49,620 bases of DNA from Psychromonas sp. psych-6C06 (GTDB lineage Bacteria; Pseudomonadota; Gammaproteobacteria; Enterobacterales; Psychromonadaceae): assembly GCF_002835465.1 (NCBI RefSeq), contig NZ_PIZM01000010.1, positions 1-49,620 on the forward strand, written 5' to 3'. The notes beneath the pieces are model-generated. The model did not search any database, was not told the origin of the DNA, and was given only the letters and a program-made list of their open reading frames with translations. A program made the position numbers and the translations under genes. Shown here one piece after another: positions 1 to 49,620 of this stretch; within the stretch, counting starts at the first letter, position 1, and each line of letters starts with the position of its first letter.

Positions 1-1
1 T

Positions 2-166
2 TTACAAGCAATCGAGGACATCCCAACTTCTATGTTGAACAAGGGATACAATTTTATTTATTTCAGTCGTCATCACATGGAATATTTCAGTTCAATTGTT
101 AAAATTGCCTTGAAAATGAAATTAAAGAGAATATTTGAAGACTTTATTGATTTTAAGATGCAGTAA
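2..166 (+). CDS. 3' end of an unidentified gene, cut by the window edge
   Basis: An open frame enters from the left edge and runs 54 codons to a TAA at 164-166. The residues look like ordinary coding sequence, including the stretch YNFIYFSRHHMEYFSSI, and the tail is rich in Lys and hydrophobic residues (IVKIALKMKLKRIFEDFIDF). I do not recognise the family from this tail. The other forward frame I translated stops by position 102 and looks less protein-like. The gene ends about 50 bases before the convergent transposase pseudogene. It could also be a chance open frame, since only 165 bases are visible. Confidence 0.4.
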   Translation, partial: LQAIEDIPTSMLNKGYNFIYFSRHHMEYFSSIVKIALKMKLKRIFEDFIDFKMQ

Positions 167-215
167 GCCTTAGTGGAAACTAATGCTATGTGTTTATGAT
201 GATGCGCCGTTATTG

Positions 216-1207
216 TTAATGATATATTCGTCGTAGTTTATTTTGACCTGAAATCCACTGCTTACCTGTATGCTCAGCAAATAATGCCAACTCTTCTAAT
301 GATCCCACTGCTCCGTGATATTCTTTGCCAAAATCATTCGCTAACTTAAGCCAGATTTCGTTATCTAGCCCAAGTATGCCTAGCAAAGCAGGAGTTTTCT
401 CTGATATTACACCACGCTTGCCTTCCCGAAGAATACGCCCACTCCAATCAACCAACTCAAGATAATCAATCAGTGAAAAATGAATGCCTTGTGGTTGATG
501 CTGTTGCTCTGCACCAATAAATTTAACCAGTGGCTTGCTTTCAACTTCCCCTTTATTTTCCGTATCGTTTGACTTGTTATGTAACCGTTCAAATACAGAG
601 GTATATTCAGATTCTTCAACACTTGCTGACATCTTTGCACGGATAGGGTTCAAGTCTACATAGGCCATGCAAGTCAACAGTGCTTTTTCATCGAGTAATG
701 CTTGTGATTTAAACCGACCTTCCCAGAAGCGCCTTTGCACTTGTCTTCTTTGTTTGCTTTACAGGCTATAAACTCATTTAAACAACGCATAAACCACGAG
801 ATGCTTGATAAACGTTGGCGCCACTCGGTAATCACTTCAAGCGCATTCTCTTTTTGGGCATCTGAATTCAACTCCCCTTTCTGCCATCTCGATACAATTG
901 GTGTCAGTGAGTATATTTTATTCCAACGCTCGCATATTTCGCTGTCAGAACAATGAGCTAACGCTTCTTCATTAACAAACAATACAAGATGATAATGGTT
1001 AGACATGATCGCATAAGCACAAATTTCAATAGGAAACACATCCGTTAAATATTTCACTCTATCAATAACCCACTGACGTCGATGTTCAAAGCTTTGCCCT
1101 GTGTATTTGTCTTCGCCACACAAAAAGGCACGGCGGACACAGCGGGAGATACAATGGTAATAAGGGGTATCGGAAAGTGAAATTAAGCTATCGCGAGATT
1201 GAGTCAT
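216..1207 (-). pseudogene. REP-associated (Y1/IS200-like) transposase, frameshifted
   Basis: Two overlapping reverse frames together make one protein of about 330 residues. The upstream part starts at ATG 1207, behind a GGAGG ribosome binding site. It carries the Y1 transposase hallmark HYH in the stretch IMSNHYHLVLFV and the start YYHCISRCVRRAFLCG. The downstream part continues with RFWEGRFKSQALLDEKALL and MAYVDLNPIRA, the usual continuation in this family. The frames switch near 730-735, where one base appears to be missing: GGCGC where GGCCGC would restore Gly-Arg-Phe-Trp. Such proteins are HUH single-strand transposases linked to REP-type palindromes. The copy is probably inactive unless the missing base is a sequencing error. 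Confidence 0.85.
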
Positions 1208-1224
1208 AAAACCTCCAACTAATT

Positions 1225-1251
1225 ACCTATGGTGTATATACAACCATAGGT
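1225..1251. repeat. Near-perfect palindrome just upstream of the transposase start
   Basis: ACCTATGG and CCATAGGT flank a short TA-rich centre, about 18 bases before the transposase start codon. It could be a REP-like recognition hairpin for the Y1 transposase or an operator for its gene. Farther upstream, on the transposase strand, lies ACGGGGACAGCCGTATC, a C/G-rich motif of the kind that often accompanies this transposase type. That link is from memory of the family and was not checked. Confidence 0.5.
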
Positions 1252-1326
1252 TAATCGCGGAGTTCAGTCAAAAAGATACGGCTGTCCCCGTTTATCCGTA
1301 TCCGTATGCCCCTAGAATGCAGAAAG

Positions 1327-1354
1327 CCCATCAACGGGGCAAACCTTTGATGGG
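1327..1354 (-). terminator. Hairpin after the PIN-like gene
   Basis: CCCATCAA and TTGATGGG form a perfect 8-bp stem around a 12-base loop. The hairpin lies directly after the stop codon of the PIN-like gene. On that strand it is followed by CTTTCT, a short and impure T run, so termination is probable but not certain. Confidence 0.55.
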
Positions 1355-1355
1355 A

Positions 1356-2726
1356 CTATAGAAAGCTAGGGCTGTCGATTTGATCAGGATTTAGCCGACT
1401 CGCACCAACAACTGAACGCTTTTCACTCTGCATGTTTGCAATATTTTGACTTAAACCCATAAGTATTGTGTCTAGACGTTCAAGCTCTCTCTTTGACGCC
1501 TCAATCATATTACCTAGCTCAATACCTCGACTTGAGGAATCCCCTTCTGAAATAACTAAACCCGAATATTCTTTTTCTAAGTTGAATGAGATTTTGCGCT
1601 GTTCACTGATTTTAGCCAAAGTAGTGAGTCTTTCGTGTCGCAACCTTTCAATCTCGTTAAGAGCGGCATCGTACAAAGCTCTTAAATTTTTTCTCTTCTT
1701 CGTTGAAAATGAGTGGTCGATAAATTCTGAATCATTCTCGCCTCTATCATTATAGTATTCCATCGGAAGATCGTATTTATCAGGGCGATCATGATGCCGA
1801 TATTTATTAAAACTTTCTAAAACATCTGCAAATTCAATTGTCTCTCTTTGGCTTACTTCTTGGACCTCTTTCAATGTTTCATCACTAGCTTCACTACCCA
1901 GGTATTTTCTAGCTAAAACCAAAAACTTATCAGCTGAGTACATATGGAAATCTTTTTTAACGACGCTAACGAACTCTTCTGTAAGCTCCGGTCTAGGCCC
2001 AATAGTCACTTTACCTGCTAGTTCCCACCAATCTTCTTTACTATCATCAGTAATGAAGATTACACTGTTATCTTCCTCTTTGGCTTTTTCCAATAACTGC
2101 TTCCAGACAATCAAATCACCGTAAGGTCTACATTTTTCCTTTAATACCTTGCAATCACCATTAACTTTCTTGGTCTTAGCATCCATATAACCAGGAGGTA
2201 TCTGTTGTTCATACCGTTTAGCGCCGTCCATGATAATTTCTTCTAATGTCTTATCAGAATAGCTTTCACCTGTTCGTCCTTCAAAAATCAAACCAAGGGA
2301 GTCTTTTATATCGTCGTTAACAATTCGGTCTGTATGTACTGCTTTGTTCCCGTTAAGCTCTGTTTTCAACTCTTCGAATACATCGTCTAATTTGTCCAGA
2401 ATTTCAGATTTCACAAATGGGTGTTGAGTAGACTCTTTGAGACTTTTTCTGACCTTTCCAATGCTATTGATGCTATCTTCATAACTCTTTTTTTGCGCAT
2501 TAATAGTCGTAATTCGGTTTTTCAAATATTCCGCGGCAGCCTGATGAGGCAGGAAAATTCGGTCTTTTATCTGTTCCATCAAAGCCAAAAAATCTTGTCG
2601 GGTAGTATCAGAATACCTGTAAAGGTTTAGTAAAATATTCGCATCAAAAACAAACAGGGAGTTTTCCCAAATATCAGTTAATTTGGTTTCATCATGCTTG
2701 AAATGGCCAGGAAATACATTTTTCAT
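1356..2726 (-). CDS. PIN-like domain protein (DUF4935/PIN_8 type), predicted ribonuclease
   Basis: The protein has 456 residues. The N-terminal half resembles the PIN-like family: an early acidic site in SLFVFDANILLNLYRYS (Asp28), a second acidic residue in LPHQAAAEYLKNR (Glu66), and a late acidic patch in VIFITDDSKEDWW (about 215-230). These are the expected metal-binding positions of a PIN nuclease fold. The last 130 residues are predicted helical and charged, with likely coiled coil. I chose the ATG at 2726 because AAGGG lies 5 bases upstream; a GTG at 2732 would add two residues. No antitoxin-like partner is adjacent. It sits between a broken transposase gene and a truncated methyltransferase gene, which suggests acquisition. 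Homologues are often accessory or defence-associated, but a role here is inference. Confidence 0.75.
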   Translation of the reverse strand: MKNVFPGHFKHDETKLTDIWENSLFVFDANILLNLYRYSDTTRQDFLALMEQIKDRIFLPHQAAAEYLKNRITTINAQKKSYEDSINSIGKVRKSLKESTQHPFVKSEILDKLDDVFEELKTELNGNKAVHTDRIVNDDIKDSLGLIFEGRTGESYSDKTLEEIIMDGAKRYEQQIPPGYMDAKTKKVNGDCKVLKEKCRPYGDLIVWKQLLEKAKEEDNSVIFITDDSKEDWWELAGKVTIGPRPELTEEFVSVVKKDFHMYSADKFLVLARKYLGSEASDETLKEVQEVSQRETIEFADVLESFNKYRHHDRPDKYDLPMEYYNDRGENDSEFIDHSFSTKKRKNLRALYDAALNEIERLRHERLTTLAKISEQRKISFNLEKEYSGLVISEGDSSSRGIELGNMIEASKRELERLDTILMGLSQNIANMQSEKRSVVGASRLNPDQIDSPSFL

Positions 2727-2867
2727 CGACACCCTTATATTTGAAAATTATTTAATTGCCTTATTATTGGCGACAACTTGCTATTAAACAATAGGTTATT
2801 TCTATCTTGATTGTTTATTTGATTTCGACCTAATCGGCGACACCCAAAGACCAATTATAATAACTAG

Positions 2868-3191
2868 TTGTTTTTATTCGTTTCAAACTTTGGGTGCTCA
2901 TCTTTTTTTTCGGCAGAAAGTTATCAAGCTATTATCGTGTTTCGCTATTTACATCGCCCACTAATGGCGCAAATTCACCAAGCGATTGCGCCGGCTGGAT
3001 TGATTATTTACGAAACCTTCATCACTGAGAACAGGCAATTTGGACGCCCGAATCGTGATGCCTTTTTATTGCAAGAGAATGAATTAAACATGCTCTTGCA
3101 AGGCTGGCACTGTTTGCACTATTTTGAAGGGATAAAGCGCAATCCAGATCGCGCGATTGCACAGATAATCAGTCAAAAACCGTACGTTTAA
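2868..3191 (+). pseudogene. 3' remnant of a SAM-dependent methyltransferase (TehB-like)
   Basis: The frame encodes the C-terminal part of a class I methyltransferase. YQAIIVFRYLHRPL matches the strand and helix after the SAM pocket, and the segments GLIIYETF and FGRPNRDAFLLQENEL are typical of the tellurite-resistance methyltransferase group. The N-terminal SAM-binding glycine motif is absent, and a stop codon lies just before the frame, which would have to begin at TTG. About half of a normal protein of roughly 200 residues is left. It probably lost its 5' part when the neighbouring PIN-like and transposase segment arrived. It ends 11 bases from the convergent trxC. Confidence 0.7.
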
Positions 3192-3202
3192 CTTTCTGTA
3201 GA

Positions 3203-3634
3203 TTACTTTAACAGCGCCTGCTGTAGCCAAGATTGGAACTGCGCTTTAGGTAGCGCACCATTTAAAGTATCCACCACTTTTCCCTGTTTAAACACCATTA
3301 ATGTTGGGATACTACGAATATGGTATTGCGCCCCCAGCTGCTCCTGCGTTTGAGTATCTACCTTCACAAACCGTACTGTTTTGTGTTGCTGCGCAATATC
3401 ACTAAAAATAGGTGCGAAGTTAATACAGGGACCACACCATGGCGCCCAAAAATCAACAACCACAGGTTGTGCTGCATTAATCAACGCATTTAAATTTACC
3501 GCGGTACCTTCAATCGGCGCACCTTGTAAGAGATCCATTTTACAGCGACCACAACTAGGATTAGCATCGATACGCGTTATCGGTAATCGATTCATCGATT
3601 GGCAGTGGGGGCAACGGGTGTTGATCATCGTCAT
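3203..3634 (-). CDS. trxC: Thioredoxin 2
   Basis: The protein has 143 residues, normal for thioredoxin 2. It starts with a zinc-binding segment (CPHC at 8-11 and CGRC at 28-31), which separates TrxC from TrxA. A thioredoxin fold follows, with the active site WCGPC at 66-70 and the cis-proline region SIPTLMVF. It is a cytoplasmic disulfide reductase, and in E. coli it is linked to oxidative stress. Ribosome binding upstream of ATG 3634 is weak. It lies 18 bases after the MocR-type regulator on the same strand and may be co-transcribed with it. I saw no OxyR site by eye. Confidence 0.95.
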   Translation of the reverse strand: MTMINTRCPHCQSMNRLPITRIDANPSCGRCKMDLLQGAPIEGTAVNLNALINAAQPVVVDFWAPWCGPCINFAPIFSDIAQQHKTVRFVKVDTQTQEQLGAQYHIRSIPTLMVFKQGKVVDTLNGALPKAQFQSWLQQALLK

Positions 3635-3652
3635 GCTTATTTACTCACTTTA

Positions 3653-5071
3653 TTATTTGAATTGATTTTGCTGATTAATATAAAACGCCAATTGACGAAT
3701 GCCTTGTTCGCGTTCAATTTCTGTTTGCTCACTGAAATTAAGGCGCATGCAGTGTCGATATTTCCCCGTTGCTGAAAACAACGTGCCGGGTGCGATACTC
3801 ACTTCCCCCTCTTTACACTGGGAAGCAAGTTTAACCGTATCATAGTCTTTGTTTAGCTCGACCCATAAAATATAGCCCCCCTGTGGAAAGCTAATACGCG
3901 TATCACTAGGAAACTCACGCTTGATACATTTAATTAAATGATCTCTTCCCTGTTTATATAACAAACGCACCCGCCGCGTATGCTTGCTATAACCACCAGA
4001 TTGAATAAAGTCAGCAATGGCGAGTTGTGGTAACGTCGGGCACATAGAGCTACTCACATACTTTACATGGGTCACTTTATCGCGATACCGTCCCGGTGCA
4101 ATCCACCCCACTCGCACGCCGGGAGCGACGGTTTTAGAAAAAGAGCTACACAGTAAAACACGTCCATCTTCATCAAAAGATTTAATGCTTTTAGGCCGCG
4201 GTAACTGATAACTAATATCTCCATAAATATCATCTTCGATAATGCAGATATCATAACTTTGCGCTAACTGATAAAGGCGTTTTTTATCAGCCTCTGGCAT
4301 GCTATAACCCATCGGGTTATTACAGGTTGGCGTCACTAAAATCGCCTTAATAGGCCACTGTTCAAGAGTTAACTCTAGCGCCTCTAAACTTAAACCGGTT
4401 GAGGCATTGGTAGGGATTTCAATCGCTTTTAAATTAGCGGCTTTAATCGCTTGCATTGAACCATAAAAACTCGGTGACTCCACAGCGACGACATCCCCGG
4501 GATTTGTCACTGCACGTAAACAAACCGACAAACCTTCTTGGCATCCAGAGGTGATCACCAGATCATCTGGGTGTAATAGTGCACCAGAATTAAGCGCTAA
4601 TTTAGCAATCTGTTCACGTAATACTAACGCTCCCTTTATATCGCCATAGGGCAAGCTCAATGCCATTTGATGGCGCATCAATTGCGACATTTTTTTCAGC
4701 AAAGGTGTTAACGTCGCCTCACTCATATTAGGCATTGCATGTTGCAACTGGATCGTATCCACGCCCTCTTTGGTCAGTAATACCTCTAACACCTCTTGCC
4801 ATTGCGACACTTCAATTGGGCGCTGTGCAGGCCGAGAAGTTTCTGGCAATACTGGAGGTGTTGCTTGATAACAGACGAAATAACCGGATTTAGGGCGTGC
4901 TTCAATCAAATTTTCTAGCTCAAGCTGATGATAGCCCTGTTGTACGGTTGAAATGCTAACTTGGTGCTCTGCCACTAATTGACGAATAGAGGGCATTTTA
5001 TCACCCACAACAAATAAACCGGCATAGATATCGTCACGTAACTGATTCGCTATTTTTTCGTATAATTTCAT
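3653..5071 (-). CDS. MocR-type transcription factor (GntR HTH plus aminotransferase-like domain)
   Basis: The protein has 472 residues. Residues 1-70 form a GntR winged helix (MKLYEKIANQLRDDIYAG, then the recognition part VSISTVQQGYHQLE). A fold-type I aminotransferase domain follows from about residue 110, with the PLP-lysine segment SSFSKTVAPGVRVGW. The ATG at 5071 is preferred because AAGG stands 8 bases before it and the HTH begins there; upstream frames start only at TTG or lack spacing. Members bind PLP and an amino-acid-like effector and often control the divergent gene. Here that is a LysE exporter 400 bases away, so control of amino-acid export is likely. It is not clearly PdxR, since no pdxST genes are nearby. 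Confidence 0.9.
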   Translation of the reverse strand: MKLYEKIANQLRDDIYAGLFVVGDKMPSIRQLVAEHQVSISTVQQGYHQLELENLIEARPKSGYFVCYQATPPVLPETSRPAQRPIEVSQWQEVLEVLLTKEGVDTIQLQHAMPNMSEATLTPLLKKMSQLMRHQMALSLPYGDIKGALVLREQIAKLALNSGALLHPDDLVITSGCQEGLSVCLRAVTNPGDVVAVESPSFYGSMQAIKAANLKAIEIPTNASTGLSLEALELTLEQWPIKAILVTPTCNNPMGYSMPEADKKRLYQLAQSYDICIIEDDIYGDISYQLPRPKSIKSFDEDGRVLLCSSFSKTVAPGVRVGWIAPGRYRDKVTHVKYVSSSMCPTLPQLAIADFIQSGGYSKHTRRVRLLYKQGRDHLIKCIKREFPSDTRISFPQGGYILWVELNKDYDTVKLASQCKEGEVSIAPGTLFSATGKYRHCMRLNFSEQTEIEREQGIRQLAFYINQQNQFK

Positions 5072-5155
5072 ACTCATCACCTTCTTATCATTCAACCGTA
5101 TCATCCTATATAAGAAACACGCGATCAAACCACACAGATAACAGAAATATGTGCA

Positions 5156-5213
5156 ATACAGAAGCTAAAACAGCACATCTGTATCGTAAATATAGTTTAT
5201 TTTGGGTCTGTAT
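5156..5213. promoter_or_regulatory. Candidate MocR operator: three TCTGTAT heptamers
   Basis: The intergenic region between the regulator and the DUF1127/LysE pair holds ATACAGA at 5156-5162 and TCTGTAT at 5178-5184 and 5207-5213. This gives one inverted and one direct repeat, the latter with 29-base spacing. MocR regulators commonly bind paired direct or inverted sites between divergent genes. Assignment to this regulator is inference. Confidence 0.5.
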
Positions 5214-5267
5214 CCAAAAACGGCAATCACTACAATAATTATTCAGTGATTTAAAGGAGGAGATACT

Positions 5268-5474
5268 ATGAAGATTAAAAACGGCATACTCAATGGCTTA
5301 CGTCGCCATCAAACACGTCAACAGCTTAAATATATACCTGAGCATATTTTTAAAGATATCGCGCGTACGCCTGCTGAGGTCAATAGAGAGATCAATAAGC
5401 GCTCTATCACATCACTTATATTAACCGGTTTACGCCGATTACAACGATTACAACGATTACATCGAGGAGGTTAA
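5268..5474 (+). CDS. Small basic DUF1127-like protein
   Basis: The protein has 68 residues, is Arg-rich, and has a DUF1127-like core (QLKYIPEHIFKDIARTPAEV). The start follows a very strong AAAGGAGG site 8 bases upstream. The C-terminus RLQRLQRLHRGG is encoded by three copies of a 9-bp unit (CGATTACAA) at 5436-5462, a likely slippage expansion. The gene ends one base before the LysE start and shares its transcript. DUF1127 proteins are small RNA-binding or regulatory proteins in some bacteria, but the function here is unknown. Confidence 0.75.
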   Translation: MKIKNGILNGLRRHQTRQQLKYIPEHIFKDIARTPAEVNREINKRSITSLILTGLRRLQRLQRLHRGG

Positions 5475-5475
5475 T

Positions 5476-6084
5476 ATGGATGGTTCACTTATTTTAGCAA
5501 TTTCATTGTTTGCCTTCGTGATGTCTGTGACACCGGGGCCAAACAATATTATGTTGCTCGCCTCTGGGGCGCAATTTGGTTTTCAAAAAACTTTACCTCA
5601 TATTTTCGGGATTTTACTGGGAATGGCAAGTCTACTCTCTGCTGTTTTACTTGGTTTGGGCGCCGTTTTTGAGTTATACCCAGCGCTATATGATCTGCTA
5701 AAAGTATTGGGGAGTATTTATCTCTGTTGGCTTGCATGGAAAATCGCCAATGCCCCCACCAATGATCAACTGCGTGATAACAAGCATCGTAGCGATAAAC
5801 CGATGAGTGTGTTTGGCGCGTTAGTATTCCAGTTTGTGAACCCTAAAGCATGGGCAATGTGCATTGGCAGTATCAGTAGTTTTACCTTGGCTGGTGAGCA
5901 ATATATCGAATCGGGATTGTGGATCATGCTCTGCTTTGCACTGATGGGGTTTATTGCGATTAGCCTATGGGCTTATTTAGGAATGGAAATTGCAAAATGG
6001 TTAACCACAGCAAAACGTAAACAGCGTTTTAATTACGCCATGGGCTTAATGACCTTTGCCACGCTGTTTTTTATCATCGCTTGA
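5476..6084 (+). CDS. LysE/RhtB family amino-acid exporter
   Basis: The protein has 202 residues, typical of the family, with about six hydrophobic segments and the N-terminal signature VTPGPNNIMLLASG at roughly 18-31. These inner-membrane carriers export amino acids such as lysine, threonine, homoserine or cysteine, or related metabolites. The substrate cannot be read from the sequence. GAGGAGG lies 5 bases before the ATG, inside the end of the DUF1127 gene, so the two genes are coupled. The divergent MocR regulator probably controls both. Confidence 0.92.
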   Translation: MDGSLILAISLFAFVMSVTPGPNNIMLLASGAQFGFQKTLPHIFGILLGMASLLSAVLLGLGAVFELYPALYDLLKVLGSIYLCWLAWKIANAPTNDQLRDNKHRSDKPMSVFGALVFQFVNPKAWAMCIGSISSFTLAGEQYIESGLWIMLCFALMGFIAISLWAYLGMEIAKWLTTAKRKQRFNYAMGLMTFATLFFIIA

Positions 6085-6105
6085 TGAAACTAAAATACGC
6101 ATAAC

Positions 6106-8499
6106 TTAAAATAGAGGCATCTGTTGTGAAACCAGCGAATCAAAATTATCCCCTTCTGGGAGAAAAGGTAAAATAGCGTCGGCAATCGGCTTAAGTTGTT
6201 TATCAATATAATGCTGATAGTCGATGCTTGAACTGACATATTCAATCGGCTCGGGGCCATTAATAGTGATGAGATAAGCGATACGCCCTTGGCGCTGATA
6301 ACGTAGCGGACGCCCCAGTTTTATGTTTTGCGCATCGGCGAATCTGGCTGCCCGCACCTGCGGAGGCACATTTTTCACATAGGCATCTAAGCGTCGTCGA
6401 AGGCGTTTATGATATACAAGTTGTGTATCTAGTTGGCCCGCTTTGAGTTGGCTGACGGTTTCGATAATAAACTGTGTCACGCTTTGCTTGGCAAATACTT
6501 TCTCAAACAGGGTTTCTTGGAACAGTCTCGCTAATTCAGTCCAATCACTGCGCACGCTTTCAAGCCCTTTAAAAATGATTTCATTACCCTGCTCGGTGGT
6601 TTTTAATCCCGCATAGCGTTTTTTCGATCCCGACTCCGATCCCCTTAACGTCGGCATAAAAAATTGACTAAAACAGGTCTCATATTCAATTTCCAATAAT
6701 GAAGGCAGTTGAAATTCTTCAGCTAATTTTTGTTGCCAATGCAAATTGATTCGTTGCTCAAGCATCTTGCCGATCTCATTAGCATCGCCTAATTTTTGAC
6801 AACCCTCAAGCCATACAAAAGTGGAGTCGGTATCACCATAAATCACCTGATAACCCAGCTTTTCAATAAACTCGCCAGTTTCAATCATAATTTGATGGCC
6901 ACGAAGCGTAATAGAGCTTGCTAATCGGGTATCATGAAAGCGGCAACCCGCAGAGCCTAATACGCCATACATACTGTTCATTATGATCTTAATCGCGTGC
7001 TGAAAGGGTTGATTATTGGCTTTTTTGGCGCTTTCTCGTGCGAGACTCAAGCCGTCTAAAATATTGGGCAAATGATGCTCTGTACGACTAAACCTTGCCC
7101 CTCTAAAACCTGCAATGCTCTGTGTTTCAGGCTCTTTAAGCCCTTCAATCATCCCTAGCGGGTCAATCTTAAAAGTACGAATAATAGAGGGATATAGCGA
7201 TTTGAAATCAAGTACTAACACCCAATCATATAGCCCAGGTTTAGAGTCCATCACAAAGCCACCCGGCGAATGTTGCGCCTCAACATCGCCAATGTTAGGT
7301 GCTATGTAACCACTGCGGTGTAATAGAGGTAGGTATAAATTGGTAAAAGCGGCCACCGAAGCGCCACGTCTATCCAGTGCTAAACCGGTCAACTCCGCAC
7401 GTTGAATCGCATATTCAATTAATTGTGCATGCTCAAAAATACGCGCGACTAATAGGCAGTCTTGCAGGTTATAGGCAGCTAATTTAAGTGGTGTGTGCTC
7501 ATATTGATATTTTATCTCTAAGCCTTTATCAACAAACTTGCTGTTTTCCTCGGTGATCAACTTGCCCTCTGAGAAAAGACTTTGACTGACCGATTCCAAG
7601 CTGTAACTTTCAAAGTGACGGCTACTGTTTTTTAATTGCTCAATACCATCTAGCACAACGCGTCCGGCTAACTTTAAACTACCTTGGCCACTGTTATCTT
7701 GATGGGCATACCATTGTAACGCTTGATTATCACGCCCTAAACACAGTTTTAAATGGTGATATTTGGCGCGTTCAGCCAGTAGTCGCATATCAAAATTGAC
7801 CACCGCCCAACCGATGATGATATCGGGATCATGTTGTTGAAACCATTTTTGTAAGGCGAGTAACAGACTCAGTTCATCCTTTACCCAGAGTATATTAACG
7901 TTATCGCAGGGTTGTGGCTCTCCGACCATGATGACACAGCTTTGGCTTTCATCAGGCAGTGTTAATCCGATACTATACAAAACCTGCTCGGGGCTACATT
8001 CGATATCTAAGGAGACAGTTACCAGCGAGGCGCTATTCTTGGCAGGGCTGATTTTGGGATTATGGCAAGTGTAATAAGCACCGTGTTTTATGATCTCACC
8101 TGTCACTTTCACGCTACCAAAAATAAAACGTTCCATCAGATAACGGTCGATGACTTTAATATCCGCTTCAAAAATTGCAATCCCGTGATCTGTCAATGCA
8201 TGTTCAAGGCGTCTTGACGATTTTAATGATTGGCTATAAATCGCCACTACTTTTTGTTGCCCAAAGGTCATCAGGGGTAATAAACGTAGTTCATCAAAAA
8301 CGAGGCCTTTAGCCGAGAAAATATCTTGTGTTTCTTGAAGATCATCCTGTTTGATTAAAAAAACAGCGCGTTGCCCAGTAAGTACAATCTGACAGGGGCC
8401 CTGCTCCGTTTTAATCCAGAAAATAAGCTCAATGCCAATAGCAGTATCACGCTGTTGTCGTGATAATATTAAACCTTCAAGCTGTGTGATATTTTCCAT
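6106..8499 (-). CDS. polB: DNA polymerase II (family B)
   Basis: The protein has 797 residues, close to the 783 of the E. coli enzyme. The 3'-5' exonuclease motifs are SLDIE (Asp165 and Glu167) and an IIIGWAVVNFD segment near 227-237. The polymerase motifs are DFKSLYPSI at about 431-439, MNSMYGVLG near 508-516 and YGDTDST at 554-560. All catalytic acids are present, so it should be active in polymerisation and proofreading during replication restart and damage tolerance. In E. coli it is SOS-regulated, but I saw no CTGT-N8-ACAG LexA box upstream. It converges on the LysE gene with a 21-base gap and is divergent from the fad operon. Confidence 0.96.
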   Translation of the reverse strand: MENITQLEGLILSRQQRDTAIGIELIFWIKTEQGPCQIVLTGQRAVFLIKQDDLQETQDIFSAKGLVFDELRLLPLMTFGQQKVVAIYSQSLKSSRRLEHALTDHGIAIFEADIKVIDRYLMERFIFGSVKVTGEIIKHGAYYTCHNPKISPAKNSASLVTVSLDIECSPEQVLYSIGLTLPDESQSCVIMVGEPQPCDNVNILWVKDELSLLLALQKWFQQHDPDIIIGWAVVNFDMRLLAERAKYHHLKLCLGRDNQALQWYAHQDNSGQGSLKLAGRVVLDGIEQLKNSSRHFESYSLESVSQSLFSEGKLITEENSKFVDKGLEIKYQYEHTPLKLAAYNLQDCLLVARIFEHAQLIEYAIQRAELTGLALDRRGASVAAFTNLYLPLLHRSGYIAPNIGDVEAQHSPGGFVMDSKPGLYDWVLVLDFKSLYPSIIRTFKIDPLGMIEGLKEPETQSIAGFRGARFSRTEHHLPNILDGLSLARESAKKANNQPFQHAIKIIMNSMYGVLGSAGCRFHDTRLASSITLRGHQIMIETGEFIEKLGYQVIYGDTDSTFVWLEGCQKLGDANEIGKMLEQRINLHWQQKLAEEFQLPSLLEIEYETCFSQFFMPTLRGSESGSKKRYAGLKTTEQGNEIIFKGLESVRSDWTELARLFQETLFEKVFAKQSVTQFIIETVSQLKAGQLDTQLVYHKRLRRRLDAYVKNVPPQVRAARFADAQNIKLGRPLRYQRQGRIAYLITINGPEPIEYVSSSIDYQHYIDKQLKPIADAILPFLPEGDNFDSLVSQQMPLF

Positions 8500-8628
8500 A
8501 GGAGCTCTTATTTTAGCGGGAGTTCAAGTTTAACACAGTCAGATTAAACACAAAGCAACGAACTAGGCTATATTAAAAAGAGTGCGCTAACTCTCTCATT
8601 AATCTAGGTAATTTCTTAGAGGATCAAT

Positions 8629-10389
8629 ATGCAAAACTATACAACACTTCCAGACATGATCCAGCATGTAGTGAATACCTACATGCACTCTTCGGCATTG
8701 AATTATAAAGTTAATGGTCAATGGCAAGCCCTTTCAAGTGAAAAGTTTTATGAGACAATTCGACGCTTAACCCTTGGTTTGCGTGCTTTAGGCGTTAAAG
8801 AGAATGAAGGTTTTGCGATCATCTCTCCTCCCTCTCCGCAATGGATCATGATGGATCTTGCGATCATGTTAAACCGCGCTATTTCGGTGCCAATGTTTGC
8901 CAATGTCTCCAGTAAACATTTTGAATTTCAGAAAAAAGACAGCAACATTAACTATATTTTTATCAGCGACAGTAATTTACTCGACGACACTATTTGTAAC
9001 GAATTAACCGGATTTAAAAAAGTCATTTCACTAGACAGTAATTACAGTGAAAAAAATGGTTTAACTTTCCAAAAGCTACTGGCGTTAGGCGACCAACTTT
9101 CCAATCAACAGCCTCAACTGTTTGCTTTAATGCGAGATGCTGTTAATGCCAGCGATATTGCCACCATTATTTATACTAGCGGTTCTACTGGCATGCCTAA
9201 AGGTGTCGAGCTCAGCCACGAAAATATAATTTCACAAATTAAAGCGACTGGCGAACGTTTCCCACTCGATCCGAGCCGCGATAAAATTCTCACCTGTTTA
9301 CCCCTAGCGCATGTATTTGAGCGCATGGTTAGTTACTATTACCTGTCCACAGGCACGCCACTTTATTTTGCTGATGATATAAAAAAAGTGGGCGATCTAT
9401 TACGCGAGATTAAACCAACAGTTATCACACTGGTGCCTCGATTACTGGAAAAAGTGTACGCTAAAATGCATAGCCGAATCGATGAACAATCTTCGATTAA
9501 ACGTAAACTAATGAGCAGTGCCTTTGAACGCGCTATCACTAAGGTGCCCGCTAAAAACACCCTCGCAGATAATGTCTTTGATAAGCTTATTTACAGTAAA
9601 TTGCGTGCCGCGTTAGGTGGTAATTTACAGATGCTGATTGTCGGAGGCTCAGCCTTAAGTGAAAGCATGGAGCATTTCTTCAAAAATATCGGTTTTAATA
9701 TTTATCAAGGTTATGGTTTAACGGAAACTTCTCCCGTGTTAGCAGTTAATTATCCAGGTCATGTTCGCTACCGCACAGTGGGAAAAATCTATCCCGGCGT
9801 TGAAGTTAAAATTGCCAGCGACAATGAAATACTAGCCAAAGGCCCTAATATTATGATCGGTTATCATAATAATACCCAAGCCACGCAAGAAACCATCAAT
9901 GATGAAGGTTGGCTTCATACTGGTGATTTAGGCTCACTCGATAGCGATGGATATTTAACCATCACAGGGCGTAAAAAAGAGTTATTTAAAACCTCGAACG
10001 GCAAATATGTTAGCCCTGTACCCATTGAACAACGCCTGTGTAAATCACCGCTCATCGATATGGCCGCAATTATTGGTGAAAACCGCCGTTTTGTCTCCTG
10101 CCTACTTTTCCCTGACTACGAAAACCTGGATGCGATTCGAGCACATCGCGGTTATAGCGATATGAGTAACAGTGAATTTTTAAATTCCAGTGAAGTACGT
10201 AAAGAGATAAAAATCGCAGTACAACAGGTTAACGATCAACTCAGCGCTTGGGAAAAAGTACAAAAATATAAATTTGTAAAACACCCTATTACTATTGAAA
10301 CTGGTGAATTAACACCGACTATGAAACTTCGTCGCCATGTTGTGGAGGAGAAGTTCAAACAAATTATCGATGATTTTTACAGTGAGTAG
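8629..10389 (+). CDS. Long-chain acyl-CoA synthetase (AMP-forming)
   Basis: The protein has 586 residues of the AMP-binding superfamily. The phosphate-binding motif is IIYTSGSTGMPKG at about 180-192. The adenine/acyl motif is YQGYGLTETSPV, and GWLHTGDLG is the hinge-region motif. The insertion pattern and length resemble the COG1022 long-chain (FAA1-like) type rather than E. coli FadD. It activates free fatty acids to acyl-CoA with ATP, probably at the inner membrane. AGAGG precedes the ATG. It is the first gene of a four-gene beta-oxidation operon, 37 bases before the thiolase. I found no convincing FadR- or PsrA-like operator upstream by eye. Confidence 0.92.
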   Translation: MQNYTTLPDMIQHVVNTYMHSSALNYKVNGQWQALSSEKFYETIRRLTLGLRALGVKENEGFAIISPPSPQWIMMDLAIMLNRAISVPMFANVSSKHFEFQKKDSNINYIFISDSNLLDDTICNELTGFKKVISLDSNYSEKNGLTFQKLLALGDQLSNQQPQLFALMRDAVNASDIATIIYTSGSTGMPKGVELSHENIISQIKATGERFPLDPSRDKILTCLPLAHVFERMVSYYYLSTGTPLYFADDIKKVGDLLREIKPTVITLVPRLLEKVYAKMHSRIDEQSSIKRKLMSSAFERAITKVPAKNTLADNVFDKLIYSKLRAALGGNLQMLIVGGSALSESMEHFFKNIGFNIYQGYGLTETSPVLAVNYPGHVRYRTVGKIYPGVEVKIASDNEILAKGPNIMIGYHNNTQATQETINDEGWLHTGDLGSLDSDGYLTITGRKKELFKTSNGKYVSPVPIEQRLCKSPLIDMAAIIGENRRFVSCLLFPDYENLDAIRAHRGYSDMSNSEFLNSSEVRKEIKIAVQQVNDQLSAWEKVQKYKFVKHPITIETGELTPTMKLRRHVVEEKFKQIIDDFYSE

Positions 10390-10426
10390 TTAAGCGATTT
10401 TTTTATGAACTAATTAGGAGTTCACG

Positions 10427-11716
10427 ATGAAAGAGAGATTAGCGATTGTAGAGGGAATACGAACCCCATTTTGCCGAGCAGGCTCAGAAATGGCAGGCAT
10501 TGCACCCGATGATTTAGCTGCGGTGATAGTTAAAGAGTTGTTAGCAAAAACCAACGTCGATATTAACCTTATCGATGAACTGATCATGGGCAATGTGGGT
10601 CAACCTTCTAACGCCTGTAATATCGCAAGGGTGATCGCCTTAAAAGCGGGGTTACCTGAACATCTTATCGCTTATACCGTGCATCGTAATTGTGCCTCCG
10701 GTATGCAGTCTATCACCACTGGATATGAAAAAATGCTAGCCGGAAATGGCGAGATTGTGATTGCCGGTGGCACAGAAAGCATGAGCCAATACCCACTGAA
10801 ATTTGGCAGTAAAATGACGCAACTGTTTGCCGATTTAATGAAAGCCAAAACAACACCACAAAAACTCACTACTCTTTCACAGTTTCGCCCGCACTTTCTT
10901 AAACCAGTTATCTCTATTGTTGAAGGGTTGACGGATCCTATTTGTGGCTTAAATATGGGGCAAACTGCTGAAGTGCTAGCACGTGAGTTCAGCCTATCGC
11001 GCAGTGAACAAGATACCTTCGCTTTAAACTCCCATTTAAAAGCAGCTAAGGCACAACAGTCAGGATTTTTTGAGCAAGAGATCCACCCTATTTTATTACC
11101 ACCTCATTACAACAAAGTACAACAACAAGATAACGCTATCCGCACGGATCAAAGTATTGAAAAACTCGCTAAGTTAAGACCTTTTTTTGATCGTGCAGCA
11201 GGCACCATTACCGTGGCAAATGCTTGCCCGATAACCGATGGTGCTGGCGCGGTATTAATTATGTTAGAGAGCAAAGCCAAAGCATTGGGTTATCAGCCAC
11301 TCGGTTACCTTAAAGATTATGCCTACGCGGGGTTATCACCAGATAGAATGGGGCTTGGACCCGTTTACGCTACCAGCAAACTTTTAGATAAATCAGGCAT
11401 GAGTATGAGCGACTTTGATCTTATAGAGCTCAACGAAGCCTTTGCAGCCCAAGTTATCGCTAATCAACGCGCCTTTGAATCTGCCCTTTTTTCACAAACC
11501 TACCTCAACAAAGATAAAGCATTAGGGCCGATTGATGATGAAAAACTTAACGTACATGGAGGCGCAATTGCCTTAGGTCATCCCGTTGGAGCAACCGGAA
11601 CTAGGTTGGTTATTACCATGCTCAAGGCATTGCGAAGCAAAAAGCAGAACAGCGGTTTAGTGACACTGTGTATCGGCGGTGGTCAAGGCGCAGCACTTGC
11701 CTTAGAGGTTGAATAA
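10427..11716 (+). CDS. Acetyl-CoA C-acyltransferase (3-ketoacyl-CoA thiolase, FadI-like)
   Basis: The protein has 429 residues. The acyl-accepting cysteine is Cys89 in HRNCASGMQS, the catalytic histidine lies in GGAIALGHPVGATG, and the second cysteine in LCIGGGQGAALALE. The long loop region (about 130-165) and the total length resemble the trifunctional-protein beta / FadI class more than the 390-residue FadA class. It cleaves 3-ketoacyl-CoA with CoA to acetyl-CoA and a shortened acyl-CoA. It probably pairs with the multifunctional enzyme encoded 58 bases downstream. The start has TAGGAG 7 bases upstream. Confidence 0.92.
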   Translation: MKERLAIVEGIRTPFCRAGSEMAGIAPDDLAAVIVKELLAKTNVDINLIDELIMGNVGQPSNACNIARVIALKAGLPEHLIAYTVHRNCASGMQSITTGYEKMLAGNGEIVIAGGTESMSQYPLKFGSKMTQLFADLMKAKTTPQKLTTLSQFRPHFLKPVISIVEGLTDPICGLNMGQTAEVLAREFSLSRSEQDTFALNSHLKAAKAQQSGFFEQEIHPILLPPHYNKVQQQDNAIRTDQSIEKLAKLRPFFDRAAGTITVANACPITDGAGAVLIMLESKAKALGYQPLGYLKDYAYAGLSPDRMGLGPVYATSKLLDKSGMSMSDFDLIELNEAFAAQVIANQRAFESALFSQTYLNKDKALGPIDDEKLNVHGGAIALGHPVGATGTRLVITMLKALRSKKQNSGLVTLCIGGGQGAALALEVE

Positions 11717-11774
11717 GCACAAAAATTAAAAACCAGATAATGAGTTACCACTGACATTCTCAGGAGTACGCATA

Positions 11775-13946
11775 ATGAATTTTGATTTATCAATTAATAA
11801 TTCTGGGGTCGCCACCCTACTCTTTGATTTTAAAAATGAAAAAGTAAACAAGCTGGATGGAAACACCTTACTTGAACTCAAAGATCACCTCGCCACCTTA
11901 AGTCGCGATAACAGTATCAAATTACTGGTATTTAAAAGTGCTAAGGCAGCTGTTTTTATCGCTGGTGCGGATATTAATGAGATAAAAGATATTCGTAGCA
12001 AAGAGGAAGCTTACCAAAAAGCAGGTATTGGACAGAAAATTCTGCATCAAATATCACAGCTTCCCTTCCCCAGCTTAGCGGTGATAAATGGTGCTTGTGT
12101 TGGCGGTGGCTGCGAACTCGCGTTAGCCTGTACTTACCGTATTATCAGCGATGACAAAAAAGCAGTGATTGGATTACCTGAAGTGAGTTTAGGTATTATT
12201 CCCGGCTTTGGTGGTTGCGTACGTTTGCCCAAGCTAATCGGCTTACAAGCCGCACTACAGATGATCCTCAGCGCTAAAGTGGTGGTAGCAAAAAAAGCAC
12301 TTCGTTTAAAACTAGTCGATGCCATTTATAATCACACGCTAGCAGAGCAGTCGGTTAACGACTTTATAGCGCAATTATTAGCAGATAAAACACTGCCTAA
12401 AAAGCTCCTCAAACAGCGTAATAAAACATTGTCGCAAAAATTATTGGAAGACAACCCTCTTGGGCGAAAGCTGATCTTCAAGAAAGCATTTCAAAACCTC
12501 CAGCAAAAAACCAAAGGCTTTTATCCCGCCCCTTTTAAAGCATTACAGGTGATTGAAACTATTGTGGATCTATCCATCGAGGATGCACTCGAAGAGGAGT
12601 TACATGGTTTCTCAGAAGTGGCCGTCACCGATATCAGTAAAAACCTGATCCAACTCTTTTTCACCAATGAAGCACTTAAAAAAGAGAGTGGTATTAGTGA
12701 TACAACTATCACGCCACAACAGATAAATAATGGCGCGGTTATTGGCGCCGGAGTGATGGGTGGCGGAATTGCTTGGCTATTTTCTAATAACAATAAAAAT
12801 GTCCGACTCAAAGATATTCAATGGGATGCCGTCGCAAAAGGTTATCAGACAGCCAATCTGTATTATCAACAGATGAATAAGCGCCGTAAAATCAAACCGA
12901 ATCAGATCCGTTATCAGATGAATCATATTGCAGGTACGGTCAATTATAATGGTTTCAAACAACTCGATATTGCGATTGAAGCCGTTGTCGAAAACATGGA
13001 TATTAAAAAAAGTGTTTTAGCAGAAGCGGAAAGTCAGCTCCCCAAAAATGCGATTTTAGCTTCTAATACTTCTAGCCTCTCTATTACAGAGATGGCTAGC
13101 GATCTAAAACGTCCTGAAAATATGATTGGTATGCATTTTTTTAATCCCGTTAACCGAATGCCACTGGTTGAAATTATTCCCGGCAAACAAACCAGTCCAC
13201 AAACGATCGCAAGCACTGTAAAACTGGCTAAACAATTAGGTAAAACACCTATTGTGGTTGGCGACTGCGCTGGCTTTTTAGTCAATCGTATTTTAATTCC
13301 CATGCTCAACGAAGCAGCACTTATTTTACAAGAAGGCGGTAATGTCACCGAAATAGACCATTGTCTTGAAGCTTTTGGACTGCCCATGGGCCCCTTTGTA
13401 CTCGCTGATGAGGTGGGGATTGATATTGGCTTCCATGTAGCGTCTATTTTAGAGCAAGCCTACGGAGAAAGAATGCAGGTTGCCGGATTATTTAAACATA
13501 TTTATGTCGAAGAGAAACTGTTAGGCAAAAAATCAGGCGCAGGTTTTTACAAGCACCCGATAAAATCGCCCCGTCGCTACAATAAAAATATCGATACGAT
13601 TTTAACATTCTACCGTGCAGAGCATCATATCAAGTTAAACACTTTCGATAATGAGTTGATGATAGATCGTTGTATCTTAATCATGGTTAATGAAGCGATA
13701 CGTTGCTTAGAAGAGGGAGTGATAGAAAACCCTGCTTATTTAGATATGGCAATGTTGATGGGAACCGGCTTCCCTGCCTTTCGTGGTGGATTATTAAAAT
13801 ATGCAGACAACCAAGGCCTACAAACAGTTTGTGACAAATTGATGCAACTTAGTGATCAGTATGGTTCACGCTTTGCTCCAGCAGCACTGCTGATCGAAAA
13901 AGCAAAAAATGGGCAAACATTTTATGAGGGAGAGAAACATGAGTAA
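11775..13946 (+). CDS. FadJ-like enoyl-CoA hydratase / 3-hydroxyacyl-CoA dehydrogenase
   Basis: The protein has 723 residues, close to FadJ. The N-terminal crotonase domain shows the oxyanion-hole segments FIAGADINEI and NGACVGGGCELALAC, and the catalytic Glu region GLPEVSLGIIPGFGG. The Rossmann domain begins at GAVIGAGVMGGGIAWLF (about 320-337), and the dehydrogenase His region is GMHFFNPVNRMPLVE. The C-terminal helical dehydrogenase domains follow. It converts enoyl-CoA through hydroxyacyl-CoA to ketoacyl-CoA for the upstream thiolase. Its stop overlaps the start of the acyl-CoA dehydrogenase gene by 8 bases (ATGAGTAA), so translation is coupled. Confidence 0.94.
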   Translation: MNFDLSINNSGVATLLFDFKNEKVNKLDGNTLLELKDHLATLSRDNSIKLLVFKSAKAAVFIAGADINEIKDIRSKEEAYQKAGIGQKILHQISQLPFPSLAVINGACVGGGCELALACTYRIISDDKKAVIGLPEVSLGIIPGFGGCVRLPKLIGLQAALQMILSAKVVVAKKALRLKLVDAIYNHTLAEQSVNDFIAQLLADKTLPKKLLKQRNKTLSQKLLEDNPLGRKLIFKKAFQNLQQKTKGFYPAPFKALQVIETIVDLSIEDALEEELHGFSEVAVTDISKNLIQLFFTNEALKKESGISDTTITPQQINNGAVIGAGVMGGGIAWLFSNNNKNVRLKDIQWDAVAKGYQTANLYYQQMNKRRKIKPNQIRYQMNHIAGTVNYNGFKQLDIAIEAVVENMDIKKSVLAEAESQLPKNAILASNTSSLSITEMASDLKRPENMIGMHFFNPVNRMPLVEIIPGKQTSPQTIASTVKLAKQLGKTPIVVGDCAGFLVNRILIPMLNEAALILQEGGNVTEIDHCLEAFGLPMGPFVLADEVGIDIGFHVASILEQAYGERMQVAGLFKHIYVEEKLLGKKSGAGFYKHPIKSPRRYNKNIDTILTFYRAEHHIKLNTFDNELMIDRCILIMVNEAIRCLEEGVIENPAYLDMAMLMGTGFPAFRGGLLKYADNQGLQTVCDKLMQLSDQYGSRFAPAALLIEKAKNGQTFYEGEKHE

Positions 13947-15834
13947 ACAACATGAAACACAACAGTCGATGATTGATACCTCTAAAATGAATAGCGCAAA
14001 GGCAGCCGCAATGCAACTTGCAGAGTCCGCTCGTGACACCAGCGAACAAACGACGAGTTTTGCCGGTCAACTGTTCATGGGAAGTTTAAAAACTGAGCTT
14101 ATTTTCCCTTTTCCTAGCCAATCAAGCGCCGAAAAAAAAGTAGGTGATCAATTAGTTAAACAGGTATGCGCGTTTTTAATTGAACACCTAGATGCCGAAA
14201 AAGTAGATGAAACACGTACTATCCCGCCTGAAGTCATTCAAGGGCTGGTGGATATGGGGTTATTTGCGATGAAAGTCCCTAAAAAGTACAACGGTTTAGG
14301 GTTATCTCAAGTTAACTATAATCGGGTTATGATGGCCGTTTCTGCGCATTGTGGCGCAACGGCAGTGCTATTAAGTGCACATCAATCCATTGGCGTACCG
14401 CAGCCTTTAAAAATGTTTGGCACTGAGGCACAAAAAGAGAAATACCTACCCCAATTTCGTGACGGAAAGATATCTGCCTTTGCACTGACAGAGCCAGAGG
14501 TTGGATCAGATCCCGCTAAAATGGAAACCAGCGCAACACTGGCGGATGATGGCAAACACTTTTTAATCAACGGTATTAAATTATGGTGTACTAATGGCTT
14601 AATCGCCGATGTTCTTGTGGTGATGGCGCAAACGGCACCAAAAACCTTAGCGAATGGGCAACAGGTAAAACAGGTCACCGCTTTTATCGTTGAAAAAGAG
14701 ATGCCCGGCATGGAAGTCTTACATCGATGTGATTTCATGGGTATTCGTGGTATTCAAAATGGTTTAATTAAATTTACAGATGTAAAAGTGCCCATCGAGA
14801 ATATTATTTTAGGTGAAGGAAAAGGGTTAAAGCTTGCCCTTGCGACGCTTAATACCGGCCGTTTAACACTACCAGCAGCCTCTGCGGGTATGGGTAAATA
14901 CTGTTTGGCAGTCGCTCGAGATTGGGGCAATGAGCGGGTTCAATGGGGTATGCCAATTGGCAAGCATGAAGCTGGCGCTAAAAAAATCGCTTTTATCGCA
15001 TCCAGTACCTTTGCCATGGAAGCGGTCACCTATTTAACCTCGCATATGGCTGATGATCCCAAGCTTGATCTGCGCATTGAGGCCGCCATGGCAAAACTGT
15101 TCTGCTCTGAGGTAGCTTGGCAAGTGGTTGATACCACCATGCAACTGCGCGGTGGTCGTGGTTATGAAAAGGCATCGTCGTTAAAAGCACGTGGCGAAAA
15201 GCCCTACCCTATTGAGCGCCTAATGCGCGATTGCCGCATCAATCGTATTATTGAAGGCACGACCGATATCATGAAGCTATTTTTAGCACGTGAAGCGATG
15301 GATCCCCACCTTAAAGTCGCAGCAGATATACTCAAAAAGAACCTACCGGTCGGTGAAAAAATAGAAGCCGGACTAAAACTAGCGGCTTTCTATGGCAGTT
15401 GGTACCCTACACAATGGTTAAGTAGCACACTATGGAGCTCACACCCAAGCCTAGGAAAATTAGCCAAACATATCGATTTTGTAGAAAACACCGCTCATAA
15501 ATTGGCACGCACTATTTTTCATTATATCGGCTTATACCAAGATAGATTAGAGCGTAAACAGCATATTCTAGGAGTATTGATGGAGATAGGTACAGAGCTG
15601 TTTGCCATTTCAGCAACCTGCTCCTATGCAGTTTCTAAACTAAACAACCAACACAGCGATTTAACTCCACAATACCTAGCAGATGTGTTTAGTTTAAATA
15701 GCAAACGTAAAATCAAACGTCTATTTGATGAACTGGCTGATAATGATGATAAGAAAGAGAATAAATTAGCCAAGAGTATTTTAAATGGTGAAATGGCGTG
15801 GTTAGAGGAAGGCGTGCCTTGGGTTGATTATTAA
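13939..15834 (+). CDS. Acyl-CoA dehydrogenase with C-terminal extension
   Basis: The protein has 631 residues, longer than the 380-400 of simple members because of a helical C-terminal extension, as in VLCAD-like forms. Residues 1-75 are an N-terminal leader segment. The flavin/substrate signature is FALTEPEVGSDPAKM. The C-terminal signature is MQLRGGRGYEKASSL, followed by RDCRINRIIEGTTDI. It makes the first, FAD-dependent oxidation of acyl-CoA. ATG 13939 is chosen because GAGGGAGAG precedes it and it overlaps the previous stop; an upstream start at 13909 would extend far into the preceding gene. Its last 228 bases recur at 17238-17465. Confidence 0.92.
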   Translation: MSKQHETQQSMIDTSKMNSAKAAAMQLAESARDTSEQTTSFAGQLFMGSLKTELIFPFPSQSSAEKKVGDQLVKQVCAFLIEHLDAEKVDETRTIPPEVIQGLVDMGLFAMKVPKKYNGLGLSQVNYNRVMMAVSAHCGATAVLLSAHQSIGVPQPLKMFGTEAQKEKYLPQFRDGKISAFALTEPEVGSDPAKMETSATLADDGKHFLINGIKLWCTNGLIADVLVVMAQTAPKTLANGQQVKQVTAFIVEKEMPGMEVLHRCDFMGIRGIQNGLIKFTDVKVPIENIILGEGKGLKLALATLNTGRLTLPAASAGMGKYCLAVARDWGNERVQWGMPIGKHEAGAKKIAFIASSTFAMEAVTYLTSHMADDPKLDLRIEAAMAKLFCSEVAWQVVDTTMQLRGGRGYEKASSLKARGEKPYPIERLMRDCRINRIIEGTTDIMKLFLAREAMDPHLKVAADILKKNLPVGEKIEAGLKLAAFYGSWYPTQWLSSTLWSSHPSLGKLAKHIDFVENTAHKLARTIFHYIGLYQDRLERKQHILGVLMEIGTELFAISATCSYAVSKLNNQHSDLTPQYLADVFSLNSKRKIKRLFDELADNDDKKENKLAKSILNGEMAWLEEGVPWVDY

Positions 15835-15909
15835 ATTAATAGCTTAATCTTTAGCATTATCTGTTAAGCGAATAAACGATTAATATCGCTTTAGAGGATG
15901 TAAAACTAA

Positions 15910-15938
15910 TAAGCACTGGCTGTTATGCTCAGTGCTTA
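15910..15938. terminator. Hairpin between the fad operon and the PEP-CTERM gene
   Basis: TAAGCACTG and CAGTGCTTA form a perfect 9-bp stem with an 11-base loop, placed between two convergent genes. There is no T run on either side, so it may only be a transcript-stabilising hairpin or a weak terminator. Confidence 0.4.
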
Positions 15939-15965
15939 CAATCATTGCAATATGATGAAACTAAA

Positions 15966-16667
15966 TTATCTCTTAAACTTACGAGAAGCTAACCCTATTA
16001 AACTTAAAGCAAAAATGACTAAAGTCCCTGGCTCTGGCACTCCTTTAGGAGAAAAGGATAAACCGGTTATATCATTTACTAACAATTGGTTCATTGGGTT
16101 TAACGCATTAGTGTCTACCCAATCCCAACCTAATGCAACGACATTTCCAAGACCATAACTTCCAGCGATACCAACATTATATCCATTTGCAGTTGCAATA
16201 ATATCAACCCCTTCCCCTATACCTGTAAATGAACGAAAAAACTCAGTCGCTCCTTCATTTGAATAAGGGTTCGGCAAGTTTGTAGTGAAGCCTAAATCAA
16301 TACCTTCTTGTGTAAACGTCACCGATGTTCGACTAGCAAAACCAAAACTATCATCTGCTTCAAGCATTGACATTGAATTCACAGCCCAAGAAGCCCCAGA
16401 CCACTCTGTAACAAGCGTACCGCCATTTAAAACATAGTTGTTCAAGTCCGCATCTCCATCGCGGCGAATTAACCAAACTTGCTCTAAAGTATCTAGCTCT
16501 TCTAAAGTAGTAGCCGAGTTAACATTAACAAATGTATGTCCTGCATTTTGAATAGGAGTAGCAAAAGGGGTACTATTTCCCCAAACACCTATAAGGCCAG
16601 CGTTTGCGCCTGCACTAATAGCCAAAGCAAAACTTGCTATTACACCTTTCAAAAAAAACTGTTTCAT
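15966..16667 (-). CDS. PEP-CTERM sorting-domain exported protein
   Basis: The protein has 233 residues. The start is ATG 16667, with AAAGGAAAA just upstream. It opens a signal peptide (MKQFFLKGVIASFALAISA, then GANAG as the likely cleavage site). The mature part has no recognised enzyme motif. The C-terminus is a classic sorting tail: VPEPGT, a hydrophobic stretch (LVIFALSLIGLA) and the basic end SRKFKR. In known systems exosortase (EpsH-type) cleaves such tails in organisms that make exopolysaccharide. No exosortase gene is in this window. A GFGF-like repeat was not seen, and the function is unknown. It lies within the rearranged segment between two copies of the acyl-CoA dehydrogenase 3' end. 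Confidence 0.85.
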   Translation of the reverse strand: MKQFFLKGVIASFALAISAGANAGLIGVWGNSTPFATPIQNAGHTFVNVNSATTLEELDTLEQVWLIRRDGDADLNNYVLNGGTLVTEWSGASWAVNSMSMLEADDSFGFASRTSVTFTQEGIDLGFTTNLPNPYSNEGATEFFRSFTGIGEGVDIIATANGYNVGIAGSYGLGNVVALGWDWVDTNALNPMNQLLVNDITGLSFSPKGVPEPGTLVIFALSLIGLASRKFKR

Positions 16668-17104
16668 TTGTACTTTTCCTTTAATAATGTTGCATCTAAG
16701 TTGAAGAGTTTTTATGATATATAAAAACAAAACCACAAGAAGCAAAAATCACGCCAATATAAAATAAAAATAAAATCACTTTAAAACATAAGGTTATAGA
16801 GAAAATAAATTAAACCAATAAATACATGTAAAAAATTCTGACACCAACATCAGCTTTCATAATAATTTCCTAAGATAAAAGATCTGCTTATAAATCAAAT
16901 TCTATTTATACAAAAAGAATTAATGTTGCGAGCAATAATTACGTAGGAAAAAACTATCACGAACAAAACCAATTTCAATAATACCAATGGAATTGAGAAA
17001 GTGAGCTAGTAGTGCGTGGAAAAATGTAAACTACCAAGGCGTGAGTTGTAACATTAAATTTATTTCACTTAAGGGCTAGCAACCTCCCTTAACCAGTAAA
17101 CCAC
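16668..17104. other. AT-rich intergenic region upstream of the PEP-CTERM gene
   Basis: No gene is visible here. It should carry the PEP-CTERM promoter near its left end. Around 16978 there is an ATACCAATGGAATTGAG stretch that resembles one end of the MITE-like repeat seen at 17543, but no matching second end was found. The right part ends where similarity to the leuB 3' region starts. Confidence 0.6.
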
Positions 17105-17239
17105 TTTTTATTATCTATCTGTCACTAAATGAAAAATTAACGATTTATATAGGTATTGCAGCTCGTTTTTCACAAACCATATCACCAAATTAAGCAGTGC
17201 TTACTAGGTTCGCTTCCCCCCCCTTTTGAAAGGCCTGAT
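17105..17239 (-). pseudogene. Duplicated 3' fragment of leuB
   Basis: This stretch matches the 3' end and downstream sequence of leuB (22219-22353), including the stop codon (17145-17147 here), in the same orientation. By eye there are roughly ten differences in the coding part, including changes in a run of C. It holds only about 30 codons and has no start, so it is not functional. It fuses directly to the acyl-CoA dehydrogenase fragment at a 2-base AT microhomology (17238-17239). Confidence 0.9.
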
Positions 17240-17465
17240 TTCAGCAACCTGCTCCTATACCGTTTCTAAACTAAACAACCAACACAGCGATTTAACTCCA
17301 CAATACCTAGCAGATGTGTTTAGTTTAAATAGCAAACGTAAAATCAAGCGTCTATTTGATGAACTGGCTGATAATGATGATAAGAAAGAGAATAAATTAG
17401 CCAAGAGTATTTTAAATGGTGAAATGGCGTGGTTAGAGGAAGGCGTACCTTGGGTTGATTATTAA
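17238..17465 (+). pseudogene. Duplicated 3' fragment of the acyl-CoA dehydrogenase gene
   Basis: These 228 bases match 15607-15834 with about four mismatches by eye and keep the frame and stop (…PWVDY). There is no ribosome binding site; the only in-frame starts are a TTG in the leuB fragment or internal codons. It therefore looks like a remnant rather than a 79-residue gene. With the leuB fragment it marks the junction of a tandem duplication. Confidence 0.9.
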
Positions 17466-17566
17466 TACCAAATCCACTAAATAACTGATTTAAATGGTGA
17501 AATGGCGTGGTTAGAGGAAGGCGTACCTTGGGTTGATTATTAATACCAAATCCACTAAATAACTGA
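17411..17566 (+). repeat. 78-bp perfect or near-perfect tandem duplication
   Basis: Two units, 17411-17488 and 17489-17566, run head to tail. Each holds the last 55 bases of the acyl-CoA dehydrogenase fragment (TTTAAATGG through the stop) plus the first bases of the MITE-like end (ATACCAAATCC). Since the repeat unit contains the element end, the duplication arose after the element was in place. Confidence 0.9.
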
Positions 17567-17702
17567 TCAATCTTGCTGGTTAAAAGAAGCTATTTCAGCG
17601 TTAAAAATTTCGTAAAGGGAAAAACCATTTACATCAATTTTCGCCTGAACTAACTACTTTTTCCTGCGTAATATTTGATCACTATATTAGCGGAATTGGT
17701 AT
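17543..17702. mobile_element. MITE-like element with about 28-bp terminal inverted repeats
   Basis: The left end begins ATACCAAATCCACTAA and runs to TGATCAA. The right end, read in reverse complement, begins ATACCAATTCCGCTAA and also runs to TGATCAA. The element is 160 bp with no coding capacity. It inserted directly after the stop of the duplicated dehydrogenase fragment. Elements with ATACCAATTCC ends are scattered in many marine gammaproteobacteria as I recall, but this copy has not been compared. Only part of the left end is repeated in the 78-bp duplication. Confidence 0.75.
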
Positions 17703-18011
17703 AACACTTTTCTTCATTATTTAATTATGTAGTTAATTATGAACAACCACTAAGCGTCCTTCGCATAAGCTAATGGACGCTTTTTAGTGCGTTATGAAGC
17801 CACCACCTATAGCCTATTAACATCACCCTCGAATATTTTAGTCAAGGGCTTTAAACTTTCGCTCTTTTTTTCAACAAATTGTTGTAAAAACAAACAATAA
17901 AGATCACCCCCCCCCTAGCCACTTAACTAATAATATAAATAAAACTAACATGTAACAAAATTGTAAATATCATAGTTTATATTACTCCGAAATTGGAGGT
18001 ATAACGATAAA
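17703..18011. other. Intergenic region with a terminator-like hairpin and heme gene promoter
   Basis: No gene is visible. CTAAGCGTCC at about 17750-17759 pairs with GGACGCTTTTTAG at about 17775-17787 to give a hairpin followed by T residues, so it could be a forward terminator left from an earlier gene. A run of eight or more C lies near 17907. The stretch from 17930 is AT-rich and should hold the promoter of the cytochrome b gene, whose GGAGG site is at about 17995. Confidence 0.5.
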
Positions 18012-19553
18012 ATGCAATTAAATTCAAAACGTTACAACTTTATGTTTCTACATATTATTTGTGTGGTGGCTGTACTTATAAATTTATTAAGTGGATCGCG
18101 TATTCGACTTGTTTCTGATCCGACCTTAATGTGGTTATCCCCTCTATTACCTCAAGGGCAACTGCATCAATTACATCTGCTAGCAGGGATCGCGTTAACT
18201 GCCGTTATCTTAATTGCTCCCTTTCTTAATACTAATATCAACAGAAAAAAATCACCTTATCACCGTTGGATAAACCGACTTGGTTACGTCGTTATCATTG
18301 GTGCGGTAATAAGTGGCTGGTTAAGTTATTTTTCGAGTCCGCTACTCACGGCATTCGATTTACATTACTTTTTTTCCTGCGCAGTTTTTTTATATATCCT
18401 ATTGCATGGGATAGTTCATCTACTACAACAGGGAAAGAGTTCTCTTAAAAAAATATTACCGCTCAACACAATACCTATCAGTCGTTGCATATTTCCTATT
18501 ATTGCGGTTGTTTGTCTATCTAGTTTTATCTATTTACTGCAACAGAAAAACAAAACTACCTCACTTGAAGTGATGCCTATTTCTTATGATCAGTTGATCG
18601 AAATTGATGGTTTACCCAACGAACCATTTTGGCAACGCGCAAAAATGGTCAGTGTATTAACGACAGGCGGCGCAAACTTTGCAAATGGACAAACACAAAT
18701 CACAGTTCAAGCGGTAGCCAATAAAGAGGAGGTTTATTTTCTGTTCACTTGGCAGGATTCAACACAAAGCTTACAGCACCTTCCTTTAGAGAAGCGCAAT
18801 AACCAATGGCAGATTAAGCAACAAGGTTTTTATCAATTTGATGAGCAACGTTATTATGAAGATAAATTTGCTGTCATGCTGTCAACACATTGTGAGTCTG
18901 GTGCTGATGGAACAGCACATTTAGGCCCTCAACCTATTAAAGATAAACCCAGTAACTTTCACGGAAAAGGTTATCACGCCAGTTTAGATGGGCGAACGCG
19001 TGATTTATGGCACTGGAAAGCAGTGCGAACTAACGATATGTTTCTCGCCGATGACAATCACTTTACTTCCCCTAAAAATGTGCGGACGGGAGAGCGACGC
19101 TACACTGCCGGTTACAATGCAGACGCCAAAGAAGGTGCCGGTTATGTAACGAATTGGCAATGGTATTCTGCACACACGATCACCCCCAAACGTCTGCCGA
19201 TTAATGCAGATACTTTTCAACAAGATAAGATAGTTTCTAACCTGAAAATATTACCTTGGTTTGAAAGTACCCCTTACAAACTGAGTAATGACAACTATGC
19301 TGAGGGCAGCGTAATACCCTCCGTATTATACCGATCCAACCGATTTGAAGGAGATCGTGCAGATGTTCGTGCCCGCGGTCAGTGGCAAGCGGGAAAATGG
19401 ACATTAGAGCTTTCACGTAAACGTGATACAGGCTCTACATATGATATTTTCTTACAAAATAATGTATGTCTGTGGGTATCAGCATTTGACCATTCTCAAA
19501 TAGCCCATACTCGCCATGAACGACCTTTTAAGTTGGTGTTTTCATCATGGTAA
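18012..19553 (+). CDS. Membrane cytochrome b fused to an ethylbenzene dehydrogenase-type heme-binding domain
   Basis: The protein has 513 residues. The N-terminal 175 residues hold about five membrane segments (near 10-28, 48-68, 88-108, 113-137 and 156-174), with His residues in HQLHLLAG, DLHYFF and LLHGIVHLL that could ligate heme b. The C-terminal part from about 190 looks like the EB_dh heme-binding domain: a beta-rich start (IDGLPNEPFWQRA), then DKFAVMLSTHCESGADGTAH, DLWHWKAVRT and a GKWTLELSRK end. It is probably an inner-membrane electron carrier with a periplasmic heme domain; the donor and acceptor are unknown. GGAGG lies 11 bases upstream. Its stop overlaps the next start by 7 bases. 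Confidence 0.8.
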   Translation: MQLNSKRYNFMFLHIICVVAVLINLLSGSRIRLVSDPTLMWLSPLLPQGQLHQLHLLAGIALTAVILIAPFLNTNINRKKSPYHRWINRLGYVVIIGAVISGWLSYFSSPLLTAFDLHYFFSCAVFLYILLHGIVHLLQQGKSSLKKILPLNTIPISRCIFPIIAVVCLSSFIYLLQQKNKTTSLEVMPISYDQLIEIDGLPNEPFWQRAKMVSVLTTGGANFANGQTQITVQAVANKEEVYFLFTWQDSTQSLQHLPLEKRNNQWQIKQQGFYQFDEQRYYEDKFAVMLSTHCESGADGTAHLGPQPIKDKPSNFHGKGYHASLDGRTRDLWHWKAVRTNDMFLADDNHFTSPKNVRTGERRYTAGYNADAKEGAGYVTNWQWYSAHTITPKRLPINADTFQQDKIVSNLKILPWFESTPYKLSNDNYAEGSVIPSVLYRSNRFEGDRADVRARGQWQAGKWTLELSRKRDTGSTYDIFLQNNVCLWVSAFDHSQIAHTRHERPFKLVFSSW

Positions 19554-20182
19554 AACGTATCTTAATTTTAGTTATTACCCTGCTATTGACTGCCTTTTAT
19601 CTACTTAAGGGAGAACAATCTCCGGTGCAGACCCAAGATTTACGTTTTGAAAAAATTAGCCACTCAGGAGAGAAATTAACACCTTGGCAAGGACCTTGGG
19701 ACTGTGTCTTTGATAAACATCATGGCTTGTTATGGGAAGTAAAAAAAGATGATGAATCAATTCATGATGGCTACTGGACCTATTCATGGTTTGATGGACA
19801 ACGTGGCGTTGAAAATATGGGAGACTGCTATTTTCAACCCAGCCGCTGTGATGTGCTTGACCTTATTACAAAAACAAACCAACAAAAACTCTGCGGTGTG
19901 AATCAGTGGCGTCTACCATCTCACAATGAATTACTAACCTTACTCATGACGAATGATCGCCCAAATGAAAATAATCTAGCCGTTGATTATTTTCCTCATA
20001 TGCAACGTGGTGATTTTTGGACCAGTGTGCATTCCATGCCACTCATAAAACGTTATCGTGAGATAAACCAAGGAGCAGTTGCTGTTAACTTCCTCCATAG
20101 CGACTCATTGGTTTTACCTTATCGAAATGCAGCTTTTGTCATTTTAGTGAATGACAAATTTCCCGCCTCGCATTCAAAATAA
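19547..20182 (+). CDS. DUF1566 (Lcl C-terminal-like) domain protein, membrane-anchored
   Basis: The protein has 211 residues. An N-terminal hydrophobic segment (ILILVITLLLTAFYLL) acts as signal or anchor, and the rest should be periplasmic. The DUF1566 signs are the segments DKHHGLLWEVKK, CGVNQWRLPSHNELLTLL and RGDFWTSV. The family has a C-type-lectin-like fold but no settled role. The start overlaps the end of the heme-protein gene (ATGGTAA), so the two are coupled and may act in one membrane complex. That pairing is inference. Confidence 0.82.
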   Translation: MVKRILILVITLLLTAFYLLKGEQSPVQTQDLRFEKISHSGEKLTPWQGPWDCVFDKHHGLLWEVKKDDESIHDGYWTYSWFDGQRGVENMGDCYFQPSRCDVLDLITKTNQQKLCGVNQWRLPSHNELLTLLMTNDRPNENNLAVDYFPHMQRGDFWTSVHSMPLIKRYREINQGAVAVNFLHSDSLVLPYRNAAFVILVNDKFPASHSK

Positions 20183-20251
20183 ACGAATGTGCGGTCATTA
20201 TTTTAATAAGTCGATTTTTTTAAATAAAATATCACATTGCAAGGATGTATG

Positions 20252-22150
20252 ATGAAAACATATGTTAACGCTATTTTACCACTTACTTTAGCTTGCTTAA
20301 CACACACAGTAAGTGCTAGTAGTTCACAACACCGCCTAGTATGGGATACAAATCCTTCATCACAAGCAACCATAGGATTTACTCCCACTGGAAGTCGTAA
20401 TCATTATGTAAAATATGGTTTGAGTACCAACGAAATTCAGTGGCAAACGGAACGTGTTAATAACACACAAACTTTTGCCGGCTCACTCACGAGCCAGTTT
20501 GTAACATTAACCGATTTACCAGCGAACAGTCCTGTCTATTATCGCGTTTGTGATGACAGTGGTTGTGGTGATCGTCTTTGGTTTAAAACTGCCCCTAACG
20601 ATAATAGCCCTTTTACAGTTGTTGCAGGCGGAGATACACGTACAGGTTGGACAACCCGTCGCCAAGGTAACCAATTAATTGCCAAAATAAGACCACTATT
20701 TATCATGCATGGTGGTGATTATACTAATTCAAATAGTGCCTCTGAGATGTCAACCTACCTTAATGACTGGCAACTTACTTTTTCGGATGATCTTATTGAC
20801 GGATTGAGTTATCAGCGGATTTACCCTTTTATCGCTACGCATGGTAATCATGAAGATGGTAACTACAATACACTTTGTCAGGTATTTGGTGTTGATTATG
20901 ATCAGAATGGACGCTGTGATGCAAAAGATACCTTCGGGGCTTTTAATATTTCACCGTTATTACGTGTTTATACCCTTAATAGCCAGTTCAAAAATAGTGG
21001 TTGGTCAAGTTATGCAACGGCGATGAATAATTGGCTAGCAAATGATTTAAGTAATAATGGTAATAGTACGCAATGGCGTATCGCTCAATACCATAAACCG
21101 ATGTATCCGCACTATTCTGGCAAAAGCGATAACACCATATTATATACCTGGTGGGCACAGCATTTTTACAATCATGCAATGAATTTAGTGGTGGAGTCTG
21201 ATACCCATATTAATAAAATAACTCAAGCATTAAAGCCTGTTGGAAATAGCTACAGCGAAACAACCACAGGTGGAACTGTCTTTATTGGTGAAGGTAGCTG
21301 GGGCGCTCCCGCACGTTCGGCAAATGACCCAAAATCGTGGACTATAGATTTAGCAAGTATTCAACAATTTAAAGTATTGCGGGTCACTAACAGTAATATT
21401 GAAGTTAAAACAGCGCAGTTTGACAGCAGTACCTCACGCTTAACTCGCCAGCAACGATTAGATGATCCATTAATACTACCGAATAACATTAACTGGTGGG
21501 TTGCGAGTAGTATTGGTGACACATTACGACTTAAAAAAGCAACATCGGGTAAAACAATTATCGAATTGGAAGATACAACGCCGGTTGATCCACCTAGTAA
21601 TGGGCAAGTATTAAAAAATGGACAGCCTGTTTCTGTATCGGGTAACAAATCACAAACTCTTTATTTTAGTATTGATGTTAATACAAGCGGTACGTTAACG
21701 GTAAAAACATCAGGAGGGAGTGGAGATGTCGACCTTTACCTACAAAAAGCAAAGCAACCCACAACATCGAGTTATATTTGTCGCCCTTATAAAAATGGTA
21801 ACAATGAACAATGTGATGTGAATAATGCGAGTGGTACTTATTACATTATGCTGAAAGGTTATTCTTCATTTAGCAATGTTTCATTGCTCGCAAGCTATGA
21901 AGGAGTAGCCTTACCACTGCCTACGTCAGTTCCCACGGCGGTGCCGACTCCAACACCAAGTAATACACCAACACAACCACCAACTTCGCAATGTGGCTCA
22001 GTTTGGTCGGCAAACAATGTTTATACAACAGGTGATCAAGTGACACAAAATGGTAAGTTGTATCAGGCAAATTGGTGGAATGAAAATAGTTCTCCTGCCG
22101 ATAACAGTAACGGCTGGGGCGTTTGGCAATACATCGCAAATTGTTCATGA
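20252..22150 (+). CDS. Secreted calcineurin-type phosphoesterase with PPC domain and CBM5/12-like module
   Basis: The protein has about 632 residues. A signal peptide ends near VSASS. A fibronectin-like domain of the purple acid phosphatase type (about 30-110) comes first. A metallophosphoesterase domain follows, with metal-site segments VVAGGDTRTG, MHGGDYTNS, ATHGNHEDG and VESDTHIN. A pre-peptidase C-terminal domain (YFSIDVNTSGTLTVKTSGGS, then DVDLYL) precedes a Pro/Thr linker. The end is a small Trp-rich module (CGSVWSANNVYTTGDQV) like chitin-binding CBM5/12. It probably cleaves phosphate esters outside the cell while bound to a polysaccharide. ATG 20252 has AAGGA 6 bases upstream; ATG 20249 is also possible. 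Confidence 0.85.
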   Translation: MKTYVNAILPLTLACLTHTVSASSSQHRLVWDTNPSSQATIGFTPTGSRNHYVKYGLSTNEIQWQTERVNNTQTFAGSLTSQFVTLTDLPANSPVYYRVCDDSGCGDRLWFKTAPNDNSPFTVVAGGDTRTGWTTRRQGNQLIAKIRPLFIMHGGDYTNSNSASEMSTYLNDWQLTFSDDLIDGLSYQRIYPFIATHGNHEDGNYNTLCQVFGVDYDQNGRCDAKDTFGAFNISPLLRVYTLNSQFKNSGWSSYATAMNNWLANDLSNNGNSTQWRIAQYHKPMYPHYSGKSDNTILYTWWAQHFYNHAMNLVVESDTHINKITQALKPVGNSYSETTTGGTVFIGEGSWGAPARSANDPKSWTIDLASIQQFKVLRVTNSNIEVKTAQFDSSTSRLTRQQRLDDPLILPNNINWWVASSIGDTLRLKKATSGKTIIELEDTTPVDPPSNGQVLKNGQPVSVSGNKSQTLYFSIDVNTSGTLTVKTSGGSGDVDLYLQKAKQPTTSSYICRPYKNGNNEQCDVNNASGTYYIMLKGYSSFSNVSLLASYEGVALPLPTSVPTAVPTPTPSNTPTQPPTSQCGSVWSANNVYTTGDQVTQNGKLYQANWWNENSSPADNSNGWGVWQYIANCS

Positions 22151-22193
22151 TAGGGCCAATATCAGGTTAACATTGGATTTATCAGCACCCAAA

Positions 22194-22223
22194 AAAAAAC
22201 CACGTTTAATAACGTGGTTTTTT
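22194..22223. terminator. Bidirectional terminator between the phosphoesterase gene and leuB
   Basis: ACCACGTT, a TAAT loop and AACGTGGT form the stem, with a run of nine A on the left and six T on the right. This is the standard form of a bidirectional intrinsic terminator for two convergent genes. Confidence 0.9.
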
Positions 22224-22259
22224 ATTATCTAGCTGTCACTAAATGGACAAATTAACGAT

Positions 22260-23363
22260 TTATACAGGCATTGCGGCTAGTTTTGCACAAACCATATCAC
22301 CAAATTCAGCAGTGCTTACTAGGTTCGCTTCACCCGCTTTAGAAAGGTCTGATGTAGAGTAACCATCTTCAAATACACCTTGCATTGCAGCCCAAAGGTT
22401 CTTCGCTTCTTTTTCCATACCAAAGCTCATTTCAAGCATTAGCGCAACAGAGCCGATCATTGAGTATGGGTTTGCAATACCTTTACCAGCGATATCTGGT
22501 GCAGAGCCGTGTGAAGGTTCGTAGTACGATTTTTCAGGACCTTTACATGCAGAAGGCATTAGGCCTAAAGAACCTAAGATACCGCCACCTTGGTCGCTTA
22601 AGATATCACCAAACATGTTTTCCATTACCATTACGTCAAACATACCAGGGTTTAAACATAGGTAAGTTGCAGCTGCATCAACAAGAATATTGATCACTTC
22701 AACTTCTGGGTAGTTTGCTTTCTCTTCTTCTACAATCTCATTCCAAAGTACGCTTGATTTTAATACGTTTGATTTATGGATGTTATGCAGTACTTTTTTA
22801 CGTTTCATTGAAACATCAAAAGCTACTTTTACGATTTGACGGATTTGATCTTCATCGTATTCTAATACTTCACGTACAAAACGTTTGCCATTAGCGTCAA
22901 CGCCAGTTTCTTTCTCACCGAAGTATAATCCGCCAACAAGTTCACGAATTAACATGATGTCGATACCTTCACCAACCACAGACTCTTTTAGCGGAGAAAA
23001 GTGCGCCAGACCTTTTGGTAAATATACAGGGCGGAAGTTAGCGTAAGTGTTGTAACGACGACGTAATGGTAAAAGTGCACCACGCTCAGGTTGCTCATCA
23101 ACAGGAATCTTTTTAGAGTCTTCATGATTAAGACCAATTGTGCCTTTTAAAATAGCATCCGCTTTATCACAGGCAGCTTTAGTTTCTTCAGGGAAAGATT
23201 TGCCAGTTGCAAAGTATGCGGCCGCACCAAATAATACGTCGTTTAGTTCAAAGTTTACATCTGCGTTTCGCTCTTCAACTAAGTTTAATACTTTAACCGC
23301 TTCTTTCATTACTTCAGGACCGATACCGTCACCTGCAAGTAATGCGATGTTATATGTTGTCAT
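22260..23363 (-). CDS. leuB: 3-isopropylmalate dehydrogenase
   Basis: The protein has 367 residues, of normal length. The motifs are LLAGDGIGPEVMKE at the start, ENMFGDILSDQGGGI (metal-binding aspartates) and YEPSHGSAPDIAGKG near the end. It is the NAD-dependent enzyme of leucine biosynthesis, converting 3-isopropylmalate to 2-oxoisocaproate after decarboxylation. It stands alone here: leuA, leuC and leuD are not adjacent, unlike the usual leuABCD operon. This suggests it was moved or separated. Its 3' end (about 95 coding bases plus flank) is duplicated at 17105-17239. Confidence 0.95.
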   Translation of the reverse strand: MTTYNIALLAGDGIGPEVMKEAVKVLNLVEERNADVNFELNDVLFGAAAYFATGKSFPEETKAACDKADAILKGTIGLNHEDSKKIPVDEQPERGALLPLRRRYNTYANFRPVYLPKGLAHFSPLKESVVGEGIDIMLIRELVGGLYFGEKETGVDANGKRFVREVLEYDEDQIRQIVKVAFDVSMKRKKVLHNIHKSNVLKSSVLWNEIVEEEKANYPEVEVINILVDAAATYLCLNPGMFDVMVMENMFGDILSDQGGGILGSLGLMPSACKGPEKSYYEPSHGSAPDIAGKGIANPYSMIGSVALMLEMSFGMEKEAKNLWAAMQGVFEDGYSTSDLSKAGEANLVSTAEFGDMVCAKLAAMPV

Positions 23364-23871
23364 TTTATTTCCCTAAATGATTATTGTAGATTGTGTAAAA
23401 TTGCTGCATGCATAATAAGGAAAAGTATCACCAGTTTCAAACGCCACGACACTTTTTTACACTTTAGATGATTATTTATGCATTTTAGATGAATATTAAG
23501 CAAGACCTATTTTTAAAATTTACGCCATAGTTAATACCAATGAAATTTAAACTGAAAAGTGATGCAATGCAGAAATGAGTTTATTGCCCTTCAAAGCTAA
23601 CAACAAAGTTAACATAAATGCTAACACGTATGACAGCGCGCTTTTTTTATTATTTCCTATCACTATCAGCCCCTTGGTTATACGGAAAAATGAGGTCAGT
23701 GTGATCAGGAAAATAAAATATGTAAGCGGGTCATGCTCGATGTAGATAACGGAGAAAGAAAGTTACTATTAAAAAGCTGAAATAAACTACGTTGCAATAT
23801 TTCAGTAAATTGCTTCTACGCCAGGTTAATTACCTTGGACACTTCATTCAAAATGCCCCTTGATAATTTTT
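23364..23871. other. 508-base intergenic region upstream of leuB
   Basis: No gene is evident. The left part should hold the leuB promoter. Near 23534 an ATACCAATGAAATTTAAAC stretch resembles a degenerate MITE-like end, without a second end. A short A/T-rich stretch precedes the chemoreceptor stop. No clear terminator was seen for the chemoreceptor gene. Confidence 0.5.
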
Positions 23872-25413
23872 TTAGAGATTATATTTAGCTAAAAACTGAG
23901 TGGTATTTATAGATTGCGAATGTAATTCGGAGCTACTTGTGGCTATTTGCCCAAAATCTTCCGTTAAGCTGTCAATCTGTTTATCTATTTTACCTAATTG
24001 TAGTCCAAGACTTGATGTTGCTAATAATTGCTGATCCGCAGAAGTGGCAATCAGTTTGCACACTTCACTGGCCTTTGAAACATCATTAAGCGCCACTTCG
24101 ATATCTTCAACCGAACTTTCAATCGAGGAAAGACTGTTATCACTTGCTTCAATTCCTTCTTGAGCATGTTGTAGTAGTTGTGTCGATATTTGCCCTAATT
24201 GATCGAGTATCGTTTTGACTTGGTTCGTCGAAGAAGATGTTTTTTCTGCCAAACTTCTTACTTCATCAGCAACGACAGCAAAACCTCGCCCATTTTCACC
24301 AGCACGAGCGGCTTCAATCGCAGCATTTAACGCGAGTAAATTAGTTTGCTCAGCGATATTACGAATAAAATCCAGAATATCGGTCACTTTATCGACTTGT
24401 TCATTGAGTTCGATGACCGAGTTTGAAGTATGGTTACTTTTCTCAGCCATAACGCGATTACCGTCTAATGTATTGACTAAACGGATTTTTCCTTTTTGTG
24501 CGCTCTCAACAGCCCTACTTAATGAAATGCTAGTTTCATTACTATTCTTCATTACGCTAGCAACAGACTGCTGCGTTTGCTCCCCAATCTCAACAGTGGC
24601 TTTGATTTCATCACGTTGTGTTTCTATTTTTTGACGCATCGACAATAGGTGTTGATCTAAACCACTTGAAATATGAGTGACAGATGAAGCTCCTTGCTGA
24701 ATAGGTCTAAGTGTTTCTTCAATTTTTAAGATGAATTTATTAATACTAGAAGCCAGTTTGCCAAGTTCATTTTTTCTTTTAAAAATTAGCCTTTTACTCA
24801 GGTCACATTGTCCGGAACTTAATTCTTCGCATAAAAGGTTAAGTTGATTAAGTGGTTTCGATAATACTTGATTAAGTATAAGTGCTAGAATAATCACCGA
24901 AATGAAGATTGCCCCGCCACCAATAATTAGTTGTTGTTGAGTTAAACTCGCATTCAAAGATTGTGCATACAAGTAACTCCACTCAGCAACCATATAACCT
25001 ACTAACACTTTCTTTTTACCGGAGTACAGTGGAACCCCATAATTGAAAACTTCATTATCATTAAAGAGTACCTGCTCCTTCTCAATATTAATATGTTGCG
25101 AAAGAGGAACGCTTTCAACCTTATTCGAACCATATAATAGTGAGTTATCGAGTAGATATATATTTATCCCTGAAAGATTGTTTTCACTAGAATTAATCGC
25201 AATGTTAACTTTTTCAGATATGTTTTCTATTTTTTTAAACCTAACTGCACTACCGAGTTGCTCTGCAAGTGCTTGTGTTGACTGAGTATATGCTCCTTGA
25301 CTTAATGAATACACAGCCTTCGAACTACTTTTCCAAGAAAAGTAAGAAATAAACGACATGGAGCATACTGATAAAACGGTAGCAATTAAAATAAGTTGCT
25401 TACTAATATTCAT
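23872..25413 (-). CDS. Methyl-accepting chemotaxis protein
   Basis: The protein has 513 residues. Membrane segments lie at about 8-26 and 162-183, with a periplasmic sensor region between them (about 27-160, with a [12 protein letters not shown] segment like a PDC/Cache fold). A HAMP domain follows ([20 protein letters not shown]). The signalling domain has its hairpin tip at [19 protein letters not shown] and [15 protein letters not shown]. It reports ligand binding to CheA/CheW at the cell pole. It is encoded just after a small periplasmic sensor-like gene (14-base gap), and the two probably work together. The ligand is unknown. Confidence 0.93.
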
Positions 25414-25427
25414 ATAAGCTCCGTCAC

Positions 25428-25991
25428 TTAGAGTTCTTCTACGTTAATACCGATGGTAATAGCGCCAATCACTTTTCCTGTCGAGGGGTCTGTAATGCTA
25501 TGGCTAACTTGTGACTGGAACATTTGCGTTGATTCATCTTCTTCAACATCGCTAATATGATAAGTATTAGGCCCCATCAAGTATGTTTTTTGCCACTTAT
25601 CTTCATCACCTTGCCAATAATCAGATGTGATCGCGCTTTGAGCTACATTGAGGCCTTTATTATCCATGATGAAAACCTCTGTAATTGTGCCTTCACTTTT
25701 ATTTTGAATCTCGACAAGTTTTTGCGCAATCGGGCTATTTAGTTTTTCCGTGATAATCTTCGCATCCGCTTCGCCTATTTTACTACGCCACTCAACATCT
25801 AAGGCCAAAATTTGTGCTTCAGTTAAATCATTATTCTTAATGTTTTGTTCATTAATCGCTTTAATAATATCTGCATTACTCGCAATTTCTCGGGCTTCAT
25901 TGGTCGCAAACGCAGTCAGTACCTCTTCAAATTCATTAGCAAAAACACAAAAAGGTGAAAGTAAGAAAATTGCAACAACGATATTTTTCAT
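25428..25991 (-). CDS. Periplasmic PDC/Cache-like sensor protein
   Basis: The protein has 187 residues. ATG 25991 (AAGGA 9 bases upstream) gives a signal peptide [18 protein letters not shown] and no other membrane segment; the longer upstream frame adds unlikely residues. The mature part has a helical start ([16 protein letters not shown]), then [32 protein letters not shown] and [20 protein letters not shown]. These are typical of a PDC/Cache-type ligand domain. It is free in the periplasm, since no anchor is seen. The gene precedes the chemoreceptor on the same strand, suggesting a binding-protein/receptor pair. This role is inference. Confidence 0.7.
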
Positions 25992-26241
25992 AATATTATT
26001 CCTTTTTATTAACAACATAAAAGCATCATCACAAAAGAGTAGTTTAAAAAAGCAAATACTAAAAGTTGTAAGTAACATTTAAATAAAGGAAGAGAGCGGT
26101 GTGTGAGGAATCACCTTTATATTTTAACTGTCAGGTAAAATAAAAGAGATCAAGAGAAGTGAATATAAAAGTAGCAGAGAGGCTAAACAGTGCTTTAATC
26201 GAGCGGGGAAGCCCCGCATTTAATTGACAGTAAAACTGAAG

Positions 26242-26997
26242 TTATACTGGATTATCGATATCGATAAAGGTTACATCAAACTCAAGCTCATCGTTTAACC
26301 ACTGTCCCAGTGCCTGCACTCCGTAACGCTCAGTTGCATGGTGCCCTGCAGCAAAATAATGAATCCCCATTTCATGGGCGATATGGGTAGTCCGCTCTGA
26401 AATTTCACCGCTGATAAAGGCATCGATACCCTGCTCTGCTGCTATCGTAATGTAGTCTTGTCCGCCCCCCGTACACCAAGCAATTGTTTTGATCTCTTTT
26501 TTACCACCGTCAATATGTAAGGGTGCACGTCTTAATACTTTTTCAATACGAGCGCTTAATTGGTCTGGGGTGATCACATCTTCAAACTTACCAACTCGGC
26601 CAACACTGCGTTTATCCCATGGCTCTAATGGACGTCGGTCAATGATCTGGAGTAATGAAGCTAATTGCGCATTATTACCAAATTCTGGATGAACGTCTAA
26701 AGGCAAGTGATATGCATAAAGGTTAATACCATTTTCAATCAGCGCTTTAATACGATTGTACTTCATACCCACAATCTCTTGCTTTTCACCTTTCCAGAAA
26801 AAACCGTGATGTACTAAAATAGCATCCGCCTGCTGTTCAATAGCGGCATCAATTAATGCTTGGTTAGCAGTCACTCCGGTGACAATGCGTTGTACTTTTT
26901 CACGCCCTTCTACTTGTAAGCCATTTGGGCAATAATCTTTAAACTGGTGTATTTCGAGTAACTGGTCAAGTTTGTTAGCAAGTTTTCTGTTTTTCAT
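26242..26997 (-). CDS. Nif3/YbgI-family metal-binding protein
   Basis: The protein has 251 residues, close to E. coli YbgI. The Nif3 signs are the segments DYCPNGLQVEGREKVQRIVTG, ADAILVHHGFFWKG (metal His pair) and HIAHEMGIHYFAAGHHATERYG. The family forms hexameric rings with two metals per subunit and is named GTP cyclohydrolase I type 2, but the true function is uncertain. It stands alone. A GC-rich hairpin (GCGGGG and CCCCGC) at 26203-26217 follows it and may end its transcript. Confidence 0.92.
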   Translation of the reverse strand: MKNRKLANKLDQLLEIHQFKDYCPNGLQVEGREKVQRIVTGVTANQALIDAAIEQQADAILVHHGFFWKGEKQEIVGMKYNRIKALIENGINLYAYHLPLDVHPEFGNNAQLASLLQIIDRRPLEPWDKRSVGRVGKFEDVITPDQLSARIEKVLRRAPLHIDGGKKEIKTIAWCTGGGQDYITIAAEQGIDAFISGEISERTTHIAHEMGIHYFAAGHHATERYGVQALGQWLNDELEFDVTFIDIDNPV

Positions 26998-27078
26998 CGC
27001 AGGCTCATTATTTCTGGATTAGTGACTTTGTGGCCTGCAAAACAGGCCTTATTAACGAAGGGATTGTAACTCAATGTG

Positions 27079-28368
27079 TTAAATGAGGTAACTATTTGGG
27101 ATAATAAATGAGAATTGACTGCCTTCACCAAGGTTACTTTCGATATTTAGCTCAGTGTCGTAATGACTTAATGCATGTTTCACAATCGATAAACCAAGGC
27201 CAGAGCCTCCGGTATCACGAGAGCGGGATTCATCAACACGATAAAATCGCTCAGTCAGATGTAGAATATGCTCAGGGGCAATACCATCGCCATTATCCAT
27301 CACGCAAAAATACGCGCCGGTTGAACAACTGCGCCAAATTACTTTTATCGCGCCGCCTTTCGGAGTGTAGTTGACCGCGTTATATACTAAGTTCGCCATC
27401 GCACTGCGTAGCTGCATCTCATCACCCAATAGCTGTAAATTGTCTTCAACTGCAAATTTAATCTGTAGCTTTTTCTTTCTGCCAAGTGCTTGCGCTTCGT
27501 TTTCTATCTGAGATAGGAGAGCAGGTACATTAACTTTATCATCAAGGTCTATACTTGGTGCACCTTCAATTTTTGATAACGTCATTAATTGCTCAACTAA
27601 TGAACACATGCGTGTTGTTTGTTGCTCTAAGACAGCCACTGCTTTTTCTTGACGCGAGCCCTCTTCACTCTGCATGCCTAAAATCTCAATATAGCCTTGT
27701 AATACCGTTAATGGCGTACGTAACTCATGGGAAACATTGGCGACAAAATGTCTACGTTGTTCAGCAATTTGACGATAGGTTGTGACATCTCGAACAATTA
27801 AAATACGTTGATGTTTTGCGTAGGGCATCACACGAAATTCCAAGATTTTGTCGTGATTAACGGGCGAGGCTAGATCTAAAGGTTTGTCATAATCTTCGCT
27901 TTGTAGATGCTCAACAAACAGCGGATTACGAATCAGGTTGGTAATATTATCGCCACTGTCTCCCGGCCACTTAAAACCCAATTGGAATTGGGCTAGACGA
28001 TTACACCAGATTATTTCACCACTTTTATGAAACACGACAACCGCATCAGGTAATGCTTCCGAACCTTCACGAAATCGGCTAATAACAGAAGCGAGATTAT
28101 TACGCCTTTTTCGATGACGTTGCTGCATATTATGGATACCAACAAAGGCATGTTCCCAATCGGATTTACCATGTGGCAACACAGTACTTTTGCTATTCCA
28201 TAACCAATTATTAAGCAGTTTCAAATAATAATAATGCCAGACGATATGGAGAAAGAATGAGATCAATAACAGTTCGCTTAAACAGTTAAATAGCACACCA
28301 ATAAGGGTGATTGGGAGATAGATGAGTATCAATCCCCGCATTAACGCTTTCCATGAGTAAATCTTCAA
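27079..28368 (-). CDS. phoR: Phosphate-regulon sensor histidine kinase PhoR
   Basis: The protein has 429 residues, close to E. coli PhoR (431). Hydrophobic segments at about 10-45 anchor it. A PAS domain follows (DAVVVFHKSGEIIWCN), then the phosphorylation box VANVSHELRTPLTVLQGY and the ATP-binding boxes N (NLVYNAVNYTPKGG), G1 (VMDNGDGIAPEH) and G2 (GGSGLGLSIVKHAL). The start is TTG 28368. It is accepted because it keeps the SWKALMRG region found near the start of E. coli PhoR, and the next ATG would cut into the first membrane segment. It lies 36 bases after phoB. It senses phosphate status with the Pst/PhoU system, which is not in this window. Confidence 0.95.
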   Translation of the reverse strand: MKIYSWKALMRGLILIYLPITLIGVLFNCLSELLLISFFLHIVWHYYYLKLLNNWLWNSKSTVLPHGKSDWEHAFVGIHNMQQRHRKRRNNLASVISRFREGSEALPDAVVVFHKSGEIIWCNRLAQFQLGFKWPGDSGDNITNLIRNPLFVEHLQSEDYDKPLDLASPVNHDKILEFRVMPYAKHQRILIVRDVTTYRQIAEQRRHFVANVSHELRTPLTVLQGYIEILGMQSEEGSRQEKAVAVLEQQTTRMCSLVEQLMTLSKIEGAPSIDLDDKVNVPALLSQIENEAQALGRKKKLQIKFAVEDNLQLLGDEMQLRSAMANLVYNAVNYTPKGGAIKVIWRSCSTGAYFCVMDNGDGIAPEHILHLTERFYRVDESRSRDTGGSGLGLSIVKHALSHYDTELNIESNLGEGSQFSFIIPNSYLI

Positions 28369-28404
28369 AGTAGCAAATTCTCTATCAGCTATTAGATAAA
28401 ACAG

Positions 28405-29088
28405 TTACAGTTTGGTTGAAAAACGGTAACCCGAACCACGTACAGTCTGTACTAAATGGTCGTGATCTTTTAATGCTTTTCGTAAACGTCTAATATGAAC
28501 ATCAACGGTTCTATCTTCAACATAAACATTCGTTCCCCAAACATTATTAAGTAACTGCTCACGACTATAAACACGCTCTGGGTGAGTCATGAAAAAGTGT
28601 AATAATTTAAATTCAGTCGGGCCCATTTCAAGTGGATGCTCTTCGAGGGTCGCTCGATGTGAGACAGGATCTAACTTTAATTTACCCACTTCTAGGGTAT
28701 CATCTAATGATGTGGGGTTAACACGACGTAATACTGATTTTAATCGCGCCATTAATTCTTTAGGTGAAAAAGGTTTGGTAACGTAATCATCAGCGCCATT
28801 TTCAAGCCCACGCACTTTATCTTCTTCTTCACCCCGTGCAGTCAACATGACTACAGGTATTTGTCGTAACATCTCATCAACTTTAAGATGTTTTAGTAGT
28901 TGAATACCGCTGCCTCCTGGGAACATCCAGTCAAGCAAAATTAAATCAGGGTAAGGCTCTCCAAGTTGCTCTAAGGCAGCTTGATAAGTGTCTGCTTCTG
29001 CACATTCATAACCATGTTGCTCTAGAACAAAACATAACATATCACGGATTGCGACTTCATCTTCAACAACTAATATACGACTTGCCAT
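28405..29088 (-). CDS. phoB: Phosphate-regulon response regulator PhoB
   Basis: The protein has 227 residues. The receiver domain has its phospho-acceptor Asp in [11 protein letters not shown], an MLTARGEE segment and the Lys in DYVTKPF. The winged-helix DNA-binding domain follows, with the recognition part [16 protein letters not shown] and the wing VRGSGYRF. It activates the phosphate-starvation regulon when phosphorylated by PhoR. A Pho box about 50 bases upstream points to autoregulation. Confidence 0.97.
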
Positions 29089-29140
29089 TTAACCTTACCT
29101 GTTTATCTCAATTTTAAGTGACACTATTATTACGGCGAAG

Positions 29141-29159
29141 TATGACACTTATATGACAA
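29141..29159 (-). promoter_or_regulatory. Pho box upstream of phoB
   Basis: On the reverse strand the sequence reads TTGTCATATAAGTGTCATA. This holds two TGTCATA half-sites 11 bases apart, the classic PhoB dimer site. It ends about 53 bases before the phoB start. A second partial site, CTGTCATAAAAGTAGC at 29171-29186 on the forward strand, points toward rdgC. Confidence 0.85.
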
Positions 29160-29275
29160 TTAATCACAAACTGTCATAAAAGTAGCGATAAAATATCATT
29201 TCTTAAAAAATGTTAAACTCTTTTTTAAATTTCATTTACACTCACAAGCTGTTTATTTTTATAAAGGTGTTTCCC

Positions 29276-30184
29276 ATGTTTTTCAAAAACCTACAAGTTT
29301 ATCGATTTACCCGCCCGCTCGAACAAGACGAAAAAGCCTTAGAACGAAACTTAGAAGAGTTTAAATTTAAGCCCTGTGGAAGCCAAGATGTGTCCAAATT
29401 AGGTTGGGTATTTCCAATGGGGAAAATTGGTGCAATGTACACCCATACTGCAAATAAACAGATCCTCATTTGCCTTAAGAAAGAAGAAAAAATGTTACCT
29501 GCTGGTGTTATCAAAGATCAGCTTAATGAACGTGTCGAATCAATTGAAGCAGAACAAGGTCGCGCATTAAAGAAAAAAGAAAAAGATGCATTAAAAGAAG
29601 ATATCGTGATGCAACTGTTGCCACGTGCATTTAGCCGTAGTTCAAACACCTTTGCATGGATTGATCCTGAAGCAGATATGTTATATGTCGATGCATCTAG
29701 TGCACGTAAAGCAGAAGAGTTAATTTCACTCTTACGCAAGACCTTAGGCAGTCTGCCAGTTGTACCAGTACAGTTAAAAAATCAAGCTGATGTAGTCATG
29801 ACTGATTGGTTAGTTGAAGGTAATATTCCAGCTAACTTTAAACTCGAAGACGAAGCAGAGTTATGCTCTGCGCTAGAAGGTGGTGGCATTATTCGTTGTA
29901 AACAACAGGACTTACTTTCAGATGAAATTAAGAATCATCTTGCTTCCGATAAATTTGTAACTAAATTAGCGCTCAACTGGGCAGATAGTATCTCCTTTAT
30001 TATAGGTGAAGAGTTCGCGCTAAAACGCCTTAAATTTTCAGATGTATTACAGGAGCAAAACGAAGATATCGAAAAAGATGATTTTGCTGCACGGTTCGAT
30101 GCTGATTTTGCATTAATGACAGGTGAAATAACACAGCTGATACCTGCAGTTATCGAGGCCTTTGGCGGTGAGCAAAGCCTTTAA
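29276..30184 (+). CDS. rdgC: Recombination-associated protein RdgC
   Basis: The protein has 302 residues, matching the usual 303. The ATG at 29276 has AAGGTG 7 bases upstream and gives MFFKNLQVYRFTRPL, aligned with the family start; the longer upstream frame would add an odd hydrophobic leader. Other family segments are FVTKLALNWADSISFI and LKRLKFSDVLQEQ. RdgC is a ring-shaped DNA-binding protein that limits RecA activity. It is divergent from phoB. Confidence 0.95.
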   Translation: MFFKNLQVYRFTRPLEQDEKALERNLEEFKFKPCGSQDVSKLGWVFPMGKIGAMYTHTANKQILICLKKEEKMLPAGVIKDQLNERVESIEAEQGRALKKKEKDALKEDIVMQLLPRAFSRSSNTFAWIDPEADMLYVDASSARKAEELISLLRKTLGSLPVVPVQLKNQADVVMTDWLVEGNIPANFKLEDEAELCSALEGGGIIRCKQQDLLSDEIKNHLASDKFVTKLALNWADSISFIIGEEFALKRLKFSDVLQEQNEDIEKDDFAARFDADFALMTGEITQLIPAVIEAFGGEQSL

Positions 30185-30196
30185 TAGTAAAAGTGT

Positions 30197-30233
30197 CCAA
30201 CCTCTTTGTTACGATTTAGAAAAAAGAGGTTGG
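30197..30233. terminator. Hairpin after rdgC
   Basis: CCAACCTCTTT and AAAGAGGTTGG form an 11-bp perfect stem with a roughly 15-base loop, starting 13 bases after the rdgC stop. There is no T run after it, so it may be a weak terminator or an mRNA-protecting hairpin. Confidence 0.5.
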
Positions 30234-30331
30234 TAAATTAATGCAATAATTAAATCCCTTAAACACTTATATTCTACATGGGTTAACTGTTATTATCCTG
30301 CTTCCCCATGACAGATGAGAGTTGAAATAAT

Positions 30332-31522
30332 ATGAGTGTTTCTATTTTTGGTAATGCGACTTCCCCAAGTGCAACAAAGGCGCTATTACTTGGTTCCGGT
30401 GAATTAGGTAAAGAGGTTGCTATTGAGCTGCAACGTTTTGGTATTGAAGTGATTGCAGCAGACAGTTATGCCAACGCCCCTGCAATGCAAATTGCCCATT
30501 CTTCACATGTTGTTTCGATGTTAGACGGTGAAAAGCTAGAAAAAATTATCCGCGCAGAAAAACCCGACTTTATCATTCCAGAAGTAGAAGCGATTGCCAC
30601 CGATACACTAGTTAAGTTAGAGAGTGAAGGTTTTAATGTGATCCCTTCAGCGCGTGCAACTAAACTCACTATGGACAGAGAAGGTATTCGTCGCCTTGTC
30701 GCTGAAACACTGAACGTTAAAACCTCACCCTATTTTTTCACAGATAGCAAAGCGCAATACTTACAAGCAGTGAAAGAAGTGGGTATTCCATGTGTGATAA
30801 AGCCCGTAATGAGCAGCTCAGGTAAAGGACAATCAGTCATTAAGTCAGAGCAGGAATTAGATAAAGCTTGGGAATACTCTCAACAGGGTGGACGAACCGG
30901 TGCTGGTCGTGTGATTGTAGAAGGGTTTATTCCTTTTGATTATGAAATAACACTGCTCACTATTAGCGCGGTTGATGGCGTCCATTTTTGTGCACCTATT
31001 GGTCATCGCCAAGAAGATGGTGATTATCGCGAATCTTGGCAGCCACAGGTGATGTCAGAAACAGCACTTGCTCAGGCGCAACAGATAGCTGAAAAAGTGG
31101 TCACTGAATTGGGTGGCTACGGCTTATTTGGGATGGAATTTTTTGTCAAAGGTGACGAAGTATATTTCAATGAGGTCTCCCCTCGCCCACACGATACAGG
31201 CTTAGTTACTTTACTTTCGCAGGATGCGTCAGAGTTTGCATTACATGTGCGTGCAATATTAGGATTTCCAATTGGACAGATAACCCAATACGGCCCTACG
31301 GCATCTAGTGTTATTTTAGGTAATGGCACATCGAAAGATATTCAATATAGCAATATCGGTAACGCATTAGCGCAAGTAGCAGGTTCACAAATGCGTCTAT
31401 TTGCTAAGCCTGATATTAACGGAACACGTCGTTTAGGTGTCGCGATTGCCCGAGGAGCTGATGCACAATCAGCGGTGGAAAATGCCAAACTGATTTCAAG
31501 CAAGGTTGAAATTAGTTACTAA
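30332..31522 (+). CDS. purT: Formate-dependent phosphoribosylglycinamide formyltransferase
   Basis: The protein has 396 residues, near the E. coli length of 392. It is an ATP-grasp enzyme: a nucleotide-binding start ([18 protein letters not shown]), the ATP lid [15 protein letters not shown], the metal-binding [19 protein letters not shown], and the family end [12 protein letters not shown]. It formylates glycinamide ribonucleotide with formate and ATP in purine biosynthesis, as an alternative to folate-dependent PurN. No clear PurR box was seen. An intrinsic terminator follows. Confidence 0.96.
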
Positions 31523-31542
31523 TCAACAAAACTCTATTTACT

Positions 31543-31568
31543 AAAGGTAACCTCGGTTACCTTTTTTT
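31543..31568 (+). terminator. Intrinsic terminator of purT
   Basis: AAAGGTAACC and GGTTACCTTT form a 10-bp stem with a two-base loop, followed by a T-rich tail. It lies 21 bases after the purT stop. Confidence 0.92.
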
Positions 31569-31657
31569 ATGCCTGAAAAATAACAATTGAATACAAAAAC
31601 AGCACTAATTTGATAAAAACTGCAAATAAAGCTTGAAATATATACAAAACGATATTA

Positions 31658-31673
31658 CTGTTGTTTTATACAG
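31658..31673 (+). promoter_or_regulatory. LexA box of sulA
   Basis: CTGTTGTTTTATACAG matches CTGT-N8-ACAG exactly, with an AT-rich centre as in strong SOS boxes. It stands 35 bases before the sulA start and should overlap the promoter. It supports damage-inducible control of sulA. Confidence 0.9.
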
Positions 31674-31708
31674 TGTTTTTACATACAGTAAAGTTAAGGT
31701 GGTTATTT

Positions 31709-32125
31709 ATGTTATCTCGTTTTCAGCAACAAGCAAGCAACGCACTATTTACTATCAATGGTTCAGTGCAACAGCAAGTTCATCACAATGACAGATTAAC
31801 GTTAAGTTACGACTTAAATAACTACCAAGCACTACTAAGTCATCTTCAAGAAAGCGATGATCCACGTTGGATCTTGTTTATTGCGCCACCTGGAAAGCCT
31901 AACTTTCAATTTCTACAGCAGGCAGGCATCAACAAAAGCCGCATCATCACCCTCAGTTCAAAACAGATCAAAACACCAGAGAAATTATTTAAGGAGGCAT
32001 TAGCGAGTAACAACTATGCGGCGGTTATTCGTTGGGTGAATAGTGGTGAACAGCCATCGGTTGATGAGGTAAATCAATTAACAGAAAGATCTAAAACGCA
32101 CTGTTTTGTTTATTGTGCACAATAA
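31709..32125 (+). CDS. sulA: SOS-induced cell division inhibitor SulA
   Basis: The protein has 138 residues with ATG 31709 (AAGGTGG 7 bases upstream); the longer frame from 31661 would run through the LexA box. The segment RWILFIAPPGKPNFQFLQQAGI and the later NNYAAVIRWVNSGEQPS align with SulA-type RecA-like folds. SulA binds FtsZ and blocks division during DNA damage. The exact LexA box upstream supports this name better than sequence alone. Whether it is unstable and removed by Lon cannot be seen. Confidence 0.85.
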   Translation: MLSRFQQQASNALFTINGSVQQQVHHNDRLTLSYDLNNYQALLSHLQESDDPRWILFIAPPGKPNFQFLQQAGINKSRIITLSSKQIKTPEKLFKEALASNNYAAVIRWVNSGEQPSVDEVNQLTERSKTHCFVYCAQ

Positions 32126-32167
32126 AAGGTATAATGAAGCTCTTTAATTTAATTATGGAAATCAACC

Positions 32168-32371
32168 ATGTACCCATATTGCGACAAAACAAAAAACATC
32201 ATTAATTTAATCGGCAGTGGCGATGCGGCTTATGTACCAAAAGCAATCACCTGTGCTTTAAAAACCTTAGATGCGATTGCTGCCAATGAAGAACTTGATA
32301 ATAAAATCCGTGAAGATGCCGCTTTTGCAGCAGCTAACTTAGCATTAAGTGATTACAACGATAACGACTAA
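32168..32371 (+). CDS. yaeP: UPF0253 family protein YaeP
   Basis: The protein has 67 residues, as in E. coli YaeP (66). Matching segments are MYPYCDKTKNIINLIGSGDAAYVP, split here by an IIN region, and REDAAFAAANLALSDY. Function is unknown and the protein is cytosolic. It starts 42 bases after sulA and could be partly read from the SOS promoter, which would be unusual for yaeP. Confidence 0.88.
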   Translation: MYPYCDKTKNIINLIGSGDAAYVPKAITCALKTLDAIAANEELDNKIREDAAFAAANLALSDYNDND

Positions 32372-32403
32372 TGCGTTAATAATAAAATACAAATAGACAA
32401 AAT

Positions 32404-32436
32404 AGATAAGCAGTAAACCTCATTCACTGCTTATCT
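32404..32436. terminator. Bidirectional hairpin between yaeP and the copper chaperone gene
   Basis: AGATAAGCAGT and ACTGCTTATCT form an 11-bp perfect stem with an 11-base loop, between two convergent genes. T-rich flanks lie on both sides, though the T runs are not clean. Confidence 0.75.
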
Positions 32437-32452
32437 GATCTTTCATCTGATA

Positions 32453-32926
32453 TCAATCATGATGATGTCGATGTGCTTTATCCTCTACAGCCACCTCGAT
32501 TTCAACTTCACCGGCATGTTTGAAATTTAAAACCAGTGGAAAACGGGCACCCGACTTAAATCGCTTAGCTGGCCCAAATAGCATCAAGTGTAAACCGCCA
32601 GGCTGTAACAGCGTCAGTCGTTTCGCTTTAATACTCAATGATTCGAGCACTGGCATGGTTACTTTTCCATTGACCATTTGATGTGTATAAATACCAACCT
32701 TATCAGCCAGCGGACTGCTTGCAGAGAGTAAGACATCTGCATTTTTTCCACGGTTTTTAATTTGCATATACACAGCTAATACTTTGCTATTTGGCGCTGT
32801 TTCAGGGCTCCAAGGATGGTCAATATTAATTGAACCCAAGCTATAATCGTGCGCATAGCTTTGAGAAGTCAATATCGCACCCATCAACAGTAACATCCAT
32901 TTTATTAAAAGAGCACGATTTACCAT
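32453..32926 (-). CDS. PCu(A)C-type periplasmic copper chaperone
   Basis: The protein has 157 residues. ATG 32926 (AAGGA upstream) gives a signal peptide ending near SQSYA. The Cu(I) site signature H-x-M…M…H-x-M is present: IYTHQMVNGKVTMP and LQPGGLHLMLFG. The tail HRHHHD adds further metal ligands. Family members deliver copper to the Cu-A or Cu-B centre of cytochrome oxidases or hold copper in the periplasm. The start overlaps the stop of the barrel gene by 7 bases (ATGGTAA). It is the last gene of the MbnP/MbnH operon, so it may receive copper from that system. Confidence 0.9.
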   Translation of the reverse strand: MVNRALLIKWMLLLMGAILTSQSYAHDYSLGSINIDHPWSPETAPNSKVLAVYMQIKNRGKNADVLLSASSPLADKVGIYTHQMVNGKVTMPVLESLSIKAKRLTLLQPGGLHLMLFGPAKRFKSGARFPLVLNFKHAGEVEIEVAVEDKAHRHHHD

Positions 32927-34044
32927 GATAATTTTCCTTGATACACCATCCAAAAGGCGGTTTCACTTTCTTCACTGAGTTGCTCAAAATTAGCTTGTAA
33001 GCGAAGCATCTGATACTTAGCAAACGACCAATTAACCACAGCACTTAATCGACTTGGGTTATGCCCGCGACTATTAAGCACTTGTGCAAAGTCATTACTG
33101 TTAATGCTGAGTTTGTTGTGGGAATTTAGCCAATCGTAGCGAATTGCCGTTTCTACAACGTTCCACTGCCAATACCACTCACTACTAATACCATAGTAGC
33201 GAGCAGATATATCAGCTTGTAACTGTAGCGAATCAACTACCCCTCCTTCAACATCCGCGATCATCGACTCAACTTGCCAACCTCCTTGTAAATATTGCCA
33301 CTCTGCCCCAAGTGTTAATAAAGTGGTTTCACCGCTGAGGCTAAGATTAACCTGATCGGCATTATGGTGATCACTATTACTATTATCACGCTCAGTAGCA
33401 TTAAATTGACTTAGTGAATTATTGAGTAAAAAACTACTTTCAGTACCTAGCCACAACCATTGCCAACCTAATCCATAGGCATTTGGCTTAGCGCTATCTG
33501 GATTCACGGAACTTGGAAAGTTAGCCCCTCTGCCAATCCAAGTAAACAGTTCCAAATCACCCATATTGTAATTAACGGATACAGCATCATCGGTATATTG
33601 CCCACCTAAAAACACGGTTTGTGACAAAGTTGCATCAATAAATCGCCATTCATGATCATGAATAGCATTGTACAAACCGATATTAGCAAGTTGCCGGCCG
33701 AACCGAATTTGCCATTGCTGACCCAACCAAGGCTGTAACCAGAGTTCTTCAATTTCAGGAGATTCAAGGCCATGAGACCCGATAATAATATTTCCTGAAA
33801 GTACCTCCTCAATATTTCCCCATAGTGCCAGTTCACCATGAAAAAGTTGCACCCCTGAATCATGGGGCTGACTTTCTCCTCCGGTAATAAAACCAGGAAT
33901 CTGCCAGCTTTGCTGCTCAGTACTTTGTTGAAAATATCCAAATTGAGCAAAAATACTTGCCTGCCAATCAGTGCTTTCTTGTGGCTGTTGCGCATGAGCA
34001 AAAAATGGCCACACCAATAACATCATTAAACTATTTTTAATCAT
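32920..34044 (-). CDS. Outer-membrane beta-barrel protein of the Mbn-like copper operon
   Basis: The protein has 374 residues. A signal peptide (MIKNSLMMLLVWPFFAHA) precedes a sequence of alternating hydrophobic residues rich in Trp, Tyr and Asn, as in porin-like barrels. The segments WQIRFGRQLANIGLYNAIHDH and LELFTWIGRG are like those of phosphate- or short-chain-selective porins. It ends in an aromatic residue (YQGKLSW), expected for BamA-dependent barrels. The start overlaps the end of the di-heme enzyme gene by 8 bases (ATGATTAA). It may let copper or a copper complex cross the outer membrane, but the substrate is not shown by the sequence. Confidence 0.75.
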   Translation of the reverse strand: MIKNSLMMLLVWPFFAHAQQPQESTDWQASIFAQFGYFQQSTEQQSWQIPGFITGGESQPHDSGVQLFHGELALWGNIEEVLSGNIIIGSHGLESPEIEELWLQPWLGQQWQIRFGRQLANIGLYNAIHDHEWRFIDATLSQTVFLGGQYTDDAVSVNYNMGDLELFTWIGRGANFPSSVNPDSAKPNAYGLGWQWLWLGTESSFLLNNSLSQFNATERDNSNSDHHNADQVNLSLSGETTLLTLGAEWQYLQGGWQVESMIADVEGGVVDSLQLQADISARYYGISSEWYWQWNVVETAIRYDWLNSHNKLSINSNDFAQVLNSRGHNPSRLSAVVNWSFAKYQMLRLQANFEQLSEESETAFWMVYQGKLSW

Positions 34045-35203
34045 TATTTACTTCATTTAAAAATGGGTTATTAAATCGAGGATTAGCGACAAAAGCATGG
34101 TCAGTTAACGCGGTTAAGAATGCGATTAAATCGGCCTTTTCTTGCTCTGATAACGAAAAACCATTCACAAATTCACTTTTATTCGGGTTATTTCGCCCAT
34201 CTCCAATAAACTCACCCTCTATAATATTTCGTCCTCCCTGCGCATAAAATGCCAGCACTTCATCAAGTGTAGCGATACTGCCATCATGCATATAGGGGGC
34301 TGTTAAGGTAATATTCCTGAGTGTAGGGGGTCTAAACTTGCCTTTATCTCCAGGTTGTTGGGTCACTTCAAATAATCCGTTATCGATAGCTGGGTAGCTA
34401 CCCTCCTCATCTAAGTTATATAAACCAGTATTAAAAAATGGTCTACTGACAAAAACCGTATCTTCATGCAAAGTAGAGTCAGTAAAATTAAAACCACTAT
34501 GACAATGAAAGCACTCCATTTTCTCACTGTTGAATAACGCCTGACCACGCATTGCCGATGAACTCATTTCACCACGATCAAAATCAGAATCATTAGAAAT
34601 AAGTGCACGATTAAATACCGCTAACGATTTAATGATATTAGGCAGTGAGATTGGCGCATCCTGATTAGGAAACGCTAAATTAAATCGCTGCACATACTCA
34701 TTATCATCTTTAAAACGCGATAAAATAGCTTCTTTATTACCATCATTGATGCCAAGTTCAACTGGAAATTCGCCAAACATGGGGATCACAAGCTGAGATT
34801 CGATATGCTTGAGGACAGGATTTGACCAGGTATAAGTCGCGTTATAACCCACGTTAGTGAGTGTGGACGCATTACGGCTTAATAGATCACCGGTAGAGCC
34901 TATCGATTGCACCTTTCCGTCAGTAAATGCTAAGGATTGAAAGTGACAGGATTCACAGGATTGTGTTTGATTACCTGAAAGACGTTTGTCATAAAAAAGA
35001 TGCCTCCCTAACTGAAATTTTGCTTCTGTTGCTTTATTATCTTCTGGCTCATGTGGCTCAGGAAAAGCACCATTCAAATAATCAAAACCTTGATCATTTG
35101 TGCTACTCACTGGTGCAACCTCATAATGAGATTCACTGTCACAACCCGCGAGGTAAAACCCCGCGGATAGTATCAGCAAACAGATTTTATACTGCGCTGA
35201 CAT
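34037..35203 (-). CDS. MbnH-like di-heme enzyme (MauG / cytochrome c peroxidase family), lipoprotein
   Basis: The protein has 388 residues. ATG 35203 (GGAG 8 bases upstream) gives a lipoprotein signal with lipobox LAGC, so it is membrane-tethered in the periplasm. The two heme c sites are CESCH (83-87) and CFHCH (231-235). The MauG-type segments RPPTLRNITLTAPYMHDGS and LDEVLAFYAQGG follow. The family partner MbnH modifies a tryptophan of MbnP to kynurenine for copper binding. Here an MbnP-like gene ends 5 bases upstream, which supports that role over plain peroxidase. Activity is inferred. The longer frame from 35245 lacks a signal at its start. Confidence 0.9.
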   Translation of the reverse strand: MSAQYKICLLILSAGFYLAGCDSESHYEVAPVSSTNDQGFDYLNGAFPEPHEPEDNKATEAKFQLGRHLFYDKRLSGNQTQSCESCHFQSLAFTDGKVQSIGSTGDLLSRNASTLTNVGYNATYTWSNPVLKHIESQLVIPMFGEFPVELGINDGNKEAILSRFKDDNEYVQRFNLAFPNQDAPISLPNIIKSLAVFNRALISNDSDFDRGEMSSSAMRGQALFNSEKMECFHCHSGFNFTDSTLHEDTVFVSRPFFNTGLYNLDEEGSYPAIDNGLFEVTQQPGDKGKFRPPTLRNITLTAPYMHDGSIATLDEVLAFYAQGGRNIIEGEFIGDGRNNPNKSEFVNGFSLSEQEKADLIAFLTALTDHAFVANPRFNNPFLNEVNND

Positions 35204-35208
35204 AGTGA

Positions 35209-36129
35209 CTACTCCACTGAAACCCATGACTGAAGCGCACTGCAATTACCATCAGTACATTCACCAGAGGACAACGTGAGCCCTAAATTGTTAAAAATAG
35301 CTTCACAATCACTGTCGTTACTACCAGACATACAACCTAATGGAGTGTTATCTGCGTTAACAGCTAAGTCACTATTTTCAACTAATTTTAAGTAATCTAA
35401 AACAATAGTATTATTAGCAGCATCAAAGTTATCTAATTGATAAGTTGGGCGATTACCGCGTGAATTAGCACAATCAACTGTTTCTGTTGCGGCATCTACC
35501 AATTCACAGCCCGTTGTACCAAGGTGCAGGTTCCAACCTTTAACATCCATACGCAGGTGTTTATGACCTTTTTGCCAGCTCCAGTTCATCCCCGTTACGT
35601 CAAGTGGAGAAACTGCATCATCTCCATCTATACCTAGATGATTTAATCCTACAGGTACACCGATTGTAAACTCCACACCGGTATAATCGCCTGCAGGTAC
35701 GGTACCAGAGACAACGTTATTTAGATCTGGATTACCATTTGAACAGCTGCCGGTTCCATTTTCAAAATCAAGTAAAGCGACTTCTTTATATTGCCATTTT
35801 TGATCATTATTCAACGTGACTGGTACAGAGTCCCCTGCACTATTAATAAGTGAAAATGATGAAACGTAAAGGCGCACATCTGTAAACTCAGGATTTACGT
35901 TACTGCTACCCGCAACAATACTTTCCATCTTTTCACAGGCAATATCTTCACTACCTACACGCGCAGCAAAATTAATTTTAATCTCTTGATCTAGCGTTTC
36001 CAGACTCTCTGCCAAAGCCTCTGTTAACTCAGGTTCAATAATACGATCAATTTCTGAGCTAGTTACACTGCTTCCACAACCAGCTACAAGACTCACTAAC
36101 ATTACTATTGCACTATTTTTATAAAGCAT
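35209..36129 (-). CDS. MbnP-like copper-binding lipoprotein (metallo-mystery pair type)
   Basis: The protein has 306 residues. A lipoprotein signal (MLYKNSAIVMLVSLVAGC) places it in the periplasm. Cysteines at 65, 129, 208 and 220, plus more near the C-terminus, fit the four-Cys pattern of the family. The core segment VPAGDYTGVEFTIGVPVGLNH is typical, as is MNWSWQKGHKHLRMDV. That segment has Trp183 and Trp185 next to His189 and His191, which are candidate modified or copper-binding residues. It is first in the operon with the di-heme enzyme next. In related systems the Trp becomes kynurenine. I infer the same here but cannot assign which Trp. Confidence 0.88.
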   Translation of the reverse strand: MLYKNSAIVMLVSLVAGCGSSVTSSEIDRIIEPELTEALAESLETLDQEIKINFAARVGSEDIACEKMESIVAGSSNVNPEFTDVRLYVSSFSLINSAGDSVPVTLNNDQKWQYKEVALLDFENGTGSCSNGNPDLNNVVSGTVPAGDYTGVEFTIGVPVGLNHLGIDGDDAVSPLDVTGMNWSWQKGHKHLRMDVKGWNLHLGTTGCELVDAATETVDCANSRGNRPTYQLDNFDAANNTIVLDYLKLVENSDLAVNADNTPLGCMSGSNDSDCEAIFNNLGLTLSSGECTDGNCSALQSWVSVE

Positions 36130-36550
36130 TTTTTCTTCCTTTAAATTGGAAGCCTAAAAGACGGCTTCCTCCCTACTATTCATTAGTAAAGATAAATATG
36201 AATTGCCATAAAATGGCCGTTGATGGGTGTTCAAAATCCGACTAAAACAATCTAAACATTACTAAGAAAAATAAATTTATTACTAGAAATTAAGTTAAGT
36301 AAATGGGGCTTTACCATTAAAAACTTATCGCTATGTAGTAAATTATTAAGTCCTTGAACAGAAACACTCATATTTCGGATTTATTATCAATCGAAGTAAA
36401 TATTTACGCTAAGTTTTGCTAGAAAAATAGATTTATTAAAAGCGAACGTTTTGTGAATCGTTCTTTGCTTTATAAAAATTCCAGCGAATTGTTAAGTTTC
36501 TTTAACTAACAAAATAGAGCAGTTATTTATTTCGTTTATATCGATACATA
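36130..36550. other. Intergenic region upstream of the Mbn-like operon
   Basis: 421 AT-rich bases hold no gene. They should contain the operon promoter near 36170-36400 and the end of the upstream DUF2946-like transcript. I searched by eye for a copper-sensor palindrome or Fur box and found none that I would defend. AAGGAAG precedes the mbnP-like start. Confidence 0.5.
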
Positions 36551-37000
36551 TTAAAAAGATATTGCAGGGGGAGATTGCTTAGGAGCAAGACTTAAATAGG
36601 ATTTTTGTGAAGAAATAGAAACAATGAAAATAGAAACAGCAAAACTATAGTGCCTCATCCAGCTAATCATTGCGGCAATAAATATCGCGAAGAAAATAGC
36701 TGGATACTTAAATGCTTCTAACAATGGGCATTGATATTTACTTATTTGGTGAGCGCTTTCAGATTCAGCTAGTAACTGGTTGTTTTGTTTGACAATTCGA
36801 CTCATGCTAACCCATTTAAACCCGTCCTCTGAACACACGAGCACCTTGTCTCCAAGTAGTTCAGAAAGCCAGTTAGGCTGTTGAATCGTATTAATGTTAA
36901 GTGTCAAAAAAGCAGATAAATAAATTTGAAATAAAACAGAGCAGATAGCAAAAATTGCGACCTGCTGTTTTATAAAATTATTTATCCATTTGTTTTGCAT
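36551..37000 (-). CDS. DUF2946-like small membrane protein
   Basis: The protein has 149 residues with ATG 37000 (GGTG 7 bases upstream); a start at 37018 lacks a ribosome site. Two hydrophobic segments (about 14-34 and 95-115) frame a periplasmic part with CSEDGFKWVSMSRI and a QCPLLEAF segment. The family usually has a Cys-Pro-x-Cys here; the second Cys is replaced by Leu in this copy. DUF2946 genes often neighbour copper genes, which fits its place upstream of the Mbn-like operon on the same strand. The function is unknown. Confidence 0.6.
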   Translation of the reverse strand: MQNKWINNFIKQQVAIFAICSVLFQIYLSAFLTLNINTIQQPNWLSELLGDKVLVCSEDGFKWVSMSRIVKQNNQLLAESESAHQISKYQCPLLEAFKYPAIFFAIFIAAMISWMRHYSFAVSIFIVSISSQKSYLSLAPKQSPPAISF

Positions 37001-37089
37001 AATATTCACCGAATCCATTCGCGCGAAATATTAGCAAAACCTTATATAAAATGTAACTACATTATGCAAATATTTAACAAACTATTAAC

Positions 37090-38001
37090 CTAACCGCCAG
37101 AAGATTGGGCTAATTCTTTTTGAATAGAAGCAAGCTCCATTAATGCATATTTATATTCAATAAACTCATGGATATTAGTTGTAGTTGCTAGTTTAAAGTA
37201 ATAAATGGCTTTATCTAAATTACCGGCAAGTTTATGCCAATAACCAAGATAAAAATATGCTTCACAAAGGCGCTCTGCCATCTGTTTATTACTATTCACA
37301 CCCTGAGATATTGATTCAAAGAACTCTTTCTCTGTTGTTCTCTCTGCAATTACATCCACAATGGTCCATGCATAACGATTATCTTCTGTTGTTATAGCTT
37401 GCATTTGCAAGTCAGCGAGTGCGGTGGCTTCATCGATTTTACTATCAATAACATATCGCCATAAGGTCCGGTAAGGATCATTTTTATCAAGTTGATAAAA
37501 TTTATTAATATCACGTGAAGCAAGAGGATATCGTTTAACATGATATAAGCCGATAGCACGATGTAAATAACTATATTGCATCTTATCGGATAACTCTAAC
37601 GCGGCATCAAACGCATCAAATGCTTCGTCATAAGATTGGGCTAACAATAAGTAAACACCCAATGAATTATAGGCTTCGGGAAAAGCAGGAAAAGTATTAA
37701 TCGACTGCGTAAAGTCGTAACGGCTGTGAGCACTGAGCCCCATACGGTCATATATAATACCGCGCTCATAAAATAACAGTGCTTTTTGTTGTTTTTCACC
37801 TTTATGCTCAGAAATTAGTTGATTTAGACGTAATAGCTTAACTTCATCTTGATAATCAATTTGTACGGCAGTTGCAATAGGTAAAACAACCATGGGATTA
37901 TTATTGTCTATTTGACGTTGCTCTTTTTCCGGTAATGTCCCGCATGCAGTTACTAGCAGAATCAATGGCAGTAAGGCGAATGTTGATAATTGCAATTTCA
38001 T
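37090..38001 (-). CDS. nlpI: Lipoprotein NlpI
   Basis: The protein has 303 residues (E. coli 294). The lipobox is LLVTAC (Cys20). TPR helices follow, including ALLFYERGIIYDRMGL, FPEAYNSLGVYLLLAQSYDEAFDAFDA split at the repeat border, and YFYLGYWHKLAGNLDKAIYYF. It is an outer-membrane adaptor that binds Prc and peptidoglycan hydrolases and controls cell-wall growth. In many relatives nlpI follows pnp, but pnp is not seen here. Confidence 0.93.
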   Translation of the reverse strand: MKLQLSTFALLPLILLVTACGTLPEKEQRQIDNNNPMVVLPIATAVQIDYQDEVKLLRLNQLISEHKGEKQQKALLFYERGIIYDRMGLSAHSRYDFTQSINTFPAFPEAYNSLGVYLLLAQSYDEAFDAFDAALELSDKMQYSYLHRAIGLYHVKRYPLASRDINKFYQLDKNDPYRTLWRYVIDSKIDEATALADLQMQAITTEDNRYAWTIVDVIAERTTEKEFFESISQGVNSNKQMAERLCEAYFYLGYWHKLAGNLDKAIYYFKLATTTNIHEFIEYKYALMELASIQKELAQSSGG

Positions 38002-38128
38002 GAATAAACCCTTAAATATAGGAGCTTTAAGAGTGAACTATAATAATAATAAAGTAAAGGAGGATAATGAGTTGAACATGAAAAGTAAGAAGAATTAAAG
38101 CTTTTAACGTGAAATTACAAAGAAAAAC

Positions 38129-38830
38129 CTAAAAGCAACGACCTGCTCTGCACAGTTTAACTTTATTTTTCAAATACCTTTGAGCGATATTTATTTTATC
38201 TTTCTGCTGTGTTTCTTGAATCACATCAGGCACCTTACCCTCCTCTATCTCAAAGGAGTCGACTGACCACTTTATAGCAATCATGTAGATGCTGTTTTCA
38301 CCGCGCATTATTTTATAATACCCTAGCTCACCGCGTTTAGTGTCGCGCTTATAAGAACATGCATATTGCCCATAAAAAACGGTATCAGGTAACTTCTTCG
38401 CCAACTTAGGTTGATAGATTAATGCGTTTGCACAGATACTTTCGATAATATCTTCTACCGATATTGCAAATCGTTGCACGCTCATGGACTGAGGTAGGTT
38501 GGTTAATTTTTGTTGATTAATCGAAGAGTGCATTTCTGAAGCAGAGGGTGAAATAGGCTCATATTCGATTTCAAAAAAGCGCTCTAGCTTTAAATCTTTA
38601 GTTTTTTGCCAGCCATTTTTCCACCCCGTATAGCGTGGAGTGATAAAACGCTCTTCTTCGCTAACTTCGGGCTCTATATCAGTATCGTCGAGATCTAAAT
38701 TAATAACTTGACTACTACAAGGGGTTGTTGAATAGCGCACTACACCATCTTCATCGCACTTATATACCTCTGCATAGACGGGCGCAGTGAAAATAAGTAT
38801 CAGTATGAATACAGCGGAGTGGATAAACAT
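38129..38830 (-). CDS. DUF4124 domain exported protein
   Basis: The protein has 233 residues. A signal peptide (MFIHSAVFILILIFTAPVYA) is followed by the DUF4124 start VYKCDEDGVVRYSTTPC, a small beta-rich motif with two Cys. The rest is not recognised. It holds further Cys, including two in a late CRAGRCF segment that may form disulfides. It is periplasmic by prediction. It precedes nlpI by 127 bases on the same strand, but a shared transcript is uncertain. Confidence 0.75.
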   Translation of the reverse strand: MFIHSAVFILILIFTAPVYAEVYKCDEDGVVRYSTTPCSSQVINLDLDDTDIEPEVSEEERFITPRYTGWKNGWQKTKDLKLERFFEIEYEPISPSASEMHSSINQQKLTNLPQSMSVQRFAISVEDIIESICANALIYQPKLAKKLPDTVFYGQYACSYKRDTKRGELGYYKIMRGENSIYMIAIKWSVDSFEIEEGKVPDVIQETQQKDKINIAQRYLKNKVKLCRAGRCF

Positions 38831-38922
38831 ATATATAAAAAGAACCTTTATTCCTTTGAGTTACTTTAGCTTACTTCTTATTTGAAAATAGAGAAAGAAA
38901 ATTGCCTTAATTGTTTATGATT

Positions 38923-39204
38923 TTATTCTAAATCAACCTGATAAATATCGTTATTGGAACTTGCAAACTGCTCCTTTAAAACAGATTTTTTCTCCATGTA
39001 GATCTCACCACCTTTAGCAATGCTAAAGTGATCGGGTTTATCATTATGTAAACTTTGGTAAGCCATGATTAACTGCAGCGTATCTGCTTTTTGGTTTTCA
39101 TCTAGCTTGTTACCATCTAACCATTTACCTGTTTCAACCGCTTGTTTTAGTTGCTGATAAAGTTCAGGAGATAAGTTTTTAGCATACTCTGTAATATTTG
39201 ACAC
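38923..39204 (-). CDS. yeaC: YeaC family protein (DUF1315)
   Basis: The protein has 93 residues, as in E. coli YeaC (90). The shared core is AVETGKWLDGNKLDENQKADTLQLI, broken up here at natural points, with YQSLHND after it. The start codon is GTG 39204, which aligns with the family start; a clear ribosome site is not seen. Function is unknown. It sits about 10 kb from gapA here, whereas the two are near neighbours in E. coli. Confidence 0.85.
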   Translation of the reverse strand: MSNITEYAKNLSPELYQQLKQAVETGKWLDGNKLDENQKADTLQLIMAYQSLHNDKPDHFSIAKGGEIYMEKKSVLKEQFASSNNDIYQVDLE

Positions 39205-39273
39205 CCAAAATACCCACTATTATTATAAATTGTTCTAAGCTAAGTATATTGATTTAATAGAAGATTTCTACCT

Positions 39274-40116
39274 ATGATTATTAAGACAGCGATTCAACTC
39301 TCAATTGTATCGGTTACTATGCTACTTACGGCCTGTGATTCTTTCAGAAATGACGACATAAACAGCATTTGTAAAGACTCACCAGAGTTATGCGCAGATA
39401 TACATAAAATTGGCGACTGCCGCTTTAAACGTACAACGGTTATTAGAGCCCGCTATTACGATAAAATTGAACCATCAGAAGATAACCAACGGAAACTGCT
39501 AAATGAACTTGATGAATATGAGTCATGTCTAGAGTTAACGCTTTTCATGCAATTTACGCGAAATAAAGTGCGTAAGCAAAAACGAGTTGAAAACTACTTA
39601 ACAGCACAAAAATTAATGCAAGAGCAATTACTTGAAAGCAAGGGTACACAGGATCCAATGCTCGCCTACTACCTATGGACACGGCATCAAGATCTCAAAG
39701 CACGGGAGGTGTTTTTATCAGCTGCGACTAAAGAGGATGTTACGGATACGCGGTTACTCTTTAAACTTGCAACCGTTAATGCACAATCAGATCCCCAACA
39801 GGCACTTACGATTTTTTATAGAGCATTAAAGAGTAGCCAGTCGTTAGAGGAGATCCCGCACTCTAGTTACGCCATTATCATGACGATATTTTATCAGCAT
39901 AAACAGTTTGAAGAGGCTTATGTATGGGCTTTATTAGCAGAGGAAGAAGACGAAGAGGATGAATTTCCAATCAATTTAGAACTTATTTTAAAAAAAGGGA
40001 TCGTAAGCGGTGATAAAGTAATTCGTAATGAAGTCCAGCTAGAGGATAAGGCTGAATATTATTATAAACTATTGAAATCAGGTAAGTTTAATGAACAGGC
40101 TCCAATTTTAAAATAG
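39274..40116 (+). CDS. DUF2989 family lipoprotein
   Basis: The protein has 280 residues. The signal ends in a lipobox (MLLTAC, Cys21). The segments RFKRTTVIRARYY, YESCLELTLFMQFTRNK, and TPR-like helices (LAYYLWTRHQDLKAREVFL, QALTIFYRALK) follow; an acidic EEEDEEDEF run is near 225-235. It is known mainly from marine gammaproteobacteria. It probably acts as an envelope protein-protein adaptor, but no function is established. It is divergent from yeaC. Confidence 0.78.
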   Translation: MIIKTAIQLSIVSVTMLLTACDSFRNDDINSICKDSPELCADIHKIGDCRFKRTTVIRARYYDKIEPSEDNQRKLLNELDEYESCLELTLFMQFTRNKVRKQKRVENYLTAQKLMQEQLLESKGTQDPMLAYYLWTRHQDLKAREVFLSAATKEDVTDTRLLFKLATVNAQSDPQQALTIFYRALKSSQSLEEIPHSSYAIIMTIFYQHKQFEEAYVWALLAEEEDEEDEFPINLELILKKGIVSGDKVIRNEVQLEDKAEYYYKLLKSGKFNEQAPILK

Positions 40117-40128
40117 CAACAAATATAA

Positions 40129-40152
40129 AAAAAGGCCCATCAGGCCTTTTTT
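40129..40152. terminator. Bidirectional terminator between the DUF2989 gene and glgX
   Basis: AAAAAGGCC and GGCCTTTTTT form a stem around a short loop, with A and T runs on either side, between two convergent genes. Confidence 0.92.
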
Positions 40153-40172
40153 CATTTCTTATTAACTGAAAC

Positions 40173-42284
40173 TTAGCGTAAGTGCCTAATACATTTTAGA
40201 AGCATTAAAGAATGCCCCTTCAAGTGCACTGATTCACGGCAATTTAGCTGTTCATCTACAAGTTGCCCGCTCTCACAAGCAGTATCAACTTTGACTTTCC
40301 AAATAAGGCCTTTTTTCAATTCAGGCAACTTACACCCTATTTGATAACTTGAAGCATTTAAAATCACAAACCAATGCTCACCTGTTGTGCTAGCTTCCCT
40401 TAACTCAACAGCAATTGCCTGTGAGTTATGCGCATGCCAATCCACAGCTTCCATCAAATAGCCATCAGGGTGATACCATTTTACTAAGTCTGAGTTTTCA
40501 CATCCATTTAAGCAGTCATCACTAAGTACTAACTTGCCAAATAAACGTGACTCTCGGCGCAATTTGATTGTCGCAGAAGTAAAATCAAACAGCTGTTGGT
40601 CTACTTTTGCAAGCTTCCAACTTAACCAAGTTATTTTATTGTCTTGGCAATAGGCATTATTATTTCCTGATTGATGGTTGCCCATCTCATCACCAGCTAA
40701 AAAGTGCGGTGTTCCCTGTGATAATAAAAGAGTGGTGATCAGGTTGCGCTTTTGTTGCTCTCTTAAGGCATTAATACGTGGATTATCCGTATCACCTTCA
40801 GCGCCATAATTTGCCGATAGGTTATTACCGTGTCCATCACGATTATTTTCTTCATTGGCAAGGTTATGCCGATCCGCATAAGAAACAAGGTCATCGAGGG
40901 TAAAACCATCATGGTAGCAAATGTAATTGACACTTGTTGAGTTAGAACGGTAATGTTTTGCAAACATATCACGAGAGCCTAACAAGCGAGTCGCTACATC
41001 TGCGACATGTCCCGTATCACCTCGCCAAAATGAGCGTAGTGTGTCTCGGAAGCGGTCATTGCATTCAAGCCAATCACTTGGAAAACCACCTAAGCGGTAA
41101 CCACCTGGGCCAATATCCCATGGCTCAGCAATCAGCTTAACTTTGCTCAGGACAGGATCTTGTAATAAAGACTTGAAGAATGCACTCTGTTCATTAAAAC
41201 CATTCTCTTCTCGCGCTAGTGTTACCGCTAAATCAAATCTGAAACCATCAACCTGCATCTCTGTTACCCAATAACGTAAAGAGTCTAAGACTAATTTCAA
41301 AGTCCATGGGTTATTAAGATTTACCGTATTACCGCACCCCGAATGGTTACTGTGATTTAGGTAATCGGGTGCTCCACTATTTGCGTGTTTTTCAAAAGTA
41401 TAATAATGACGATTATCAAAACCTTTAAAACTTAAAATAGCACCATCAATACCTGACTCTGCAGTATGGTTGTAAACTACATCTAGAATAACTTCAATAC
41501 CTGCTTGATGAAGCTCTTTAACCATCGTTTTAAACTCATTCACCGCATCGTATTGTGCATATCGACATTCCGGTGAAAAGAAGTTGATCGGGTTATACCC
41601 CCAATAATTAGTTAAACCCAGAGCTTTCAAACGAGGCTCGCTCATAAAACTGAAAACAGGCATAATTTGTAAACTAGTGATGCCTAGCTTTTTATAGTGC
41701 GCGATACTTGCAGGGGCTGATAACCCCAAATATTTGCCCCTTTTTGCAAGAGGTATCGCTTCATTAAGCTGGCTAAAGCCTTTTACATGCACCTCATAAA
41801 GAATTCGTTCATCATCAAGAATAACCGGCTTTTTAGTACCTTCCCAATCAAAAGTCCCATCTATCACCATCGATTTAGAAATGTGCAAGCCATCAGCTTT
41901 GTTTTCTAATGTTTCAAAGCTATGCTGCACACGATTTAATGCTTTTGCGTAGGGGTCGATTAACAAATTATCAGGATCGAACATCATCCCATTAGCAGGA
42001 TCATTTTCACCGTAAACACGATAACCATATAGTTGTCCCGCTTTGACATTGTGCACAAAAATACTCCACATATGCCCTAACTTTACATCCAAGGCATAAC
42101 GTGAGACCTCATTTTCACACTTATCAAAAAGACATAGCTCAATACGAAATGCCCCTAAACTATAAACTGAAAAGTGGCAACCTTTCCCATCTTCATCTAA
42201 GTGTGCACCAAGTGGCAAAAATTGCCCACTTGATACAGAAAATGGGTGCTCATGAGTACTTAAAGTCAGTAATTCATCACGCAC
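40173..42284 (-). CDS. glgX: Glycogen debranching enzyme GlgX
   Basis: The protein has 703 residues (E. coli 657). A CBM48 domain starts near GCHFSVYSLGAFRIELCLF. The GH13 barrel has DVVYNHTAE, DGFRFDLAV (nucleophile Asp), IAEPWDIGPGGY (acid Glu) and YICYHDGFTLDDL. It cuts alpha-1,6 branches of phosphorylase-limited glycogen. The start is GTG 42284, directly after the glgB stop (TAAGTG) with AGGG 8 bases upstream; no nearby ATG would keep the N-terminal residues. The gene closes the malQ-glgB-glgX operon. Confidence 0.94.
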   Translation of the reverse strand: MRDELLTLSTHEHPFSVSSGQFLPLGAHLDEDGKGCHFSVYSLGAFRIELCLFDKCENEVSRYALDVKLGHMWSIFVHNVKAGQLYGYRVYGENDPANGMMFDPDNLLIDPYAKALNRVQHSFETLENKADGLHISKSMVIDGTFDWEGTKKPVILDDERILYEVHVKGFSQLNEAIPLAKRGKYLGLSAPASIAHYKKLGITSLQIMPVFSFMSEPRLKALGLTNYWGYNPINFFSPECRYAQYDAVNEFKTMVKELHQAGIEVILDVVYNHTAESGIDGAILSFKGFDNRHYYTFEKHANSGAPDYLNHSNHSGCGNTVNLNNPWTLKLVLDSLRYWVTEMQVDGFRFDLAVTLAREENGFNEQSAFFKSLLQDPVLSKVKLIAEPWDIGPGGYRLGGFPSDWLECNDRFRDTLRSFWRGDTGHVADVATRLLGSRDMFAKHYRSNSTSVNYICYHDGFTLDDLVSYADRHNLANEENNRDGHGNNLSANYGAEGDTDNPRINALREQQKRNLITTLLLSQGTPHFLAGDEMGNHQSGNNNAYCQDNKITWLSWKLAKVDQQLFDFTSATIKLRRESRLFGKLVLSDDCLNGCENSDLVKWYHPDGYLMEAVDWHAHNSQAIAVELREASTTGEHWFVILNASSYQIGCKLPELKKGLIWKVKVDTACESGQLVDEQLNCRESVHLKGHSLMLLKCIRHLR

Positions 42285-44630
42285 TTAACTACCCTTTTTT
42301 TGTAAATACACAGTTGATAACGGCGGTAAATTTACCGTAAATGAATATGCTTTTCCTTGCCACTCATGTTCTGTCGCAACAAAAACACCCATTTTATCCC
42401 CCATTGCAAAGTTACTTCCCCAATAATAGTGACTATCTGAGTTTAAAATAACTTCATATTCTCCTGCTTCGCTTACTGGCACTCGGTAACCCTCACGTGG
42501 AATTGGCGTAAAGTTTGATAAACAAATCACCTGTTTATCTTGCTTCGCATTCTTGCGTATAAAAGAGAATACGCTATTTTCGCCATCACTATGATCTAAC
42601 CACTCAAATCCATCAGTACTGTAATCAAGTTCATAAAATGCACTATTTGATTTGTATAGATGGTTAAGATCTTTAATCAGTAGTTGTTGTCCCGCATGCT
42701 TATCGTAGTCTAAAAGGTGCCAATCTAAACTACCATCATGGTTCCACTCACGACTTTGCGCAATTTCAGCCCCCATGAAATTTAATTTTTTCCCTGGATG
42801 CGCATACATATAACCAGAATAAGCACGTAAGTTAGCCGCAGCTTGCCACTCATCCCCAGGCATTTTATCAATCATACTTTTTTTGCCGTGTACGACCTCA
42901 TCATGAGAAATAGGCAACACAAAATGCTCGTTATAATGATATACCATGGCAAAAGTCATCTCATGATGATGATATTTACGGTACATAGGATCCTGCTCTA
43001 CATAACTCAAAGTGTCATGCATCCAGCCCATATTCCATTTAAAACCAAAACCTAAACCACCCTCAAAGGTAGGTTTAGAAACACCTGCGAATGCAGTTGA
43101 TTCTTCAGCGATAGTCATAGCATGAGGATATTGTGCATACACCTCTTCATTAAACCATTTTAATAAACTAATCGCTTCATAGTTATGGTTACCACCATCA
43201 ACATTAGGCACCCACTCGCCTTCATTACGCGAGTAATCCCAGTACAGCATCGAGGCAACAGCATCAACTCGCAAACCATCAACATGGAATTTATCAAGCC
43301 AGATCAGTGCACTAGCAACTAAAAATTGACGAACATTGTCGCGGCCAAAGTCATAAATATATGAGTTCCAATCAGGGTGCCAACCACGGCGAGGATCTTC
43401 ATATTCATACAAAGGCGTGCCATCAAATCGCGCTAAACCATGAGGGTCTGCAGGGAAATGAGCAGGTACCCAATCAACGATAATGCCAATACCCGCTTGG
43501 TGAGCTTGGTCGATAAAATATTTTAAATCATCAGCATCACCGAAACGACTTGTTGCTGCAAATAAACCAACTGGTTGATAGCCCCATGAGCCATCAAATG
43601 GAAACTCTGAAATAGGCATCACTTCGAGGTGGGTATAGCCCATCTCAACTAAATATGGAATCAAGTCAGCAGCGAGTTCACGGTACGTAAGCATCCGTTC
43701 AACGCCTTCTTCGTTCTTACGCTTCCAAGAACCTAAATGCACTTCATAAATACTCATAGCAGCAAAGCGTTTATCGCCCTGCTGTGATTCACGCCATGCA
43801 TCATCATTCCATTGATACTGGTCATGGTCCACGACAATGGAAGCATGAGAAGGATATTGTTCCGCTTGAAAACCAACTGGGTCGGCTTTATGAGGAAGGC
43901 GATTGCCTAGGCCATCTTTTAATTCAAATTTATAAGCGCAACCAGCAGAAATTCCTGGTACAAATAATACCCAGTGGCCACACCAGCTTCGTTGCATTGG
44001 TTGGCGCTGACCATCCCAGTGATTCAACTCAGTAATCAGGCTAACACTAGATGCATTTGGCGCATATACAATAAATCGTACACCGCTAATGTTGAGATCA
44101 TGAGAGGTTACAATCTTAAGTTGAGCCCCCAACGTTTTGTAAACATTTTGAGGTGCTTCGTGTAGTGTTGATAAACCGTCAAAAGCAATATCATGAAATT
44201 GATAAGGGTCGATAAATCGATGTTCTGCACCTTTATATATAGCATTAAATTCATAAGTAAACTTTTCTTTAAGCGATGGAAGCGCTAATTCAAAAAGCCC
44301 AGCTTCATCAATTTTGACCAGCTCTGCGATCGCTTTATTTTCGCCTAATTTAAAAAGCTCAACCTTATCTGCATCAGGTAACCAAGCACGTAAAATATAA
44401 CCTCCTGAAGTAGATGGTATTAGACCTAAACGCTCAAAAGGATTATTCAATTTTGCTTCTTTTAGAAGCGAAATTAATGATGCATGCTCGATATGAAGTG
44501 ACTCCTGTTTCTTGACAACATTCGCAGGTGCTAGTTTAGCGCTTGTTTGTTTAGCCACTGCCTTTTTGGTAACCCCTTTTTTACTTGTTACTTTCTTGTC
44601 CGCTACTTTTTTAGTCACTTTTTTGTTCAT
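42285..44630 (-). CDS. glgB: 1,4-alpha-glucan branching enzyme GlgB
   Basis: The protein has 781 residues (E. coli 728). The first 45 residues are a Lys/Ala-rich, low-complexity extension (KKVTKKVADKKVTSKKG, then KKAVAKQTSAKLAPA). An N1 domain (about 55-145) and a CBM48 domain (about 165-265) follow. The GH13 barrel holds VDWVPAHFP, DGLRVDAVASMLYWDYSR, TIAEESTAF and LPISHDEVVHGK, so the catalytic residues are present. It makes alpha-1,6 branch points in glycogen. The gene lies 10 bases after malQ. The role of the extension is unknown: nucleic-acid or membrane contact are guesses. Confidence 0.95.
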   Translation of the reverse strand: MNKKVTKKVADKKVTSKKGVTKKAVAKQTSAKLAPANVVKKQESLHIEHASLISLLKEAKLNNPFERLGLIPSTSGGYILRAWLPDADKVELFKLGENKAIAELVKIDEAGLFELALPSLKEKFTYEFNAIYKGAEHRFIDPYQFHDIAFDGLSTLHEAPQNVYKTLGAQLKIVTSHDLNISGVRFIVYAPNASSVSLITELNHWDGQRQPMQRSWCGHWVLFVPGISAGCAYKFELKDGLGNRLPHKADPVGFQAEQYPSHASIVVDHDQYQWNDDAWRESQQGDKRFAAMSIYEVHLGSWKRKNEEGVERMLTYRELAADLIPYLVEMGYTHLEVMPISEFPFDGSWGYQPVGLFAATSRFGDADDLKYFIDQAHQAGIGIIVDWVPAHFPADPHGLARFDGTPLYEYEDPRRGWHPDWNSYIYDFGRDNVRQFLVASALIWLDKFHVDGLRVDAVASMLYWDYSRNEGEWVPNVDGGNHNYEAISLLKWFNEEVYAQYPHAMTIAEESTAFAGVSKPTFEGGLGFGFKWNMGWMHDTLSYVEQDPMYRKYHHHEMTFAMVYHYNEHFVLPISHDEVVHGKKSMIDKMPGDEWQAAANLRAYSGYMYAHPGKKLNFMGAEIAQSREWNHDGSLDWHLLDYDKHAGQQLLIKDLNHLYKSNSAFYELDYSTDGFEWLDHSDGENSVFSFIRKNAKQDKQVICLSNFTPIPREGYRVPVSEAGEYEVILNSDSHYYWGSNFAMGDKMGVFVATEHEWQGKAYSFTVNLPPLSTVYLQKKGS

Positions 44631-44640
44631 AATTTATAAC

Positions 44641-46845
44641 CTAGTTGTTTTTCGACGCTTCATTACGTGCATTAGTTAAGTTTTCTAGCAAACTTTTTAT
44701 TTGCTCATTGCTAAACAATTGCTCTAAATTTTGGCTAAGCTTACGCTGCCAGTTTCGATATTCATCACTTGTACCCGGTACGTTCACCGGATGTTCCATC
44801 TCTAAAAAATCCTCCAATTGCAAGCTAAGTAAAGCAGCATTTCCCTTCGCTAAATGTGCTTGCATTGAAAAGTTTAAGGTTTGATCCATCCCTGTTTGCG
44901 TTGCATCCCGATTGTACTCTGTCGGCAAACTACTATGTCCATGTAAACTATTTAAAATCTGTTGCTTGCAAAAGACACGATTCTCCATGAGCTTATCTAA
45001 TACTTGCTGATCAGGATACAAGCCTAACTCTTTACCGAGATATAGATCATCACAATGCCAATACCCTTTAATAGTCGGCATATCATGAGTAGAAAGCGTG
45101 GCCATCGCTTGTTCTTTATAATGCGCTGGTGAAATGTAACCACCATCATCAGCTTGCTCGAAAAAGAAAACTTTATATGAATAGACCCCCGCATCCTGAA
45201 GCAAAACATCAATTCCTTCAGGCACTGTCCCCAAATCTTCACCAATCACTAAACACTGATTACGCTGACTTTCTAGCGCTAATAAATTTAACAGATCTTG
45301 TACAGGATAATAAATATAAGCGCCCTCTTTTGCCGTCGCATTGTCTGGCACCCACCATAAACGTAAAAGTGCCATCACATGATCAATTCGAAGTGCTCCA
45401 CAATGACTCATATTTGCTTGTAAAAGATCAATAAAAGGCTGATACCCATTTTTGTACAACTGATCGGGTGAAATAGGTGGCAACCCCCAACTTTGCCCTA
45501 ACGGACCAAGAATATCTGGTGGTGCCCCTACACTTATTTGTTCGCAGTAAAGGTCATGATTTGCCCATAATTCAGAACTTCCTTTGCCGACACCAACCGC
45601 TAAGTCTCGATATATACCCAAAGTCATGCCCAGTTTTTTTGCTAATTGATCAGCTTCTTCTAGTTGAAGTTCAGCCACCCATTGGCAATAACTCCAAAAC
45701 ATAACTTCTTGGTAATTAGCTTCAATCCAAGCTTGCGTTGTATCGCTTTGAAATGACTGAAAATCTGTAGGCCAAACAGGCCAGCCCCACATCGAAGCGT
45801 CTTCCTCTAAGAATTTAAATTGCAATGCATCGTAACAAGCTTGCTGAATCAAGGACTCGCCTTTCACCTCTACGTATTGTTTAAACGAAGCTAAACGTTT
45901 CTTACTTGAGCTAGCACTATTCAAGATCTTAAATAATGAACGTAATACATTAAGTTTTAAAGAAGTAACGCCTTCATAATCAACCCATTGTGTATCACGA
46001 AGTTCATTTAACTGGTCTTGGAATGCTACGCTTTCCACCTTCGCTTGAATGTCAGGATCTTGCTTAAACTCGTCAATATTAGTTAAATCACTATATAAGA
46101 TATTTAACCATTTACGAGATGATGGGCTGTAAGGACTAGCGTTGTTTGGAAAAGCAGGGGAAAGCGCATGGATGGGGTTCAATCCAATAAAGTCACCACC
46201 GTGTTGTGCGGTTTTTTCAAGTAATAATTTAAGATCAGTAAAGTCACCAATACCCCAGTTATTTTCACTTCTCAAACAATATAACTGGACACTTGTACCC
46301 CATATTTTTTTACCTTGTTGCATATCTTTTGGTGTAAAGCAGGCACTTGGGGTAATAATTAATGACATAGTTGCCAAAGGCTCATCATTACCTTTTTCAA
46401 TTAGTGCTAATTGATGGTACCCATAGGGTAAATCCAATTTTAGCTGGACTTGATAACATTGAAACTCTATGTCAGCTATCTCATTCACAGCAACAAGTGG
46501 AAAACCTGTTGCGGTAATTGTTTGCTTAAGAATTTGATTTTCTTCGGTGGTTATCTGATATATCAACGCATCAGTCACAAAATCGATCGGCAAACAAACA
46601 TCTATCGTATAGCAATCTGATTGTTGCGCGACGGTAACAGGAGGAAGTAAAGATAACCAATGACGTTTTTCTTCTTCTTTATAATGAGCAAGCAGTTGTG
46701 CTTCATTGTTGGCATCATACCCCATCTTATTAATAAGGTTTTTTACATGTTGCTCGGAAACAATTGCAGGACTTCCCCAAGCATCAACGAAGTTAGGATC
46801 AATTCCTTTTAACTCCATAAACATATCTAAACTAGAACGAGTCAT
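44641..46845 (-). CDS. malQ: 4-alpha-glucanotransferase MalQ
   Basis: The protein has 734 residues, a little longer than E. coli MalQ (694). The GH77 motifs are GLNPIHALSP, LRIDHVMALLRLWWVP (nucleophile Asp), VIGEDLGTVP (acid Glu) and STHDMPTIKGYW. It transfers glucan chains and makes glucose available from maltodextrins. It is the first gene of the operon with glgB and glgX. AAGGTG precedes the ATG. In the leader a hairpin (ATGCTGG and CCAGCAT, 46871-46889) lies 25 bases upstream of the start. The remaining 250 bases to the divergent mutarotase gene show no other clear site. Confidence 0.95.
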   Translation of the reverse strand: MTRSSLDMFMELKGIDPNFVDAWGSPAIVSEQHVKNLINKMGYDANNEAQLLAHYKEEEKRHWLSLLPPVTVAQQSDCYTIDVCLPIDFVTDALIYQITTEENQILKQTITATGFPLVAVNEIADIEFQCYQVQLKLDLPYGYHQLALIEKGNDEPLATMSLIITPSACFTPKDMQQGKKIWGTSVQLYCLRSENNWGIGDFTDLKLLLEKTAQHGGDFIGLNPIHALSPAFPNNASPYSPSSRKWLNILYSDLTNIDEFKQDPDIQAKVESVAFQDQLNELRDTQWVDYEGVTSLKLNVLRSLFKILNSASSSKKRLASFKQYVEVKGESLIQQACYDALQFKFLEEDASMWGWPVWPTDFQSFQSDTTQAWIEANYQEVMFWSYCQWVAELQLEEADQLAKKLGMTLGIYRDLAVGVGKGSSELWANHDLYCEQISVGAPPDILGPLGQSWGLPPISPDQLYKNGYQPFIDLLQANMSHCGALRIDHVMALLRLWWVPDNATAKEGAYIYYPVQDLLNLLALESQRNQCLVIGEDLGTVPEGIDVLLQDAGVYSYKVFFFEQADDGGYISPAHYKEQAMATLSTHDMPTIKGYWHCDDLYLGKELGLYPDQQVLDKLMENRVFCKQQILNSLHGHSSLPTEYNRDATQTGMDQTLNFSMQAHLAKGNAALLSLQLEDFLEMEHPVNVPGTSDEYRNWQRKLSQNLEQLFSNEQIKSLLENLTNARNEASKNN

Positions 46846-47141
46846 ATAACACCTTATATTAATTGTATATATGCTGGGTTGGCCAGCATCAAATTGACAT
46901 TAGTTTAATATCAGAACATTTATATCATATTTTGATGCACTGTAAATTCATTATCTACACAAAAGCCAAAGGGCTTAAATATTCTGCTTACAACTTGATA
47001 TATAACAACTGATATTATGAACATATTTATTGATCGATATTATTACTTTTAAAAATCGACACTTCATAATAGAGTAAATAAAAAATGAGTTAACCCCTTG
47101 TTACATTTCATTACGTTGTATTCCATTACAAAGGTAAATTT

Positions 47142-48035
47142 ATGATCTCACACCTCTTTTTAAATAAAACAAAATCACTGACACCTTCTGCAAGCTTACA
47201 AGTTGATAAAAATGGATTTGAATTTTTAATCATCGAGCATAAAAAATTAGCAGCAGCTTTTACCTTGCATGGTGGTCATCTCATCCACTTCCAACCGGTA
47301 AATCAAGCACCTATTATCTGGTTAAGTAAAACGGCTATTTTCGATGATCAAAAAGCAATTCGCGGAGGAGTGCCAATTTGTTGGCCTTGGTTTGGACCTG
47401 CAAGCCCTGAATTAGGAGGCAACTTACCTTCGCATGGATTTGCTCGAACCAGTAAATGGTCAATCGGTAACATTGAAGAAACAGAGGAAGGCGTTGAGCT
47501 TGAACTTAAGTTAGTTAGCGATGAGAAAACCTTGGCAATGTGGCCTTATCAGTTTGAGTTAACACTCAAAGCCTCATTAACCGAGCAGTTACAGTTACAG
47601 TTAATCACTGAAAATAAAGGGACACAAAACTTTACTTATAGAAGTGCACTTCATACCTATTTAAATATTGGTACACCCGAAGCTGTTAAAGTGTCAGGCT
47701 TAAACGAAACATTTGCAAATTCCCTACAAAATAAACAACTTGAAACGGGTGATGGCAGTTTAGCGATTGATCAAGCAATTGACTCTATTTACAACAAAGC
47801 GCAAGGAGAGATACAGCTTGAAGATCAACAGCTGCAGCGCACTTTAACGATCACTAATACAGGCAATGACTCAGAAGTTGTCTGGTCGCCATGGATTGAA
47901 GGTGCAACTGCATTTGCAGACATGCCAGATGACGGCTATCAAACGATGTTATGTATAGAGTCAACTATCACACGTAGTGAAGGTCATTTTGTAAGTTCAG
48001 GGGAACAGCACATATTAAGCACGCTAATTAAATAA
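47142..48035 (+). CDS. yeaD: D-hexose-6-phosphate mutarotase (YeaD family)
   Basis: The protein has 297 residues (E. coli YeaD 294). It is of the aldose-1-epimerase fold: the segments VPICWPWFGP, LPSHGFARTSKW and YRSALHTYLNIG hold the likely catalytic His and sugar-binding Arg, and VVWSPWIEGATAFADMPDDGY is near the end, broken at its natural turn. It equilibrates the anomers of hexose 6-phosphates. It is divergent from the malQ operon and 412 bases before gapA, so the sugar link is direct. AAGG lies 8 bases upstream. Confidence 0.92.
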   Translation: MISHLFLNKTKSLTPSASLQVDKNGFEFLIIEHKKLAAAFTLHGGHLIHFQPVNQAPIIWLSKTAIFDDQKAIRGGVPICWPWFGPASPELGGNLPSHGFARTSKWSIGNIEETEEGVELELKLVSDEKTLAMWPYQFELTLKASLTEQLQLQLITENKGTQNFTYRSALHTYLNIGTPEAVKVSGLNETFANSLQNKQLETGDGSLAIDQAIDSIYNKAQGEIQLEDQQLQRTLTITNTGNDSEVVWSPWIEGATAFADMPDDGYQTMLCIESTITRSEGHFVSSGEQHILSTLIK

Positions 48036-48068
48036 CCAATTCGTTATTTAATTACACCCTCTGCCTTC

Positions 48069-48095
48069 AGGGATAGCTTTCAGCTATCCCTTTTT
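48069..48095 (+). terminator. Intrinsic terminator of yeaD
   Basis: AGGGATAGCT and AGCTATCCCT form a 10-bp stem with a three-base loop and a TTTTT tail, 34 bases after the stop. It keeps yeaD and gapA as separate transcripts. Confidence 0.95.
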
Positions 48096-49440
<1,345 letters not shown>

Positions 49441-49466
49441 GATCTGACATAGTCAAATTTGTTTAC

Positions 49467-49494
49467 AAGCCTGTATCTCGATACGGGCTTTTTT
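49467..49494 (+). terminator. Intrinsic terminator of gapA
   Basis: AAGCCTGTAT and ATACGGGCTT form a stem of ten pairs with one mismatch or wobble, then TTTT. It lies 27 bases after the stop. Confidence 0.92.
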
Positions 49495-49577
49495 GTGTCT
49501 GTAATTTGTAATAACAAATTTGTATAACTCAATTCCATATCTTGGAACAAGAACGAAATCTAGCGTTATTAAACCAG

Positions 49578-49620
49578 CAAACAAAGTTCTTGAACTAGTA
49601 TCTCTAAATAAGATCTGACA
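49578..49620 (+). pseudogene. Duplicated 3' end of gapA, cut by the window edge
   Basis: The last 43 bases match the gapA end at 49400-49449: CAAACAAAGTTCTTGA, then the codons of the end, the stop and GATCTGACA. There is one mismatch and a 7-base deletion relative to the gene. The copy continues out of the window. It has no start and is not functional. Confidence 0.85.

Follow-up and report, generated by a model that had tools for sequence, protein, structure and literature searches.

A putative methanobactin-independent copper-acquisition operon with a porin-like outer-membrane barrel in Psychromonas sp. psych-6C06

Five genes on the minus strand of Psychromonas sp. psych-6C06 are moderately likely to form an operon for methanobactin-independent copper acquisition into which a metal porin was recruited. 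The cluster lies in a window of 49,620 nucleotides (the whole stretch of DNA analysed, from contig NZ_PIZM01000010.1), and we infer that it is specific for copper, transports it and is regulated through its leader ORF. The passage of zinc and copper across the outer membrane is poorly defined, and their entry becomes directly testable through a porin family that is conserved, carries an almost invariant HxH motif and keeps its place beside metal-carrier genes. If the proposed reading is true, it shows MbnP/MbnH copper proteins working without methanobactin and without an adjoining TonB-dependent receptor.

Gene organization and recurrence of the cluster

The features of the locus are as follows.

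36551..37018, minus strand: leader ORF, 155 aa, CruR/DUF2946-like by resemblance (ORF list, alignment)
36130..36550, minus strand: spacer of 421 nt between the leader ORF and the MbnP ORF
35209..36129, minus strand: MbnP-like protein, 306 aa (TIGR04052, PF20243)
34037..35203, minus strand: MbnH-like di-heme enzyme, 388 aa (TIGR04039), internal ATG start
32920..34044, minus strand: outer-membrane barrel, 374 aa, 16-stranded porin fold by AlphaFold
32453..32926, minus strand: PCu(A)C copper chaperone, 157 aa (PF04314), internal ATG start, longer TTG start also listed
32404..32436, minus strand: terminator-like hairpin of 15 pairs with a T-rich tail, 3' of the PCu(A)C gene

The preliminary description of close packing on one strand, with overlaps of 7-8 bases at the last two junctions, was confirmed by the ORFs: the MbnP and MbnH genes are 5 bases apart, the MbnH and barrel genes overlap by 8 and the barrel and PCu(A)C genes by 7. 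Taken alone, the terminator-like match is weak: the search gave five sites of this kind where 3.4 were expected. The identical order leader-MbnP-MbnH-barrel-PCu(A)C was detected in two Moritella genomes and in Vibrio sinaloensis, and this recurrence in three other genomes indicates that the five-gene set is more than chance. Six more genomes of the class carry MbnP-MbnH-barrel with no detected leader. Co-occurrence of the barrel and PCu(A)C genes with the MbnP/MbnH pair, in the same order, was thereby found in other genomes as a minority arrangement: among 40 MbnP genomes, the barrel is adjacent in 8 and absent from the adjacent position in 32, with PCu(A)C behind the barrel in 4. A decayed cassette in another genome (G037, L113), with MbnP absent, an 83-aa MbnH remnant and a 127-aa PCu(A)C, was dropped as support for the barrel-PCu(A)C unit because its PCu(A)C is also short. 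A protein of ~880-950 aa divergent from MbnP had been considered a TonB-dependent transporter, which proved wrong, the one member scanned showing Pfam LVIVD, Calx-beta and PKD domains.

The MbnP/MbnH pair and the PCu(A)C chaperone

Both members of the pair scored well above the cut-offs of their family models, consistent with the original assignment. The MbnP-like protein matched TIGR04052 (E 4.9e-83, 278.4 bits against a cut-off of 140), PF20243 (121 bits against 27) and PDB 7l6g (E 5.6e-39); its lipobox cysteine is C18, and its WxW motif is W183/W185, both tryptophans being kept in all 31 aligned sequences. The MbnH-like protein matched TIGR04039 (E 8.2e-144, 478.8 bits against 362.85) and PDB 6e1c (E 3.7e-107) and contains two CxxCH heme motifs (C83-H87 and C231-H235), with a lipobox seen by eye. 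The WxW and CxxCH motifs are shared with the known MbnP/MbnH pair, from which the locus differs in that its operon includes a porin and a preceding leader ORF and its contig has no MbnB-family gene. A genome search for the MbnB family (PF05114) gave no match on this contig and a single one on contig C2, so that the reported lack of methanobactin genes at the locus is borne out for this family. The match on contig C2 lies beside a DUF2282 gene, an arrangement as in bufferin operons.

PCu(A)C matched PF04314 (E 2.9e-29, 101.6 bits against 29.4), and carries the His/Met copper pattern HQM...M...HLM (HxM...M...HxM) and a His-rich C-terminus. The genome yields a single COX1 match, subunit I of the cbb3 oxidase.

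A porin-like barrel with loop histidines

At E 0.1, neither Pfam nor NCBIfam offered a family for the barrel. Its AlphaFold model (pLDDT 79.6, pTM 0.79, with loop L5 below 50) is a 16-stranded porin with short turns and long loops, and the nearest structures by VIA-align were the phosphate and polyphosphate porins OprP/OprO, from which it differs by its low identity (11-12%), its HxH motif in loop L3 and its metal-gene neighbours. With 374 aa, 16 predicted strands and no Pfam match, it is distinct from a TonB-dependent receptor with a plug and a 22-strand barrel, and the earlier view of a porin-like protein in place of such a receptor holds. A PDB sequence search with the barrel profile A4 gave nine matches (best E 0.14), most aligning profile positions 232-271 to chain starts, which were taken as chance.

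The HxH motif (H129, H131) is located in loop L3, which we take to lie in the pore from the strand order and general porin anatomy; loop L5 is His-rich. The motif is present in 92/92 barrels outside MbnP/MbnH settings and in all nine close relatives of the window barrel, and is missing in five of the six distant barrels of the MbnP/MbnH type. One relative matched PF00593 at E 0.0089, and two relatives of the ZnuAB type gave BBP2 porin matches at E 1.4e-4 and 0.036, all under the respective cut-offs.

The family profile matched 108/369 genomes of the class and 55/295 of the order, weak matches included. ZnuA- and/or ZnuB-like genes lie downstream of 90 of the 92 barrels examined, and the upstream region usually holds a small leader ORF ending in [RKQ]xPP or a Zur-like box. 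Fur boxes upstream of family members were no better than shuffled. The main branch probably works with ZnuA/ZnuB-like genes, for zinc. The barrel had been presented as seemingly undescribed in its role, a view to be amended: the family is not restricted to that role, since most examined members adjoin ZnuA/ZnuB-like genes, some under Zur-like boxes. Because this larger branch looks zinc-linked, the barrel family alone does not demonstrate copper passage. The chances are about even that the barrel represents an undescribed, widespread metal-porin class whose constriction loop holds a pair of histidines, serving TonB-independent entry of zinc (with ZnuA/ZnuB-like partners and Zur or a CxxC...RAPP-type leader) or of copper (with MbnP/MbnH/PCu(A)C and a divergent leader).

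The leader ORF and spacer

The first ORF of the putative operon has a hydrophobic N-terminal stretch (by eye) and two cysteines, C62 and C97. It carries CPLL in place of CxxC (CP[LI]L in 9/9 aligned leaders) and QSPP in place of RAPP (HSPP in one of the nine); C62, C97 and SPP are invariant across the nine. Eleven homologues were found, of which six besides that of the window were aligned, and only that of V. sinaloensis was placed in gene context. No Pfam or NCBIfam family was matched at E 0.1, nor PF11162 in any of the nine members of A2 at E 10; hhalign against one canonical DUF2946 protein gave E 5.5e-4 and a probability of 30%. The spacing from Cys to PP is 53 residues, against 51 from the CruR positions given in an excerpt of PMC9426467. 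The description of a DUF2946-like gene upstream is only suggestive: the ORF comes first, before a long gap, and its spacing is alike, but PF11162, CxxC and RAPP are missing, and the sequence falls short of a strict DUF2946/CruR assignment. Comparison of window-type with ZnuAB-type leaders found nothing, and common descent of the two groups is therefore not claimed. The spacer folds better than its shuffles (z -3.2), with a hairpin immediately upstream of the MbnP start; it had no Rfam match, and no structure or sequence signal common to relatives was found in it.

Proposed pathway and competing explanations

For the favoured pathway, the whole operon would be expressed when copper is scarce. 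When copper is plentiful, the nascent leader protein would bind copper and stop expression of the remaining genes, in the manner of CruR. The porin would have been recruited from the family in which the main branch partners ZnuA/ZnuB-like genes, and would let copper ions in, its L3 histidines forming a selective site; MbnH would oxidise W183 of MbnP to kynurenine, enabling MbnP to hold copper, and PCu(A)C would hand copper to cuproenzymes, among which the cbb3 oxidase is the likeliest recipient. Counting against this reading are the zinc-linked larger branch, the leader without CxxC, RAPP or a Pfam match, the MbnP genomes without an adjacent barrel, the loss of HxH in most distant MbnP/MbnH-type barrels and the spacer without a shared signal.

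It is unlikely that the operon serves copper protection instead of uptake, with MbnP as a copper sponge, PCu(A)C as a copper buffer and the barrel as a pore that is either general or outward-directed. MbnP and PCu(A)C are copper-binding families by name, and a DUF2282 (bufferin-type) gene occurs in one relative operon (G368) and an AhpC/TSA gene in a second (G724); however, Pfam/NCBIfam matches assigned none of the five genes to an efflux pump or a copper oxidase, members of the barrel family are paired with ZnuA/ZnuB-like genes, and the studied CruR operon of Bordetella pertussis is, in excerpts of PMC9426467 and PMC12914433, under repression by copper and codes for an importer of this metal.

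That pairing, together with Zur-like boxes upstream of 11/85 family members (8 of them without a leader ORF), would also fit a zinc porin present in a copper operon by happenstance and without a copper role. This explanation is quite improbable, considering that barrels of the MbnP/MbnH type fall outside the ZnuAB-type branch and remain behind MbnH in several families, and that the window upstream has no Zur-like box (best candidate with 4 mismatches). We judge it very improbable that the barrel conducts no ions and carries or displays MbnP at the cell surface. The tight coupling of the MbnP, MbnH and barrel genes agrees with such a role, as does MopE of Methylococcus capsulatus, the surface-associated partner of a MauG-like protein (excerpt of PMC3621798), yet MbnP is lacking from the neighbourhood of 91 of the 92 examined barrels, and the fold matches diffusion porins.

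Comparison with other metal systems

As portrayed in parts of PMC9426467, PMC12914433 and PMC13038864, cruR-crtA-crpH of B. pertussis resembles the putative copper-acquisition operon in its small leader placed first, the long gap, an outer-membrane protein behind and the copper theme. The window encodes a 16-stranded porin where that operon has a TonB-dependent transporter, MbnP/MbnH and PCu(A)C where it has PepSY_TM, and a leader with CPLL/QSPP in contrast to the CxxC/RAPP of CruR. CutF of Rhodobacter capsulatus, according to part of PMC9973294, is likewise a DUF2946-type leader ahead of copper genes; in contrast to the repression of the CruR operon, CutF raises the output of the next gene with copper, via a stem-loop.

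Among porins, RopAe of Rhizobium etli (excerpt of PMC6011978) is linked to copper entry and upregulated when copper is scarce, but belongs to Porin_2 (PF02530), while the window barrel has no Pfam family. A phrase-based literature search for zinc porins by name found no paper; nonetheless, MspD of Mycobacterium smegmatis, similar to MspA (part of PMC13098993), and oprD in Zur regulons (part of PMC6103462), both likened to the window barrel by description only, are published porins tied to zinc supply.

Gene organization of the operon

The operon in the window comprises five genes:

36551-37018, minus strand: leader ORF
35209-36129, minus strand: MbnP
34037-35203, minus strand: MbnH
32920-34044, minus strand: porin-fold barrel
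32453-32926, minus strand: PCu(A)C chaperone

Gaps of 421 nt and 5 nt separate the leader from MbnP and MbnP from MbnH, and overlaps of 8 nt (MbnH/barrel) and 7 nt (barrel/PCu(A)C) follow, as expected from the preliminary description of closely spaced genes on one strand with the last two junctions overlapping. A terminator-like hairpin is located 3' of PCu(A)C, and the G+C content is 0.388 in the operon versus 0.394 in the flanks. Beyond the operon end, a SulA-like gene (PF03846) occupies the opposite strand (31661-32125, plus).

MbnP matched both TIGR04052 and PF20243 well above the cut-off and was also matched to 7l6g by sequence. W183 and W185 were kept in all 31 aligned MbnPs, an alignment that comprised the window, 7l6g and 29 of 41 loci and left out L191-L202 (12 loci, mostly weaker matches). 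MbnH harbors two CxxCH motifs and matched TIGR04039; Manesis and co-workers are said to have found in 2021 that MbnH forms kynurenine on MbnP. The PCu(A)C protein carries the HxM...M...HxM arrangement and a His-rich end, as in its cassette relatives. The MbnP/MbnH pair and the PCu(A)C chaperone are of known kinds, and the pair is conserved well outside methanobactin producers according to PMC3621798.

Distribution of the cassette

Among the genomes sampled from the same genus, at least 22 others gave no MbnP match, so the cassette was either gained or often lost. Within the order, 33 of 295 genomes matched MbnP; a phylum search, with matches in 20 of 398 genomes, added 7 to give 40 in total, all of which were inspected for the neighbors of MbnP. 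The barrel directly follows MbnH on the same strand in 8 of them (the window, G069, G001, G111, G194, G827, G724, and G824), with PCu(A)C next in 4 (the window, G069, G001, and G827), and an adjacent barrel is absent in the other 32. The suggested co-occurrence of barrel and PCu(A)C with the pair thus recurs in the same order in other genomes, but only in this minority. Two further MbnP-MbnH-barrel loci were found via the barrel, in G368 and Vibrio sinaloensis DSM 21326. The full five-gene set including the leader is present in the window, G069 (Moritella sp. DT_65, locus L052), G001 from the same genus as G069, and V. sinaloensis; no leader was detected in G111, G194, G368, G824, G724, or G827.

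Other neighbors were also observed. A divergent protein of ~880-950 aa adjoins MbnP in 17 of the 40 genomes (L042:7407-10154 and 16 like loci), and the single one scanned contains LVIVD, Calx-beta, and PKD domains. Located 3' of MbnP-MbnH-barrel are a DUF2282 (bufferin-type) gene in G368 (L190:7038-7316) and an AhpC/TSA gene in G724 (L187:10054-10764). A decayed cassette in G037 (L113:5269-7741) retains open leader and barrel frames, an 83-aa MbnH remnant and a short PCuAC, with MbnP gone.

A porin family in two gene settings

With weak and partial matches counted, the sequence profile of the barrel family, A1, found 108 genomes among the 369 of the class and 55 among the 295 of the order. Among 92 distinct barrels examined (from 74 class and 18 order genomes), ZnuA-like and ZnuB-like genes both lie downstream of 83 and one of the two downstream of 7; the remaining two are the MbnP/MbnH-associated barrel of G368 and one with neither (L162). 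For one representative, Pfam confirmed ZnuA (PF01297) and ABC-3 (PF00950). An ABC-ATPase-like ORF, sought by a two-motif pattern, occurs near the ZnuA/ZnuB-like genes in 1 of 63 loci with room; in the other 62, no ATPase-like gene lies within 4.5 kb of the pair (L084-L103, L115-L172).

A quick tree built from 107 barrels placed all 92 rows from outside MbnP/MbnH settings on a single branch (support 99). Outside this branch fell 11 MbnP/MbnH-type rows, together with 4 database relatives that have no known context. The placement of six distant MbnP/MbnH rows is unsure because of long branches.

Loop L3 of 16-stranded porins folds into the channel. In this loop (residues 120-150, assigned by strand order), an HxH motif occurs in 92 of 92 barrels outside MbnP/MbnH settings (91 with ZnuA and/or ZnuB) and in all 9 close to that of the window; the six distant MbnP/MbnH-type barrels all have a His there, with HxH in one. 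At least two His residues in loop L5 were found in 9/9, 6/6, and 54/92 of the close, distant, and outside barrels, respectively.

Probable upstream control

In 52 of 85 loci with room, a small upstream ORF combines CxxC with an [RKQ]xPP C-terminus; 19 have the PP end only and 14 neither. Among 1572 other ORFs of these loci, the double pattern occurred once and the PP end 19 times. In all but one of the 52 leaders, Cys and PP are 49-52 residues apart. PF11162 (DUF2946) gave five matches in 114 class genomes; three of them, all below the curated cut-off, are just upstream of barrel matches (G315, G383, and G406).

The pattern TGTTATANTATAACA, which we take to be a Zur-like box, was found with at most 2 mismatches in 12 of 85 upstream stretches (up to 960 nt), whereas none of 255 mononucleotide shuffles contained it. 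In shorter stretches, none of 651 controls contained it, and it appeared in 8 of 14 leaderless loci versus 3 of 71 with a leader (Fisher p 8e-6, a guide only, since the comparison was devised after the first box count and related genomes are not independent). Six leaderless loci, including that of G368 with MbnP/MbnH, lack the box. Caulobacter boxes in PMC4176598 resemble the pattern. Judging by the distribution of leader ORF and box, the larger barrel branch probably represents a zinc system controlled in either of two ways.

C62, C97-P, and SPP of the leader of the window are common to nine aligned relatives. This leader lacks both a PF11162 match and a second Cys; CxxC is also missing in 19 leaders of the ZnuA/ZnuB type. 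With regard to the earlier label "DUF2946-like", a 49-column alignment to one canonical DUF2946 protein gave E 5.5e-4 with a probability of 30%; we call this leader CruR-like rather than a CruR member. The 421-nt spacer has a folding z of -3.2 and a hairpin beside the MbnP start; comparison with relatives brought out no common element.

Relation to reported systems

Operons headed by CruR homologues with MbnPH-like or PcuAC genes are on record in PMC9426467, and a term search of PMC12452194 found none of MbnP, MbnH, MauG, porin, DUF2946, or CruR. Within the literature covered by the searches, three things are new: a conserved cassette that includes a porin, a porin family bearing HxH, and the split of that family into zinc-type versus copper-type settings.

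Cellular setting

The genome of the window has two PCu(A)C genes and no OprC-type receptor over the cut-off, with two weak partial matches. The one COX1 match lies in what appears by eye to be a cbb3 (cco) locus that also carries a P-type ATPase, and the cbb3 oxidase may be the copper client of the operon. Beside the COX1 and ATPase genes lies a bufferin-type set, DUF2282-MNIO-DUF2063 (L209:4356-13001, on another contig, C2).
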